From an uncultured Alphaproteobacteria bacterium (lineage in GTDB: Bacteria > Pseudomonadota > Alphaproteobacteria > CAAHEQ01 > UBA3637), in the NCBI GenBank assembly GCA_944393195.1, contig CALXZG010000008.1, positions 1 to 51,657 on the forward strand: 51,657 nucleotides of DNA, in the 5' to 3' direction. The notes under the pieces are model-generated. The model was given only the letters and a program-made list of their open reading frames with translations. It was not told the origin of the DNA and searched no databases. The position numbers were made by a program, and so were the translations under genes. Shown here one piece after another: positions 1 to 51,657 of the stretch. The first letter of the stretch is position 1. Every line of letters begins with the position of its first letter.

Positions 1-78
1 AGTGGTCGTTCAACCGTATGGCAGAGTGGTGGTTGGGATTCTTCCGGAAACTCCGTCTATTTTATATGTGAAAAATAG
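1..78 (+). CDS. 3' end of a secreted or pilin-like protein (partial)
   Basis: An open frame enters from the left edge and ends at TAG 76-78 after 25 codons. The visible tail is rich in Ser, Gly and Trp and ends SVYFICEK. A Cys close to the C-terminus after a short aromatic strand also ends the adhesin at the other end of the window (TYFALCR). I infer a related extracellular protein. The hairpin at 134-160 lies 55 bases downstream and fits the end of a transcription unit. Too little is visible to name a family. Confidence 0.5.
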   Translation, partial: SGRSTVWQSGGWDSSGNSVYFICEK

Positions 79-133
79 CGGATGTATCAGACCTGATCGT
101 ATGTTATACAATCACTATCATCCCTAAAAACGA

Positions 134-167
134 TCGGGCAACGAATTCATCGTTGCCCGGTTGTTAT
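134..167 (+). terminator. Rho-independent terminator after the partial gene
   Basis: A perfect 10-bp stem (135-144 with 150-159, CGGGCAACGA) has a 5-base loop and is followed by TTGTTAT. The U-tract is imperfect, but the stem is strong and sits between the partial gene and the kinase gene. Confidence 0.65.
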
Positions 168-285
168 ATGTCGGAACAAGTAATCAACACCAATCAAACA
201 TAAGAACATGATGATAAATCAATCAAAAAGAATACTTGATTTTATATGGTTTTTCCTTTATCCTGTGCCACAAAGGAGAAAACAG

Positions 286-852
286 ATGACTTTTCGGATT
301 ATTACGCTTTCGGGGATGTTAGGCAGCGGCAAGTCGACCGTTGCGCGGTTGTTGGCGGAACGGTTGGGATATGAATACTATTCCACCGGAAATGCCCAGC
401 GGGAAATTGCCAAACGGCGGGGCGTGACAACATTAGAGTTAAATCAGATGGCGGAAACGGATCCGACAATTGATGCAGAAATAGACGGTGTATTTCAACA
501 ATTTGAATCGGTACCGAACAAAAACTTTGTGATTGATTCACGGCTGGCTTTCTTTTTTGTCCCCAGCTCTATCAAAATCAAGTTAAATGTTAACACACAG
601 GTAGCCGGTGAACGTATCTTTCATGACAAACTCCGGACAGGGGAAAAGGTCTATGCAACCGCGGATGAGGCAGTAGAGGCTCTGGTTTCCCGTCGTCGGT
701 TAGAGGTTGAACGCTTTAAGCGTGTTTATCATGTGGATATTGACAATGACGAAAACTTTGATTACGTCATTGATACGACAAATCGGACGCCGGCAGAGAT
801 CGTGGATAAAATTGTGGCCAAATTTCAGTTAGAGAAGTCCAAACAAAAATAA
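286..852 (+). CDS. Cytidylate kinase-like P-loop nucleotide kinase
   Basis: The 188-residue protein looks like the short, archaeal-type (d)CMP kinases, which phosphorylate CMP or dCMP with ATP in the cytosol. A P-loop GMLGSGKST lies at residues 10-18, followed by YSTGNAQREIA as the likely nucleotide-monophosphate region and an Arg-rich lid near residues 135-150. The frame stays open to an upstream ATG at 208. ATG 286 is chosen because AAGGAG (272-277) sits 8 bases before it. The 3' end overlaps the convergent symporter gene by 24 bases. The exact substrate (CMP, or another NMP) is inferred. Confidence 0.7.
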   Translation: MTFRIITLSGMLGSGKSTVARLLAERLGYEYYSTGNAQREIAKRRGVTTLELNQMAETDPTIDAEIDGVFQQFESVPNKNFVIDSRLAFFFVPSSIKIKLNVNTQVAGERIFHDKLRTGEKVYATADEAVEALVSRRRLEVERFKRVYHVDIDNDENFDYVIDTTNRTPAEIVDKIVAKFQLEKSKQK

Positions 853-2217
853 GACAATCAAAACAACCGGGGCCGTTATCCGCAGCGTAAAACGCAGATA
901 GCGTTTAAAAAAGTGGGATAAACGACCGCCGGAACCTTGCCCGATGTTGCGCGTAATAACGGTTGAAACTTTCCACCCCATAAAGAAGCAACAAATCAAT
1001 GTCACGAGCGGCATGGTGTAAGACCCTGTGACTTTATCCATCAGGGTAAATAAATCTTGTCCGGCGACTTGCAACGGCAGGGTTTGTGTCAAAGAAGCCA
1101 GCAAAATCATCATACCGACCACATTGGCTATCCCCATTGTAACGGTTGCGCGGGTACGGGATATTGCGAGTTTATCCATCATCATACTGACGGCGGCTTC
1201 GTAAATGGAAATCAAGGATGTCAATGCGGCTAAAAACAGCAGGATAAAGAACAAAAGCATCAGGAACGTGCCACCCAACATTTGGGAGAAAATAAGCGGA
1301 AGGCTGACAAAACTAAGGCTCGGGCCTTGACCGGGTTCCAGACCGAAGGCAAAAACGGCAGGCAAGACTATCAGGCCGGCAAGAAAGGCAACCAGCGTAT
1401 CCAATCCGGCTATCCACTTTGCGGCACCTTTCAGGTCGGTATGTTGTGTCAGGTAGGAACCGTATGTAAAAATAACGCCTATACCGAGAGAGAGGGAATA
1501 AAGGGCTTGTCCCAAAGCGGCCAGCATAACGTCGGCAAAGACAGAAAATTGAAAACCGTTCGGGGTAAAGCCAGCGCGCGACCAATCCGGTGTTAAGAAA
1601 AAGAGAATTCCTTTACCGGCGCCGGGCAGGAAGAGCATCCAAACAACCATAAACAGCAGCAAAACAAACAGGATAGGCATTAAAAGGAAGGAAGCCTTTT
1701 CAATACCTTTTTTGATACCCTTAATCAGGATGGCAACCGCGGTAACGATACAGACACATCCCCAAAACAGTTGCGTTCCGAAAGAGCCCGTCAAGCGAGC
1801 AAACAAGTTTTCATCAATCGGATGATGGGACAAACCCAGCCAGAGCAATGCACCTTCGGCCACATAAGCTGCCGTCCAGCCGATAACGACGGTATAAACA
1901 CTGCTGACAAAAAAGGCGTTTAGGAGAGCAAGCCAACCACCGAAGATTCCCCATGCGGGAGAGGCTTTTTTACCGTTTTGAGCGGCGACGATTTGGAAGC
2001 CGTCAATTAAGTTGGTTTGCGCCGACCGACCAAAGGCCAACTTAGAAACAAGAAGAAAGTAGCCCAAGCCGATAACCGACACAAGGTAGAGAATTAAAAA
2101 GACACCGCCGCCGTACTGACCCGCCAGATAGGGAAACCGCCAAATATTACCGAGACCGATAGCCGAACCGGCCGTAGCCAAAATAAATCCCAATCGTGAA
2201 CCCCAATGCGCCCTCAT
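829..2217 (-). CDS. Sodium-dependent transporter of the NSS (SNF) family
   Basis: This is a 462-residue polytopic membrane protein of the neurotransmitter:sodium symporter family (LeuT fold), which couples Na+ entry to uptake of amino acids or related solutes. The N-terminus carries the family signature of TM1 (GSAIGLGNIWRFPY) followed by GGGVFLILYL. About a dozen hydrophobic segments follow and the length is normal for bacterial members. ATG 2217 is preferred over 2235 because AAAGG lies 6 bases upstream of it. It follows the HAD gene by 10 bases, so the two are probably cotranscribed. The substrate cannot be read from sequence. Confidence 0.88.
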   Translation of the reverse strand: MRAHWGSRLGFILATAGSAIGLGNIWRFPYLAGQYGGGVFLILYLVSVIGLGYFLLVSKLAFGRSAQTNLIDGFQIVAAQNGKKASPAWGIFGGWLALLNAFFVSSVYTVVIGWTAAYVAEGALLWLGLSHHPIDENLFARLTGSFGTQLFWGCVCIVTAVAILIKGIKKGIEKASFLLMPILFVLLLFMVVWMLFLPGAGKGILFFLTPDWSRAGFTPNGFQFSVFADVMLAALGQALYSLSLGIGVIFTYGSYLTQHTDLKGAAKWIAGLDTLVAFLAGLIVLPAVFAFGLEPGQGPSLSFVSLPLIFSQMLGGTFLMLLFFILLFLAALTSLISIYEAAVSMMMDKLAISRTRATVTMGIANVVGMMILLASLTQTLPLQVAGQDLFTLMDKVTGSYTMPLVTLICCFFMGWKVSTVITRNIGQGSGGRLSHFFKRYLRFTLRITAPVVLIVLFLFGLL

Positions 2218-2227
2218 ATCAAACCTT

Positions 2228-2854
2228 TCATACACAATATTGTTTTAAAAATGTCCACACACCGGCCAAATCGGAAACGCGGGCATTATAGGGAAACGGC
2301 ATTGTCCCCTCCCCCGGTCGGACAAACAGGCCGAAAGCCCCTATCCTATCGGCGAATTGCATATCGGATTCCCCGTCGCCAATCATTAAGATATTCGTGG
2401 GACGACCGTCGGCAAAAATTTGATCGGCAAAAGCCTGACTGGGCTTGGCAATTTTTGTTTCATCCGTGCCGACGACTTTTTCAAAATAAGGCCACAAGGC
2501 GAATCGGTCACATTCCGGCAGTAATAGTTTTTTGTTTTTATTACTGACAACCCATTGCGGAATACCGCTGGATTGTACCCAACGCAAAACGTCAACCGTT
2601 TCCGGAAACAGTTCCAATTTATCGGTATGTGCCGCATATCGGGACAGGTAATAAGGAATGGCTTCATCCATGTTATGGGGAAAGTGTTCCTGCCAATACC
2701 GACCGCGATGTGTTCCCATCACGTCAATCACATCCTGTTGGGTTATCGGTGGCAGATGCGCCCAAAGGACAACATCTTCCAAAGCAGCCCGAACAACCGG
2801 CATACTGTTAATTAAGGTATTATCCCAATCCCATAGAATAAGGTCCGGTTTCAT
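2228..2854 (-). CDS. HAD-superfamily hydrolase, phosphoglycolate phosphatase-like
   Basis: The 208-residue protein has the HAD phosphatase motifs in order: DWDNT at residues 9-13 (nucleophile D9, acid/base D11), a Ser in WVVSNKN near 104, Lys in AKPSQ, and GDGESD as the Mg2+-binding motif IV. The alpha-helical cap between motifs I and II resembles Gph and beta-phosphoglucomutase relatives. Its ATG overlaps the TGA of the upstream hypothetical gene, and the symporter follows 10 bases downstream, giving a three-gene operon. A phosphate ester of a small metabolite is the likely substrate, but which one is unknown. Confidence 0.8.
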   Translation of the reverse strand: MKPDLILWDWDNTLINSMPVVRAALEDVVLWAHLPPITQQDVIDVMGTHRGRYWQEHFPHNMDEAIPYYLSRYAAHTDKLELFPETVDVLRWVQSSGIPQWVVSNKNKKLLLPECDRFALWPYFEKVVGTDETKIAKPSQAFADQIFADGRPTNILMIGDGESDMQFADRIGAFGLFVRPGEGTMPFPYNARVSDLAGVWTFLKQYCV

Positions 2855-3612
2855 CGGCTTTTTCCTCGGTTTAAATAATTGGTACGGGCCAATTGAAGCA
2901 TCATTTCTTCCTGTTGGCGTTGTTGTTGACGTTGCCGTTCATCGGCTTCACGTTGACGATCATAATCGTACAGCAAAGCCCGCATATTTTTCAGCAAGTC
3001 ATTATCTTGCGGTTGGTGTTCGAATTGATCCAAAAAGGCCTCAACCTGTTTAGGATTTTGCAGAATATTTTTCAACATTTCCTGTTCGGAACGATCCAAA
3101 ACCTGAAACAAATTCATCAACAGCGTTTTGGTTTGTGACCGGATAAAGGGAAGATCTTCGCCGGCCAAAATTTCTTTAAATTCTTTAAATTCGGGTGCTT
3201 CTTCCTTTTCCTGTAAAGCCATCCAGGCTTTTAAAATATCGTCGGAAAAATGGGGCTTACCGGTTGCGGGTTGAGACAAAACGATTTGCATACCCGTGCG
3301 AGAAACCAAATCAACAAACATACGTTGAAAATTATCGTCTAATTTCACAAAAGCAGCCTGTGTCTCACGAACGGACTCAATCCCGATATAGGATTCAATC
3401 AGGCTGATTCCCAAGGGTTGAACGGCGCGTCCGACCCCGCGACAGGCGGCGCAGCGGCGAATTTTCTTTTCGGGACTTACCCCCAGATACGTTTCAAAAC
3501 GCTGACAATAAAAAGGCAGCGTATTCGGCAGAAATGTCCGCAGTACCAAAAATGGACAATCCAGCGGACATTCCAAAATATGAACCGATAAGTTTTCCGG
3601 ACGAGTTGTCAT
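2851..3612 (-). CDS. Hypothetical cytosolic protein with Cys pairs and Gln-rich tail
   Basis: I do not recognise this 253-residue protein. The N-terminal third has Cys pairs (ECPLDCPF near 14-18 and RRCAACRG near 53-56) that could bind a metal. The middle is helical and charged. The last 50 residues are a Gln/Arg/Glu-rich probable coiled coil ending before NYLNRGKSR. There is no signal peptide or membrane segment. It is the first gene of the operon and overlaps the HAD phosphatase by 4 bases (ATGA), so the two are translationally coupled and may act together. Confidence 0.7.
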   Translation of the reverse strand: MTTRPENLSVHILECPLDCPFLVLRTFLPNTLPFYCQRFETYLGVSPEKKIRRCAACRGVGRAVQPLGISLIESYIGIESVRETQAAFVKLDDNFQRMFVDLVSRTGMQIVLSQPATGKPHFSDDILKAWMALQEKEEAPEFKEFKEILAGEDLPFIRSQTKTLLMNLFQVLDRSEQEMLKNILQNPKQVEAFLDQFEHQPQDNDLLKNMRALLYDYDRQREADERQRQQQRQQEEMMLQLARTNYLNRGKSR

Positions 3613-3654
3613 AGGTCAAGCATAGCCGGATTCAGCCGTAAATGCAAGACTTTT

Positions 3655-4134
3655 TTATGCAGTCCGATCACGACCGGCAGAGCGATCCCGATTTGATTTT
3701 GTGTGAGCGGTTACTTTTCGGGACGAAAGAGCTTTTCGTTCGGCTTCACGCCGGCCGGAGGCTTCGGACAAATAAGCGACACCTTCTTCCCAACCGGATA
3801 ATTGCGCAAAAAACAAAGCATCCCGATATCCGCCGATACAATAATCAATATCGGCATCGTGTTCAACCAACTCTTTTAAGACATCCATATTATGTCCCCT
3901 ATCCGCACAGGCAATTAACGGTGACATACCCCGCCAATTTGCCAAATCCACGGTTGCGCCTTTCGCAATCAATTTACGGGTTGCATTCGGAACATGTGGT
4001 TGTTCGGCCGCCCGAAACAACAGCGGGTCACCGTTAATCGCATAATCCGGATTAAACCGCCCATCCATTAATGCGCAGGCACGGGCATCGTCATTTTTTT
4101 CCAACGCCATAGCTATTTCATTTTCAATCGACAT
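3655..4134 (-). CDS. Small ankyrin-repeat protein, cytosolic
   Basis: The 159-residue protein has about three ankyrin-like units: DPLLFRAAEQ...LIAKGATVD, MSPLIACADRGHN...LVEHDADID, and a degenerate third. Each has the helix-turn-helix plus hydrophobic loop expected of the fold. The C-terminal 35 residues are Arg/Ser/Lys-rich and probably disordered. No signal peptide is seen. A consensus promoter (4169-4197) precedes it. It probably mediates protein-protein contact. The partner is unknown. Confidence 0.72.
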   Translation of the reverse strand: MSIENEIAMALEKNDDARACALMDGRFNPDYAINGDPLLFRAAEQPHVPNATRKLIAKGATVDLANWRGMSPLIACADRGHNMDVLKELVEHDADIDYCIGGYRDALFFAQLSGWEEGVAYLSEASGRREAERKALSSRKVTAHTKSNRDRSAGRDRTA

Positions 4135-4168
4135 ATTTTCTCCTTATATCAAAAAAAGTAATAGGATT

Positions 4169-4197
4169 AGAATAACACGTTACCCATATTTTGTCAA
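4169..4197 (-). promoter_or_regulatory. Sigma70-type promoter of the small ankyrin gene
   Basis: On the minus strand, TTGACA (4197-4192) is followed after 17 bases by TATTCT (4174-4169). The start codon at 4134 lies about 28 bases past the expected transcript start. Confidence 0.65.
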
Positions 4198-4305
4198 GTT
4201 ATTTTATTATTTCCCCAAACCAGAACCGTTTTCAAAAAAACGTAAAAAATATAGAAACCGCTATGACAAGAAGGAAAAGAGATTTAGCCGAAAAAAATAA
4301 CGGCA

Positions 4306-4333
4306 TAAAAAAAGCAAGCCCAAAGGCTTGCTT
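4306..4333 (-). terminator. Terminator of rpsD
   Basis: A 9-bp stem AAGCAAGCC/GGCTTGCTT (4312-4320 with 4325-4333) has a 4-base loop. Read on the minus strand it is followed by a run of U from the A-run at 4306-4313. It lies 20 bases after the rpsD stop. Confidence 0.85.
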
Positions 4334-4352
4334 TTCCAATCCGCCCCGTTGA

Positions 4353-4967
4353 TTAACGGGAGTAGAATTCGATAACCAGATTCGGTTCCATTTGCGTCGC
4401 ATACGGAATATCGGCCAATTTCGGAACACGGATGAATTTACCCTTGAAAGCTTTGGTATCAACTTCCATGTAATCCGGAATTTCACGTTCCGTAGAAGCA
4501 GCTGCATCAATCACCATCGCCATTTCTTTGGCTTTGGTACGGACTTCGATTTCGTCGCCGACCTTAACCAAATAAGACGGGATGTTTACCTTTTTACCAT
4601 TGACCAAGACGTGGCCATGGCTGACAAATTGACGCGCAGCGAAAACGGACGGAACAAATTTCATCCGATAAACAATCGCATCCAAACGGCATTCCAAGAT
4701 ACCGACCAAGTTTTCCGAACTATCGCCTTTACGACGAATGGCTTCGGCATAGTATTTGCGCAATTGTTTTTCGGAAACGTTCCCGTAAACGCCTTTCAAT
4801 TTTTGTTTAGCCGCTAACTGCAAACCGTAATCCGTCGGCTTTTTACGGTTGGCACCGTGTTGCCCCGGACCATAATTTCTTTTGTTAACAGGGCTTTTAG
4901 CTTTGCCCCACAGGTTAACGCCCAAACGGCGATCAATTTTAAATTTAGAACTGAGTCTTTTCGACAT
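4353..4967 (-). CDS. rpsD: 30S ribosomal protein S4
   Basis: The 204-residue protein matches S4 over its whole length. It starts [16 protein letters not shown] and has NYGPGQHG, the EKQLRKYY region, the S4 RNA-binding domain ([28 protein letters not shown]) and the usual C-terminal EFYSR. S4 nucleates 30S assembly on the 5' domain of 16S rRNA. Here the gene stands alone rather than in the alpha operon, as is common in alphaproteobacteria. It has its own promoter, a roughly 90-base leader with hairpins and its own terminator. Confidence 0.98.
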
Positions 4968-5059
4968 GTTTTACCTTTCTTTGTTGTCCCCGATAGTCTT
5001 TATCCATTTGATAAAGCGTGGCTTTTGGCCCATTCCAACCGCCCGCATTCTCAGGGAAT
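4968..5059 (-). promoter_or_regulatory. Structured 5' leader of rpsD, possible autoregulatory element
   Basis: The transcript leader from about 5059 to the start codon holds two hairpins: GCATTC/GAATGC with a 5-base loop near its start, and CTTTATC/GATAAAG with a 5-base loop nearer the start codon. S4 represses its own mRNA in several bacteria through leader structure. Whether this leader binds S4 is inference. No match to a known S4 leader is claimed. Confidence 0.35.
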
Positions 5060-5065
5060 GCAAGT

Positions 5066-5094
5066 ACTATACAGACTTTCAATGCAAAAGTCAA
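5066..5094 (-). promoter_or_regulatory. Sigma70-type promoter of rpsD
   Basis: On the minus strand, TTGACT (5094-5089), a 17-base spacer and TATAGT (5071-5066) give a near-consensus promoter about 98 bases upstream of the rpsD ATG. Confidence 0.75.
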
Positions 5095-5119
5095 GTCTTT
5101 TTCGCAACGCCGATATGAT

Positions 5120-6040
5120 TTACCGCCCACCGTTTCGTGATAAAAAGCCGAATAATGAAAAACCGGTTTCTTTTGGGGTGAGTTTAGCAATTGTATCCGG
5201 ATTTGCCGGATCGCGCCCCTGTAACGGTGATCCGTCAAGTTCCGTATAATCGCTTTGATACACATCCAAAGGTGTTTTCCCATTACGCTTTTCCGATACA
5301 TCCGCTCCATGGGAAATCAATAGGTTAATCATTTTATTGTCACGCAGTTCAGCCATTTTATGTAATGGTGTATTTCCTTCCCCTTCATACCATTGCCCCG
5401 GTTTATCCGATACAACCTCTCGGGCAGTTGTGATGTTGGGGTTGGCACCCGCTTTCAACAACGCTTCTATTTCACGCGCCTGAACGGACACATCACGTCC
5501 TTCTCGTTTGAAACGAGAATAGTTATTAATTGCTTTGGCCAACGGCGAATCCGGACCGGCTCCCGTACCAATTCTTCCGATATCGGGATTAACCCCCGCC
5601 GCCAAACATTTTTCAATCAAACCCATGTCATTATTGATAACACCATACCCCAGCGGTGTTTGATAACCACCTGTGCCCGCTATATAAATATGGTCTTTTA
5701 ATGTCGGATTCTTTAACGCTTCATCCAATGATGTCACGGGCTCCGTCCGCCAACCATTTCCGACCGGAACACGCGTTACCCATTCATTTCCTTCGGCGGT
5801 ATTAAAACGTTCCTGATGTTGTTCGGCATACAGCGTATCAGCCATTTGTTGAAATTCGTCCGACGTTACCGAACGACCATCCGGTAACCGTAATTCCTTT
5901 CGTCCCCCTTGTTCTGTTTGCGTCGTTTGTGCCTGATTTGAAAGTGGGACGGATTCTTGTTCCTGAGCCTGCCCCTGCATCGGAGCACTTAAAGCCAGAC
6001 CAACCGAGGCAATACGTAAAGCTTTTTTTAAATTTCCCAT
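5120..6040 (-). CDS. Exported ankyrin-repeat protein
   Basis: The 306-residue protein starts with a signal peptide (GNLKKALRIASVGLALSAPMQGQAQ, cleavage probably after AQA). A Gln/Thr-rich linker follows. Ankyrin units appear from about residue 125 (QTPLGYGVINNDMGLIEKCLAAGVNPD, then IEALLKAGANPN, and NTPLHKMAELRDNKMINLLISHGADV with the classic TPLH). ATG 6040 is chosen over 6046 because GGAGG lies 7 bases before it and only 1 base before the other. It is predicted periplasmic or secreted. Exported ankyrin proteins of host-associated bacteria are often effectors, but nothing here shows a target. Confidence 0.8.
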   Translation of the reverse strand: MGNLKKALRIASVGLALSAPMQGQAQEQESVPLSNQAQTTQTEQGGRKELRLPDGRSVTSDEFQQMADTLYAEQHQERFNTAEGNEWVTRVPVGNGWRTEPVTSLDEALKNPTLKDHIYIAGTGGYQTPLGYGVINNDMGLIEKCLAAGVNPDIGRIGTGAGPDSPLAKAINNYSRFKREGRDVSVQAREIEALLKAGANPNITTAREVVSDKPGQWYEGEGNTPLHKMAELRDNKMINLLISHGADVSEKRNGKTPLDVYQSDYTELDGSPLQGRDPANPDTIAKLTPKETGFSLFGFLSRNGGR

Positions 6041-6063
6041 ATCCATACCTCCCTCAATGGATT

Positions 6064-6092
6064 TATTATATCATAAAACAAAAATGATGTCT
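6064..6092 (-). promoter_or_regulatory. Sigma70-type promoter of the exported ankyrin gene
   Basis: On the minus strand, TAGACA (6092-6087), 17 bases, then the perfect TATAAT (6069-6064). The expected start is about 20 bases before the gene's ATG. Confidence 0.7.
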
Positions 6093-6106
6093 ATCAATAA
6101 AAAGAT

Positions 6107-6135
6107 GTTGCAAACCGATTGAACATCTGATACGA
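6107..6135 (+). promoter_or_regulatory. Promoter of the 6S-like RNA
   Basis: TTGCAA (6107-6112), a 17-base spacer and TACGAT (6130-6135) point rightward to a start near 6142. It lies back to back with the ankyrin promoter. Confidence 0.55.
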
Positions 6136-6141
6136 TGGTAT

Positions 6142-6325
6142 GCGGATACGGGAAACTGTATCCTGAGTGCCTGAAACGGTGCAAGAGAGCCTTCACAAGC
6201 TCAACAGTGTGGGGTAGACGGAACACCCTACCCGAAATGGTGTGTTTTCTTTTTCCGAGAAATACCCATCATTTATGTATCCCGCGAACCGAAAGGTCGG
6301 GGAGCCTGCGGTGTATGTCCAAGGA
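6142..6325 (+). ncRNA. ssrS: Candidate 6S RNA
   Basis: No credible protein is encoded here, yet there is a promoter before it and a terminator after it. About 184 bases from the predicted start, the RNA contains landmarks resembling 6S RNA: CCTGAG near the 5' side, and on the 3' side GAACC-gaaa-GGTC followed by GAGCCTGCGGTGTAT, which parallels the E. coli GAACC...ACAGCCUGCGGCGGCAU segment. GGATAC near the 5' end can pair with GTATGTCC near 6312. 6S RNA binds sigma70-RNA polymerase holoenzyme. Exact ends are uncertain. The transcript may run on to the terminator near 6427. Confidence 0.5.
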
Positions 6326-6430
6326 TTGCGCTTTCGGTATCGACGGCGCAATCCGAAAGACCGTGGGGATCATAACACACTGTTTGATTTGTGAACTCTC
6401 CGACCACCTGTTTCATCGGGTGGTTTTAAC
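6317..6430 (+). terminator. Structured 3' region and terminator after the 6S-like RNA
   Basis: A 9-bp hairpin GGATTGCGC/GCGCAATCC (near 6320-6353) is followed by a 6-bp stem ACCACC/GGTGGT (6403-6408 with 6419-6424) running into TTTT. The second is the likely terminator. The first could be the 3' end of a longer precursor. Confidence 0.55.
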
Positions 6431-6449
6431 ATAAATGACGGAGCGCAAC

Positions 6450-6602
6450 ATGGGTGTTGACTTAGCGTATCAATACGAAATAGCGGATATTATCCGACGA
6501 TATACGGCAACAAACGACCGTAATATTTTAACAGAATGCTCCCGCGAAATGTTGGTGGGGATTATCATAACCCTCATACAACAATACGGAGATCGAAAAT
6601 GA
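6450..6602 (+). CDS. Small hypothetical protein, 50 aa
   Basis: A short frame starts at ATG 6450 with GGAG (6440-6443) 6 bases upstream and ends in TGA 6600-6602. It overlaps the ATG of the next glycosyltransferase (ATGA at 6599-6602), the same coupling used between the two glycosyltransferases that follow. The protein (MGVDLAYQYEIADII...) looks helical, with an amphipathic middle, a short hydrophobic stretch (LVGIIITLIQQY) and no Cys pair. Ribosome site and coupling argue for a real gene at the head of the operon. Function unknown. Confidence 0.55.
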   Translation: MGVDLAYQYEIADIIRRYTATNDRNILTECSREMLVGIIITLIQQYGDRK

Positions 6603-7354
6603 TGAAGTTATCTTTGTATATGATTACCTATAATGAAGAAAAGCGTTTGGAAAAAACGTTAGCGGCGGCAACACAGGTCGCGGATGAAATTGTCATTGTG
6701 GATAGCGGATCAACAGATAAAACGATTGCAATTGCCCAAAGTTATGGCGCCCGAATCTATCATCGGCGGTGGACAAGTTTTGCCGACCAAAAACATTTTG
6801 CCCAAAACAAGTGTCGGTATCATTGGGTATTATCATTGGATGCGGATGAGGTCTTATCGCCGGAACTCATTACGGAAATTCAAGAGCTGAAAAAGAAAAA
6901 GCCGGATTTTCATGCCTATAATTTGCGGATTGCCAGCATGTATCCCGGGATGCGGTTTCGGCGGGGAACATACACGTATTGCATTATCCGTTTATATGAC
7001 AGACGGTTTGCCACAATGCGGGCCGATTTATTGACCGAAGACCGAATCGCGCCGCTTCATCCAATGGTTATCGGAATATTGCGCGCTCCGGTTTTACATT
7101 ACTCTTTATTAAACCTGACACAACATGTGGATAAGATCAATCGATTTACGGATGATGTTCAGGCAACGGTTCAAAAATACGGAAAAAAGTATTCCATTGT
7201 ACGATTAGTCGGTGAATTACCGTTACAATTTATTCGATATTATGTGATACGGCGTTTTTTCATTCACGGGGTATGGGGATTTATTGCGGCCGTCAATATT
7301 GCCTATTCCCGTTTTTTAAAAATAGCAAAAGCCATTGAAAAGGAAAGATTATGA
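6599..7354 (+). CDS. Glycosyltransferase family 2, WaaE/KdtX-like
   Basis: The 251-residue protein resembles the WaaE/KdtX branch of GT2 enzymes that add a glucose-type sugar to the lipopolysaccharide core. It opens with SLYMITYNEE, then IVIVDSGSTD (about 31-40, nucleotide-sugar binding) and the DAD metal motif at 81-83. The C-terminal part is basic and amphipathic, and probably membrane-associated. ATG 6599 has GGAG 7 bases upstream. Its end overlaps the next glycosyltransferase by 4 bases. Core LPS synthesis at the inner face of the membrane is the likely role. Donor and acceptor are inferred. Confidence 0.8.
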   Translation: MMKLSLYMITYNEEKRLEKTLAAATQVADEIVIVDSGSTDKTIAIAQSYGARIYHRRWTSFADQKHFAQNKCRYHWVLSLDADEVLSPELITEIQELKKKKPDFHAYNLRIASMYPGMRFRRGTYTYCIIRLYDRRFATMRADLLTEDRIAPLHPMVIGILRAPVLHYSLLNLTQHVDKINRFTDDVQATVQKYGKKYSIVRLVGELPLQFIRYYVIRRFFIHGVWGFIAAVNIAYSRFLKIAKAIEKERL

Positions 7355-8321
7355 AGCCTGAATTAATCTCCGTTATTATTCCGGTTTATAATGCCGAGAA
7401 GTATATCGGCGATTGTCTGGAATCGGTTTTAGCACAAACATATCCGCATTTTGAAGTTATTTGTATTGATGATGGTTCGACCGACATTAGCGGTCGGATA
7501 TTGGACGAATATACGAAACGGGATATGCGGGTTCGGGTTTATCATCAGGAAAACAAAGGATTACCCGAAACACGCAACATTGGCGTTAGTCAAGCACGCG
7601 GGCAGTATATCTGTTTCGTGGATGCCGATGATCGACTACATCCGCAGTTTTTGGAGATGATGCGGAAAGCGGCGGTCATTTCCCATGCCGATATTGTCGG
7701 GTGTGATTTTATGAAAATAGCCGATGAAGACAGATTCAACGGATATGAAAAACAGACTTTTCAAAAGCTACGAATTTGTGACGAGGCGTTAAGATACAAA
7801 CAACATCATTGTCATTTTATGGTTTGCGGTAAGTTATATCAACAACATGTTTTAAAGCGAGTCAACTTTCATCCGGAAATTCAATACGGGGAGGACGTTC
7901 TTCATTCGTGGCAGGCATATGCCGTCATTTCCCAAATAGCTTATTTAACAAATCAACTATACCTATGGCGGCAATCAACGGTCAGCATGACACGGTGCCC
8001 GATGAACGAGCGCTTGATAGAAGACCATATTCGTATGTACACGATATTAACCGATTTCTTTTTAAAGCGAGACATCAAAAAAAGTTTATACCGCTCCATT
8101 CAGCGTAAATTAAACAAACGGTTATTAGATACCCTTATCCGATATCCGTATGAAAAAGGGGATGATCAAGTCGTCGATTGGTGGAAAAAGCATTGGTCGA
8201 TATTAGAGGGGTTAATTGTACAGAAACAATTTAACCCGGCAATGTTATCATGGCGATACCGAATGTTATTATTAATCTGGCGACGGCGATGGTTTAGAGG
8301 CGTTCCGTTATTTTTTCCAAG

Positions 8322-9970
<1,649 letters not shown>

Positions 9971-10016
9971 AATGGTCAATTTGGTTTCTTATAGCAGATA
10001 AAGGACAAAAATTCAA

Positions 10017-10748
10017 ATGGAAAAAGCAAAAAAGAAGGAGAGTTTTTGGGGAAATGCACGGGGATTGTTATGGGCTGTGCTGGCGGCTTTGGCCATTCGG
10101 TCTTGCCTGTTTGAACCGTATAACATTCCGTCCAGTTCGATGGTACCGACGTTATTGGTCGGGGACTATTTGTTTATTACCAAGTATGATTACGGGTATT
10201 CGCGGCATTCGTTTCCGTTTTCTCTTCCGTTGGTTCCGGGACAGATTTTTGCCAAAACACCCGAACGGGGGGATGTTGTCATTTTTAAGGTTCCGACGGA
10301 TAATCGAACAGATTATATTAAGCGCGTTATCGGATTGCCGGGGGATCGGATTCAAATGTCGGGCGGTCGGTTATACATTAACGATCAATTGGTGGAGCGA
10401 CAAAAAATCGGGGAAGAAGATTGGATGACGGAACAGGGGTTAATTCACTATACGCGGTATGAAGAAACATTACCGAACGGTGTGCGTCATTTGATTTACG
10501 AACAAGCGGATGACAAAGTATCGGACAATACAGATGTTCTGACCGTGCCGGAGGGGTATTTCTTTGCGATGGGGGACAATCGGGATAATTCGTTTGACAG
10601 CCGTTTCTTTGGCCCGGTACCATTGCACAATTTAGAAGGAAAAGCGCGCTTTATTTTTTATTCGAACAACGGGGCGGGATCTTTTTGGCAATTTTGGAAA
10701 TGGGGCGACGCACTCCGGTTAGAACGATTTTTTCAAAGGATTAAATAA
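10017..10748 (+). CDS. lepB: Signal peptidase I
   Basis: The 243-residue inner-membrane protease removes signal peptides from exported proteins. One N-terminal membrane segment (about 15-31) precedes the catalytic Ser41 in IPSSSMVPT. The general base Lys102 lies in YIKRVIGLPGD, and the C-terminal box GDNRDNSFDSRFFGPV is present. It heads an operon with rnc, era and recO, a classic bacterial order. The stop codon directly abuts the rnc ATG. Confidence 0.96.
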   Translation: MEKAKKKESFWGNARGLLWAVLAALAIRSCLFEPYNIPSSSMVPTLLVGDYLFITKYDYGYSRHSFPFSLPLVPGQIFAKTPERGDVVIFKVPTDNRTDYIKRVIGLPGDRIQMSGGRLYINDQLVERQKIGEEDWMTEQGLIHYTRYEETLPNGVRHLIYEQADDKVSDNTDVLTVPEGYFFAMGDNRDNSFDSRFFGPVPLHNLEGKARFIFYSNNGAGSFWQFWKWGDALRLERFFQRIK

Positions 10749-11384
10749 ATGGTACTAGCGGATTTATTTCACGACAAATCATTATTTGAAAAAGCGTTGC
10801 GGCTGGCTCATGACGGGCGGGCAGCAGATTACGAGCGATTGGAATTTTTAGGTGACCGGGTTATCGGATTGGTCGTATCGGAATTATTATACACGACTTT
10901 TCCCAAGGAACGGGAGGGTGATTTAGCCAAGCGTTTTGTCATGCTGACACGGGAAGAAACACTGGCGGATATTGCGCAAATCATCGGATTGCCGGAGTTA
11001 TTAAAAACAAATGAAAACAGGTTGCGGCACAATTCTTCCGTCCTGTCCGATGTGTGTGAAGCCGTGATGGCTGCCCTCTATCTGGACAGAGGATTAGAAG
11101 CGGTCAAGGCTTTTATGGAACCGATTTGGACCCCTTTTATTCAAGCGAATCGACAAGCGCCGCAGGATGCCAAATCAACGTTACAGGAATGGGCACAGAA
11201 AAAGTATAAGGCTTTACCGGCTTATCATGTCGTAGATCAACAGGGACCGGATCACAGTCCCGTCTTTGTCGTTTCGGTTATGGTAAAAGAACACGAGGCA
11301 ATGGGGCGCGGCACATCCAAAAAAGCCGCAGAACAACAGGCAGCACAAAATTTATTAGAGGTCGTTCAACATGGACATAAATGA
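10749..11384 (+). CDS. rnc: Ribonuclease III
   Basis: The 211-residue endonuclease cleaves double-stranded RNA, including rRNA precursors and structured mRNAs. The family signature ERLEFLGDRV is at 29-38 (metal-binding E32 and D36), and a second acidic cluster is in DVCEAVMAALYLDRG. A dsRNA-binding domain spans about 140-208 and ends in GRGTSKKAAEQQAAQNLL. The ATG follows the lepB stop without a gap, with AGGA about 9 bases upstream. The end overlaps era by 14 bases. Confidence 0.96.
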   Translation: MVLADLFHDKSLFEKALRLAHDGRAADYERLEFLGDRVIGLVVSELLYTTFPKEREGDLAKRFVMLTREETLADIAQIIGLPELLKTNENRLRHNSSVLSDVCEAVMAALYLDRGLEAVKAFMEPIWTPFIQANRQAPQDAKSTLQEWAQKKYKALPAYHVVDQQGPDHSPVFVVSVMVKEHEAMGRGTSKKAAEQQAAQNLLEVVQHGHK

Positions 11385-12270
11385 GCAACACTTTGGATTT
11401 GTGGCGGTTTTAGGGGCGCCGAACGCGGGGAAATCCACGCTTGTCAATCGATTGGTTGGGGCAAAGGTATCCATTGTTTCACCGAAAGTGCAAACGACAC
11501 GTTCCCGGATTCGGGGGATTTTTGTCGTCGGGCAAACACAGGTTATTTTAGTGGACACACCGGGGATTTTTAAGCCGTCGCGGCGATTGGATCGGGCGAT
11601 GGTGGCATCGGCATGGACGGAATCGGAAGAGTCGGATCTGCGCTTATTGGTCGTTGATGCGGCCAAAGGAATTGACAAGAATACGCGCGTTATTGTAGAC
11701 AGTCTGGTGAAAGCCAAGCAAAAAACAATATTGGTGTTAAACAAAATTGATTTAGTGGCAAAAGAGGCTTTATTACCGTTAATTGCCGCATTAAATGAAA
11801 CAGGCATTTTCACGGAAACGTTTTTGATATCGGCCGAAAAAGGTGAGCATGTTGAGGAACTAAAAGAGTATCTGATAAAACGCATGCCGAAGGGGATGTG
11901 GATGTTTCCCGACGATCAGTTATCCGATCTGCCCAATCGGTTATTTGCGGCCGAAATCACGCGAGAAAAGTTGTTCATGAATCTGCAACAGGAATTGCCA
12001 TACACATTGGCGGTTGAAACAACGCGGTGGGAAGAAAAAGACAGCGGTATTCGAATTGAGCAAACAATTTATGTGGAACGAACGGGACAAAAGGCTATCG
12101 TCCTTGGCAAAGGCGGCAGCATGATCAAAAAAATCGGGGAGTTGGCTCGACGGGATTTAACCCGATTATTCGAACGTCCGGTGCATTTATTTTTATTTGT
12201 CAAAGTTAAAGAAAACTGGTCCGAAGATCCGGGACAATATACCGATTGGGGATTAGACTTTAATGCCTGA
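11371..12270 (+). CDS. era: GTPase Era
   Basis: The 299-residue GTPase binds 16S rRNA near its 3' end and helps mature the 30S subunit. G1 is GAPNAGKST (15-23), G2 QTTRSRIRG, G3 DTPG, G4 NKID, then SAEKGEHVEEL as G5. A KH domain follows (about 205-285) with VLGKGGSMIKKIGELARRDL. Ends TGA, overlapping recO by 8 bases. Gene order rnc-era-recO supports the call. Confidence 0.97.
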   Translation: MDINEQHFGFVAVLGAPNAGKSTLVNRLVGAKVSIVSPKVQTTRSRIRGIFVVGQTQVILVDTPGIFKPSRRLDRAMVASAWTESEESDLRLLVVDAAKGIDKNTRVIVDSLVKAKQKTILVLNKIDLVAKEALLPLIAALNETGIFTETFLISAEKGEHVEELKEYLIKRMPKGMWMFPDDQLSDLPNRLFAAEITREKLFMNLQQELPYTLAVETTRWEEKDSGIRIEQTIYVERTGQKAIVLGKGGSMIKKIGELARRDLTRLFERPVHLFLFVKVKENWSEDPGQYTDWGLDFNA

Positions 12271-12940
12271 ATTCACATCGGAAAACGCGTTAGTCTTATC
12301 CACCCGCCGATTGGGGGAAAACGGATGGATTGTCAACGTGTTGACAGATTCCTACGGGCGATATACCGGTGTGTTAAAAAAGAAAACACCGCCGGAAATC
12401 GGCTCCTTTGTCTGTGTACGGTGGCAGGCACGGTTATCCGAGCAAATGGGACGATTTTATATTGAAGAAACACGGGCTTTTTCAATCTTGTTTATGGACG
12501 ACAGGAAACGGTTGGCTTGCCTCAGTACGGTATGCGCCTTATTAGATGACACGCTACCGGAACGCCAACCGTATCCGGATTTATATCGGGCGGTTATGGC
12601 TTTCTTACATACCTTGGAAAATCCCGATTTTTTAAAAAACTACGTTCGATTGGAAAGCGCTTTATTAACGGCTTTGGGATTCGGGTTAGACACATCCTGT
12701 TGCGCGGGGGGCGGGGATGACCATGATTTAGCGTATATCTCCCCCAAAACGGGACGGGCGGTCAGTCGGGAAAAAGGGGCTCCCTATCATAATAAATTAC
12801 TTCCCCTGCCCCGCTTTTTATGGCAAGAGGATACACCGTCGGTCGAAGATATTCGGCAGGGGTTGGTATTGACCGGTTACTTTTTAGAACGACACGCCGT
12901 TCATCATACACTGCCGAAAATTCGCGAACAACTTTTTTAG
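12263..12940 (+). CDS. recO: DNA repair protein RecO
   Basis: The 225-residue protein helps RecR load RecA on SSB-coated single strands. The OB-fold N-terminus (ALVLSTRRLGENGWIVNVLTDSYGRYTGVLK) is followed by a helical domain and LTALGFGLD. The alphaproteobacterial type segment CCAGG...DLAYISPKTGRAVS comes next. It is the last gene of the operon and overlaps the convergent GtrA-like gene by a few bases at the 3' ends. Confidence 0.92.
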   Translation: MPEFTSENALVLSTRRLGENGWIVNVLTDSYGRYTGVLKKKTPPEIGSFVCVRWQARLSEQMGRFYIEETRAFSILFMDDRKRLACLSTVCALLDDTLPERQPYPDLYRAVMAFLHTLENPDFLKNYVRLESALLTALGFGLDTSCCAGGGDDHDLAYISPKTGRAVSREKGAPYHNKLLPLPRFLWQEDTPSVEDIRQGLVLTGYFLERHAVHHTLPKIREQLF

Positions 12941-13368
12941 GAACGGGATATCGAACGAAAAGCCAGATATTTCAAGAGGAAGTAACTATTTACCGTAATG
13001 ATGACAAGGGCAACGAATTGTGCGACGTAAGGATTCCAATTCAGGGCAAGCAGAAGCGCCAGCAGAAAAGCGTTTAAAACGTAGCTGACACCCCATGTCA
13101 TTAAACATCGCACATATTCGGGCCACGCACGACCGTGAGAGTGAAAGACATAGATTTTTTGTGTCCAAAAACTGTTAACGGAAGATAGGGCAAAAGAAAG
13201 CAATAAAGCAAGCTGTGGCATTTCTTTTAATCCCAACCACAAAAGAAAAGCATAAAGAGCGTAGGAAAAAACGGTGTTATAGCCGCCAACCAACAGGTAG
13301 CGGATCTGTTGCGGCCACCGCATCCAGAGGGTAAATAGAAGAAGATACCAACGCTTAATCATGTTCAT
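12937..13368 (-). CDS. GtrA-family membrane protein
   Basis: The 143-residue protein has four membrane segments and the GtrA signature RYLLVGGYNTVFSYALYAFLLWLG, then SSVNSFWTQKIYVF. GtrA-type proteins are thought to help flip lipid-linked sugars for O-antigen or wall glycosylation. ATG 13368 (MNMIKRWY) is chosen. The frame is open 27 codons further, but that extension would cover the queH promoter. Possible partners in this window are the GtrB-like glycosyltransferase and polytopic protein at 43-46 kb. Confidence 0.8.
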   Translation of the reverse strand: MNMIKRWYLLLFTLWMRWPQQIRYLLVGGYNTVFSYALYAFLLWLGLKEMPQLALLLSFALSSVNSFWTQKIYVFHSHGRAWPEYVRCLMTWGVSYVLNAFLLALLLALNWNPYVAQFVALVIITVNSYFLLKYLAFRSISRS

Positions 13369-13411
13369 ATCAGGTACCCTATCAGGAAACGGAAAACGTG
13401 TCAACTTTTTA

Positions 13412-13440
13412 TTGATTTTGAATGGTTTTAGGGATATAAT
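13412..13440 (+). promoter_or_regulatory. Promoter of queH, giving a near-leaderless transcript
   Basis: TTGATT (13412-13417), 17 bases, perfect TATAAT (13435-13440). The expected start falls at about 13447, one base before the queH ATG. Confidence 0.65.
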
Positions 13441-13447
13441 AAATAGC

Positions 13448-13987
13448 ATGCAAAAAGAGGCTTTATTGTTATTATCGTGTTGTGCGCCCTGCTCTGTCGG
13501 GGTAATTCAGCAATTACATGCGGAAGGGGTCAATTTCACGGTTTTATTTTACAATCCGAACATTCGACCGATTGAGGAATATCATCGGCGGCGACAGGAA
13601 AACGAACGAATCTGTCAGGAATTAGGGGTTCCTTTTGTTGAATTGCCATATCAACCGGAAATATGGACAGAGGCAACACGCGGGTTGGAAAATGAGCCGG
13701 AACGCGGAAAACGGTGTGATGTATGCTTTTTCCTGCGCTTAAAACAGGCGGCGACCTATGCAAAAGCCAACGGATTTACCCGTTTTTCATCGGTATTGGG
13801 CATTTCCCGCTATAAAGATTTTGATCAGGTTTGTCGGGCCGGCAAAAAAGCCGGTGAAGAAGTCGGTATTCCCTATGATATGACGAATTGGCGGAAAAAC
13901 GGCGGGGCCGAACGGAGTATTCGTTTAACGAAGGAAAAAGGGCTGTACAACCAAAATTATTGCGGTTGTAAGCCCCGTTTCAAGTAA
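13448..13987 (+). CDS. queH: Epoxyqueuosine reductase QueH (DUF208)
   Basis: The 179-residue protein carries out the last step of queuosine synthesis, reducing epoxyqueuosine in tRNA with an iron-sulfur cluster. The diagnostic Cys clusters are present: SCCAPCS (C11, C12, C15), KRCDVCFF and NYCGCKP. ATG 13448 is the start because the conserved N-terminus MQKEALLLLSCCAPCS begins there. The open frame upstream is not conserved in type and lies under the promoter. There is no Shine-Dalgarno at normal distance. With tgt it gives the organism a queuosine route. preQ1 synthesis genes are not in the window. Confidence 0.9.
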   Translation: MQKEALLLLSCCAPCSVGVIQQLHAEGVNFTVLFYNPNIRPIEEYHRRRQENERICQELGVPFVELPYQPEIWTEATRGLENEPERGKRCDVCFFLRLKQAATYAKANGFTRFSSVLGISRYKDFDQVCRAGKKAGEEVGIPYDMTNWRKNGGAERSIRLTKEKGLYNQNYCGCKPRFK

Positions 13988-13995
13988 GTTTCGTT

Positions 13996-14586
13996 TTATT
14001 TTTGATGGGCATCTATCCGGTTTTGCACCCGTTCCAGAGCCGGCATAATTTCTTCCGGTGTATCCACAAAATCCACATAGTCCACACGGCTTTGGTTAAT
14101 GGTTCCTTCCTGTAACATATTCAGGAGCAATTCCTGCATCGGACGCCAAAAACCATTATAGTTCAAGAAAATCATCGGCTTTTTGGGAACATCACCGGTT
14201 TGGGTCAAAACGGCAAACTCGGAAAATTCATCCATGGTTCCCCAACCGCCGGGACCAATCAGCAAGGCGTCACTAATTTGAAACATATCCATTTTCCGAC
14301 GGGACAAATTCGGAACGACTTTAATTTCATCCAAATTAAAAACGGTCGGATCTTTACATTGTAATTCCAATAACTTTAAGGTTGTAATCCCCAAAACTTT
14401 ACCGTTTTTATTCCGGACACCTTGAAACGTACTGCCCATCACGCCTTCGTCACCGATACCGAAAACCATGGTAATCCCTTGTTCGGCAAGCAATTCGCCG
14501 GTGCGACGCATATATTCATGATAAACAGATGAAATGGTGGAGGATGCCCCACCGAAAACCGCTATTGATTTATATTTTTGTGTCAT
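13996..14586 (-). CDS. LOG-family (TIGR00730-like) protein
   Basis: The 196-residue Rossmann-type protein belongs to the LOG group, whose studied members cleave nucleoside 5'-monophosphates to base and ribose phosphate. It shows SIAVFGGASS, the phosphate-binding LIGPGGWGTMDEF (the family PGGxGTxxE), and SRRKMDMFQISDAL. AAGGA lies 8 bases upstream of the ATG. It is convergent with queH with only 8 bases between stops. A role in nucleotide turnover is more likely than hormone synthesis. Confidence 0.85.
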   Translation of the reverse strand: MTQKYKSIAVFGGASSTISSVYHEYMRRTGELLAEQGITMVFGIGDEGVMGSTFQGVRNKNGKVLGITTLKLLELQCKDPTVFNLDEIKVVPNLSRRKMDMFQISDALLIGPGGWGTMDEFSEFAVLTQTGDVPKKPMIFLNYNGFWRPMQELLLNMLQEGTINQSRVDYVDFVDTPEEIMPALERVQNRIDAHQK

Positions 14587-14648
14587 ATCTTAAATCCTTT
14601 TTAATCATATTGAGTATAGGATATTTTCAACATATTTCAATAAAAAAG

Positions 14649-14677
14649 TTGCGATTTAGCATTTTTTCACATATGAT
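14649..14677 (+). promoter_or_regulatory. Promoter of the flavin reductase-rubredoxin gene
   Basis: TTGCGA (14649-14654), 17 bases, TATGAT (14672-14677), followed by AAAGGAGG just before the ATG at 14701. Confidence 0.6.
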
Positions 14678-14700
14678 GTGCCTCATAAAAGGAGGAAAAA

Positions 14701-15315
14701 ATGGATTTGGAAGCTCTGTTTAAAATATCGCACGGGCTTTATGTAACAGGGGCCAAAGATGGACAAGGTCGCCTGATCGGCAGTTGTATCGATGCCGTTA
14801 TGGTTATTGAGGCGGTGCCGGCTCAGATTATGATTTCCCTATGCAAAACATCGTACACGTGTGAAAATGTTTTACGTACCGGTCGGCTAACATTATCCGT
14901 ATTATCGGATGATACGGCCGATGATATCATTCGGACGTTTGGCATGCAATCATCCCGCGACATTGACAAATGGGCTACGATTCAACATGGTTTGCGGGAC
15001 GGATTACCGGTGTTAGAAGAAGCGGTTTCACGCTTATCTTTGCGGGTTGTTCATCGGATGGAAACAGCGACACATTTTGTCTTTTTATGCGATGTGGTAT
15101 CCATTGAAAAAGGAGAGGATAAGCCTTCTTTAATTTATGCCGATTATCAAAAGAGAAAACAAGGAAAGGAGAAAAAAATGACAACAGAAGGTAAAAAATG
15201 GGTGTGTACCGTTTGCGGGTATGTATACGACGGAGAAACACCATTTGAGGAATTACCGGAAGATTGGGTTTGTCCGTTATGCGGTGAACCAAAATCGGTT
15301 TTTGTTCAGGAATAA
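14701..15315 (+). CDS. High-molecular-weight rubredoxin: flavin reductase-rubredoxin fusion
   Basis: The 204-residue protein has a flavin-reductase-like FMN-binding split-barrel domain (about 1-155: [16 protein letters not shown], the [11 protein letters not shown] region) joined by a Lys-rich linker to a rubredoxin domain. The two iron knuckles of the latter are CTVCGY and CPLCGE. In anaerobes this Hrb type passes electrons from NAD(P)H to flavodiiron proteins that reduce oxygen or nitric oxide. No flavodiiron gene is in the window. A very strong start signal lies inside the gene before the rubredoxin domain, so two products may be made. Confidence 0.85.
15178..15315 (+). CDS. Internal in-frame start: possible free rubredoxin
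   Basis: AAAGGAG (15165-15171) stands 6 bases before ATG 15178, in frame with the fusion gene. Initiation here would give a 45-residue protein starting [15 protein letters not shown], which is a complete small rubredoxin with both Cys-x2-Cys knuckles. The site lies exactly in the interdomain linker. The linker Lys-Glu-rich codons could create such a site by chance, so translation is inferred, not shown. Confidence 0.5.
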
Positions 15316-15326
15316 GAAGAGCGACT

Positions 15327-15353
15327 AAAAAAATCCCCTGCTTGCGGCAGGGG
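15327..15353 (-). terminator. Bidirectional terminator between Hrb and the small lipoprotein
   Basis: The stem CCCCTGC/GCAGGGG (15335-15341 with 15347-15353) has a 5-base loop. The minus-strand tail is ATTTTTTT and the plus-strand tail is the weaker TATTTC, so it mainly ends the leftward operon. Confidence 0.8.
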
Positions 15354-15382
15354 TATTTCATATCCGAACGGGAAAATGTGCG

Positions 15383-15520
15383 TCAGGAATCCTGTGTCAC
15401 AACATATTGATGCGGATAAAAAGCTCCTTCGGGGGCTTGCGGAGCCGACACACGACCGCAGGAGGAAGCCAACAGAGCTAAAACAATCATCAATAAAACG
15501 AAGCAAATATTACGGTGCAT
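15383..15520 (-). CDS. Small LptM-like lipoprotein, 45 aa
   Basis: A short frame starts at ATG 15520 with AGAGGA 5 bases upstream and ends in TGA. The protein has a hydrophobic signal (FVLLMIVLALLASSC) with a lipobox ending at Cys21, followed by GRVSAPQAPEGAFYPHQY. Tiny lipoproteins with Cys-Gly-Arg after the lipobox resemble LptM/YifL, which aids LptD assembly in enterobacteria. That parallel is inference. It follows the 278-aa secreted protein by 9 bases and sits just before a terminator. Confidence 0.65.
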   Translation of the reverse strand: MHRNICFVLLMIVLALLASSCGRVSAPQAPEGAFYPHQYVVTQDS

Positions 15521-15529
15521 AACGTTCCT

Positions 15530-16366
15530 CTATTCAAAATTAAGAGCACAAACTTTACCTGTACAAACAGCTGTATTCCCGACCAAAGCCAAATGTGGCG
15601 AGGACGTATTAATGGCCGCAGCAACCTCTAATCCCGGAATAGTGGTATGAGCATCTACCTGACATGAATCGGCCAACGTAAAACGGACAATGCCATCGGC
15701 ATACCCGACAATATTCGTATTGCAGAGCGGCGCCTCATCAGGCAATATTTTATCCGCGGTTACCGTTCCCCCCCTACCGTTATTCAAAGTCATGGCAACA
15801 GTTGCCGTTTGAGCGGCTCTATCCACCAATTTATCAGCAAAAGCCAATGCCTGAGGAGACGGCTTTTTCTTTTGTTGAACGGCTTTCGGCTTCGGTTGTT
15901 GTGATACGGATGAATCGACCGGTTTGGTATCCGTTAAGAACAGGTTTTGCGTCTCTTTCGATGGATCCGGTGATACGGACACGACAGGTGTTGTGTGCGG
16001 TGCGGTATCAACCTTCTGTTGGGATTCATTGGAAGACAGTTGTGTCGCAGCCATATAATTATGAGTCGCCAGCGCGACAGGTTCATTCAATTTAACCCAA
16101 CAGGTATCCTGTTCCGACCAACGGGCAATGGCACGCAGGCAGGGATCGATATTGTCGCGCAGGCGGTTTAAATCCAGTTTGGCCCGAATAAGCGGGAGAG
16201 CCGCAGCCCTCTCAGTCGGTGTATAACCGGCGTTTTTCAATTGATGGTCCGCTATTTTTTCAATACGTTTATTGTAATCGGCATCGGGAACGATAGGCGG
16301 TTGAAATTGTGCCGAAGCAATGGACGATAACCCCAAAATCAAAGCAAGAAAAACAACTGTTTTCAT
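15530..16366 (-). CDS. Hypothetical exported protein
   Basis: This 278-residue protein is not recognised. A signal peptide (MKTVVFLALILGLSSIASAQ) is followed by a helical, charged part (about 20-100), a Ser/Thr/Pro/Lys-rich linker (about 100-165), and a beta-rich C-terminal part with four Cys (APLCNTN, DSCQVD, AVCTGKVC) that may form disulfides. ATG 16366 is chosen because AAAGGA is 8 bases upstream and would touch the alternative ATG at 16375. It precedes the small lipoprotein, so both likely act in the envelope. Confidence 0.72.
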   Translation of the reverse strand: MKTVVFLALILGLSSIASAQFQPPIVPDADYNKRIEKIADHQLKNAGYTPTERAAALPLIRAKLDLNRLRDNIDPCLRAIARWSEQDTCWVKLNEPVALATHNYMAATQLSSNESQQKVDTAPHTTPVVSVSPDPSKETQNLFLTDTKPVDSSVSQQPKPKAVQQKKKPSPQALAFADKLVDRAAQTATVAMTLNNGRGGTVTADKILPDEAPLCNTNIVGYADGIVRFTLADSCQVDAHTTIPGLEVAAAINTSSPHLALVGNTAVCTGKVCALNFE

Positions 16367-16446
16367 ATCAAACATCCTTTCTTTTTGATAAGCCTATGCA
16401 ATATTTGTTCTTTTGTCAACAAAAAAGCAACAAAAATTCGGATATG

Positions 16447-16477
16447 AAAAACGCGCCCCGAACGGAGCGCGCTTTTT
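16447..16477 (-). terminator. Terminator of rpsA (bidirectional)
   Basis: The stem CGCGC/GCGCG (16452-16456 with 16467-16471) encloses an inner CCG/CGG stem. There are runs of U on both strands. It ends rpsA leftward. Confidence 0.82.
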
Positions 16478-16492
16478 AGGTTCAACAACCGA

Positions 16493-18253
16493 TTATTCCG
16501 CCGCTTCTTCAGCCTTGGCTTTTTTGGTTGTTTTCTTTTTAGCCGGTTTTTCTTCAGCGTCTGTTTTAGCTGTCTTTTTGGCTTTGTTGGCCAAAGCGGC
16601 ACCCAAAATATCACCCAAAGAAGCACCGGAAGCGGTCGAACCGAATTCTTCCATTGCCTGTTTTTCTTCGGCGACTTCACGCGCTTTGATAGACAAAGAC
16701 AATTTGCGTGTTTTAGCGTCGAATGAAACGACTTTGGCATCAACCTTTTCACCGATCGCAAAACGTTCCGTTTTTTGTTCGGAGCGGTCTTTGGCTAAAT
16801 CCGTACGCTTAATGAAGCCTTTGATACCGTCAACATCGACTTCGATACCGTTTTCTTCAATCGCGGAGACAACACCCGTCACGACGGCGCCCTTTTTCAA
16901 GGTTTCGGAAACACCGGCCAACGGATCGTCAGACAATTGCTTAATACCCAAAGAAATACGTTCTTTTTCAACATCGATGTCCAAGATTTTCGCCTTAACA
17001 ACCATGCCTTTTTTGTATTCTTTGATGGCTTCTTCGCTCGGCTTATCCCAAGACAGGTCGGACGTATGAATCATACCATCCAAATCATCGTTCAAAGCGA
17101 TAAAGATACCGAATTCAATCATGTTCTTAATTTCGCCTTCAATCACATCACCGACGGCGTGTGTATCGGCAAACGCTTTCCACGGGTTTTCCTGCAATTG
17201 TTTCATGCCCAAAGAAATGCGGCGTTTGGATTCATCAACGTCCAAGATAACCACGTCAACTTCTTCACTTAACGATACAATCTTACTCGGGTGAACGTTT
17301 TTCTTCGTCCAGCTCATTTCAGAAACATGCACCAAACCTTCGATACCCGGCGCAATTTCGATAAAGGCACCGTAATCGGTAATGTTGCTGATCTTACCTT
17401 TCAACTGCATACCGACCGGGAAACGTTCGTTGATACCGACCCACGGATCGCTTTCCAGTTGTTTCATACCCAAAGAAATGCGCCCCGTATCCGTATTGAA
17501 CTTAATAATTTGAACCTTAACCGTTTGACCGACGGACAAAATTTCAGCCGGATTCGTAACACGTTTCCAAGAAATATCCGTAACGTGCAACAAACCGTCC
17601 ACACCGCCCAAATCAATGAACGCACCGTAATCGGTAATGTTTTTAACCGTTCCTTCAACCACTTGACCTTCGGACAGGTTTTTAATGATTTCGGAGCGTT
17701 GTTCGGCGCGGGTTTCTTCCAAAACCGCACGGCGGGAAACAACGATATTGCCACGGACTTTATCCATTTTGAGCAACGCAAACGGTTGCGGAATACCCAT
17801 CAGCGGGCTCATATCCCGGATCGGACGAACGTCAATCTGGCTACCCGGCAAGAAAGCCGTAGCCCCGTTCAAATCGACCGTAAAGCCACCCTTTACACGA
17901 CCAAAAATCGTACCGGTGACATGTTCGCCTTTTTCCATCGCTTTTTCCAAATCGCCCCAAGCTTCTTCACGACGGGCTTTTTCACGCGACAGAACGGCAT
18001 TTCCGTTTTTGTCTTCATAGCGATCAATAAACACTTCAATCGTGTCACCGACATGTAATTCCTGAGCCCCGCATTCGGACAACGGAATGCGACCTTCGGA
18101 TTTTAAACCGACATCAACGATGACAACATCATCGTCAAAACCAACGATTTGACCGGAAACGACTTTGCCCTGCAATGCCCCTTTTCCCATAAATTCGTCA
18201 AGCAACGCACCGAACTCTTCTTTTCCCGGTACTTGGTTTTCTTTTGTATTCAT
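16493..18253 (-). CDS. rpsA: 30S ribosomal protein S1
   Basis: The 586-residue protein carries six S1 RNA-binding OB-fold repeats, visible as recurrent IVDVGLKSEGRIPLSE, GFTVDLNGATAFLPGSQIDVRP, YGAFIDLGGVDGLLHVTDISW, YGAFIEIAPGIEGLVHVSEMSW, FGIFIALNDDLDGMIHTSDLSW and NGIEVDVDGIKGFIK. It ends in a Lys/Ala-rich tail. S1 brings mRNA to the ribosome, especially mRNAs with weak ribosome sites. ATG 18253 (MNTKENQVPG) has AGGA 5 bases upstream. The open frame reaches 18295 without such a site. A long structured leader precedes it. Confidence 0.97.
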   Translation of the reverse strand: MNTKENQVPGKEEFGALLDEFMGKGALQGKVVSGQIVGFDDDVVIVDVGLKSEGRIPLSECGAQELHVGDTIEVFIDRYEDKNGNAVLSREKARREEAWGDLEKAMEKGEHVTGTIFGRVKGGFTVDLNGATAFLPGSQIDVRPIRDMSPLMGIPQPFALLKMDKVRGNIVVSRRAVLEETRAEQRSEIIKNLSEGQVVEGTVKNITDYGAFIDLGGVDGLLHVTDISWKRVTNPAEILSVGQTVKVQIIKFNTDTGRISLGMKQLESDPWVGINERFPVGMQLKGKISNITDYGAFIEIAPGIEGLVHVSEMSWTKKNVHPSKIVSLSEEVDVVILDVDESKRRISLGMKQLQENPWKAFADTHAVGDVIEGEIKNMIEFGIFIALNDDLDGMIHTSDLSWDKPSEEAIKEYKKGMVVKAKILDIDVEKERISLGIKQLSDDPLAGVSETLKKGAVVTGVVSAIEENGIEVDVDGIKGFIKRTDLAKDRSEQKTERFAIGEKVDAKVVSFDAKTRKLSLSIKAREVAEEKQAMEEFGSTASGASLGDILGAALANKAKKTAKTDAEEKPAKKKTTKKAKAEEAAE

Positions 18254-18387
18254 ATATTTTCCTAAAATTATATTTTGGTTGGCCGACGGGAGCATATCCC
18301 GCGGACTTAATAAAGCCCCCTGCTTGCAGCGGTTTCGCGGGCTTTAAGCGATAACGCCGACCGTTCCGGAATGGAACAGGCGAAATA
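18254..18387 (-). promoter_or_regulatory. Structured 5' leader of rpsA
   Basis: About 130 bases of untranslated leader hold three stems: GTTCC/GGAAC, AAAGCCC/GGGCTTT (18312-18318 with 18339-18345) enclosing a smaller CTGC/GCAG stem, and CGGGA/TCCCG close to the ribosome site. S1 autoregulates through its own leader in gammaproteobacteria. This arrangement suggests a similar control, but sequence similarity to a known leader is not claimed. Confidence 0.4.
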
Positions 18388-18416
18388 TGTATAGCATAAA
18401 TATCGGTCAAAAGCAA
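18388..18416 (-). promoter_or_regulatory. Candidate promoter of rpsA
   Basis: On the minus strand, TTGCTT (18416-18411), 17 bases, TATACA (18393-18388). Confidence 0.45.
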
Positions 18417-18576
18417 GTCATTTTTATGATAAAACAGATAGAAAACAGGGAAATAAATCGCTTTCGCTTCATCCGCGCGAATGACTTTTTTCACAGGGAA
18501 TGTATTTTTTCGTTGACAACGGGTTCAGAATATGGCAAAGCCTTCAAAAAAAGGATTAACAGACAAAGGAGGATTC

Positions 18577-18939
18577 ATGGTCAAACCGGAATGGGGTTTA
18601 AAAAGAAAATGTTTAAAGTGCGGAACATTCTTTTACGATATGCGAAAAGAAGATTTCGTGTGTCCGAAGTGTGGTGAAGCGTATTCTTTAAACACATATG
18701 AAGATGCCAAAACAAAGCAATTGATGAAGCTGGCCAAAAAAGCGGCACCCAAAATCGATGACGAAAATTTGGATGAAGAAGCTTTATTGCAAATGACCGA
18801 GGATGTTCCGTTGGGGGATGAAGAAATCGGACCGGACGGATTGGACATTCTGGAAGATTCGGATGAAATCAACGAAGGCAGCCCGAATTTAAGCGGCATC
18901 GTCGATAATTTTGACGACGACGATAAAAATGAGCGATAA
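18577..18939 (+). CDS. FYDLN-acid (TIGR02300) family protein
   Basis: The 120-residue protein belongs to a family found mainly in alphaproteobacteria. A zinc-ribbon-like N-terminus (CLKCGTFFYDMRKEDFVCPKCG) replaces the usual FYDLN by FYDM. The second half is very acidic (runs of Asp and Glu). ATG 18577 is the start: AAAGGAGG lies 5 bases upstream, and the family begins with M(A/V)KPE. An in-frame ATG at 18532 precedes that site. The role is unknown. It overlaps the YqgE gene by 11 bases. Confidence 0.85.
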   Translation: MVKPEWGLKRKCLKCGTFFYDMRKEDFVCPKCGEAYSLNTYEDAKTKQLMKLAKKAAPKIDDENLDEEALLQMTEDVPLGDEEIGPDGLDILEDSDEINEGSPNLSGIVDNFDDDDKNER

Positions 18940-19519
18940 AAAGGGCGAATCGTTAGTCGGTTATTTGCTTATCGGCGTTCCCGGCGCCGAGGAAACGGCA
19001 ACGCATCAGGCTGTTATTTATATTTTTGCGCATACGCCGGACGAAGGGGCGATGGGCTTAGTATTGGACACGCCGGTATCGGAGATGGAGGCGCAAGAAT
19101 TTTTGGCGCAACATCATATCCCGCTTCCGACAGGCGGGATTGCATCGTGTCATATCGGGGGAAGTGAAAAAGGATATTTTCTTTTGCATTCAGGTGAATA
19201 CAATCATCCGTTAAGCCAACGGATAACCCCTGATGTTTCCTTAATTACGGTTCACGACATCAGGACTGCCGTTCAAACAGCCTCCATTTGGCAGGACATG
19301 GCCATGGGGGCTGGACCACAACATTGCTTATCTTTTGCCGGATACACCAAATGGGGAAAAGGGCAGATTGAAGATGAAATTATGGGAAATTTGTGGTTAA
19401 TTGTACCGGCAACAAATACGTTACTGTTCAACACTCCCGCACAGTATCAATGGCAGGAAGCGCTTCGTTCCATCGGAATTGATGCCAACCGATTGTCGGG
19501 ACGATCAGGAAAGGCTTAA
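18929..19519 (+). CDS. YqgE/AlgH family protein (DUF179)
   Basis: The 196-residue protein shows the family features GYLLIGVPGAEET, VIYIFAHTPDEGAMGLVLDTP, a GGIASCHIGGSEKGYFLLHS segment and SFAGYTKWGKGQIEDEI. The biochemical function of the family is not settled. ATG 18929 (MSDKKGES) is chosen over 18911. Neither has a clear ribosome site, and coupling to the overlapping FYDLN gene may drive translation. A membrane-anchored glycosyltransferase follows 2 bases downstream. Confidence 0.86.
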   Translation: MSDKKGESLVGYLLIGVPGAEETATHQAVIYIFAHTPDEGAMGLVLDTPVSEMEAQEFLAQHHIPLPTGGIASCHIGGSEKGYFLLHSGEYNHPLSQRITPDVSLITVHDIRTAVQTASIWQDMAMGAGPQHCLSFAGYTKWGKGQIEDEIMGNLWLIVPATNTLLFNTPAQYQWQEALRSIGIDANRLSGRSGKA

Positions 19520-19521
19520 AC

Positions 19522-20664
19522 ATGCGACACACCTATTTCAAAATCGGAATCAAAATCGGTATCGGCGTGATGATTTTGTTGGGAATAGTGTGGGGATGGG
19601 CTTTTTTATCCCGTCCGACGGTTTCGGTTGTCATGCCGACATATAATCGCGCGGGTTTATTGCCGAGGGCGATCGAATCGATATTAGCGCAAACATATGA
19701 TGATTTTGAATTTATTATCGTAGACGACGGATCGGAGGATAATTCGGCGGAAATATTGGAATCCTATGCCGCAATGGATGATCGGATCCGGATTCTGTAC
19801 AATGACCGAAACAGAGGAATATCCTATTCCCGCAATAAAGGAAACGAGGCGGCACGGGGGAAATACATTGCCATCATGGACAGCGATGACATTGCCATGC
19901 CGGACAGGTTAGCGGTATCGGTTGCCTATTTGGAAAATCATCCGGATATCACGGCCGTTAATTCTATTTACACCAAAACGACGACGGACAAAGTGAACAA
20001 CTGGGTTCCGCCAAAGCGGTTGGAAATATTAATGAATATTGGAAACTATTACACACATCCGGCGTTAATTCGGCGTGACTTTCTGGTTCAAAATCATATT
20101 CGATATGACGAATCGTTTGTGAGTTCGGAAGATTATGATTTATGGCGTCAGATTATTTTTGCCGGCGGTCAATTGGACATGATTAATAAACCGCTCATGA
20201 TTATCCGGCGGCATCGAACCAATTCAAATGCTTATTATGATGCTATTGTCAGTAATCGTAAAAAAGTCAGCGCACAATTTTTAGCTCGCTTCGGTATCGC
20301 GGAAGAAGAAATACCGCTTGGCAGATGTCATCTGTTAGGGTTAATGCAACAAAAAAATCCCAAATACGGGCTGGTGGATCAAGACGCCCTTGAATTCACA
20401 TACAAAAAAGAATGTACGGAAGAAAACTTACCAGACGGAACGTTATATATAAAGCATAGCGATTATCTGGATCATTTTATTCCGGATGGGTTGGACGGAT
20501 ATCGTCGCGAAAGTACCGGTGAACGGGCCACAATTTTATATCGGGGACCGTATAAATTGGTGTTATTATGGGAAGACGGGCGTGAGGAAACCTTTTTAGC
20601 CCAAGAAAATTCGTGGGGATTACAAAACGTTCCGGATGAAAACAGCAATGAAAACAATGAATAA
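19522..20664 (+). CDS. Membrane-anchored GT2 glycosyltransferase with C-terminal extra domain
   Basis: The 380-residue protein has one N-terminal membrane segment (about 8-30), then a GT-A domain (VSVVMPTYNRAGLLPRAIESIL, VDDGSEDNS, MDSDDIAMP as the metal site, SSEDYDLWRQI as the acceptor-side motif). A C-terminal stretch of about 100 residues ends in a beta-rich LVLLWEDGREETFLAQE. The same three-part layout recurs in the gene at 32465-33577. It may face the cytoplasm from a membrane anchor. The product glycan is unknown. An inverted repeat overlaps its stop codon (20661-20687). Confidence 0.8.
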   Translation: MRHTYFKIGIKIGIGVMILLGIVWGWAFLSRPTVSVVMPTYNRAGLLPRAIESILAQTYDDFEFIIVDDGSEDNSAEILESYAAMDDRIRILYNDRNRGISYSRNKGNEAARGKYIAIMDSDDIAMPDRLAVSVAYLENHPDITAVNSIYTKTTTDKVNNWVPPKRLEILMNIGNYYTHPALIRRDFLVQNHIRYDESFVSSEDYDLWRQIIFAGGQLDMINKPLMIIRRHRTNSNAYYDAIVSNRKKVSAQFLARFGIAEEEIPLGRCHLLGLMQQKNPKYGLVDQDALEFTYKKECTEENLPDGTLYIKHSDYLDHFIPDGLDGYRRESTGERATILYRGPYKLVLLWEDGREETFLAQENSWGLQNVPDENSNENNE

Positions 20665-20687
20665 TACAAAAACCCCCATTGTATTAT
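20661..20687 (+). repeat. Inverted repeat at the glycosyltransferase stop codon
   Basis: ATAATACAA (20661-20669) pairs perfectly with TTGTATTAT (20679-20687) across a 9-base loop, covering the stop codon. No U-run follows directly, so it could be an mRNA-stabilising hairpin or a weak terminator. Confidence 0.5.
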
Positions 20688-20729
20688 CAAAAAATATGTA
20701 ATTTTTTTCAATTTTCATAAATCAATATG

Positions 20730-20758
20730 TTGACAAAAGAAAAAAAATATGATAATGT
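20730..20758 (+). promoter_or_regulatory. Promoter of a small-RNA candidate
   Basis: The perfect TTGACA (20730-20735) is followed by GATAAT (spacer 15) or TAATGT (spacer 17, ending 20758). Confidence 0.6.
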
Positions 20759-20764
20759 GTCATC

Positions 20765-20853
20765 GTTACCGTCAAGGTGACCAAGATATTCGCATTATTA
20801 GTCTCCCTATGTCTCGCGGATATCTTGGGAAAGGGGACACTCCCCCTTTTTTG
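20765..20853 (+). ncRNA. Candidate small RNA, about 88 nt
   Basis: Between the glycosyltransferase and lexA lies a free-standing unit with no reading frame. Hairpin 1 (GTTACC/GGTGAC, 20765-20781) is followed by a 9-bp stem CCAAGATAT/ATATCTTGG (20781-20789 with 20820-20828) whose 30-base loop holds GTCTCCCTATGTCTC. The unit ends in an AAGGGG/CCCCTT terminator with six U (20831-20852). A strong promoter precedes it. The C/U-rich loop resembles the target-binding loops of trans-acting sRNAs. No known family is recognised. Confidence 0.55.
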
Positions 20854-20872
20854 TTCCCTTTCCATTTTTTAT

Positions 20873-20899
20873 ATCCCCGCTTTCGGCAGGGATTTTTTG
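20873..20899 (+). terminator. Second rightward terminator between the sRNA candidate and lexA
   Basis: ATCCC/GGGAT with an inner GC/GC pair is followed by TTTTTT on the plus strand. It lies 26 bases from the lexA stop and backs up the sRNA terminator against readthrough into convergent lexA. Confidence 0.6.
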
Positions 20900-20924
20900 T
20901 TATTTGATGCACCGCATATGCGAT

Positions 20925-21566
20925 CTAATACTCCCGCATCAAACCGACCAAAACACCTTGAATTTCAACACGATCCGCACTAAAAATCCGTGTTTGATAA
21001 ACCGGATTGGCCGGTTCCAGGGCCACCGAACTCCCACGTGTCCACAACCGTTTCAAAGTCACCTCGTACCCATCAATCAAAGCGACGACAATTTTACCGT
21101 CCGGAACCCGACTCATCCGTTTAATAATAACGGTATCCCCGTCCACAATACCGGCATCCTTCATCGAATCGCCTTCCACCGTCAACGCATAGTGTTCCCC
21201 TACCCCGGTCATTTGGGGCGGAACACAAACCGTTTCGGCGGTTGCAACGGCTTCTATCGGCAAACCGGCCGCGATTTTACCGCACAACGGGATAATACGG
21301 TTGTTTTCATGACTGATCGTCTTAAACGAGGGCGGCACCGAATGTTTGTCTGACATAGGTAAAGAGACAACCTCCAAAGCGCGAGCCCGATTCGGCAGAC
21401 GGCGGATAAACCGACGCGATTCCAGCCCGGAAATCAGACGATGAATACTGGATTTAGATTTCAACCCCATTTTTTGGCGCATTTCATCAAATGACGGAGA
21501 AATCCCCGTTTTTTGAATGGTTTCATCTATAAAAGTCAACAAGGTAAGCTGTTTCGGCGTTAACAT
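20925..21566 (-). CDS. lexA: LexA repressor
   Basis: The 213-residue SOS repressor has an N-terminal winged helix (MLTPKQLTLLTFIDETIQKTG, SSIHRLISGLESRRFIRR) and a self-cleaving S24 domain. The cleavage bond is Ala100-Gly101 in KIAAGLPIE. The catalytic Ser134 is in EGDSM and Lys172 in VTLKRL. RecA-stimulated cleavage lifts repression of repair genes. AAGGAG precedes the ATG. A GTTC-N7-GTAC sequence 25 bases upstream fits the direct-repeat LexA operators of alphaproteobacteria, implying autoregulation. Confidence 0.95.
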   Translation of the reverse strand: MLTPKQLTLLTFIDETIQKTGISPSFDEMRQKMGLKSKSSIHRLISGLESRRFIRRLPNRARALEVVSLPMSDKHSVPPSFKTISHENNRIIPLCGKIAAGLPIEAVATAETVCVPPQMTGVGEHYALTVEGDSMKDAGIVDGDTVIIKRMSRVPDGKIVVALIDGYEVTLKRLWTRGSSVALEPANPVYQTRIFSADRVEIQGVLVGLMREY

Positions 21567-21590
21567 GTTTTCTCCTTTTGTTTCCGTTTT

Positions 21591-21605
21591 GTTCTTCTTT
21601 TGTAC
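21591..21605. promoter_or_regulatory. Putative LexA operator (SOS box)
   Basis: GTTC (21591-21594), 7 bases, GTAC (21602-21605) upstream of lexA. This matches seven of eight positions of the alphaproteobacterial GTTC-N7-GTTC operator. Confidence 0.45.
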
Positions 21606-21672
21606 AACAAAGGAGGCGGAATTGTCAATGCCTTTTTATCAAAAAAAGAAAAAGATGTTTTTTTGATATTTG

Positions 21673-21701
21673 TTGACAAAAAATCGATTCAATGCTATAT
21701 T
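21673..21701 (+). promoter_or_regulatory. Promoter of nadK
   Basis: Perfect TTGACA (21673-21678), 17 bases, TATATT (21696-21701). The nadK ATG follows at 21728 with AAGGA 7 bases before it. Confidence 0.75.
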
Positions 21702-21727
21702 TGAAAAATACAAACAAGGATGTTGAT

Positions 21728-22507
21728 ATGAAAAAATTATTTTTTATTGAAGACAAGAAAAATATAAAGAGCCGTACGGCTGCAACGGAATTAAAACAAA
21801 GATACGCCGATATCACGGCTGCGCGTTTACGGGACGCGGATACAGTTGTGGTTTTGGGCGGAGACGGCTTTTTATTGCGCACCCTGCCCGGTTTATTGAA
21901 AATGCAGAAGCCTGTTTTCGGGCTTAATTTAGGGCATGTCGGTGCCATGATGAATCCGTATATTCAGGCAGAATCAAATTTACCGGATCGCATTGCGGCA
22001 GCGCAAGCGGTGACCCTGCATCCGTTAGAGGCCGAATGCCTCGATTGGAATGCTAATACGAAATCGGTCTACGCCTTTAACGAGGTTTGTTTAAAAACAC
22101 AAAAACCGCAAATGGCTCATTTGGGCTTAATTAAAACGCCCAAGCCCAGAAAACAAGCCGCTTTATTGCCGGGACAGGTATTGGCCCACACCATTTACGG
22201 AGACGGCGTAATGGTTGCAACACCGATCGGCAGCACGGCATATTACGCGCAAGCCGGCGGCAAACCGTTTTCTTTGACTTCCGGGAAAATCGGCATTCGG
22301 TCCATTTGTGCGGTACCGGATTTATGTGTGAATCATTTGGTTCCGGATACAATGAAAATTACGGTTAGTGTGGATGATTTCATTCGCCGACCGGTGATGA
22401 TGACGGCCGATTCGAAAACGATACGAAATGTTGTTCAATGCCGGATTAAGGTATGTACGCATCAATCCGTGACTTTATTATTAGATCAAAATCGGGTTAG
22501 ATCCTAA
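21728..22507 (+). CDS. nadK: NAD kinase
   Basis: The 259-residue enzyme phosphorylates NAD to NADP in the cytosol. The GGDGFLL motif at 44-50 (catalytic Asp46), NLGHVGAMMN, the FNEVCL region and ATPIGSTAYYAQAGG are all present. ATG 21728 is chosen by ribosome site. The upstream ATG at 21692 lies inside the promoter. It is short compared with E. coli NadK (292 aa) but normal for the alphaproteobacterial form. The gene is monocistronic. Confidence 0.93.
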   Translation: MKKLFFIEDKKNIKSRTAATELKQRYADITAARLRDADTVVVLGGDGFLLRTLPGLLKMQKPVFGLNLGHVGAMMNPYIQAESNLPDRIAAAQAVTLHPLEAECLDWNANTKSVYAFNEVCLKTQKPQMAHLGLIKTPKPRKQAALLPGQVLAHTIYGDGVMVATPIGSTAYYAQAGGKPFSLTSGKIGIRSICAVPDLCVNHLVPDTMKITVSVDDFIRRPVMMTADSKTIRNVVQCRIKVCTHQSVTLLLDQNRVRS

Positions 22508-22580
22508 TATTATTTAGGACTTGAAATCTTTTTTCAAATCAGATAATGTGAAGTCGGTTTAAACAGGTAAAAGGAACAAC

Positions 22581-23588
22581 ATGACAACTTCTGTACTTAT
22601 TACCGGCGGAGCCGGTTTTATCGGGTCACATTTAACAGAGTACTTATCGGCACATTATCCGGATTATCGGCTGATTCATTTAGACAAACTGATGTATCCG
22701 GGATGTGTCAACAATGTCGATATCTGTCGTCGTTTACCTTTTTATTTTTTCGAACACGGGGATGCCGCGACGGAAAAACGGGTGGTTAAGCTTTTCCAAG
22801 AATTTGATATTCGCGGGGTTATTCACTTGGCCGGAATCAATGCATCGGAAGCGACTTTGAATGACCCGAAACCGATGATTGACGGTAACATTCAATGTTT
22901 ACTGACCGTATTAGAGGCTGCGCGACGGCATTGGATGACACCGAACGGACAACCGAAATTGGGGTACAATGATTGTCGTTTTCATGTTGTATCGACGGGA
23001 TTGGTGTACGGACGACAACCGATCGGCACAGTATTAAATGAATCACAGACTTTGGAACCGATAACGTTGTATGCCGCCAGTCAGGCTTCGGCCGAAATGA
23101 TTGCGCGTTCTTTTTATCAGACATACGGCATGCATATTTCTATATCCCGTTTGTCTGCCGTATTCGGACCGCGCCAATTCAACAACCGATTGATACCGGC
23201 AATCACAGAACGAGCTTTGGCCGAAAAAAACTTAATCATGAAAGCCGGCGGACAAACAAAGCAGGATTGGCTTTATATTGACGATTGTGTGCGGGCTTTG
23301 GATATGGTATATCATCATGCCGGTGCCGGACAAATTTACAATATCGGCGCCAATAACGTTTATACGAACCTAGAAATAACACGAGCTATTTGTTCGATTC
23401 TGGATATTAAAAGACCACGCCCCAACGGACGGAAGTACGAAGAGCTTTTACGTTTTTCCGGGGAACCGACAGGTACCGAATGGCAGGTTGCAATGGATTG
23501 TTCCAAAATCAAAAAGGAGCTATCCTGGGAACCGAAAAGCGTTTTTGAGGTCAGTTTAGTAACCACGATTGATAATTATTTAAAATAA
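22581..23588 (+). CDS. NAD-dependent epimerase/dehydratase family protein, RfbB-like but divergent
   Basis: The 335-residue extended SDR resembles dTDP-glucose 4,6-dehydratase in length and order. GGAGFIGSH (9-17) binds NAD, HLAGINASEATLNDP replaces the usual HLAAExHVDRS, and SRLSAVFGPRQ and QDWLYIDDCVRAL follow. The catalytic pair is altered: Tyr164 is followed by Gln168, not Lys (YAASQ for YxxxK), and the STDEVYG of RfbB reads STGLVYG. Either the substrate differs or activity is lost. It is flanked by nadK and tRNA-Pro and stands alone. A sugar-nucleotide role is likely but unproven. Confidence 0.8.
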   Translation: MTTSVLITGGAGFIGSHLTEYLSAHYPDYRLIHLDKLMYPGCVNNVDICRRLPFYFFEHGDAATEKRVVKLFQEFDIRGVIHLAGINASEATLNDPKPMIDGNIQCLLTVLEAARRHWMTPNGQPKLGYNDCRFHVVSTGLVYGRQPIGTVLNESQTLEPITLYAASQASAEMIARSFYQTYGMHISISRLSAVFGPRQFNNRLIPAITERALAEKNLIMKAGGQTKQDWLYIDDCVRALDMVYHHAGAGQIYNIGANNVYTNLEITRAICSILDIKRPRPNGRKYEELLRFSGEPTGTEWQVAMDCSKIKKELSWEPKSVFEVSLVTTIDNYLK

Positions 23589-23591
23589 TGC

Positions 23592-23620
23592 TTGACAAGG
23601 GCGATAAAAAAGTGTAAAAA
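23592..23620 (+). promoter_or_regulatory. Promoter of tRNA-Pro
   Basis: TTGACA (23592-23597), 17 bases, TAAAAA (23615-23620). The start falls about 7 bases before the tRNA. Confidence 0.6.
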
Positions 23621-23633
23621 GCTTTCATCGCAT

Positions 23634-23710
23634 CGGAATGTAGCTCAGCCTGGTAGAGCACTACGTTCGGGACGTAGGGGCCATGGGTTCGAATCCCGTC
23701 ATTCCGACCA
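23634..23710 (+). tRNA. tRNA-Pro (CGG)
   Basis: A full cloverleaf is present: acceptor CGGAATG/CATTCCG, D arm with GCTCAGCCTGGTAGAGC, anticodon stem CTACG/CGTAG around TTCGGGA (anticodon CGG), T arm with GGTTCGAATCC, and an encoded CCA. A promoter precedes it and a terminator follows. Confidence 0.97.
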
Positions 23711-23903
23711 ATGATAAAAAGACCGCCGTTTGGCGGTTTTTTTATGGTTGGATATGGTGGGATGAGAACCCATGGAGAAATGGGTTCGGACGGCGGCGCC
23801 GGCGGGCGGGAGAACGCCGAAAAAAAAAGCCGCCGTAATGTCGAGCGTAGCGAGACAGCCCCTTGCGGGTGAGCGGCAGCGAATAATCCCGTCATTCCGA
23901 CCA
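23692..23903 (+). repeat. 19-bp duplication of the tRNA-Pro 3' end flanking a GC-rich insert
   Basis: The last 19 bases of the tRNA (23692-23710) recur exactly at 23885-23903, 193 bases downstream. Between them lies a GC-rich stretch, unlike the surroundings, with two perfect inverted repeats (GAACCCAT/ATGGGTTC and CGGCGGC/GCCGCCG) and the tRNA terminator. This looks like an attachment-site duplication or a tRNA-linked palindromic element. A minus-strand frame across it (23551-23904) is antisense to the tRNA and not a gene. Confidence 0.65.
23722..23743 (+). terminator. Terminator of tRNA-Pro
   Basis: ACCGCC/GGCGGT with a 4-base loop (23722-23737), followed by seven U. Confidence 0.85.
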
Positions 23904-23907
23904 TTAT

Positions 23908-23940
23908 AACTTCCTAATAATTCAGGAAGTTCTTATTTTT
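23908..23940 (+). terminator. Hairpin with U-rich tail after the duplicated tRNA end
   Basis: AACTTCCT/AGGAAGTT (23908-23915 with 23924-23931) is followed by CTTATTTTT. Beyond it, up to 24092, I see no gene, only a doubled ATCCGGGCAA (near 23986-24007). Confidence 0.6.
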
Positions 23941-24092
23941 ATACTATCTAAAAAATGACCATAAAAGGCCACAAAAAATAATTAAATCCGGGCAAGATCC
24001 GGGCAAACTATGGGGTACTTCCGAAGTGACCTGTAAAGCAATAGGAACAGAGCAATACCCGATAAAATCGTTATGCAGTTCTAACAGTTATT

Positions 24093-24563
24093 TCAATGCG
24101 TTAGCAAGGGAGATTCATCTTTTAATTTCATATACAAAATGGGATAGGGGTTTCCTTGTTCATCGGTATCGCTTCTGTGATACGGATAAAAACCCATATG
24201 TTCATAAAAACCGCGGGCGGCCGGATTTTGTTCATTCACCGTTAAGGTTCGCACGCCGTATTTTTGTACCCCCTCTTGTATCAATTGTTTGCCGTATCCC
24301 CTGCCCCGCTCTTGGGGTGCAACGAACAGCATTTCAAGTTTGTGATCGGCTATTCCCATAAAAGTGATCGGCGCATCATTTTCATCTGTGGCAACAAGCA
24401 AATGTTCAATCTGAGTTAACGCTTCGGGAACATATTTTTTAATAGCGATAATTTCGGCATCCGATAAGAACGTATGCGTAGCCCGTACCGATGTTTCCCA
24501 TACATTCAATAATTGTGCCAACAACAACGGTGATCGTGTCGGGACTTCCATTATTTTAATCAT
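24093..24563 (-). CDS. GNAT acetyltransferase, YjaB-like
   Basis: The 156-residue N-acetyltransferase has the acetyl-CoA-binding motif VAPQERGRGYGKQLI (Q/RxxGxG/A) near residues 81-95 and a C-terminal NPAARGFYEHMGFYPY. The N-terminal VWETSVRATHTFLSD is typical of the YjaB branch, whose substrate is unknown. The ATG at 24563 has only AAGG two bases upstream, and a second ATG lies at 24551, so the start is uncertain. It stands alone in an accessory stretch behind tRNA-Pro. Confidence 0.82.
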   Translation of the reverse strand: MIKIMEVPTRSPLLLAQLLNVWETSVRATHTFLSDAEIIAIKKYVPEALTQIEHLLVATDENDAPITFMGIADHKLEMLFVAPQERGRGYGKQLIQEGVQKYGVRTLTVNEQNPAARGFYEHMGFYPYHRSDTDEQGNPYPILYMKLKDESPLLTH

Positions 24564-24711
24564 ACCTTATATATATCCATTTTCGGACACAAACGCAAGC
24601 AAAAAACAGTGATTAGCACCGCTAAATCCGAACAAATTTCCAAAACGCATCGGACATGACTTAGTCCACACGCCTATCCTTTCATTTCGATATGAGTAGC
24701 CGTTTTGATTC

Positions 24712-25185
24712 TTAACTGTTTATTTTCAGAACCAAAGTACTACAAACCTCCTGGTAATTTAATTTTTTATAAAAAGTTTTGGCACCGGTATTAAAGCTAT
24801 AAACTTCTAATTCAACCTGAGGAATATTTTCCCGTCGTGCTTTTTGAACGACCGCTTCATGTAACCGGCGACCGATTCCCCTTTTTTTAAATTTTGAACT
24901 GACGGCAATATCATAAATTTTATAATAGGTATCCGCCTGATACACATTATCGATTCTTTTTTCCAACCCGACAGTGACAATACCGGCAATTTGGTCGTTA
25001 ACCAATGCCACAAATCCAAACGTTTTAGGATCTGTTAAAATCCAATTCAGATAGGGTTTAGAAACGGATTTATCGCGAGAAGCAAAGTAATCCGGATTAT
25101 TTTGATAATGTAGACAATTTGATTCATGTAAAATCGTCAGGACATCGTTAAGATGGTGTTTTTGAAAATCAATAATATCAACCAT
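24712..25185 (-). CDS. GNAT acetyltransferase
   Basis: The 157-residue protein is a second, unrelated GNAT enzyme: a helical start (DVLTILHESN), a beta-strand pair, then IAVSSKFKKRGIGRRLHEAVVQKA as the acetyl-CoA-binding motif, followed by VELEVYSFNTGAKTFYKKLNY. It has a strong GGAGG ribosome site. The gene looks AT-richer than housekeeping neighbours, in keeping with acquisition. The substrate could be an amine, a peptide or an antibiotic, and sequence alone does not tell. Confidence 0.82.
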   Translation of the reverse strand: MVDIIDFQKHHLNDVLTILHESNCLHYQNNPDYFASRDKSVSKPYLNWILTDPKTFGFVALVNDQIAGIVTVGLEKRIDNVYQADTYYKIYDIAVSSKFKKRGIGRRLHEAVVQKARRENIPQVELEVYSFNTGAKTFYKKLNYQEVCSTLVLKINS

Positions 25186-25261
25186 TCTCTCCTCCTTTTT
25201 TATAAAACAAAGATAAAATATTTCTGATTAAAAGTCAATTCCGACAAGAAAACTCAACCGG

Positions 25262-25906
25262 TTATATCAGATAGGGACGCGGACAGTGATTAGGATATGT
25301 TGATAAATACCGCCGGAAATTCTTTTGAATAAAGCGATACAGCGTCGGAGACGAAACGCCCAGGCGGCGCGCAATATGAACTTTGGGAATTTGTTGTAAG
25401 AGCATTTGTTCAACTTCCACTTCACGACCGCCAAGCTTAATATTTTTGTTATGACCACCACGCGGCCGACCGAGCTGTCTTCCTTCGGCTTTCAATCGTT
25501 TAAAGGTTTCGCGGGTTCGTTGGGAAATCATTTCACGTTCAATACTGGCGGAAATACTGAACGCAAAGGCCAAAACCTGACTTTGAATATCGACCCCGAG
25601 TTTATATTGCTCTTTCAATGTCCAAACCTGACACCCAACGGTCATACAAGCTTCCAAAAAACTCATCACCTGCATTGAATTACGACCAAATCGGGATAAT
25701 TCCGAAGCGATAATAGTATCCCCTTTTTTGAGTTTTTTAATCAATTGTCCCAATCGACGTTTATGAATAGCCTTGGTGCCGGAAATGGTTTCTTCTATCC
25801 AATGGTTAATCGATAATTCGTTCTTGCGGGCGTACTGTATAATTTCGTACCGTTGATTTTCAACCGTTTGTTTATCCGTACTGACACGAATATATCCGTA
25901 AATCAT
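25262..25906 (-). CDS. Serine recombinase, Mpi-like DNA invertase/resolvase
   Basis: The 214-residue enzyme has a complete resolvase domain: YGYIRVSTDKQTVENQ (nucleophile Ser9), SELSRFGRNSMQVM, the E-helix region SISASIEREMISQRTRE, and RLKAEGRQLGRPRGG. A C-terminal helix-turn-helix (IPKVHIARRLGVSSPTLYRFI) binds the crossover site. The start closely resembles the Mpi master invertase of Bacteroides. GGAGG precedes the ATG. It may invert or resolve DNA nearby. A pair of imperfect inverted motifs flanks 25.92-26.04 kb. Confidence 0.9.
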   Translation of the reverse strand: MIYGYIRVSTDKQTVENQRYEIIQYARKNELSINHWIEETISGTKAIHKRRLGQLIKKLKKGDTIIASELSRFGRNSMQVMSFLEACMTVGCQVWTLKEQYKLGVDIQSQVLAFAFSISASIEREMISQRTRETFKRLKAEGRQLGRPRGGHNKNIKLGGREVEVEQMLLQQIPKVHIARRLGVSSPTLYRFIQKNFRRYLSTYPNHCPRPYLI

Positions 25907-26023
25907 CTTATCCTCCTAGACAATAATTGATCCCGAAAAACCAATTATAACATACTTAAACCTATATCTGGATGAAAAGACAATCCGATTTTTAGTCTAT
26001 TTCTGTGAATCTTTTCGGTTATA

Positions 26024-27097
26024 CTATAAATTATTGTTTTTTCCCAAAGCGATAGGAGCCCATTGGACATGCCGAATATCGGAAGCCCCCGTTATCAACA
26101 TAACAAGTCGGTCAAGGCCGATGGCATTTCCGGCGCAATCAGGCATCCCGTATTGCAAAGCCGCCATAAAATCATCGTCTATCGGATATCGTTCACCGTA
26201 TAATTTTTCTTTCATATCCATATCATAGGAAAAGCGGGCCGCTTGTTCCACGGGATCGGTTAACTCGGAAAAAGCGTTACACAACTCCACCCCGCAAACA
26301 TAGGCTTCAAAGCGTTCGACAACGCAAGGATTTGTCGGTTTCCGACGCGCCAATGCACCGAGGCAGGTCGGATAATCATACAAAATTGTCGGCCGCCCAT
26401 CGCCGAGTTTATCTTCAATCCGGTTTAACATAATGCGGAAAAAGATATCCTCCCACCGATCGGTATCATCACAACCGATACCGATTCGTTCGGCGGCTTG
26501 ACGTAAAGCGGTCGGATCGGGTTCCAATGTTGGTTCGGGTGGGACAGTTGCCATTAAATCAATATCGGCATATTTTTGAAAAGCCTCGGCAACGGTCAAT
26601 CTTTCCCAGGGAACAAACGGGTCGCACGTTCTGGTACCACGACGCAGCAAGGAAACTTGACAAGCCGAAGCGGCGGCGCGAACAATAGATTCGGTGTCCG
26701 CCATAATTTGTTGATAATCGGCACCCCGGCGGTACCATTCGAGCATGGTAAACTCCGGTTGATGCGTTTCGGAAAGCCCTTCATTCCGATATGTTTTACA
26801 GATTTGAAAAATACGCGGCAGACCGGCAACGATCAGCTTTTTCATCGTAAATTCCGGTGAGGTATGGAGGTACATTTTTTCGGTTCCGCCCAACGGATTA
26901 TTAAATTCGGTTGCAAAGGCGCGCAGATGAACCTCCAATCCCGGAGAAATCTGCAAAGCGGGGGTATCAACTTCATAAAAATCGGCGGCATCAAACCAAG
27001 CGCGAACGGCCCGAAAAATCGTCATGCGCGCCAAACGATAGGGAGAATGTTTTAAATAGAGATCCGGATGCCACCATTTTTGGTTATTTGTTGTCAT
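26024..27097 (-). CDS. epmA: EF-P--beta-lysylation ligase EpmA (GenX/PoxA)
   Basis: The 357-residue class II lysyl-tRNA-synthetase paralog lacks the anticodon domain and attaches lysine to elongation factor P. It has class II motif 2 (KTYRNEGLSETHQPEFTMLEWYR) and motif 3 (GNAIGLDRLVML). The central FEAYVCGVELCNAFSELTDP is the lysine pocket. Its partner efp lies divergently 71 bases away, which strengthens the call. No epmB is visible in this window. Confidence 0.93.
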   Translation of the reverse strand: MTTNNQKWWHPDLYLKHSPYRLARMTIFRAVRAWFDAADFYEVDTPALQISPGLEVHLRAFATEFNNPLGGTEKMYLHTSPEFTMKKLIVAGLPRIFQICKTYRNEGLSETHQPEFTMLEWYRRGADYQQIMADTESIVRAAASACQVSLLRRGTRTCDPFVPWERLTVAEAFQKYADIDLMATVPPEPTLEPDPTALRQAAERIGIGCDDTDRWEDIFFRIMLNRIEDKLGDGRPTILYDYPTCLGALARRKPTNPCVVERFEAYVCGVELCNAFSELTDPVEQAARFSYDMDMKEKLYGERYPIDDDFMAALQYGMPDCAGNAIGLDRLVMLITGASDIRHVQWAPIALGKNNNL

Positions 27098-27102
27098 AAG
27101 TC

Positions 27103-27131
27103 TTGCCTTTTTAAAAAAAATATGCTATTTT
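27103..27131 (+). promoter_or_regulatory. Candidate promoter of efp
   Basis: TTGCCT (27103-27108), 17 bases, TATTTT (27126-27131), in the 71-base gap between divergent epmA and efp. Confidence 0.4.
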
Positions 27132-27168
27132 TTGTGTCAGTTTAATTTGATGAAAGGTATAGCACAAA

Positions 27169-27732
27169 ATGAAAGAACAAGCAAATCAAATTCGTCCGGG
27201 TTGGGTTTTACAGCATAACGGCAAGCAATATATGGTTTCTAAGATTAACTTAATTCAACCGGGAAAAGGCGGTGCTTTTATTCAGGTCGAAATGCGGGAT
27301 ATCGCAACCGGTGTTAAGACTCAAGAACGTTGGCGGACGGCCGATACGGTGGAAAAATTGATGAGCGAAGAATTTGATTGTCAATTTTTATACAAAGAAG
27401 GCGATAATTTGATTTTCATGAATTCGGAAACATATGATCAATTTGAAGTTCCGACTTCTTTAATGGGGGATGCGGCTTTGTTCTTACAAGACAATATGGC
27501 TGTGACAGTGAACTTTATTGAAGGAAAACCGGTCGGTGTTAACTTACCGCCGAGTGTCGTATTAACGGTGACGGAAACAGAACCGGCCATTAAGAATCAG
27601 ACAGCGACCAATTCCTACAAACCGGCTGTGTTGGAAAACGGTATTCGGACAACCATTCCGCCGTTTGTGAATGCCGGTGAAAAAATTGTTGTTTCAACAG
27701 CCGATAATTCATACGTTGAACGCGCTAAATAA
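27169..27732 (+). CDS. efp: Elongation factor P
   Basis: The 187-residue protein relieves ribosome stalling at consecutive prolines. The KOW-like N-domain holds the loop IQPGKGGAF with Lys33, the residue modified by EpmA-type ligases. Two OB domains follow, with PTSLMGDAALFLQDNM and the C-terminal signature ending IPPFVNAGEKIVVST. A clear terminator follows. The neighbouring ligase argues that Lys33 is beta-lysylated or lysylated. Confidence 0.96.
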   Translation: MKEQANQIRPGWVLQHNGKQYMVSKINLIQPGKGGAFIQVEMRDIATGVKTQERWRTADTVEKLMSEEFDCQFLYKEGDNLIFMNSETYDQFEVPTSLMGDAALFLQDNMAVTVNFIEGKPVGVNLPPSVVLTVTETEPAIKNQTATNSYKPAVLENGIRTTIPPFVNAGEKIVVSTADNSYVERAK

Positions 27733-27751
27733 AAGAAAGAATTTTACTTTA

Positions 27752-27781
27752 CCCCGCCTGTTTTCAGACGGGGATTTTTTT
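27752..27781 (+). terminator. Terminator of efp
   Basis: The stem CCCCG/CGGGG with inner CTG/CAG (27752-27773) is followed by seven U, reaching the stop codon of the convergent der gene. Confidence 0.88.
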
Positions 27782-29174
27782 ATTTTTTAATTTTCTTTTG
27801 CCATTTCGGAGTACGTGGCCGATTGGCATACGGATTTTCACGTTTCCGCATATGGATCCGAATCGGAACACCGACCAATCCGAATTGTTCACGTAACCCG
27901 TTGGACAAGTAGCGCAGATAGGATTCCGGTAATTGATCCGGATTACTCGAAAAAATAACAAACGTCGGCGGACGAGCATTAACCTGTGTCATATACTTCA
28001 TCGGAATACGACGACCGTTGCGGGCTATCGGTGTCGGATGCGCTTCGGTCATGGCCTTTAAAAACGCGTTCATTTTATGTGTCGGCACACGTTTGTTCCA
28101 TAATTTGTAAATATGGAATACCGCCGTCATCATCGGATCAATCCCGTAACCGGTTTTCGCCGAAATAGTAACAATCGGTAATCCTTTAACCTGTTGCAGA
28201 GAGCTTTCCATTTTTTCTTTTAAATCCGCCAGAACACGTCGTTGATCCGGAACAGAATCACACTTATTCAAGGCAATAATCAAACCGCGCCCTTCATCCA
28301 AGACTTTGGAAGCAATCATCAAATCCTGACGTTCCATCGGTTGGTTGGCGTCCAGAACCAAAATCACAACTTCGGCAAAATCAATGGTATTACGCGTATC
28401 GGCGGCCGATATTTTTTCCAAGTCATCTTCAACTTTACCATACTTACGCAATCCGGCCGTATCGGTCAACAAAACGGGATTTCCCTTCCATTCCCAAGGA
28501 ACGGTAATGGCATCACGTGTGACACCGGCCTCGGGCCCTGTCAACAGGCGTTCATTTCCCAACAAGCGATTAATCAAAGTTGACTTACCGACATTCGGAC
28601 GACCGACAATAGCCAAACGCAGAGGTCTATCGGGTGTTTCTTCGGGCTCTTCCGATGGAATCACATTGCCGTTTTCATCTTTTTGAGGTGCAGGGAATAA
28701 AGGTTTCAACAAAGCGTAAAGTTCTTTCATACCCAAACCGTGTTCGGCAGAAACGGGTAACGGATCCCCCAAACCCAAACGGTATAAATCCGCCAGCATA
28801 TGCATTTGCATTTTACCTTCGCATTTATTCGCCAACAAAAAGACCGGTTTATCCAATTGGCGCAGTTGGCGTGCCAATCGTTCGTCCAAACGAGTCAACT
28901 CTCCGCGTGCGTCCGCCACCATTAAGACGATATCGGCTTCGGCTATGGCGACTTCCGTTTGACGCCACATGGCTTCGGCCAATGAGGTTGTTTCTTCCAA
29001 ACCGGCGGTATCAATCAGGCGGAAAGTTAAATCCTGTAATGTGGCCGGGGCTTCTTTTCTATCCCGTGTAACCCCCGGTCGATCATGGACGATAGCCATC
29101 CGACGACCGCACAAGCGATTAAATAATGTAGATTTTCCGACATTGGTTCTACCGACGATTGCGATTGTTGTCAT
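27780..29174 (-). CDS. der: Ribosome-biogenesis GTPase Der (EngA)
   Basis: The 464-residue protein has two tandem G domains and a C-terminal KH-like domain, needed for 50S assembly. The first G domain has GRTNVGKST and DTAG. The second has GRPNVGKST, DTAG, NKCD and SAKTGYG. The C-terminal domain is RRIPMKYMTQVNARPPTFVIF. It lies 9 bases after bamB, and the bamB-der pairing is conserved in proteobacteria. Confidence 0.97.
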   Translation of the reverse strand: MTTIAIVGRTNVGKSTLFNRLCGRRMAIVHDRPGVTRDRKEAPATLQDLTFRLIDTAGLEETTSLAEAMWRQTEVAIAEADIVLMVADARGELTRLDERLARQLRQLDKPVFLLANKCEGKMQMHMLADLYRLGLGDPLPVSAEHGLGMKELYALLKPLFPAPQKDENGNVIPSEEPEETPDRPLRLAIVGRPNVGKSTLINRLLGNERLLTGPEAGVTRDAITVPWEWKGNPVLLTDTAGLRKYGKVEDDLEKISAADTRNTIDFAEVVILVLDANQPMERQDLMIASKVLDEGRGLIIALNKCDSVPDQRRVLADLKEKMESSLQQVKGLPIVTISAKTGYGIDPMMTAVFHIYKLWNKRVPTHKMNAFLKAMTEAHPTPIARNGRRIPMKYMTQVNARPPTFVIFSSNPDQLPESYLRYLSNGLREQFGLVGVPIRIHMRKRENPYANRPRTPKWQKKIKK

Positions 29175-29183
29175 GTTGTTATC

Positions 29184-30446
29184 CTATTGATATAAATGCA
29201 AATAACCGTCAATCGTCAACACAAGCATTTTGTCTTGCACCATGACGGGCGGGGTTCCGATCGGTTCAATGTTTTCACGGCGAACCTCTTGCCCTGAAAC
29301 AGCGTCAAACCAAACAATATCACCGGCAGAGGAAGTCACAACCAGATTCGAACCGGCAATGACGGGACCTTGCCAAATTGTATCGGTACCGGACAGGTTT
29401 TTATCCCAATATTGATTCCCGGTACGCGTGTCCAAGGCTTTCAAATGATTTTGATTATCCACTAAAAATAACGTTTTACCCGATATGGCCGGTGTTGTCC
29501 GTCCGCCGATGGGCTTTGTCCACACAACACGACCGTCCGTTACGTGATAAGCCCCTGTTTTTCCGGCATTACCGATCAGGTAGACGATTCGGTCATCAAT
29601 AACCGGAGAAGCGACAACATGGGGTAAATCCTGAATCGGACTGAATGTCCGGGGAGCCCACATGGTTTCCGTCCACGTCATAACGCCGCCATCGGTTGTA
29701 TAGGCGTTAACTAAACCCGTTGTCGTCGGCACAATGATTGTGTGACGAGCGACGGCCGGGGTTGCCATCCCTAAAAAAGTGGTTGTGGCGGCTTGCCCCG
29801 GAACAGACCAAACCATTTTACCGTCTTTTTGATTCATGGCCACGACATCATTATTTAACGATGACACAAACAATAAATGACCGACGGCAACCGGACCGGA
29901 CCGAAGCGACAAGTTTGTTTGTTGTTCCCAAACCACGGTACCTTGTTTATCCAAGGCCCAAACACGACCATCACCGGCCGCAACATACAAACGGTCATCA
30001 TCCATCGTTAAACCGACACTTTTAACGGCGGTACGTTCTGAAACAGGTAATTCTTTACGCCACAAACGTTTTCCGTCACGCAAGCGGGTTGCCTGTACAA
30101 CCAAATGCGTATCCACCGTATAAACGGTATCCCCCGTTACAATCGGCGGAACCTGAACAACACCGTCGGCAGAAACACCGTTTCCGACAGAAACAGACCA
30201 TGCTTTTTTTACCGATTCGGACAAAGTAGCGTGCGGGCGCCGATTCGTTGCTTCGGCATAAACGGACAACCACTCCCCTACTTTTTCCGGACGACCGACA
30301 GTCGCACGATTCGTTGCGGCGGCCGCCACATCAAAATGATTCGTATCCAAACCAAGGCGACCTTCAACCGGTGCCGACGGACCTGTATCCGCGCAGCCGG
30401 CCAACGCCAACCCCAACAAAGCACAAACCAAGTGGCGCATCCGCAT
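29184..30446 (-). CDS. bamB: Outer-membrane assembly lipoprotein BamB-like
   Basis: The 420-residue protein has a lipoprotein signal with LALAGC as lipobox and an eight-bladed PQQ-type beta-propeller, seen as repeated units such as DGKRLWRKELPV, KQGTVVWEQQ, KDGKMVWSVPG, TDGRVVWTKPIGG and RTGNQYWDKNL. BamB is the scaffold lipoprotein of the BAM complex that folds outer-membrane proteins. The ATG directly follows the TAG of the YfgM-like gene, and der follows, matching the conserved order yfgM-bamB-der. Confidence 0.92.
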   Translation of the reverse strand: MRMRHLVCALLGLALAGCADTGPSAPVEGRLGLDTNHFDVAAAATNRATVGRPEKVGEWLSVYAEATNRRPHATLSESVKKAWSVSVGNGVSADGVVQVPPIVTGDTVYTVDTHLVVQATRLRDGKRLWRKELPVSERTAVKSVGLTMDDDRLYVAAGDGRVWALDKQGTVVWEQQTNLSLRSGPVAVGHLLFVSSLNNDVVAMNQKDGKMVWSVPGQAATTTFLGMATPAVARHTIIVPTTTGLVNAYTTDGGVMTWTETMWAPRTFSPIQDLPHVVASPVIDDRIVYLIGNAGKTGAYHVTDGRVVWTKPIGGRTTPAISGKTLFLVDNQNHLKALDTRTGNQYWDKNLSGTDTIWQGPVIAGSNLVVTSSAGDIVWFDAVSGQEVRRENIEPIGTPPVMVQDKMLVLTIDGYLHLYQ

Positions 30447-31163
30447 CTATTTTTGAACCTCTGCCAAGAGATATGTTAAACGTTCCCGAATCGGCAACGG
30501 TACTTTATCACCAGACAAAGCCTGTTCGGCAACCCGAATCGCAGCGGCCTTATCCCCGGCACGGACATGTAACAAAGCGGACAGTTCGGCAGCCGATGCA
30601 GCAAATGCCGGATTACCTCCGTTCATGAGCGGCGTTAATAATGTTTGTAATTCAGTCGGATCACCGGTTTCAATCTGATGCCCGACAAAGCCGAGTGTAG
30701 CCGCGGCACGTAACGGAGCGGGGGCATCGGTGTCATTCATGACATCTTGTAATGTCATTAAGGCTTCATCCTGTTTATCCATAGCCAACAAAATACCGGC
30801 CGCTTCCATTTGAGCCAGATAGCGATATCCCGTTTTACCCGATTCGGCCAATTCATCCAATTGAGCGACAGCCGTTTCCGCCTGTCCCGTATAGGCATTA
30901 AAAACGGCAGCTTCGTATTGATCCGATTCGCTTAACCGTGTTTTTTGCCACCAGGAGCGGTGTGCTTCGTATCCGACGGCACCACCAACAATCAAAACAA
31001 TGCCCGAGATAACAACCCAACGGTACCGGCGCCATAGATTGGCCAAGCGTTCTTGTTGTAATTCCTCATCCACCTCACGTTCAAAGATACGTTGTTGAAT
31101 ACGGGCAGCTTCGTCACAATGATCACAATGAGCACAGGATTTCTTTTTCGTATTGTTTGCCAT
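30447..31163 (-). CDS. YfgM-like tetratricopeptide membrane protein
   Basis: The 238-residue protein has a cytosolic start with Cys pairs (CAHCDHCDEAA), one membrane segment (VVISGIVLIVGGAVGYEA, about 51-68) and a periplasmic domain of TPR-type helices (YEAAVFNAYTGQAETAVAQLDEL and further repeats). This matches the PF09976 family of YfgM, an ancillary SecYEG and chaperone-linked protein. Position before bamB and der supports it. The Cys-rich N-terminus is not typical of E. coli YfgM and could bind a metal. Confidence 0.82.
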   Translation of the reverse strand: MANNTKKKSCAHCDHCDEAARIQQRIFEREVDEELQQERLANLWRRYRWVVISGIVLIVGGAVGYEAHRSWWQKTRLSESDQYEAAVFNAYTGQAETAVAQLDELAESGKTGYRYLAQMEAAGILLAMDKQDEALMTLQDVMNDTDAPAPLRAAATLGFVGHQIETGDPTELQTLLTPLMNGGNPAFAASAAELSALLHVRAGDKAAAIRVAEQALSGDKVPLPIRERLTYLLAEVQK

Positions 31164-31232
31164 AGTCGTTTCCTTCTTTATTTTTATATAATGTCCCTTT
31201 TATATCCTAAAAAGCCCCGAATCGCAATATTT

Positions 31233-32027
31233 TTATTTTTTTTTCAGTGGTAACAGTCCCAAAATCGGCAAAACAATACGCGATGGCAAGAAACTACCCA
31301 ACCAAGCGCCCAGCGCCATAGTAAAGGGGAACGCGATAATCGCCGGCCGGCGTACCAGCTTTTTCTTAATGATATTAGCGGCCTTGGGCGCTTTCATTAA
31401 GAACGGCATATAGAATTTATTCTTATCGGTCAGCGGCGTTTCCACAAAGCCCGGACAAACAACGGATACATCCACACCCGCAGGTTTTAACACACCGTAC
31501 AAAGCTTCCCCCCACGCTTTAACACACGCTTTGGAGGCCGAATAGGCCGGACAGCTAGCCATCCCGCGGTAAGCGGCCATTGAACTGATAATAGCAATTT
31601 GACCGCTGTGCCGTTTTTTCATCAGGTCAATTGCCGGCAGAACGGTATTCACAACGCCAAAGACATTTGTTTCGAAAATAGTACGACTGCTGGCAGCGCT
31701 TTCCGTATTACCCAAAACACCGGCCGACACACCGGCGTTGGCAATAACCAAATCAAACGGTTTAATTTCCCAGGCTTTTTTCATGGCCCGTTCCGAGGCG
31801 GCCGCATCCGTCACATCAAACAGATAGGTATAAACCTCGGCCCCTTGCTTACGACAGGTATCGGCCGAAATTTGCAAACGATCGGCATTTCGACCGCACA
31901 GAAACAGGGTCACACCCGATGCAGCATAGGATTGTGCCAAAGCACGACCGATACCACTGGAGGCTCCGGTAATAAAAATGGAACGGGGATACCCATCAAC
32001 TGTTTTTTGGGTGCTGGAAACGGACAT
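31233..32027 (-). CDS. Short-chain dehydrogenase/reductase
   Basis: The 264-residue classical SDR has TGASSGIG (20-27) for NAD(P), NAGVSAG, the catalytic Ser in IISSMAAY and YSASK with Tyr and Lys intact, then PGFVETPLT. The C-terminal hydrophobic and basic tail (IIAFPFTMALGAWLGSFLP, ending KKK) suggests membrane attachment, as in reductases acting on lipids. ATG 32027 is chosen because GAGGAGG lies 6 bases upstream. The frame opens 5 codons earlier. Substrate unknown. Confidence 0.88.
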   Translation of the reverse strand: MSVSSTQKTVDGYPRSIFITGASSGIGRALAQSYAASGVTLFLCGRNADRLQISADTCRKQGAEVYTYLFDVTDAAASERAMKKAWEIKPFDLVIANAGVSAGVLGNTESAASSRTIFETNVFGVVNTVLPAIDLMKKRHSGQIAIISSMAAYRGMASCPAYSASKACVKAWGEALYGVLKPAGVDVSVVCPGFVETPLTDKNKFYMPFLMKAPKAANIIKKKLVRRPAIIAFPFTMALGAWLGSFLPSRIVLPILGLLPLKKK

Positions 32028-32072
32028 AAAGAACCTCCTCAATAAAAAAATGCATAATTCAAAAAAAATGTC

Positions 32073-32100
32073 TTGACAATCTATTTTAATTCAGTATAAT
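32073..32100 (+). promoter_or_regulatory. Promoter of tRNA-Leu
   Basis: Perfect TTGACA (32073-32078) and perfect TATAAT (32095-32100) with a 16-base spacer. Confidence 0.8.
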
Positions 32101-32123
32101 GTAAATGTCTAGCAAAAAATGCT

Positions 32124-32210
32124 GCCTCTGTGGCGAAATTGGTAGACGCGACAGACTCAAAATCTGTTGATGGCAACATCATGCTGGTTCAAGTCCGGCC
32201 AGAGGTACCA
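32124..32210 (+). tRNA. tRNA-Leu (CAA)
   Basis: A class II tRNA has acceptor GCCTCTG/CAGAGGT, anticodon stem ACAGA/TCTGT around CTCAAAA (anticodon CAA), a long variable arm (TGATGGCAACATCA), T arm TGGTTCAAGTCC and encoded CCA. A frame across it (32130-32342) is not a gene. Confidence 0.97.
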
Positions 32211-32217
32211 AAACATA

Positions 32218-32245
32218 CAACTCCCATCTCGGGAGTTGTTTTTTT
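32218..32245 (+). terminator. Terminator of tRNA-Leu
   Basis: CAACTCCC/GGGAGTTG (32218-32238), then a run of U to 32245. From here to 32408 I see no gene. Confidence 0.85.
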
Positions 32246-32408
32246 ATTCCTTTTCAAACATTTATGCTGGTTTGATAACTGTTCGATTGTGGAGGGCTTG
32301 TTTTGCAAGTTTATCGAACTCTTTTTTGTGATTTTATTGTAAAACAAGGCGTTATATCAGTTTAAGTTCAACTAGCCCCTAAGACCTAATCATAAACAAA
32401 ATAATTTA

Positions 32409-32437
32409 TTGAGTTTTACAGAATAATTTTGTATGAT
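32409..32437 (+). promoter_or_regulatory. Promoter of the AT-rich glycosyltransferase
   Basis: TTGAGT (32409-32414), 17 bases, TATGAT (32432-32437). Confidence 0.6.
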
Positions 32438-32464
32438 AGGCAAAATATTATGGAAGGGGCTAAA

Positions 32465-33577
32465 ATGAAAAAAATAGGTATGTGCTTTTTTTTAACAGTG
32501 CTTATTTTTATCGGGATTTATTTTTATGTAAATCAACAGGTGATGGTTTCGGTTGTTTTGCCAACATATAATCGTGAAAAATATCTCAAAAGGTCTTTAG
32601 ATTCACTAATGACACAAACATATAAAAATTTCGAAGTTATTGTTGTTGATGATGGTTCAACTGATGGGACATCAAACCTTTTGAAAGAATATCAAAAAAA
32701 ATTTAAAAACCTCAAAATTGTTACGCATGAGAAAAATTTAGGTGTTTCACAAGCGAGAAACACAGGAAATCGGTATGCAAAAGGTAAATATATTGCAATT
32801 ATGGATTCTGATGATTTTGCTATGCCCAATTTTTTGGAAAAAACAGTTGATTTTATGGAGAAGAACTCATCTGTAACAATTGGAATTCCACCTAAAAATA
32901 AATATAAGCCAGATGAAGAAGATGATTTTTTAAATCCAACCACGCATAGGGTGGATTACCCTTTATATTGGATTGTAGGAGGAAATTATTTTTCTAATGT
33001 TGGGAATATTTTTAGACGAGATTTTATTTTAAAAAAACGTATTGAATATAATGCCGAATATACCTGTGGCGAGGATTATGATTTTTGGGTTCAAATGATA
33101 TTAAAGGGCGCCGTTGTTTCAAAAATACCTAGTGATACACATTTAATTGTGTTTCGTGCACGAGGTGGATTGTCTTCGGATCTAGTAAAATGTCGAGAAA
33201 CAGATGCTATTATCCAGAAAAAAATTCATAAAAGTATAGATTATCATAGTGAATTTTATGAGAATGATCATTGCGCTGTGGCACAAAAGCTCTTAAAAAA
33301 ATATCCTAATGTGTTTTTGGAACAAGAATTAGATAAAATTGAAAAAATGTGTCCTTTAAAAACAGATGTTTTTATAAAACTTATTCATCCATTTTATCAT
33401 GATTACTTTATTTTTGAGAAAAATCCAAAAAAAGGCTATCGCAAAATCACGTTAGATTCAGCTCAGATCTTGTCTTTTCATCCAAATAAAGAAATAACAA
33501 TTAATTGGGATAAATGGGATAAAGAAACATTTATTTATAATGAGCAATATGGTGTTTATATTCTAAAAAAAGAATAA
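32465..33577 (+). CDS. Membrane-anchored GT2 glycosyltransferase, AT-rich
   Basis: The 370-residue protein repeats the layout of the gene at 19522: one N-terminal membrane segment (about 5-22), a GT-A domain (VSVVLPTYNREKYLKRSLDSLM, VVDDGSTDG, IMDSDDFAMPNF, CGEDYDFWVQM) and a C-terminal domain with beta-rich ITINWDKWDKETFIYNEQ. Many residues coincide with that paralog in all three parts. Codons are strongly A/T-biased compared with the neighbours, and the gene sits behind tRNA-Leu, so recent acquisition is likely. ATG 32465 has AGGGG at normal distance. The acceptor is unknown. Confidence 0.82.
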   Translation: MKKIGMCFFLTVLIFIGIYFYVNQQVMVSVVLPTYNREKYLKRSLDSLMTQTYKNFEVIVVDDGSTDGTSNLLKEYQKKFKNLKIVTHEKNLGVSQARNTGNRYAKGKYIAIMDSDDFAMPNFLEKTVDFMEKNSSVTIGIPPKNKYKPDEEDDFLNPTTHRVDYPLYWIVGGNYFSNVGNIFRRDFILKKRIEYNAEYTCGEDYDFWVQMILKGAVVSKIPSDTHLIVFRARGGLSSDLVKCRETDAIIQKKIHKSIDYHSEFYENDHCAVAQKLLKKYPNVFLEQELDKIEKMCPLKTDVFIKLIHPFYHDYFIFEKNPKKGYRKITLDSAQILSFHPNKEITINWDKWDKETFIYNEQYGVYILKKE

Positions 33578-33656
33578 ACCCGTTGCAAGAGATAAAAAAG
33601 AAAACAAGAAATATCAAAAATACACCCTTTCAACTTGAATTGGATTTAAAATCTAA

Positions 33657-33696
33657 GCAAAAAAACAACCTCTGTTTTTGTAAAGCCGAGGTTGTT
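33657..33696 (-). terminator. Leftward terminator beside a decayed gene
   Basis: AACAACCTC/GAGGTTGTT (33664-33672 with 33688-33696). On the minus strand it runs into seven U. It supports former transcription of the debris at 33788-33891. Confidence 0.6.
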
Positions 33697-33787
33697 GGGC
33701 ATAATTTGTTAAATTGTCTATATCAACATTCATTCCGACACAAAAAAACTAAAAATGCAACTTATTTTGCATTCTTTTGAGAGATAT

Positions 33788-33891
33788 TTAATTTGTGATA
33801 TCGATATCCTGAATTAAAATTTCAGGAACGCCACCTGCTGTGCCAACTTTTTAAAATCTGTTAAATGATTGGCTCGGTATTCGTTCAGCAT
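33788..33891 (-). pseudogene. Frameshifted C-terminal gene fragment
   Basis: Two short minus-strand frames overlap. One reads MLNEYRANHLTDFKKLAQQ from 33891 and runs to a stop at 33814. The other, shifted by one base, reads AGGVPEILIQDIDITN and stops at 33788. Joining them by a single frameshift near 33838 gives a smooth C-terminus of about 35 residues. The parent protein is not recognised and its 5' part is missing. Confidence 0.4.
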
Positions 33892-33911
33892 GCTGTACCA
33901 AAAAACTTAAA

Positions 33912-33935
33912 AAACCGCTCAAAAATGGGCGGTTT
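33912..33935 (-). terminator. Bidirectional terminator after the iron-sulfur gene
   Basis: AAACCGCTC/GGGCGGTTT with a 6-base loop and U-runs on both strands. It lies 4 bases past the stop of the leftward iron-sulfur gene. Confidence 0.8.
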
Positions 33936-33938
33936 TTA

Positions 33939-34640
33939 TTATAGGGCTTTCGGGAATTTCACATATTTTTTGTTAAGGTGAATACGCATCAATCTGTATT
34001 TGAGGCAATTTTTAGGACAAACACCGACACACTTCATACAATTAATACAGTTAGGATGCCGAACAAATCCGGTTTTTTCCACAGATACGTTCATCGGACA
34101 AACTTTATCGCACAAATGACAGTGAATACAGGCATTATTGTCACGATGAATACTTATCAGGCGAAACATGCTTACCAATCCGTCAGCCGCCCCCTTCAAA
34201 CAAAAATAATTACAAAAGGGTCTATCACAAAACAGACCCGCTATCAAAAAAAACGTCAATGTCAAACCACTGGCCCATGACAGCATATGATGCATTAAAT
34301 TATTTTGAAAATAAAAAGGGGCATTAGAAAATGAAAAAGTAATTCCCCAAAACATCAACCCCAAAAAAAGATATCGGGAAAATTGCAGGTATTTTTGAAT
34401 ATGTCGCGGGACTTTAAAACGCGGCAGTCGACATTTTACGGCACACCACCCCAACCAATCTTGTACCGTTCCAAAGGGGCATACCCATCCACAAAAAAAG
34501 ACTCCGACAAACAACAGGGTCCAAAGGGGCCACCTTGCCACCGTTTGAGGATGAACAAAAGCCACGAACAGACCTGCCATAAAGCAGGTCTGAACAATCC
34601 ATCTGAGCGGTTGTATCCATTTTTTATTTAATCGCTTCAT
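33939..34640 (-). CDS. Membrane 4Fe-4S protein, NapH/CcoG-like
   Basis: The 233-residue protein has about four membrane segments with the family motif CGWVCPFGTVQDWL and a second Cys cluster CDRPFCNYFC. It ends with two ferredoxin-type clusters, CIHCHLCDKVCP and CINCMKCVGVCP. Such NapH/NosR/CcoG-type proteins pass electrons across or at the inner membrane. It overlaps the exported flavodoxin gene by 17 bases, so the two are probably one electron-transfer unit. The terminal acceptor is unknown. Confidence 0.85.
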   Translation of the reverse strand: MKRLNKKWIQPLRWIVQTCFMAGLFVAFVHPQTVARWPLWTLLFVGVFFCGWVCPFGTVQDWLGWCAVKCRLPRFKVPRHIQKYLQFSRYLFLGLMFWGITFSFSNAPFYFQNNLMHHMLSWASGLTLTFFLIAGLFCDRPFCNYFCLKGAADGLVSMFRLISIHRDNNACIHCHLCDKVCPMNVSVEKTGFVRHPNCINCMKCVGVCPKNCLKYRLMRIHLNKKYVKFPKAL

Positions 34641-35160
34641 TTAATTTTTTCTTTGCCCAATTTTTCAATCCGAATGTTATACGACTATATCCGGACCAAC
34701 CATCTGTATTAACTTTACAACCTTCACACCATTTTGCCGCATCCGCAAAAGAACGATCAGCTCCGCCACCGCCATGTGTCACAAATGGGATAACCGTTTT
34801 ATCTTTTAAAACACCGGAGGCCAAGAAAGTGCGAACAGGGGTTGCCATTGTTCCCCACCAAACGGGAGAGCCGATAAAAACAACATCATAATCGCCAATA
34901 TTATCCGGCCATGGTTTAATCGGCGGCAAAGTACCGGCTTCCAATTCCTTTTTGGCTAGTTCAGTTTGTGCTTTGTATTCAGAGGGATAGGGCGTAACCA
35001 ATTCAATTTTATACAAATCCGCACCGGTTTCTTCCGTAACAATTTGTGCGGCTTTTTCCGTGTTTCCGGTTAAAGTAAAATAGGCTACCAACGTTTTTGC
35101 CTCAACAGCATTAGCCATCAAAGTAGTTCCCATTAAAGCTGCCATTAAAAAATTTTTCAT
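34624..35160 (-). CDS. Exported flavodoxin
   Basis: The 178-residue protein has a signal peptide (MKNFLMAALMGTTLMANAVEA) followed by a flavodoxin fold. LVAYFTLTGNTEKAA is the FMN phosphate loop, VFIGSPVWWGTMATPVRTFL the aromatic flavin-stacking loop, and VIPFVTHGGGG comes next. A Cys pair (CEGC) lies near the C-terminus. ATG 35160 has AAAGGAG upstream and creates the signal, whereas the longer frame to 35187 would bury it. Most flavodoxins are cytosolic, so export is unusual. The coupled membrane iron-sulfur protein would be its redox partner. Confidence 0.85.
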   Translation of the reverse strand: MKNFLMAALMGTTLMANAVEAKTLVAYFTLTGNTEKAAQIVTEETGADLYKIELVTPYPSEYKAQTELAKKELEAGTLPPIKPWPDNIGDYDVVFIGSPVWWGTMATPVRTFLASGVLKDKTVIPFVTHGGGGADRSFADAAKWCEGCKVNTDGWSGYSRITFGLKNWAKKKLNEAIK

Positions 35161-35225
35161 ACTTTCTCCTTTCCGTTTACTTGTCATTACCCAAAAAATG
35201 ATGCAACACTTATCCCTGATAAAAA

Positions 35226-37016
35226 TCAGGTACCTTTTTTCTTGTGAAACTGGGCGGCATAGAGGGCTTGATACGCGCCGTTTTTGGCCAATAATTCTTC
35301 GTGCGTCCCCTCCTCCACAATACGGCCTTCGTTAATAACCACGATTTTATCCGCATTTTGAACAGTGGACAGGCGGTGCGCAATAACTAACACGGTTCTA
35401 TCCTTCATCAGGTTGTCAATCGCCTGTTGCACAATGGCTTCGGATTTATTATCCAAAGCGGAAGTCGCTTCGTCCAAAATAACAATCGGGGCATTTTTCA
35501 AAAAGGCTCGAGCTATGGCAACCCGTTGTTTTTGACCACCGGACAACAGCGTGCCGCGTTCGCCGATATGCGTATCCAAGCCGTTTTCCAAATCATTGAT
35601 GAAATCTTCCAAACAGGCGGATTTAATGGCTTGACGAACTTCTTCCTCCGTCGCATCAAATTTACCGAGCATCAGGTTTTCCCGTATCGTACCGGAGAAG
35701 AGGAAGTTATCTTGAAACACCATACCGATATTATCGCGCAAGGATTCCAAGGTAACATCGCGAATATCGTGCCCGTCGATTCGAATCGCGCCGGCATCAA
35801 CTTCGTAAAAACGAGGAATCAAGCTGACAATTGTTGATTTACCGCCGCCGGAGTTACCGACAAAGGCAACGGTTTGACCTTTTCGAATCGTCAAATTAAC
35901 CTCTTTCAAAACAGGTTTGCCGGCTTCATATGAAAAATCAACGTTATCAAAGACGATATCTTTCCGAATCGGCGGAAGCGTTATCGCATTCTTTTTATTT
36001 TTAATCCGAATCGGCATTTCTAAAATTTCGAAAACGCGTTCGATAGCCATAAAGGAGAGTTGAACGGCATTAAAGTTTTTACCGATATTTTTAATAGGAG
36101 TATACAACATCAACATCGCGGTCATAAAGGCAACAAAATCACCGGCGGTAATTGTCTTGCTGGTAATCAGGTAGCTACCGTACCAAATCGTACCGGCCAT
36201 ACCGATTGCAATAATGATATGCATCATCGGGGACAACCAAGCGGTTCGTTGCGTATTTTTAATGCTTAATTTAAAAGCTTGATTCAAGACATCAAAAAAG
36301 CGATCCCGTTGATAATTAGCTAAATTATAGGAAGCCAACGTTTTCGCACCGGCATGTGTTTCATTAAAGGAAGTCAGGGCCGTACCGCCGACAACGATAG
36401 AACGCGCCACGATGTCTTTGATTTTTTTACGAATCATGGTCAGCGGGTAGAGGGATGTTCCCAAAACGATAATAGCGATGACGGCCAATTGCCATGATGT
36501 ATACAATAAAACGCCAATCAGGGTAATGGATGAAAAGATGCGCGTTGTGAAGACTTTTATATTATTCAACAATCCGAGGCAGGCCGTATCCGGATCGCCG
36601 TTAAAGCGCATCATGACCTGTCCCGACGAATTATTGTCAATATAGCTTTGATCGATGTGTAACAATTTGACATACAGACGGCGTTTCATCTCCATCGTTA
36701 TTTTACCGCCCGTCCAAGCGCTCAGATACGCGGAAGCAAATTCCAAAGCAGCCTGAACAACCGTAAAGAAAACAACGAAAACCGGAATAACCCATAACGG
36801 CAAACCGAATGGGGTAGAACCACCCTGATCCATAATAACGGTATCCATAAAGGGCTTTAAAGCCAACGCGATGACCGCATCCAAGGAACCGATGGGAATA
36901 GTAATAATTGTCGCCAACAAGGAACGAAACCAGAATGGTTTAATGAATGGCCACATCCGTGCATAATTAACAATAAAACGATTTTGCTTTAATTTTTTGG
37001 CTAGTTGACGAAACAT
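35226..37016 (-). CDS. ABC exporter, MsbA-like lipid A flippase
   Basis: The 596-residue half-transporter has six membrane segments (about 30-330) and a C-terminal ATPase: Walker A GNSGGGKST, Q-loop VFQDNFLFSG, signature LLSGGQKQR, Walker B IVILDEATSALD, H-loop IAHRL. Length and sequence fit MsbA, which flips lipid A-core to the periplasmic leaflet. Related exporters for drugs or glycolipids cannot be excluded. The nearby LPS-type glycosyltransferases fit the MsbA reading. Confidence 0.85.
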   Translation of the reverse strand: MFRQLAKKLKQNRFIVNYARMWPFIKPFWFRSLLATIITIPIGSLDAVIALALKPFMDTVIMDQGGSTPFGLPLWVIPVFVVFFTVVQAALEFASAYLSAWTGGKITMEMKRRLYVKLLHIDQSYIDNNSSGQVMMRFNGDPDTACLGLLNNIKVFTTRIFSSITLIGVLLYTSWQLAVIAIIVLGTSLYPLTMIRKKIKDIVARSIVVGGTALTSFNETHAGAKTLASYNLANYQRDRFFDVLNQAFKLSIKNTQRTAWLSPMMHIIIAIGMAGTIWYGSYLITSKTITAGDFVAFMTAMLMLYTPIKNIGKNFNAVQLSFMAIERVFEILEMPIRIKNKKNAITLPPIRKDIVFDNVDFSYEAGKPVLKEVNLTIRKGQTVAFVGNSGGGKSTIVSLIPRFYEVDAGAIRIDGHDIRDVTLESLRDNIGMVFQDNFLFSGTIRENLMLGKFDATEEEVRQAIKSACLEDFINDLENGLDTHIGERGTLLSGGQKQRVAIARAFLKNAPIVILDEATSALDNKSEAIVQQAIDNLMKDRTVLVIAHRLSTVQNADKIVVINEGRIVEEGTHEELLAKNGAYQALYAAQFHKKKGT

Positions 37017-37124
37017 ACATATCCTTTTTTAAAATAATACTTTGGACATATTAGCAAACCCGTATTCAAAAAGCAAGCATTCATTTTATCAGGGGAATGG
37101 GGAAATGCAAGAGGGTATTTTCTT

Positions 37125-37952
37125 TTACGGTAAAGAGTCCAACCAATCCCAAACGGCATCGAAAAAGCCCTGTTTCGGTAAAGAGCGATGATTTGCCGTA
37201 TCGACGGAAAAGAATGTTTTTGGAGCTTCGGCCGCCAGAAATAATGCCCGCCCCAATTCGTATGGGACGACATCATCTTCTTTTCCGTGGGCAATGAAGA
37301 GAGGCGCGCGGATATTCTTAATTTTATCAATCGTAAAATAACCGTCCTGCATCAGCAAACCAACCGGCAATACAGCATAAACGGCAGCAGAGGCAACATC
37401 AACCAAGGAGGTAAAGGGAGCCTCCAAAATAACGGCACGAAACGGTGTTTGCGCTTCGGCGGCCGTATGAACCGCCAGATATGTCCCCAATGAATAACCA
37501 TACAAAATAAGATCCCGATTCGCATATCCCTGACGATGCAGAAAAGCAACGGCGCGGGCGGCATCTTGTTCCAAATGGATTTGACGGCGTTGACCGGGGA
37601 TTCCGCCAAAACCTGTATATTCCGGCATCAAGACACCGTATCCGCGTTCAACAAACGGTTTAATTCTCCCCAAAAAGGTATTTAAATGATAGGAATTTCC
37701 GTGAAAAAAAATGACTGTCGGACGGCCTTTTTTCGGGGGTGCGAAAAAAGCATAATAAGGGGACGTATCGGTCGGATAGTGAACTTCCCGCAATGTCGGA
37801 ACGGTTTGTTGCGCAACGGTAATATCCGATTTAATCGGATTGGGATGATACAGAAAATAATCCTGCATCACAGCCATACCGATACAAATACCGATATAGG
37901 TTCCGATAATCAGCAAACAAATACGAATACTGTCCGATTTTGAAAAAGCCAT
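37125..37952 (-). CDS. Membrane-anchored alpha/beta hydrolase, BEM46-like
   Basis: The 275-residue protein has an N-terminal membrane anchor (about 9-28) and an alpha/beta-hydrolase domain: FFHGNSYHLNTF (oxyanion region), YGYSLGTYLA (nucleophile elbow GxSxG), IAHGKEDDVVPY (acid Asp) and ANHRSL (catalytic His). ATG 37952 is chosen because GGAG lies 6 bases upstream. The longer frame to 38024 would cross the aspS terminator. It probably hydrolyses a lipid or ester at the periplasmic face. The substrate is unknown. Confidence 0.82.
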   Translation of the reverse strand: MAFSKSDSIRICLLIIGTYIGICIGMAVMQDYFLYHPNPIKSDITVAQQTVPTLREVHYPTDTSPYYAFFAPPKKGRPTVIFFHGNSYHLNTFLGRIKPFVERGYGVLMPEYTGFGGIPGQRRQIHLEQDAARAVAFLHRQGYANRDLILYGYSLGTYLAVHTAAEAQTPFRAVILEAPFTSLVDVASAAVYAVLPVGLLMQDGYFTIDKIKNIRAPLFIAHGKEDDVVPYELGRALFLAAEAPKTFFSVDTANHRSLPKQGFFDAVWDWLDSLP

Positions 37953-37968
37953 GGTTCGCTCCGACAAT

Positions 37969-37994
37969 AAAGGGCGGCCAACGCCGCCCTTTTT
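37969..37994 (-). terminator. Terminator of aspS
   Basis: GGGCGGC/GCCGCCC (37972-37978 with 37983-37989) flanked by AAA/TTT, with U-rich tails on both strands, directly after the aspS stop. Confidence 0.8.
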
Positions 37995-37998
37995 CAGA

Positions 37999-39765
37999 TT
38001 AGCGCAATTTAATATGGACCTCACGCAATTGCTTTTCCGTCACGGCCGACGGGGCATGCATAAGCAAGTCTTGCGCTTGTTGATTGAAGGGGAACGCAAT
38101 CACTTCGCGAATAAAGCTTTCATCCGTCATCAACATCACCAACCGGTCAAAACCGAAAGCGGCCCCGCCGTGAGGTGGCGCGCCATAACGGAAGGCGTTT
38201 AAAAGACCGGCAAATTTTTCCTTCACAACCTCCGGCCCGTAACCGGCGATTTCAAAGGCTTTAAACATCACATCCGGTCGATGGTTACGAATGGCACCCG
38301 ATAAAATTTCGTATCCGTTACACACCATATCGAATTGATAGGCTTTAATTGTTAGCGGATCCTGATTCAACAACGCATCCATTTCCCCTTGCGGCATTGA
38401 GAACGGGTTGTGTGAAAATTCGGGAGCGCCGGTTTCTTCGTTGGGTTCATAGAACGGGAAGTCCGTAATCCAACAGAAGCGGAACGCATTCTTTTCAATT
38501 AAATCCAATTCCTGACCAAACATGGTGCGGACAAGGCCGGCAAACTTAACCGTCTTATCGCCCTTACCGCAAATGAAGAAAATACTGTCACCCGTTTGTG
38601 CCCCGGTCACGGTAATCAATTGTTGAATCCGATCGGCATCCAGATTTTTCGCAATAGGACCTTTGGTTCCTTCCGGTGCCAATGTCATATAACCGAGACC
38701 GCCCATGTCGTGTTCTACGGCAAAGGCATTCATTTTGTCAAACCAGCTGCGCGGTTTGGCGGCGGTATTCGGTGTCCGAATCGCCCGGACGAAACCACCC
38801 TGCCCGACTGTATTGGCGAACAAACCGAATGACGAATCGCGGAAGATTTCCGATACATCCTTAATAACCAAGGGATTCCGCAAATCCGGCTTATCCGTCC
38901 CATAGGTTAACATAGATTCCGCAAACGGAATATGGACAAAGGGGGCCTCGGACAATGTCGCCGTCGGTGCGAATTCATGGAATAAATCCGTCATCAACCG
39001 TTCGCCGACCGCAAAAATTTCATCTTGCGTGACAAACGACATTTCAAAGTCAATTTGATAGAACTCACCGGGTGACCGATCGGCGCGACTGTCTTCATCC
39101 CGGAAACAGGGAGCCAATTGGAAATAGCGATCAAAGCCGGCCACCATCAACAACTGTTTGAATTGTTGCGGAGATTGCGGCAGAGCGTAAAATTCACCTT
39201 TATGGACACGGGAGGGCACCAAATAGTCACGGGCGCCTTCGGGACTGGATGACGTTAAAATAGGAGTTTGGAATTCATAAAAGCCCATATCCCACATCCG
39301 ATCACGGACAAATTTAGTCATCCGGTTACGCAACAAGATATTGGCATGCGGTTTTTCCCGGCGCAAGTCCAAAAAGCGATACGTCAGGCGTTGCTCTTCG
39401 GATAAATCATCCGCATCGGCCACAACCTGCAACGGCAACACGTCGGCTTCGGATTGAATAGTCACAGCCGTCACGGCAACTTCAATTTCACCGGTCGGCA
39501 TTTTGGGATTAATGGTATTGGCATCACGCAGGACGACTTTACCTTCCACCGTAATCACGGATTCCGGGCGAATTTTTTCAAGAGTTTGGAAAACGGGACT
39601 GGCCGTATCCAGAACGCATTGTGTCGTTCCGAAATTATCGCGCATATCGACGAAAAGCAGATTACCGTGGTCCCGTTTCCGGTGTACCCAGCCCGACAGT
39701 TTGACGGTTTTTCCGGCATCGGCGGCACGCAAAGCACCGCAAGTATGCGTACGATATTGGTTCAT
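37999..39765 (-). CDS. aspS: Aspartyl-tRNA synthetase, probably non-discriminating
   Basis: The 588-residue class II synthetase has an N-terminal anticodon-binding OB fold, motif 2 ([24 protein letters not shown]), a GAD insertion domain and motif 3 ([13 protein letters not shown]). In the anticodon domain, KRDHGNLLF places His33 where discriminating bacterial enzymes have Leu. His at this place marks the non-discriminating form that also charges tRNA-Asn, which requires GatCAB. That inference rests on one residue. The gene is monocistronic. Confidence 0.96.
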
Positions 39766-39848
39766 AACAAACTCCTATATAAAAAAATCAAAAAAATAAC
39801 GGAAGTGAGGATACGACAATTCATGTCTAAAAGCAAGAGAATTTTGTA

Positions 39849-40514
39849 CTAAATCGTCAAGAAAAGCGTAATTTGTGTCATCAAAAGGTTGATAAAAATC
39901 CGAACACCGTTCCAACCGGCCGTTCCGAAAGCAAACAAAATTCCCAGTATCAACAAATTGGCTCCCGGTAAAAAAATCAGTGAAAACAAATAACCGGCGG
40001 ATTTAAAATCTGTTTGTTTGGGATGAATCTGCATGAGTCCGGCGACGATATGATATCCGGTTAAGACACCCAAAACGGCCCAATAAACGTTTGGTAAGGG
40101 TGTTTGCAAATATAGGTAAAACAGGCTTGCCCCCATAACCAAGGCGGAAAATGTCGGAAAAAAATACGGGGACAGTGCAATCAACCAATTGCCTTCCCCA
40201 TAAAAGGAAAAAGATCCGCCGACATCCTGTTGAATATCAATGGCGTGGGGTTTGTGACCGGTCAACAAAGCAAACAACAAGTGGGTGGCTTCATGTTCAA
40301 AAATAGCCAAAAAAGAACCGCTTAATCCCGGCACGATGAACCAGAAAAGAGCCGTTATCACCATAGGAAGGAAAAACCAAACCAAGGAAAAAGAGGTCAC
40401 ATATGTCTTTAAAAAGGTTAAATCGGCCTGAAAAGCCGGAGCAGTTATCATCAAAATCGCCAGACCGATCGGCCATTTCAAAAGACGCAAAACCGTATTC
40501 ATGATGGACTGCAT
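39849..40514 (-). CDS. M50B-type membrane metalloprotease-like protein
   Basis: The 221-residue protein has about six membrane segments and HEATH in FEHEATHLLFALLTG, an HExxH zinc motif within a membrane helix. IALSPYFFP, typical of Peptidase_M50B, follows, and later GYHIVAGLMQIHPKQTDF may supply the third zinc ligand (Asp). Such proteins cleave within membranes, but many M50B relatives are unstudied. It follows the DUF3108 gene by 3 bases, so the pair is an operon. Confidence 0.75.
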   Translation of the reverse strand: MQSIMNTVLRLLKWPIGLAILMITAPAFQADLTFLKTYVTSFSLVWFFLPMVITALFWFIVPGLSGSFLAIFEHEATHLLFALLTGHKPHAIDIQQDVGGSFSFYGEGNWLIALSPYFFPTFSALVMGASLFYLYLQTPLPNVYWAVLGVLTGYHIVAGLMQIHPKQTDFKSAGYLFSLIFLPGANLLILGILFAFGTAGWNGVRIFINLLMTQITLFLTI

Positions 40515-40517
40515 TTA

Positions 40518-41198
40518 TCAGGCTCCGACCAATTTAATCACAATTTGTCCCAACAGGGCCGTATCAAAGGCGGCATAAACCAAAGCGGCAGGTTGTCCCT
40601 TCCCCATCGGTTGAAAATAAATATGCAGGGGAGAATCCTCTTTATCTTCCATCCGATTAAAGAACCACCCTCTTTTTTTACCGGCAATGACATCAACGGA
40701 AACGGTATAATAATCCAAAGGATCCCCCGACGGTAAGTCTAATGTTTCGGGTTGAACTTTTCCTTGATAAGAGAATAAAACCGTCATGGTGCGGCGACCG
40801 TCAAAAACCGTATATTGGCGGGTACCGGGTTCCGATTGTAACAGGTTATCCAGAAACAAGGCGGGATAATCCAATGTATCCGGTTTATCCGTAAAATCCA
40901 AGGTTCGTGTTTTAACCCGACGACCGGAAGTTGTCTTACTTTCAGAAGAAGTAATCTGCCAACGGCCGTTTTGATATGACCCGGCGGATTTAAATTCGGT
41001 ATAGGCCCCGGCCAACAGCGAGAGAAGCCCGCGTGTTTGGGAGGTCATCCGAATGGTATAGACCGGGGACGGTTCGGTATAGGTAATATCGGCGTCCAAC
41101 AAATGCATACCGGCACCGGTTGCCCGATAAGACAACGTTTTGGCCAACGACGGCAGCGCTAAAAATAGTACCGTCAGACATAAAAAAAGGGTTTTCAT
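40518..41198 (-). CDS. DUF3108 periplasmic protein
   Basis: The 226-residue protein has a signal peptide (MKTLFLCLTVLFLALPSLA) and a beta-rich domain of the DUF3108 type (YRATGAGMHLLDADITY, YTIRMTSQTRGLLSLLAGAYTEFKSAG, DYYTVSVDV, HIYFQPMGKGQP). The fold is related to lipoprotein-binding barrels. Function is unknown. A GAGAAG-type ribosome site precedes it. It is divergent from rmuC. Confidence 0.8.
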   Translation of the reverse strand: MKTLFLCLTVLFLALPSLAKTLSYRATGAGMHLLDADITYTEPSPVYTIRMTSQTRGLLSLLAGAYTEFKSAGSYQNGRWQITSSESKTTSGRRVKTRTLDFTDKPDTLDYPALFLDNLLQSEPGTRQYTVFDGRRTMTVLFSYQGKVQPETLDLPSGDPLDYYTVSVDVIAGKKRGWFFNRMEDKEDSPLHIYFQPMGKGQPAALVYAAFDTALLGQIVIKLVGA

Positions 41199-41253
41199 TT
41201 TCTTCTCCTTCTGATAAACTAACGCAAAATGACAAAAAAAGAAAGGATATTTT

Positions 41254-42411
41254 ATGCAAGAGATTTATATTTTAGGGTTATTAATTGTTTTATTGGGGCT
41301 AACCCTTTATTTAATCGTTCGAATTTGTCTGTTGGAAAGAAAACCGTCTATCAGTGGGGACTTGGAACGGTTAGAACGGACAATGCGAACAGATACACGG
41401 GATTTACGCCAAGAATTAAGTCAATCTCTTGTGCTGTTTAACGACTCTATTCGCAAAACGGTGGAAGAACGTATGGATAAAATGCGGGCCGAAAACTCGG
41501 AAAAATTGGAACAAATGCGGGCAACCGTGGATGAAAAGCTGCATACAACATTGGAAAAGCGTTTAGGGGAATCGTTTGCCTTGGTTTCCGAGCGGTTGGA
41601 AAAAGTACATCAGGGATTGGGGGAAATGCAAAATTTAGCATCGGATGTCGGCGGATTAAAGCGTGTATTAACAAATGTCAAAGCACGCGGAACGTGGGGA
41701 GAAATTCAACTGGGCAGTTTATTGGAGCAAATGTTGGCACCGGATCAATTTGTCAAAAACGCACATATTCGTGAAAATTCGGCCGAGGTTGTTGAATTCG
41801 CGGTTAAATTACCGGACGGAGATGTTTTGATTCCGATTGATTCCAAATTCCCGATTGAAGATTACGAACGTTTATTACAGGCGGTAGAGCAAGCGGACGC
41901 TTCTTTGATTGAACAAACGGCGGCCGAATTGGAAAAACGAATCAAAACAGAGGCGCGACGAATTTGCGAAAAATATGTTTATCCCCCGAAAACAACGGAT
42001 TTCGGTATTATGTTTTTACCGATTGAAGGGTTATATGCCGAAGTTATGCGGCGGCCAGGGCTTGCGGCAGAAATGCAAAACAAGTATCGAATCTCCATTG
42101 CGGGACCAAGTACACTCGGGGCTTTTTTAAATTCATTGCAAATGGGGTTCAGAACATTGGCCATTCAAAAACGTTCCGGTGAAGTTTGGCAGGTTTTGAA
42201 TGAAGCCAAAACAGAATTTGCCAAGTATGCCGCTTGGGTTGAAAAAGTCAAAAAGAATATTGAACAGGCTCATAAAACCTTGGATGAGGCAGAAACTCGG
42301 ACACGCGCCGTTAATCGCCGGTTGCGTTCGGTCGAAAGCAACATCACGACATCGGACGCGCCTTTATCGCAAACGGCCGTCGCGTTGTTGGAGGAAGAGA
42401 CAACTTCTTAA
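41254..42411 (+). CDS. rmuC: DNA recombination protein RmuC
   Basis: The 385-residue protein limits recombination at inverted repeats and carries a nuclease-like fold. One N-terminal membrane helix (LGLLIVLLGLTLYLIV) is followed by a long coiled coil (about 35-130) and the RmuC domain: GTWGEIQLGSLLEQML, VVEFAVKLPDGDVLIPIDSKFPIEDYERL, IMFLPIEGLYAEVMR, and GPSTLGAFLNSLQMGFRTLAI. AAAGGA precedes the ATG. Alone on its strand. Confidence 0.93.
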   Translation: MQEIYILGLLIVLLGLTLYLIVRICLLERKPSISGDLERLERTMRTDTRDLRQELSQSLVLFNDSIRKTVEERMDKMRAENSEKLEQMRATVDEKLHTTLEKRLGESFALVSERLEKVHQGLGEMQNLASDVGGLKRVLTNVKARGTWGEIQLGSLLEQMLAPDQFVKNAHIRENSAEVVEFAVKLPDGDVLIPIDSKFPIEDYERLLQAVEQADASLIEQTAAELEKRIKTEARRICEKYVYPPKTTDFGIMFLPIEGLYAEVMRRPGLAAEMQNKYRISIAGPSTLGAFLNSLQMGFRTLAIQKRSGEVWQVLNEAKTEFAKYAAWVEKVKKNIEQAHKTLDEAETRTRAVNRRLRSVESNITTSDAPLSQTAVALLEEETTS

Positions 42412-42425
42412 TTCATGTCACGATA

Positions 42426-43385
42426 TTATGATCGGTAAGCGGCCCGACGAATGCGGTCGTTGATAGCTAACCCTAATCCCGTATCCGGAATCGGCGCCAT
42501 GGCTATTTTGGGAAAATCCGTTTGTTCATCCGCCCGATGCAGATAAGCAAACAAATTAGCCGCGGCTTCGCGGGTATCGCCTGTCGGACTTAGGTTCAAC
42601 GGAGCCCCCTGCCCGATGGTCCCGAAGCCGATAAAAAATTCATCCGGCATTGGCTGAGTAACGTTAATCCGTAACGGATGAGACGGGGCATAGTGTTTCA
42701 ACATTTGTCCCGGCGAACTGGGCAAATCCGGATTACCGTGCGACAGCAAAACAGGTTCATTCAAAAACGTTTCCAATTCTTCTTTGGCAATACCACCGGG
42801 ACGCAACATAACAACATGTGTTCCCGTCAGGTCAATAATGGTTGATTCGACACCAACGGAACAGGCCCCGCCGTCTAAAATCATATCAACACGATCGCCC
42901 AAACTGTCCCAAACATGGCGGGCGGTTGTCGGGCTGATACTTTGAGAACGATTGGCAGAGGGTGCCACAATCGGTGTGCCGGCGGTTCGTATTAAATCCA
43001 ACGCGACCGGATGATTCGGCATACGGACGGTCACGGTCGGCAACCCGGCGCAGGCCAAATCAAGGGATGAGGAAAAATCTTTACGGCGTAAAACAAACGT
43101 CAACGGCCCCGGCCAAAAATGACGAGCTAACGCCATTACCCGTTCATCCGTTTCGGCATAATCGGGCAAAAAATTCAGGTCTGCGATATGGGATATCAAC
43201 GGATTAAAGGAAGGACGGTTTTTCGCCTCAAAGATACGGGCAACAGCTGTCGCATTATAAGCATCCGCGCCGAGACCATAGACCGTTTCCGTCGGCATGG
43301 CAACCAATCCGCCGGCTTGAATTGTTTTAGCCGCCTGTAAAAGGGTATTCGGTGTTATTGGAAAAATACGGGATATTTCGGACAT
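42426..43385 (-). CDS. Threonylcarbamoyl-AMP synthase, Sua5 type
   Basis: The 319-residue enzyme makes threonylcarbamoyl-AMP for t6A37 modification of ANN-decoding tRNAs. The YrdC domain (about 1-205) shows VAMPTETVYGLGADA, KNRPSFNPLISHI, PNHPVALDLIR and VESTIIDLTG. The C-terminal Sua5 domain begins after LPSSPGQMLKHYAPSHPL, which distinguishes it from short TsaC (about 190 aa). It follows the large membrane protein by 2 bases, an operon without obvious functional link. Confidence 0.94.
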   Translation of the reverse strand: MSEISRIFPITPNTLLQAAKTIQAGGLVAMPTETVYGLGADAYNATAVARIFEAKNRPSFNPLISHIADLNFLPDYAETDERVMALARHFWPGPLTFVLRRKDFSSSLDLACAGLPTVTVRMPNHPVALDLIRTAGTPIVAPSANRSQSISPTTARHVWDSLGDRVDMILDGGACSVGVESTIIDLTGTHVVMLRPGGIAKEELETFLNEPVLLSHGNPDLPSSPGQMLKHYAPSHPLRINVTQPMPDEFFIGFGTIGQGAPLNLSPTGDTREAAANLFAYLHRADEQTDFPKIAMAPIPDTGLGLAINDRIRRAAYRS

Positions 43386-43387
43386 GG

Positions 43388-45343
43388 TTAATTCTCGGCC
43401 TCTTTCAAAACCAAATGATAACGACCGTCCGATTCCTTTTTAAATTCTTCGGTACCGTATTTATCCCATTTCAAGCGCAAAACGCGGTCATTATATTCCA
43501 CAATGGTTGCATAATCGTGGCGTTTATCGTCCATGATACGATACACGCGATGCGGACTGACCTGAATCAAATTCGTATCCCAATACCGATGTTTGACCGG
43601 TATTTTTTGAATTTCAAAAGCGGTATAAGCTTTTTCCAATTCGGCATCATATTCCAAAATATCAAAACCGTCGATTCGTTTGATTTTATTTTTCAGAGCA
43701 GCAACCGCCGGATTCGTTCGGGCCGTTTCGGTTATTTTCTTCATTAAATCCGAATCAATCACGAAAAAGTAATCGGCATATTCTTTACCGATATACCCCG
43801 ACAAAACCTGTTCGCGAACCCGATTGACCAAGTCTTTTGTTTTACGGGACGGACGGTTTAAAAAGCCGTAGTTAACGTTTTTACCGTTTCGGATAGCCCA
43901 GCGCCAAATACCGGCATAGTTTTTATTATGGGCAAAAATAAAAGCGTTATCGTATTGCGCAGTAATGCGTTCCCACTCCTTAGATTTCAACGGATAAACA
44001 TATTTCGGAGCATTACGGGCAAAGCTGCTTTTCATTTGATATGTCGGATACAGATCCCATATTTGGACAAGCAGGAGCAACGGCAGGAGCCACATGGCGC
44101 GTTTTGGGGATTTGGTTCCGATTGTTTTAATCAGGAAAAAGGCCAACAGGTACCAAATCGGCCAGAAAAAACGACCGGAATAGCGAAAAACGCTACCAAG
44201 CCAATCGATATAAGCACCTGGCTTATAATCCAAGATAACGGCGGTACCGAGTTTAACCTGAGACGACAAAGCAAAAACAAAAAAGCCCGCCAATAACAAG
44301 GCTAACATTGCATGTTTTTTCAAATTATCGCGCCGGAATAAATTTTTCACATCCGCAAAGCAAATAATCAACAGGATTAACAAACCGAATCCGAAATAGT
44401 TATCGGCATCAAAATCGGCTTTCGGGGTTAAATTATTAAAGATTTGCGACCGACTCCAAATCGGGTTAAACAACGCCGTCAGATTGAGGGCCAAACCGCG
44501 CCAACCGCCGCTGGCTATTTCCTGTTCGGTGGTGGCCATACCCAACAAATAAAACCATGCCAGCAAAAGAAGAGTCAGACTGCTAATCCCAGACAGAACG
44601 GTCTTCCATGAAACCGTTTTTTCAACCCAGAGTTTGCGATATATCAGCAAGGCAAAAAAGCCGGCCTGCATCGGTAAAAAGTAGGGACATGTCAATATAG
44701 CCAGAGAGAATAAAACGGCCATATAAACCCAATCGCGTGTTTGCAGGCGGTTATTCATCCACATCAGGATGGCAAACAGCAATAAAAAGTGCGGCATCAG
44801 GTTAATATGGACAAAAACGCGCATCATCATAATCGGTGCCGACACAAAAAACAAGGCGCCGATTGTAATTAAAAACTTATTTTTAAAGGCATGCCGGAAA
44901 ATCAAAACAGAAACCCATGCCTGTAAAACATAAGAAATCAACATCCAAATGCCAACGAATTGTGCTTCGGGATCCATACCGAAAGCTTTATGAAATACTT
45001 TAAAAATCAGAGAAAGAAGCGGACTACCGTCGGTACCGTGTACGGATATGCCGTAGGGATAGGCCAGATTCATATGGGTAAAAACAGGCCAACGCCATTC
45101 ATCAACACGATACAAAACACTCCCCAGATATGATACGGTAAAATCACCGCCACGGGAAACCAAATCAATGTTATGAATATCCAAAACACGAAACCCGAAT
45201 AATGCAAAAAAAGCGATCAGGGTAATGGTAACCGTCGCCGCTATATCGGCATTGGTACGCAAAACCGTCATCAATGAACGTCCCCATTTTTGTAAAGCGG
45301 GTATCAATTCGGGTGTTCCGTCAAAATATTTTTTGTGTGTCAT
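43388..45343 (-). CDS. Polytopic membrane protein, DUF6311-like
   Basis: The 651-residue protein has about eleven membrane segments over residues 35-430 and a soluble C-terminal part of about 200 residues. The region GDFTVSYLGSVLYRVDEWRWPVFTHMNLAYPYGISVHGTDGSPLLSLIFKVF recalls DUF6311 and GT-C-type glycosyltransferases, with an acidic residue in the first external loop (RGGDF). It is coupled by ATGA to the GtrB-like enzyme upstream. GtrB would charge undecaprenyl phosphate and this protein could transfer the sugar on the periplasmic side. That pairing is inference. Confidence 0.72.
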   Translation of the reverse strand: MTHKKYFDGTPELIPALQKWGRSLMTVLRTNADIAATVTITLIAFFALFGFRVLDIHNIDLVSRGGDFTVSYLGSVLYRVDEWRWPVFTHMNLAYPYGISVHGTDGSPLLSLIFKVFHKAFGMDPEAQFVGIWMLISYVLQAWVSVLIFRHAFKNKFLITIGALFFVSAPIMMMRVFVHINLMPHFLLLFAILMWMNNRLQTRDWVYMAVLFSLAILTCPYFLPMQAGFFALLIYRKLWVEKTVSWKTVLSGISSLTLLLLAWFYLLGMATTEQEIASGGWRGLALNLTALFNPIWSRSQIFNNLTPKADFDADNYFGFGLLILLIICFADVKNLFRRDNLKKHAMLALLLAGFFVFALSSQVKLGTAVILDYKPGAYIDWLGSVFRYSGRFFWPIWYLLAFFLIKTIGTKSPKRAMWLLPLLLLVQIWDLYPTYQMKSSFARNAPKYVYPLKSKEWERITAQYDNAFIFAHNKNYAGIWRWAIRNGKNVNYGFLNRPSRKTKDLVNRVREQVLSGYIGKEYADYFFVIDSDLMKKITETARTNPAVAALKNKIKRIDGFDILEYDAELEKAYTAFEIQKIPVKHRYWDTNLIQVSPHRVYRIMDDKRHDYATIVEYNDRVLRLKWDKYGTEEFKKESDGRYHLVLKEAEN

Positions 45344-46278
45344 TTATCAGTCCTGTCTAATGTTGTGTGTGAAATAATATATTGAGGACGACGTTTGGCT
45401 TCCATAAAAATCATACCGATATACTCGCCGATAATACCCATCATCAACAATTGAACACCGCCCAGTATCAGAATAACGCATAGAGTGGATGCCCAGCCGG
45501 AAATAACGGAACCGTTAAACAGGCGCATATACAAAACATACGCCGTTAAGAGGCATCCCAGAAAAGCAACCGTCAACCCCATATAGACCGCCAAACGCAG
45601 GGGTTTCAAGCTGAACGAAGTAGCGCCCGTCAATGCCAAAGAAAACATTTTCCGCCAGGTATAACGGCTCTTTCCCGCATAGCGATCGGCCGGCGTATAG
45701 GGAACGGCTAACTGGCGAAAGCCCATCCATGAAATCATCCCGCGCAGGAACAACATACGTTCGGGCAACTTTTTAATTTCCGCGACGACACGTTTATCCA
45801 GCAATCGAAAATCAGCGGAACCGGACGTCAAATGCAATCCTGTCAAAAAATTGAACAGGCGATAATACAGGCGTGAGGACAACCGTTTCAGAAACGGTGT
45901 TTGTTTATTTTCACGACGAACGGTGTATACGATATCGTATCCGTTTTGCCAGCCTTGAATCAATTCCGGCAACAAATGCGGCGGATGTTGCAAATCCGCA
46001 TCCATGGTAATAACACAATCACCGGTTGCCATATCCAGTCCGGCTTTTAAGGCATATTGGTGTCCGAAATTGCGGGATAATGATATCAAATGGATACGGG
46101 TATTATGATGCCTTGCCGTCAGAACCGCTTCGGCGGTATTATCCCGACTGCCGTCATCAACAACAATGATTTCATAATCACAGGATGGCGGTATCACCTC
46201 AACAATCCGCGGTAACAAAACCGGCAGGCTGCTTTGTTCATTATAAGCGGGTATCACGATTGATATTTTATGTTTTGT
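45340..46278 (-). CDS. GtrB/ArnC-like polyprenyl-phosphate glycosyltransferase
   Basis: The 312-residue GT2 enzyme has ISIVIPAYNEQSSLP, VVDDGSRDNT, the LSRNFGHQYALKAGLD motif and TMDADLQHPP typical of enzymes that load a sugar on undecaprenyl phosphate. Two C-terminal membrane segments (about 228-305) follow. GTG 46278 is chosen because AAGGA lies about 6 bases upstream. The ATG at 46311 precedes this site. With the coupled membrane protein, and perhaps the GtrA protein at 13 kb, it could modify a surface glycan. Confidence 0.85.
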   Translation of the reverse strand, partial: TKHKISIVIPAYNEQSSLPVLLPRIVEVIPPSCDYEIIVVDDGSRDNTAEAVLTARHHNTRIHLISLSRNFGHQYALKAGLDMATGDCVITMDADLQHPPHLLPELIQGWQNGYDIVYTVRRENKQTPFLKRLSSRLYYRLFNFLTGLHLTSGSADFRLLDKRVVAEIKKLPERMLFLRGMISWMGFRQLAVPYTPADRYAGKSRYTWRKMFSLALTGATSFSLKPLRLAVYMGLTVAFLGCLLTAYVLYMRLFNGSVISGWASTLCVILILGGVQLLMMGIIGEYIGMIFMEAKRRPQYIISHTTLDRTDK

Positions 46279-46345
46279 CACGTTTCTTCCTTTTTGCTCT
46301 TTGTACCGCATTTACACACAAAAGTAAAGAGCGGAATGTGCCAAA

Positions 46346-46374
46346 AAGAAAAAAGCCGGTTAATAACCGGCTTT
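46346..46374 (-). terminator. Terminator of the ferredoxin gene
   Basis: AAAGCCGGTTA/TAACCGGCTTT (46352-46362 with 46364-46374) is a near-perfect palindrome with U-rich flanks, 14 bases after the ferredoxin stop. Confidence 0.82.
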
Positions 46375-46388
46375 AAAAAAACAAAAGC

Positions 46389-46622
46389 CTAAGCTTCGGG
46401 CCATTCGGCCGCTTTTTCGGCATTAAAGCGAATCCATTTTTCGTCAGCCGTATCCGATGAAGAAATAGCACCTTGGGGACATTCGGAAATACACACACCG
46501 CAATCGATGCAGGCATTCGGATCAACAACCACCTGAGTCGGCCCTTCCCGGAACGCGGCAACGGGGCAAACTTCGACGCAACACTTACACAATACGCATG
46601 AATCATTAACTACTGATGGCAT
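46389..46622 (-). CDS. Ferredoxin, two 4Fe-4S clusters
   Basis: The 77-residue protein has CVLCKCCVEVCP and CIDCGVCISECP, each with the Cys spacing for a 4Fe-4S cluster. One extra Cys sits inside the first motif. Length and the DPNACIDCG junction are close to FdxA/YfhL-type ferredoxins. It carries electrons in the cytosol, for example to anaerobic-type enzymes. AAAGGAG and a good promoter (46655-46683) precede it. It is monocistronic. Confidence 0.92.
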   Translation of the reverse strand: MPSVVNDSCVLCKCCVEVCPVAAFREGPTQVVVDPNACIDCGVCISECPQGAISSSDTADEKWIRFNAEKAAEWPEA

Positions 46623-46654
46623 TTTTATCTCCTTTAATAATAAATAACGGCTTA

Positions 46655-46683
46655 TACATATCGAACTTTTGTGATAAAATCAA
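46655..46683 (-). promoter_or_regulatory. Promoter of the ferredoxin gene
   Basis: On the minus strand, TTGATT (46683-46678), 17 bases, TATGTA (46660-46655). Confidence 0.6.
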
Positions 46684-46711
46684 GTCTTTTTTTTACAATT
46701 CGTGTTCGGAT

Positions 46712-47530
46712 TTACAGTTCCGGACGTAATACGCTGGGTAAATTCCAAAACTTTTCTTTCGGATCAATCGGAATATACAACTGATCATAATTCAAAACCA
46801 AAATCCCCAACGGATTCAACAGGCTTTTCGGAGCGTTAAAATTAGAGCGGATATAAACCCTGAACCGTTGATGCCCCAACGCATTTTTTTCTTTGCAGGC
46901 CAAACAATCCGGCGTGTTATCCGAACAATTACAAACAGGATTAAAAATATCCGGAACAGGCATATCAAACACATCGAATATCCCTTCCCATATATTGGCA
47001 CCGGTGAGTTTTAAGCTATATAAATGAACATCTTTGACAATATGCCGAGCCCGTGTATCGTTAAACATCAATTGAGCTTCCCGAATAAAATTCTGATATA
47101 AATTTCGTTCGGAATACTGCCCGACGGCCCCCGCACCGGACCACCGGTATTGTTGTTCGTTGGCATCCCAAACAACCGTATGACGATTCAAAATATAATC
47201 CCGCATAGCCTGTTCCATCATCAATTGTAACGCGGGAACGGCCTTAGTACTATATTCCGAAGCTTGAATAACCTGACGTTCCGGATCCATGGTATACATA
47301 TTGACAACACGTTGATTGGCAACAACAACATCCAAGCGTGCCACCAAATAGACAAAAATACCGGCCAGAGCCAAAAGCAATCCCAAGTTAATAAAAGTTG
47401 TAATTGCCAACAATCGGGATGTTTTCAAATAACGCCGTTCCGGAATAGCGGCAATTTGCATTTTTCCCGGATACGCCCCCAATACGTCTTCCGTTTCATG
47501 GGATTCTGCGGCTTTTTTCCTGTTTTTCAT
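46712..47530 (-). CDS. Bitopic inner-membrane protein, function unknown
   Basis: The 272-residue protein has a short charged cytosolic start, one membrane segment (LLAITTFINLGLLLALAGIFVYLVA, about 40-64) and a periplasmic domain of 200 residues. This domain has an unusual Cys-rich insert (CNCSDNTPDCLAC) before a beta-rich end. The topology recalls VirB8 or DotI/IcmL of type IV secretion, but no clear signature is seen and no other secretion gene is present. It is the last gene of a three-gene operon with a lipoprotein and a chorismate-mutase-like protein. Confidence 0.65.
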   Translation of the reverse strand: MKNRKKAAESHETEDVLGAYPGKMQIAAIPERRYLKTSRLLAITTFINLGLLLALAGIFVYLVARLDVVVANQRVVNMYTMDPERQVIQASEYSTKAVPALQLMMEQAMRDYILNRHTVVWDANEQQYRWSGAGAVGQYSERNLYQNFIREAQLMFNDTRARHIVKDVHLYSLKLTGANIWEGIFDVFDMPVPDIFNPVCNCSDNTPDCLACKEKNALGHQRFRVYIRSNFNAPKSLLNPLGILVLNYDQLYIPIDPKEKFWNLPSVLRPEL

Positions 47531-47541
47531 ATCGGTCCCCT

Positions 47542-48402
47542 TTATTTAACATCAATGATTTCCGGTTCGGCATATCCCCCGATACGGCGTAACATTTGAA
47601 TATTTTGTTTGTTTTTAGCCTGAAACAAAACGATTCGGTCATCATCCGATGTGATGTAACCATCTAACTCTACGGCAAACAAATAAACACGAGATAAATT
47701 ATACGCCGGCCAAACAGCTTCCACCCTTAACCCACATTCACTCAATAGATTCTTTAATGAAGCCATACTGGTCTGACACGTCATTTCAATAGCGAACAAG
47801 GACTTATCCCGTCCCGTCGGCTCGGACATAACGGTACTGACGACAAAGGCTTCATTACTGCGCAAGTAGTCCGGTGTTCGGACAAAAGGAAGCTTTGCAA
47901 CAATGGTCAGATGTTTATGTTCGGGCGAGGATAAAGACGTCCACCACGATTCTTCGGCATGTTCAAACAACGGTAAAACCGCTGCACCGCATTCCGTATT
48001 TTCCACACGTTGAATGGCCTGAGACGTGGAAATACAAGGGAGGTAATGACTGCTGGAACCGAAATAATCTTTCGCCAAATTCATCATTTCGTGCGGTCGT
48101 TCTTTCGTGTACACCGCAATTGTAAAGGGACGATACATCTGATTCGCGGCCGAAATAATTTCACGCCAGATTTTAACCAGATTTTGCGCCTGTAAGCCCG
48201 GTTCTTTCCGCGTCAATAAAGACCGAACATTAACGGCTTCCCGATCCGGCGCATACGAAATCATATGCGATGGTAATTGTCGGGCGGCACACAATTTTTC
48301 ATGCAAGCGAAAACGGCTGGCCAAAGCGTCCAAGATAGCCGTATCAATTTCGTCTATTTTGGTTTGTGTCGGCGCGGTTGTTTTCGGGCGGCGAACGACC
48401 AT
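47542..48402 (-). CDS. Chorismate-mutase/prephenate-dehydratase-like protein, divergent
   Basis: The 286-residue protein starts with an AroQ-type helical domain (KIDEIDTAILDALASRFRLHEKLCAARQ, APDREAVN, IWREIISAANQ). It continues into a two-lobed region and a C-terminal ACT-like part (FAIEMTCQTSMASLKNLLSECGLRVEAVWP). By eye the first catalytic Arg of AroQ is replaced (Gln/Thr) and the prephenate-dehydratase TRF motif is absent (NEAFVVSTV). It may be an active mutase of a divergent type or a repurposed sensor. It lies between a lipoprotein and a bitopic membrane protein, separated by 1 and 11 bases. Confidence 0.62.
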   Translation of the reverse strand: MVVRRPKTTAPTQTKIDEIDTAILDALASRFRLHEKLCAARQLPSHMISYAPDREAVNVRSLLTRKEPGLQAQNLVKIWREIISAANQMYRPFTIAVYTKERPHEMMNLAKDYFGSSSHYLPCISTSQAIQRVENTECGAAVLPLFEHAEESWWTSLSSPEHKHLTIVAKLPFVRTPDYLRSNEAFVVSTVMSEPTGRDKSLFAIEMTCQTSMASLKNLLSECGLRVEAVWPAYNLSRVYLFAVELDGYITSDDDRIVLFQAKNKQNIQMLRRIGGYAEPEIIDVK

Positions 48403-48403
48403 T

Positions 48404-48850
48404 TTAATTACCTTTCGTGGTACGGGTCATAGAAATGTCGCAAAAAATCTGAGCTGTCGTATCGGTATCCGCCGTCAAACGAATCGTAGCAACGCGCTCC
48501 CCTTTCATAAAAGTCAAAAAACTGCTGTCCGAACGAACGGCGGTAATTTCTTTCCAACCGGTTTTCGGCATTTCCTGCATATAAAAATCAAACAAACTGG
48601 ATTGATCATACGGAGCCGAAAAAACCAAACGCCCCAACAACGGATCACTGCCAAACAACAATGTTTTTTTAATATCCATAACGGCTTTTTCCGGAACGGG
48701 AATTTCCCGAAGCTGAACATAATTTGGAACAGAAGCGAACGTATTATCGGCTAAATACTTATCCGAAAAATCGGCACGATCATCCGAAGATGAACAGGCG
48801 GAAACACCGAACAAAGCCAAACATAACACCAAAATAATTCTTTTTTTCAT
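48404..48850 (-). CDS. Small lipoprotein, function unknown
   Basis: The 148-residue protein has a lipoprotein signal (ILVLCLALFGVSAC, lipid Cys19), an acidic Ser-rich linker, and a compact alpha/beta domain with VPEKAVMDIKKTLLFGSDPLLGRLVFSAPYDQSSLFDFYMQEMPKTGW. The pattern of a residue pair selecting a short two-strand module is common in envelope lipoproteins of gut alphaproteobacteria, but I do not recognise a family. It heads the operon. AAAGGA precedes the ATG, with TTGCAC...TACTCT as a weak promoter near 48.88 kb. Confidence 0.72.
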   Translation of the reverse strand: MKKRIILVLCLALFGVSACSSSDDRADFSDKYLADNTFASVPNYVQLREIPVPEKAVMDIKKTLLFGSDPLLGRLVFSAPYDQSSLFDFYMQEMPKTGWKEITAVRSDSSFLTFMKGERVATIRLTADTDTTAQIFCDISMTRTTKGN

Positions 48851-48928
48851 AGATATTCCTTTCTTTTGTCAAAAGAGTAATACATTTTGCCGTTGAGTGC
48901 AAGAAAAAAAAGAAAATAAGGATAACTG

Positions 48929-48956
48929 TAACAATTTAATGTACATTAAATTGTTA
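48929..48956. repeat. 28-bp perfect palindrome between divergent genes
   Basis: The sequence TAACAATTTAATGT is followed directly by its exact reverse complement. It lies between the lipoprotein operon and the adhesin gene and could be an operator for either, or a cruciform-forming site. Confidence 0.7.
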
Positions 48957-49044
48957 TAGTTTTTATAACATAATTGAGAATATGACACAAGTCCTTTTTT
49001 ATTAAGAATTAATTGGTTATCGTTTTGTCATTTTTTGTCCAAAG

Positions 49045-49076
49045 TGTAACACGAAAGGGTACATTTTTGTGTTACA
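49045..49076. promoter_or_regulatory. Inverted repeat upstream of the adhesin gene
   Basis: TGTAACAC (49045-49052) and GTGTTACA (49069-49076) are inverted with a 16-base spacer, 34 bases before the adhesin ATG. No clear sigma70 promoter is seen between here and the palindrome, so an activator- or repressor-bound site is plausible. Confidence 0.45.
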
Positions 49077-49109
49077 GTTCGAAAGGAATATTAACTGACT
49101 GAAATCAAA

Positions 49110-50138
49110 ATGGAAAACGGCCGGAGTATGGTTGAAATGTTAGGCGTTCTGGCGGTGGCGGGTGTGTTATCGATTGGCGGTGTGGCCGGGTATCGGTGGG
49201 CGATGGATAAATATCGGGCGAACGACACAATACGCGAACTTTCTCAGCGCGCCGTAGTGCATTCTCAACAAATGTTGGCCGGAAATACTGTCTTGTCGAA
49301 TGCCGAGTTTAATCCCGCCAATCAAACACGTTTAGGATATGGCTTAACCCAAGCAATCCTCGCGGCACAACCGGACTTTTTTGAAATTCGGCTTAGCGAT
49401 GTTCCGGAACGCGTTTGTCAAAATATCATTGATTCGGATTGGGTCTTGCCGAGCGGTTGGGAAATCAACGGCTCTTCGGAAGACGGTGTAATGTGCGCCG
49501 CAACAAATAGTATGGCCTTTTTCTTTCATCGCGTTTTAGATAACACGAAAGTGGCCAATGGGGAAGAAGTGACGGAAGAAGCGGGGGAACCTTGTTCCGG
49601 GCATGGAGTATGGAACGGGGAAAGTTGCACGTGTGACAATTGTTATTGTGGAACGGATTGTTCGACATTGACATGCACATACGATGAATCCGAATGTAAT
49701 GGGCATGGAGTGGTATGGTGTGGCGGTTATTGTCTCTGCGATCGTGGGTGGTACGGCGATTGGTATGGTTCCTGTGCAGTTCAAGGAGATTTTTGTAATG
49801 GACATGGAGTTTTCAATGGATGTGGCTGTCGGTGTGATGCCGGATGGAGTGGTCGAGCTTGTAATGATAATGTAGACCGTTGCAATGGTCATGGGGTATT
49901 TGAGACTTTTGTTGGGTTCTATTCCTTTTGTGGTTGTCGATGCGACGATGGATGGTACGGAGATGATTGTTCTTCGGATGCCCCGGTTTCTACTTACACC
50001 GACTATGAAACAACTTATACGGATTACGAGACTACCTATACGGATTATGAAACAACCTATACCGATTATGAGACTACCTATACAGATTATGAAACAACGG
50101 TTTCGGGGGAATCCGATTGCTCCGGACACGGGACATGA
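49110..50138 (+). CDS. Prepilin-type modular adhesin, N-terminal part up to an in-frame TGA
   Basis: The 342-codon frame starts with a type IV pilin-like signal (NG followed by RSMVEMLGVLAVAGVLSIGGVAGY, with Glu at position +5) and a pilin-like domain to about residue 155. Four EGF-like Cys units follow, each opening C(S/N)GHG and holding C-x-C and GW or GY. Then come five YTDYETT repeats and the start of a fifth Cys unit, CSGHGT, cut by TGA 50136-50138. The same frame continues for 278 codons. AAAGGA lies 23 bases before ATG 49110, while an in-frame CTG at 49095 is at normal distance. Likely exported by a type II or IV pilus system. Confidence 0.75.
   Translation: MENGRSMVEMLGVLAVAGVLSIGGVAGYRWAMDKYRANDTIRELSQRAVVHSQQMLAGNTVLSNAEFNPANQTRLGYGLTQAILAAQPDFFEIRLSDVPERVCQNIIDSDWVLPSGWEINGSSEDGVMCAATNSMAFFFHRVLDNTKVANGEEVTEEAGEPCSGHGVWNGESCTCDNCYCGTDCSTLTCTYDESECNGHGVVWCGGYCLCDRGWYGDWYGSCAVQGDFCNGHGVFNGCGCRCDAGWSGRACNDNVDRCNGHGVFETFVGFYSFCGCRCDDGWYGDDCSSDAPVSTYTDYETTYTDYETTYTDYETTYTDYETTYTDYETTVSGESDCSGHGT
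49995..50099 (+). repeat. Five 21-bp tandem repeats encoding YTDYETT
   Basis: Units begin at 49995, 50016, 50037, 50058 and 50079. Protein sequence is identical in all five, but codons alternate: units 1, 3 and 5 use GAA ACA, and units 2 and 4 use GAG ACT. This implies an underlying 42-bp period and selection to keep the residues. Confidence 0.92.
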
Positions 50139-50975
50139 AACGGTTGCGGGTGTATTTGCGATACTGGGTGGAGCGGTGACGATTGTTCGACGTGTTGTGG
50201 CGGTGATTGTTCTTGTGGGGAGAATGAATATCGGTTATCGACAGGAGAGTGTGTCGCAGATCCGCACACAGAATGTGCGGATGGGGAGTTTTATAACAGA
50301 ATGATAAGTTCCTGTACAGCTTGTCCAACAGAGGGAAATGCCGTTCAAAATAATCCATCATATATAGAGGATACGTGTGAGAAATGTTCGGGAGCACAAT
50401 CAGGGGGATATGATCCTTATTATTGTGTTTATTGCCCATCCGGGATTGTGTGTGGTGACCAATGTTGTGGGGAAGGACAAATGTGTCAACGTGGTAATTC
50501 TTATCCATATACATTTACCTGTGTCTCTGCATTAGGGGAAGGAGAATGTTTTACGAATGAGGATTGTACAGGAGAAAATCAATATTGTCGGAATAGTTCT
50601 ACTTGTGAAATAACGATTGGGACATGTGAAACGGTTAACAGTACGACCGTGACGATTAACGGAACCGAATACACAGCGTCAACAGGTGGTATCCCCTATC
50701 ATGCGGCGGAGAATTTCTGTGAAGCGCTAGGGAAGACATTAGCACCGGTGACAGACGGGTGTACAGCGGAAGAATTAGCAACGGTTAAGGCAAACAATTA
50801 TTATGGTGGTGGTTTCACGGGTAGTTGCATGGGATGGGCGCACACGACGGGTTACAATTATTGGACAGCAACCAAATTAAGTGGGTGTACTTCGTATTAT
50901 GTAAGCAGTCGTAGTGCAGGCGCGGCCGGGGCTCTCGAGTGGCTCTACAGCACTTACTTCGCCCTTTGTCGATAG
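50139..50975 (+). pseudogene. In-frame continuation of the adhesin after the TGA
   Basis: The frame reopens directly after TGA and runs to TAG 50973-50975. It completes the fifth EGF-like unit (NGCGCICDTGWSGDDC), adds several Cys-rich knottin-like segments (CCGEGQMCQRG, CFTNEDCTGENQYC) and ends with a domain of about 120 residues. That domain has TVTINGTEYTAS, HAAENFCEALG, GYNYWTATK and a final STYFALCR, which may be a C-type-lectin-like module. An ATG at 50301 has no ribosome site, so this is not a separate gene. Readthrough or a nonsense mutation are the options. Confidence 0.7.
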
Positions 50976-50994
50976 TGTTTCGTTTTTTGTGTGA

Positions 50995-51083
50995 TAGGAA
51001 AAACCAGAACAGGGTGAAGATTACTCTTCACCCTGTTCCTTCCCCCCTTTTATTCCACAGAATGTCTCCCTATATCCCGCGGA
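50995..51083 (-). ncRNA. Candidate leftward small RNA
   Basis: A minus-strand promoter (51090-51119) points to a start near 51083. About 45 bases later comes a 14-bp perfect hairpin GAACAGGGTGAAGA/TCTTCACCCTGTTC (51007-51038) followed on this strand by TGGTTTTTCC. No reading frame lies between. The 5' part holds AGGGAG and a GGGGGGAAGG tract, possibly pairing with C/U-rich targets. The same hairpin could also end the adhesin transcript on the plus strand. Confidence 0.5.
51007..51038. terminator. Strong bidirectional hairpin downstream of the adhesin
   Basis: A 14-bp stem with a TTAC loop. The minus-strand tail is rich in U. The plus-strand tail (CTTCCCCCCTTTT) is weaker. Confidence 0.75.
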
Positions 51084-51089
51084 ACAAGT

Positions 51090-51119
51090 ATAATATACAC
51101 CCAAAAGACGTATTGTCAA
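51090..51119 (-). promoter_or_regulatory. Minus-strand promoter of the small-RNA candidate
   Basis: Perfect TTGACA (51119-51114) with TATTAT (51095-51090, spacer 18) or TATATT (spacer 16). Confidence 0.6.
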
Positions 51120-51597
51120 GAGAAAAAACAATTTTATTTCATATTTTTTTAAAAATAGATAAAAATCATTATCTATCAAAGAATTAGAATTACAGATACA
51201 CAGTATTCATTTTGCCTAAAATCCATCAAAACAACACTCAAAAATGATTATAAAAATCAAAAAAGGGGGTAAAAAACGAATCGGACAGCGATAATACACA
51301 CCCCGCAATAAATCAAGCCAGAAGCAAATATCCGCCTCACTTTTCCCCTTCGTTCGATGCCCATCCTTATCGGAACGATGAGAATGCACGCCCTCATAGA
51401 TTGTTTTATTAATAAAAATAATCGTATTTTTATATTTTTTTATTGTCTATTTATCATAAAGATAAAAAATATGTATATGAAGCAGGATAAACAAGGGGAA
51501 GTCAAAACCCTTTTTATCCTCTGATTATTATCCGTCAATATCGTTTTACCATCCCCCCCGAAGTAAATATTGATTGTGGTGGGTGTAGGGAGATGAT
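51120..51597. other. AT-rich non-coding stretch
   Basis: I see no credible gene in these 480 bases. It is rich in A/T runs, with one imperfect hairpin (TCGTTC/GAACGA near 51352-51380) and a C-run near 51553. The frame 50939-51187 across its left edge has neither ribosome site nor protein-like composition. Confidence 0.5.
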
Positions 51598-51625
51598 AAA
51601 AAAAAGCCCGCAGAGATAGCGGGAG
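51598..51625 (-). terminator. Leftward terminator of a gene beyond the right edge
   Basis: CCCGC/GCGGG (51607-51611 with 51619-51623) has a 7-base loop. On the minus strand it is followed by C and eight U. It implies a minus-strand gene ending near the window edge. Confidence 0.8.
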
Positions 51626-51626
51626 A

Positions 51627-51657
51627 TTAGAGGAGTTTTAATGAAGTGATAGGGAGT
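51627..51657 (-). CDS. Possible 3' end of a minus-strand gene (partial)
   Basis: One minus-strand frame entering from the right edge reads LPITSLKLL and stops at TAA 51629-51627, just before the terminator. A second frame also stops close by, so the choice rests only on distance to the hairpin. Confidence 0.25.
   Translation of the reverse strand, partial: LPITSLKLL

Follow-up and report, generated by a model that had tools for sequence, protein, structure and literature searches.

Transfer RNA-linked repeats (TLRs) were first described in 1978, and excerpts of a published account (PMC8144298) list 22 copies at ten loci in Escherichia coli, each ending in 18–19 bp identical to the upstream tRNA or rRNA. 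The same excerpts give their function as not known and record that an early claim for a role in recovery from starvation was later withdrawn. They also describe RrA, RrB and RrF as read-through RNAs made between a terminator T1, which stops 87% of transcripts, and a second terminator T2, which stops 100%; the transcription and processing of these RNAs have been demonstrated in E. coli, and an RNase E signal has been proposed for the repeat at their 3′ end (PMC8144298, in part). Portions of two further papers place RtT-family RNAs near tRNA genes in Actinobacillus (PMC4986893) and report that rtT resembles conserved elements belonging to BIMEs (PMC2965389). In the E. coli annotation, the end of rttR coincides exactly with the CCA of the first repeat that follows tyrV. 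Our literature search, outside which most subscription papers lay, returned no report of a tailored inverted copy or of tmRNA-linked copies.

The DNA that we analysed (the window; 51,657 nucleotides) comes from an uncultured member of the Alphaproteobacteria and carries a tRNA-Pro(CGG) gene at 23634–23710 (+), identified by ARAGORN and with an Rfam tRNA score of 65.8 bits. The last 19 nt of this tRNA, including CCA, lie at 23692–23710 and recur exactly at 23885–23903 (+; AATCCCGTCATTCCGACCA), as a first-pass annotation made from the letters had pointed out. The window holds no third site within 3 mismatches, and two matches occurred in 0 of 100 shuffles. The 193 bp assigned by that annotation to the intervening segment is the start-to-start spacing of the copies, which are separated by 174 bp (23711–23884). 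Its description of that stretch as G+C-rich and palindromic holds: G+C is 0.55–0.57, against about 0.35–0.45 just outside, and there are two perfect inverted repeats, the hairpin GAACCCAT/ATGGGTTC and the stem ACGGCGGC/GCCGCCGT. The annotation made no mention of a 39-nt inverted copy, a copy of the 5′ half of the T-arm or the terminator-like hairpin on each side.

The hairpin nearest the tRNA (T1, 23720–23742, +) is followed by a T-run, lies between the tRNA and the repeat, and is terminator-like on both strands. Repeat search, inspection of the sequence and cross-element alignment place an inverted copy of the host T-arm and acceptor 3′ strand at 23745–23775 (+). It begins after a gap of 34 bp, and so in the position immediately downstream of a tRNA or rRNA gene that defines TLRs. 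Counted over the whole tRNA 3′ half, the inverted copy spans 39 nt (23681–23719 with 23737–23775) and is 72% complementary. Its T-loop step is altered, reading GGGATGAGAACCCATGG where the exact reverse complement would be GGGATTCGAACCCATGG, and it contains GGGATGAGAACCC where GGGATTCGAACCC would be expected from an exact reverse complement of the tRNA T-arm. A copy of the 5′ half of the T-arm, ATGGGTTCG, follows at 23780–23788 (+), recognized by sequence and by the host test described below. Between it and the distal 19-nt copy is a GC-rich structured core that does not derive from the tRNA (23789–23884, +), defined by its fold z-score and by helices that covary in 121 homologous elements: P3 (23789–23837), P4 (23839–23857), P5 (23858–23870) and P6 (23873–23880), all read on the + strand. 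The region 23743–23903 folds with a z-score of −4.95, 20 kcal/mol better than the shuffled mean. A second terminator-like hairpin, T2 (23908–23941, +), stands 3′ of the repeat. Farther downstream are the GNAT genes and recombinase that the annotation had listed; at 24093–25906 (−) two GNAT acetyltransferases and a serine recombinase with a Resolvase domain separate the repeat from a class II lysyl-tRNA-synthetase-like gene. At this locus nothing was found to connect these genes with the repeat.

By its model matches and its layout, this segment is a tRNA-linked repeat (TLR; Rfam RtT). Covariance model R1, trained on 21 elements from relatives with the window and E. coli left out, matches the window element at 36.0 bits (E 5e-7) and finds the four E. 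coli tyrT repeats at 52.0, 39.1, 36.8 and 36.4 bits; because neither was in training, these matches argue that the window element and the E. coli members are related. A larger model, R2, scores the window element at 37.2 bits with that element in its training set, and the region matched by the two models is 23750–23899 (+). The Rfam RtT model (RF00391) aligns over its full length to 23741–23903 (+) with its terminus exactly at the copied CCA, at a score of 23.8 bits that lies below the curated gathering score of 45. Where TLRs are recognized by an 18–19-bp 3′ end identical to the upstream gene, the identity here is 19 of 19. The own-genome repeat at tRNA-Lys is missing from the matches of R2, for which it is too divergent. 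Other Rfam names returned with low E values over the tRNA, among them Bp1_162 and isrK, were discounted as matches to tRNA plus terminator that fall short of their gathering scores.

The window element and its relatives resemble the E. coli K-12 TLRs (RtT/RttR of tyrT, and the argQ and argZ spacers) in lying directly after a tRNA, in taking their 18–19-bp 3′ end from the upstream gene and in occurring as tandem copies; with the tyrT TLR they further share inverted and 5′ T-arm copies and a related core. The host tRNA is a different one, however, the window element has an extra core hairpin, and T1 lies between tRNA and repeat in the window, whereas by eye there is none at tyrT or argQ/argZ. 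RrA, RrB and RrF likewise have two flanking terminators and end in a copy of the 3′ end of the upstream RNA, and by eye their stems are similar to P4 and P5. They differ in that their host is 5S rRNA rather than a tRNA, in that the rrnB repeat (rrB) has no R2 match and in CsrA binding, which the window element is not known to share.

The core carries the pattern of substitutions expected of a conserved RNA structure. Over all 26 pairs there are 325 double-change cells against 130 in shuffled alignments, and 81.7% of cells are paired, against 72.1% when shuffled and 33–52% when slid. Stems P4 and P5 pair in 98–99% of cells, and one P5 pair is G–C in 62 and G–U in 51 of 115 sequences. Because the helices covary with many G–U pairs, the core would act as RNA; a DNA cruciform as the functional form is disfavoured by the frequency of G–U at that P5 position. 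Given alignment A1, RNAalifold chose the native T-stem, formed by the 5′ copy with the 3′ copy, over the antisense pairing. Pairing in P1 and P2 is not independent evidence, since both strands derive from the tRNA and both pairings fit.

Judged by these models, the TLR class reaches well beyond E. coli, with members in one family and in scattered genomes elsewhere in its phylum; the class itself is already known, and what is new here is its spread and its tailoring. In the family scan (R1, E≤0.01), 37 of 43 genomes have elements. We studied 97 family loci (30 stored, 60 picked among the matches listed and 7 from earlier searches), which contain 121 matches. Sixty-six of these lie within 90 bp 3′ of a tRNA, representing 20 anticodon types, and the other 55 comprise 21 tandem copies, 11 cut by the start of a contig or stretch, 1 at 466 bp and 22 with no tRNA upstream. 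R2 found elements in at least 19 of 385 genomes of the class, at least 14 of them outside the family, and in at least 39 of 398 genomes in a separate draw from the phylum, presumably Pseudomonadota, with at least 38 besides the source genome; these are lower bounds resting on at most nine scored candidates per genome, and one genome is common to both scans. In 52 stored class and phylum loci with 68 matches, 42 matches lie within 150 bp after a tRNA or tmRNA, 16 are tandem, 4 are near a start, 2 are at 151–1,000 bp and 4 are without a tRNA (two of the last come from loci overlapping ones already counted).

Within the source genome, exact 19/19 copies follow four of 42 tRNA entries (Lys-TTT, Pro-CGG, Gln-TTG and Glu-CTC; three of the 42 have less than 30 bp downstream), and Ser-CGA has a degenerate copy with 5 mismatches. 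R2 identifies six elements in this genome, two of which are displaced remnants. A different kind of trailer repeat occurs at two of its tRNA-Met genes (L050 and L064; C6:62774–62847 and C15:1685–1757), where direct repeats include the last 12–15 nt of the tRNA together with its terminator, without an inverted copy. Comparison of 29 tRNA-Pro loci in relatives, some with less than 170 bp of downstream sequence, shows patchy occurrence: R2 matches 3, and a script finds T-arm copies at two more. The first-pass annotation had proposed these comparisons together with a search beside other tRNAs, and had named as its refutation a segment conserved at this one locus with no copies elsewhere. The results went the other way, and relatives of the segment adjoin many other tRNAs.

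Each element is fitted to the gene that it follows. In 65 distinct family elements (66 minus one identical), the two direct copies make 943 matches to the T-stem and acceptor of the host, compared with 536 on average and at most 608 in 2000 host permutations. Among 42 tRNA ends, the host alone fits best for 47 of the 65 and shares first place for 6, with another tRNA better for 12, and the 19-nt copy is exact in 29. The inverted copy agrees with the host T-stem 5′ strand at 2.95 of 5 positions (permuted maximum 2.31). Tailoring extends to 52 nonredundant elements from other lineages, four of them the known E. coli repeats: host match is 16.1 of 19 against 11.8 for other tRNAs, 22 copies are exact and 31 fit the host above every other tRNA. 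Two tmRNA genes (L249 and L252) from the more distant genomes are also followed by TLR-type elements that carry, by eye, their own version of the T-arm 3′ half (AAACCCGCC in L249; AGTCC...CCCGCCGCC in L252). By these comparisons, the inverted copy and the T-arm 5′ copy, and not just the 3′ copy, follow the host tRNA.

These observations bear on the two explanations that the annotation had offered. One was the scar of an excised genomic island, in which the 19-mers would be attL and attR. An integrase would leave just such a 19-nt direct repeat of a tRNA 3′ end, and islands in the family do seem to recombine at tRNAs, but a scar should consist of direct repeats around DNA that is unrelated from locus to locus, whereas an inverted copy, a 5′ copy and a conserved structured core recur here beside numerous tRNAs of many genomes, E. 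coli among them, which a scar leaves unexplained. As the main explanation it is refuted by the R1 matches, including those at E. coli tyrT, by host tailoring and by core covariation, and we give it very little credence. Phage origin was also rejected: none of the 182 phage records found in a distant search covers 80% of the query (23634–23960), and the eight matches listed cover only the tRNA gene.

The other, a small palindromic element that targets tRNA ends, came nearer the mark, although the element belongs to the known TLR class rather than to a new one. Movement is real in two cases, but no dedicated machinery was seen. In the first case, a tRNA-Gln(CTG) gene of one genus (G017) and a tRNA-Gln(TTG) gene of another (G006) are identical, one base excepted, over a stretch that starts 8 nt before the tRNA end and runs on for 171 nt past it. 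The tRNA genes themselves differ, and the G017 cassette retains the T-arm of its donor. In the second, a tRNA-less element of the source genome (C9:22131–22284; L267) is identical at 160 of 161 positions to the tRNA-Pro trailer of another genus (G013) and is preceded by only the last 6 nt of the G013-type tRNA-Pro, a near-identity that we take as a sign of recent transfer. From these two alignments, cassettes move between tRNA loci with breakpoints in the last 6–8 nt of the tRNA.

Such movement raises the question of whether the repeat is simply a selfish or passive cassette, spread by recombination at tRNA 3′ ends, matching its host as a by-product of recombination rather than by selection and owing its persistence solely to the distal copy, which keeps the tRNA whole. 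The unit of the tandem arrays, which spans one 3′ copy to the next, would fit such a cassette, as would the ~180-bp segment shared by the two tRNA-Gln genes, the tRNA-Pro trailer shared between genera and the patchy presence at tRNA-Pro loci. Against it, the core helices are kept across the family by compensatory changes and G–U pairs, no associated enzyme was seen, and cores from the same genome show no more similarity than expected (genome effect −0.001, with one of the 65 elements dropped for its unusual core length). This genome effect argues against a recent burst of copying, and recent intragenomic copying was rejected as an explanation; the effect of sharing an anticodon is weak (+0.02, reached by 15 of 1000 permutations). 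On balance we regard a purely selfish or passive cassette as unlikely.

Many of the 22 tRNA-less family elements look like products of island activity, being preceded by tRNA 3′ halves cut at the anticodon loop (Lys and Gly) or by no more than the last few nucleotides of a tRNA (Gln, Lys and Pro). In five elements (C3:39603–39716 in the source genome, L265; L148, L158, L152 and L135), 3′ halves of tRNA-Lys or tRNA-Gly that start at the anticodon loop are fused directly onto a TLR core, a layout that would follow from loss of the intervening piece by recombination between the two GGGTTCG copies; the fusion in the source genome lies about 3.8 kb from tRNA-Lys(TTT). Seven Gln-type elements with no tRNA upstream (L153, L155, L156, L186, L187, L198 and L201) have in common a conserved ~27-nt leader that closes with CCAGCCA; it is probably the terminus of an island family whose recombination site is the last 7 nt of tRNA-Gln.

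Taken as a whole, the picture that we consider likely is of a TLR of tRNA-Pro(CGG) that yields a read-through RNA, undergoes tRNA-like processing at its 3′ end and is inherited with its tRNA, with occasional movement as a cassette. Among 63 family elements (66 minus three with short downstream sequence), a T1-type hairpin is present in 54, T2 in 39 and both in 37, against 0.4 and 0.5 in shuffled sequence. This layout is the arrangement of E. coli RrA, RrB and RrF, and by analogy we infer that read-through applies here as well. T1 would end most transcripts, and those that read through would run on to T2, with the repeat included. The copied T-arm and acceptor 3′ end with its CCA may then be a substrate for the enzymes of tRNA 3′-end formation, whose action would release a small structured RNA of ~190 nt in amounts tied to transcription of the tRNA. 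The repeat would pass down with its tRNA and now and then shift between tRNA genes as a cassette, with breaks within the tRNA's last 6–8 nt and probably carried by integrative islands. By our criterion T2 is absent from 24 of the 63 elements, and in several family elements the acceptor/CCA portion of the copy is gone, which means that not every element can have a processed 3′ end.

The presence of both inverted and direct copies of the tRNA end also permits a more elaborate proposal. In the read-through RNA, the T-arm and acceptor 3′ strand of the tRNA itself could be captured by the inverted copy, with the distal copy taking the place of the captured strand opposite the acceptor 5′ strand, leaving the RNA a choice between a normal tRNA with a free repeat and a misfolded tRNA. 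Structure prediction for 64 elements (65 minus one truncated within its copy by a contig end) pairs the 3′ strand of the tRNA T-stem with the trailer in 56, retains the native T-stem in 2 and joins the acceptor 5′ strand to the distal copy in 54. Relative to the separate parts, the read-through fold is predicted to be more stable by a mean of 13.2 kcal/mol, and by 3.7 kcal/mol when trailers are swapped between hosts; for the window the cloverleaf-constrained fold is calculated at −119.3 and the free fold at −131.0 kcal/mol, a gain of 11.7. In distant lineages the corresponding predictions are 24 of 30 for the T-stem 3′ strand in the trailer, 2 of 30 for the native T-stem and 28 of 30 for acceptor pairing with the distal copy. 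Elements whose 5′ copy has drifted offer a comparison of another kind, in which the inverted copy, scored by alignment columns without wobble, is closer to the host tRNA in 14, to the element's own copy in 6 and equal in 6; when wobble is allowed and G–U pairs are counted, the figures are 7, 4 and 15.

Such a fold, however, tends to arise from any pair of inverted and direct copies of a tRNA end, and folding prediction ignores tertiary structure, modifications, kinetics and cotranscriptional folding. The separation is also weaker in the distant lineages, with a mean gain of 9.7 against 5.3 kcal/mol for swapped trailers, and elements with fewer than 13 of 19 matches had been dropped beforehand; for argQ and argZ of E. 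coli the gain is close to nil (0.0 and −0.5). We hold a strand-exchange switch to be unlikely compared with the read-through and processing reading, and it is with similar reserve, as a speculation that we do not expect to hold in full, that we put forward its general form: that TLRs are old and widespread cis-acting trailers of tRNA (and tmRNA), with three segments tailored to the T-arm, that work as strand-exchange devices and also move as cassettes.

If that were true, the trailer would take up the 3′ half of the tRNA and supply a CCA end of its own in exchange, so that termination at T1 would be coupled to tRNA maturation. The tmRNA-linked copies and the three tailored segments point to the T-arm and CCA end, rather than the amino acid, as the feature recognized. 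Strand exchange in the read-through RNA would also be a concrete prediction for tests in E. coli.

Follow-up and report, generated by a model that had tools for sequence, protein, structure and literature searches.

The gene at 49110–50975 of the window (the whole stretch of DNA analyzed here, 51,657 nt), referred to below as the C8 gene, raises a simple question: does the in-frame TGA within it mark a broken gene, a switchable allele, a codon that is read through, or an error of the assembly? The frame runs from ATG 49110 to the TGA, continues through 278 open codons, and closes with TAG 50973–50975. An open run of this length would arise by chance at the local base composition with p ~5e-8, and the downstream 278 codons have 21 matches elsewhere in the genome, with 55–73% identity. 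Because it is homologous to these 21 further places, we regard the downstream frame as genuine, and the claim of a previous sequence-only reading that the frame goes on unshifted past the TGA for 278 codons was confirmed, both by reading the frame and by homology.

Position of the TGA within the gene

The internal TGA sits in the fifth EGF-like unit (CSGHGT-stop-NGCGC; Table 1). The sister gene L178 (G000:C1:184800–188800) reads CSGHGTWNGCGC, with the codon TGG at the position of the TGA, which verified the earlier statement that a sister unit has Trp there. More broadly, W, F, V, Y, and other residues occupy the equivalent site in EGF units of the host genome and its relatives. The upstream half of the gene matched Pfam EGF_Teneurin with 32.8 bits (cut-off of 24.3), and the truncated product, which has 342 aa and four EGF units, may retain a function. 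Separately, five in-frame 21-nt repeats (YTDYETT) at 49992–50100 form the linker from EGF unit 4 to unit 5, and their copy number could change with the frame kept.

Table 1. Positions in the window of the features of the C8 gene and of its upstream region
Feature	Position	Strand	Remark
First (upstream) palindrome in the family promoter cassette, TGTAACA-N18-TGTTATA	48929..48960		Same palindrome pair before many pilin-like genes in the genome
Second palindrome in the same cassette, TGTAACA-N18-TGTTACA	49047..49078		
Shine-Dalgarno site, AAAGGAA in the C8 gene (AAAGGAG in most siblings)	49082..49088	+	
Family start-codon position	49095..49097	+	CTG in the C8 gene; ATG in 12/12 other promoter-sharing genes examined
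Upstream half up to the internal TGA, with a prepilin-like leader plus hydrophobic helix (NGRSMVEMLGVLAVAGVLSIGGVAGY), four EGF-like units (1–4), five linker repeats of the YTDYETT type, and the beginning of unit 5	49110..50138	+	
Internal TGA	50136..50138	+	Trp codon in the corresponding EGF unit of L178
Downstream half with 278 open codons, comprising the remainder of EGF unit 5 and the Cys-rich stem and C-terminal variable domain common to ~20 paralogs; no start codon preceded by its own Shine-Dalgarno site was noticed	50139..50972	+	
Variable repeat (SYYV...ALCR) of the diversity-generating retroelement (DGR) type	50889..50972	+	Hypervariable codon positions 1 and 2 on a fixed scaffold

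The downstream half might also be a separate gene with its own start, given that ATG 50301 opens 224 codons. However, no Shine-Dalgarno site or promoter was recognized by eye at 50301, and the product would be without an export signal. We rejected this candidate, which we regard as highly improbable, since intact siblings have the region fused to the pilin N-terminus.

Decoding of UGA in the host

We then asked how UGA is read in this genome (a 1.15-Mb draft in 24 contigs, 88.6% complete). Genes at 7354, 8373, and 12270 of the window end in TGA, and the host prfB carries the canonical frameshift site CTT TGA C for its autoregulation, after which the frame continues at +1. The 42 tRNAs found in the draft include a single Trp tRNA, which has a CCA anticodon; none has a UCA anticodon, and no suppressor tRNA is among them. 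A code with UGA as Trp is marked by the loss of RF2 and a UCA tRNA-Trp; here, we found prfB with its autoregulatory UGA and a tRNA-Trp with CCA only. Since prfB keeps its CTT TGA C site and the tRNA set offers only Trp-CCA, without UCA, UGA is a real and normal stop in this host, and genetic recoding was rejected on the prfB frameshift and the tRNAs. The standard code assumed in the sequence-only reading was thereby borne out, and its description of the locus as an adhesin-like gene interrupted by a single in-frame TGA under that code is likewise supported. A change of genetic code or a selenocysteine at this UGA has as its sole support the presence of UGA at a sense position, against which stand the three TGA-terminated genes, the prfB site, the decoding of Trp by a CCA tRNA, and homologous units with W, F, V, or Y, not Cys, at the site; its probability is negligible. 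The prfB gene with its programmed frameshift site in this alphaproteobacterial lineage lies on the minus strand of L164 (G000:C7) at ~2515.

Programmed or leaky readthrough of the UGA, giving a minor full-length product, would fit the open frame after the stop and the aromatic residue tolerated at this site in sister units. However, no suppressor or UCA tRNA is among the 42 found, RF2 is present and autoregulated through its UGA, and the start codon is missing too (see below). In addition, the comparison of the TGA site with relatives, which had been proposed as a check, revealed that the stop is conserved in none of the paralogs or relatives found. Readthrough is therefore not supported, and we consider it very unlikely.

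Promoter cassette and the family start codon

The ATG at 49110 is the choice of ORF calling and corresponds to an internal Met of the siblings, ~22 nt past the end of the Shine-Dalgarno core. The siblings start 15 nt upstream of 49110, at a position adjoining their Shine-Dalgarno sequence, so 49110 is probably not the family start, and the earlier assignment of the start to this ATG had to be corrected. The codon that the C8 gene has at the sibling start position (Table 1) is a second lesion beside the TGA. CTG is able to start translation weakly. The changed Shine-Dalgarno sequence was not counted as a lesion, since another family gene, L153:837, has AAAGGAA followed by ATG.

The promoter cassette consists of paired ~32-bp palindromes ~118 bp apart (~131 in some genes), followed by the Shine-Dalgarno site. 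At least twelve other pilin-like genes (e.g., L182, L079, L005, L016, and L191) have the same cassette as the C8 gene, and the paired palindromes are probably a shared operator. A phase switch by an inverted promoter segment between the palindromes was also considered, of which there is no sign, as all segments that were read have one orientation.

A family of pilin-like genes with a variable end

The C8 gene is one of ~20 related genes in this draft genome, a family that combines a prepilin-like N-terminus, a Cys-rich stem, and a C-terminal variable domain. Intact members are mostly 415–480 codons long, and the family C-terminus reads ...YWTATKLSGCxSYYVxSxSSGAVGxxxWxxxxxALCR. The prepilin leader (G/xxxxE) and hydrophobic helix are present in the C8 gene (NG/RSMVEMLGVLAVAGVLSIGGVAGY); the Pfam N_methyl match in one paralog was weak (E = 0.22, below the cut-off). 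In L047, L051, L049, and L044, an in-frame interspersed repeat (...KIPAFAGMTE...) occurs just before the prepilin leader and lengthens the N-terminus. No orthologue of the full architecture was found in 43 family genomes, GTDB genome contigs, or viral contigs.

Further analysis of the variable repeat (VR), i.e., the last ~80 nt, revealed that dS between paralogs is mostly 0.1–0.2 and dN 0.4–0.5 (dN/dS mostly 2–6). In comparison, the family body has a dS of ~0.7 and a dN of ~0.2 (dN/dS of ~0.3). Variable VR positions fall almost entirely in codon positions 1 and 2 (22/24), and the VR of the C8 gene has an omega of 1.7. On the codon-position and dN/dS pattern, the family thus has a 3′-terminal VR that is hypervariable on a fixed scaffold, as DGR targets do. 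The pattern is consistent with what is expected from DGR retrohoming, which would homogenize the scaffold and randomize adenine-derived codons, the host draft having yielded no template repeat (TR; see below). When examined for a C-type lectin fold, the variable domain had no match in PDB or Pfam, and its single-sequence structure model had a mean pLDDT of 39.

DGR mutagenesis was rejected as the cause of the TGA, as the stop lies ~750 nt outside the VR. A clear decay of the C8 VR was considered as well, its pairwise dS being 0.33 vs mostly 0.1–0.2, and was rejected with a leave-one-out result (5/52) level with that of intact siblings. Elsewhere in the genome, a pilin-like gene with a different body (C7:53299; L190:3812–5161) ends in a related variable repeat, and short VR-like matches occur at C1:86572 and C15:16743; a single VR may have been distributed over several scaffolds.

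Selection and gene conversion

Downstream of the stop, the body of the C8 gene shows an omega of 0.28, indicating purifying selection as in the siblings (0.22–0.38), and its 278 codons contain no further stop or frameshift. Assuming neutrality, the 95% bound on the divergence since the stop arose is <0.06–0.10 substitutions per site, a bound on the age of the TGA that is weakened because gene conversion confounds the drift estimate. Specifically, 66 of the 171 paralog pairs shared tracts longer than in any of 500 column shuffles, a test that corrects only in part for uneven conservation along the gene. Tracts of the C8 gene are identical to C20 at 73/73 positions and to C6:48399 at 58/58, where the other paralogs reach 57–86%. 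Such pair-specific tracts argue for gene conversion, and the paralogs appear to be mosaic.

These data bear on the option of an on/off allele, in which the stop and/or start change segregates, reverts, or is replaced by sibling conversion, with the result that the surface protein would be turned on or off in a subset of cells or strains. The clean downstream frame, the extensive mosaicism beyond all shuffles, and the complete conversion tracts within the C8 copy would all suit such an allele. However, neither a simple-repeat tract nor an inversion is present at the stop, and two independent lesions speak against a simple switch; we judge this option unlikely. An error of the assembly or consensus, or a mixed-strain consensus in this metagenome-assembled genome, seems less probable still. 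In an incomplete draft of 24 contigs, many of which end in or near paralogs, paralog reads could have been mis-assigned, but the C8 gene is the only copy with a DGR tail to have the EGF part, where the TGA is located, and the start lesion adds an independent second difference.

Other broken members of the family

Besides the C8 gene, at least four other family members or relatives are broken. The EGF sister L178 (C1) has its frame closed by a TAA at a position that is Gln in paralogs and is without the family Shine-Dalgarno site and start; the third EGF gene, L078, and C2:75139 are without the pilin N-terminus; one C2 copy (79929/80255) is split; and C6:48399 is without its stop codon. All three related EGF-bearing members (the C8 gene, L178, and L078) are damaged. 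Judging from these sequences, loss of function is common in the family.

With the family start codon, kept by the promoter-sharing siblings, also missing and several paralogs broken in other ways, a fresh nonsense mutation fits best among the options that the sequence-only reading had listed. While its nonsense mutation stood and its stop readthrough did not, that reading had missed the DGR-type variable domain of ~20 paralogs.

DGR components in the host and its congeners

The host genome has a single reverse transcriptase (RT), which is of the DGR type (L044, C1:1355–2161) and is located immediately behind a gene of the family. Its identity to the RT of the congener G003 is 47% as far as the LPIGNLTSQ region, after which the sequence breaks off and YxDD is absent, and no complete DGR RT, with (I/V/L)GxxxSQ and YxDD, was found in the host draft. 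Inactivated DGR RTs have been described (PMC3521204). Neither Avd nor TR was found near the truncated RT. Across the host genome, no Avd was detected with a query that does find it in the congeners G001 and G003, which served as positive controls (its identity there being based on matches to NF033474 and bAvd that do not reach the curated cut-off). A search of the ~89% complete draft for a TR with a VR-based 90-mer returned VR ends and a few short matches, none of them a TR. Because only a truncated RT was found, without Avd or TR, the host DGR is either degenerate or has a working copy in the unassembled part.

G003 and G001 have an intact RT, with LPIGNLTSQ and YVDD, within Avd-TR-RT cassettes accompanied by nearby variable-repeat genes (L121:4342–6976 and L122:2936–5760). 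TR/VR changes fall at template adenines in 11/11 cases in G003 and in 9/10 in G001. The proposed link between the host family and a DGR is thus based on the VR pattern and on these congeners. The target of the congener cassettes is a small secreted gene, and nearly all differences between its VR and the TR are at adenines. In another family member, the DGR-like RT (L117, G041:C69) is interrupted by TAA.

Interpretation and comparison with known systems

Taken together, the C8 gene is probably a recently inactivated paralog of a dispersed, ~20-member family of pilin-anchored, DGR-diversified surface proteins in an uncultured alphaproteobacterium with a small genome, and we infer that its expression has been lost. 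In a working member, the prepilin leader would direct export as a type IV pilin-like protein, and a Cys-rich stem, EGF-like in a few members, would be displayed with the C-terminal variable domain at the tip. The surface codons of this tip would be randomized by retrohoming from a TR supplied in trans. Translation of the C8 gene, if started at all, would end in EGF unit 5, leaving the stem and variable tip unmade; its clean downstream frame suggests that the lesion is recent and/or that conversion by siblings rewrites it. A more speculative and rather doubtful extension is that pilin-anchored adhesins are diversified in two layers, with DGR acting on the tips and gene conversion on the Cys-rich/EGF stems, and that untranslatable copies serve as silent donors to expressed siblings.

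The silent pilin cassettes of Neisseria (pilS/pilE) have a pilin-type N-terminus, incomplete copies, and gene conversion between copies. The host family resembles them in all of these respects but differs in that its copies are for the most part complete genes, many of them behind a promoter cassette of their own, and in that no single expression locus was identified.

By itself, the C8 stop represents an ordinary broken gene, and the wider interest lies in the family. Its ~20 genes with a DGR-type variable end in 1.15 Mb exceed both the two to seven dispersed targets per genome of the Treponema denticola DGR (PMC4891356) and the 15 targets of Thiohalocapsa PB-PSB1 (PMC10907252). As it pairs hypermutation with gene conversion, the family offers a natural test case of how a large hypervariable repertoire is managed, lost, and recycled by its host.

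T. denticola is similar in having several dispersed targets in one genome, some of which are truncated, "suspicious," or over-mutated, and some isolates keep targets without RT and TR (PMC4891356). In contrast to its targets, which are described as outer membrane lipoproteins (PMC10907252), those of the host family are carried on a prepilin-like N-terminus. Thiohalocapsa PB-PSB1 likewise has many targets, with some loci degenerate and some apparently diversified in trans, but its targets are tied to conflict systems, and its nine DGR loci are spread over a 7.95-Mb genome (PMC10907252). The remote variable proteins of cyanobacteria are also comparable, with VR-bearing CLec domains dispersed and grafted to different N-terminal domains, but they differ in being mostly predicted to be cytosolic and linked to signaling (PMC7517822).
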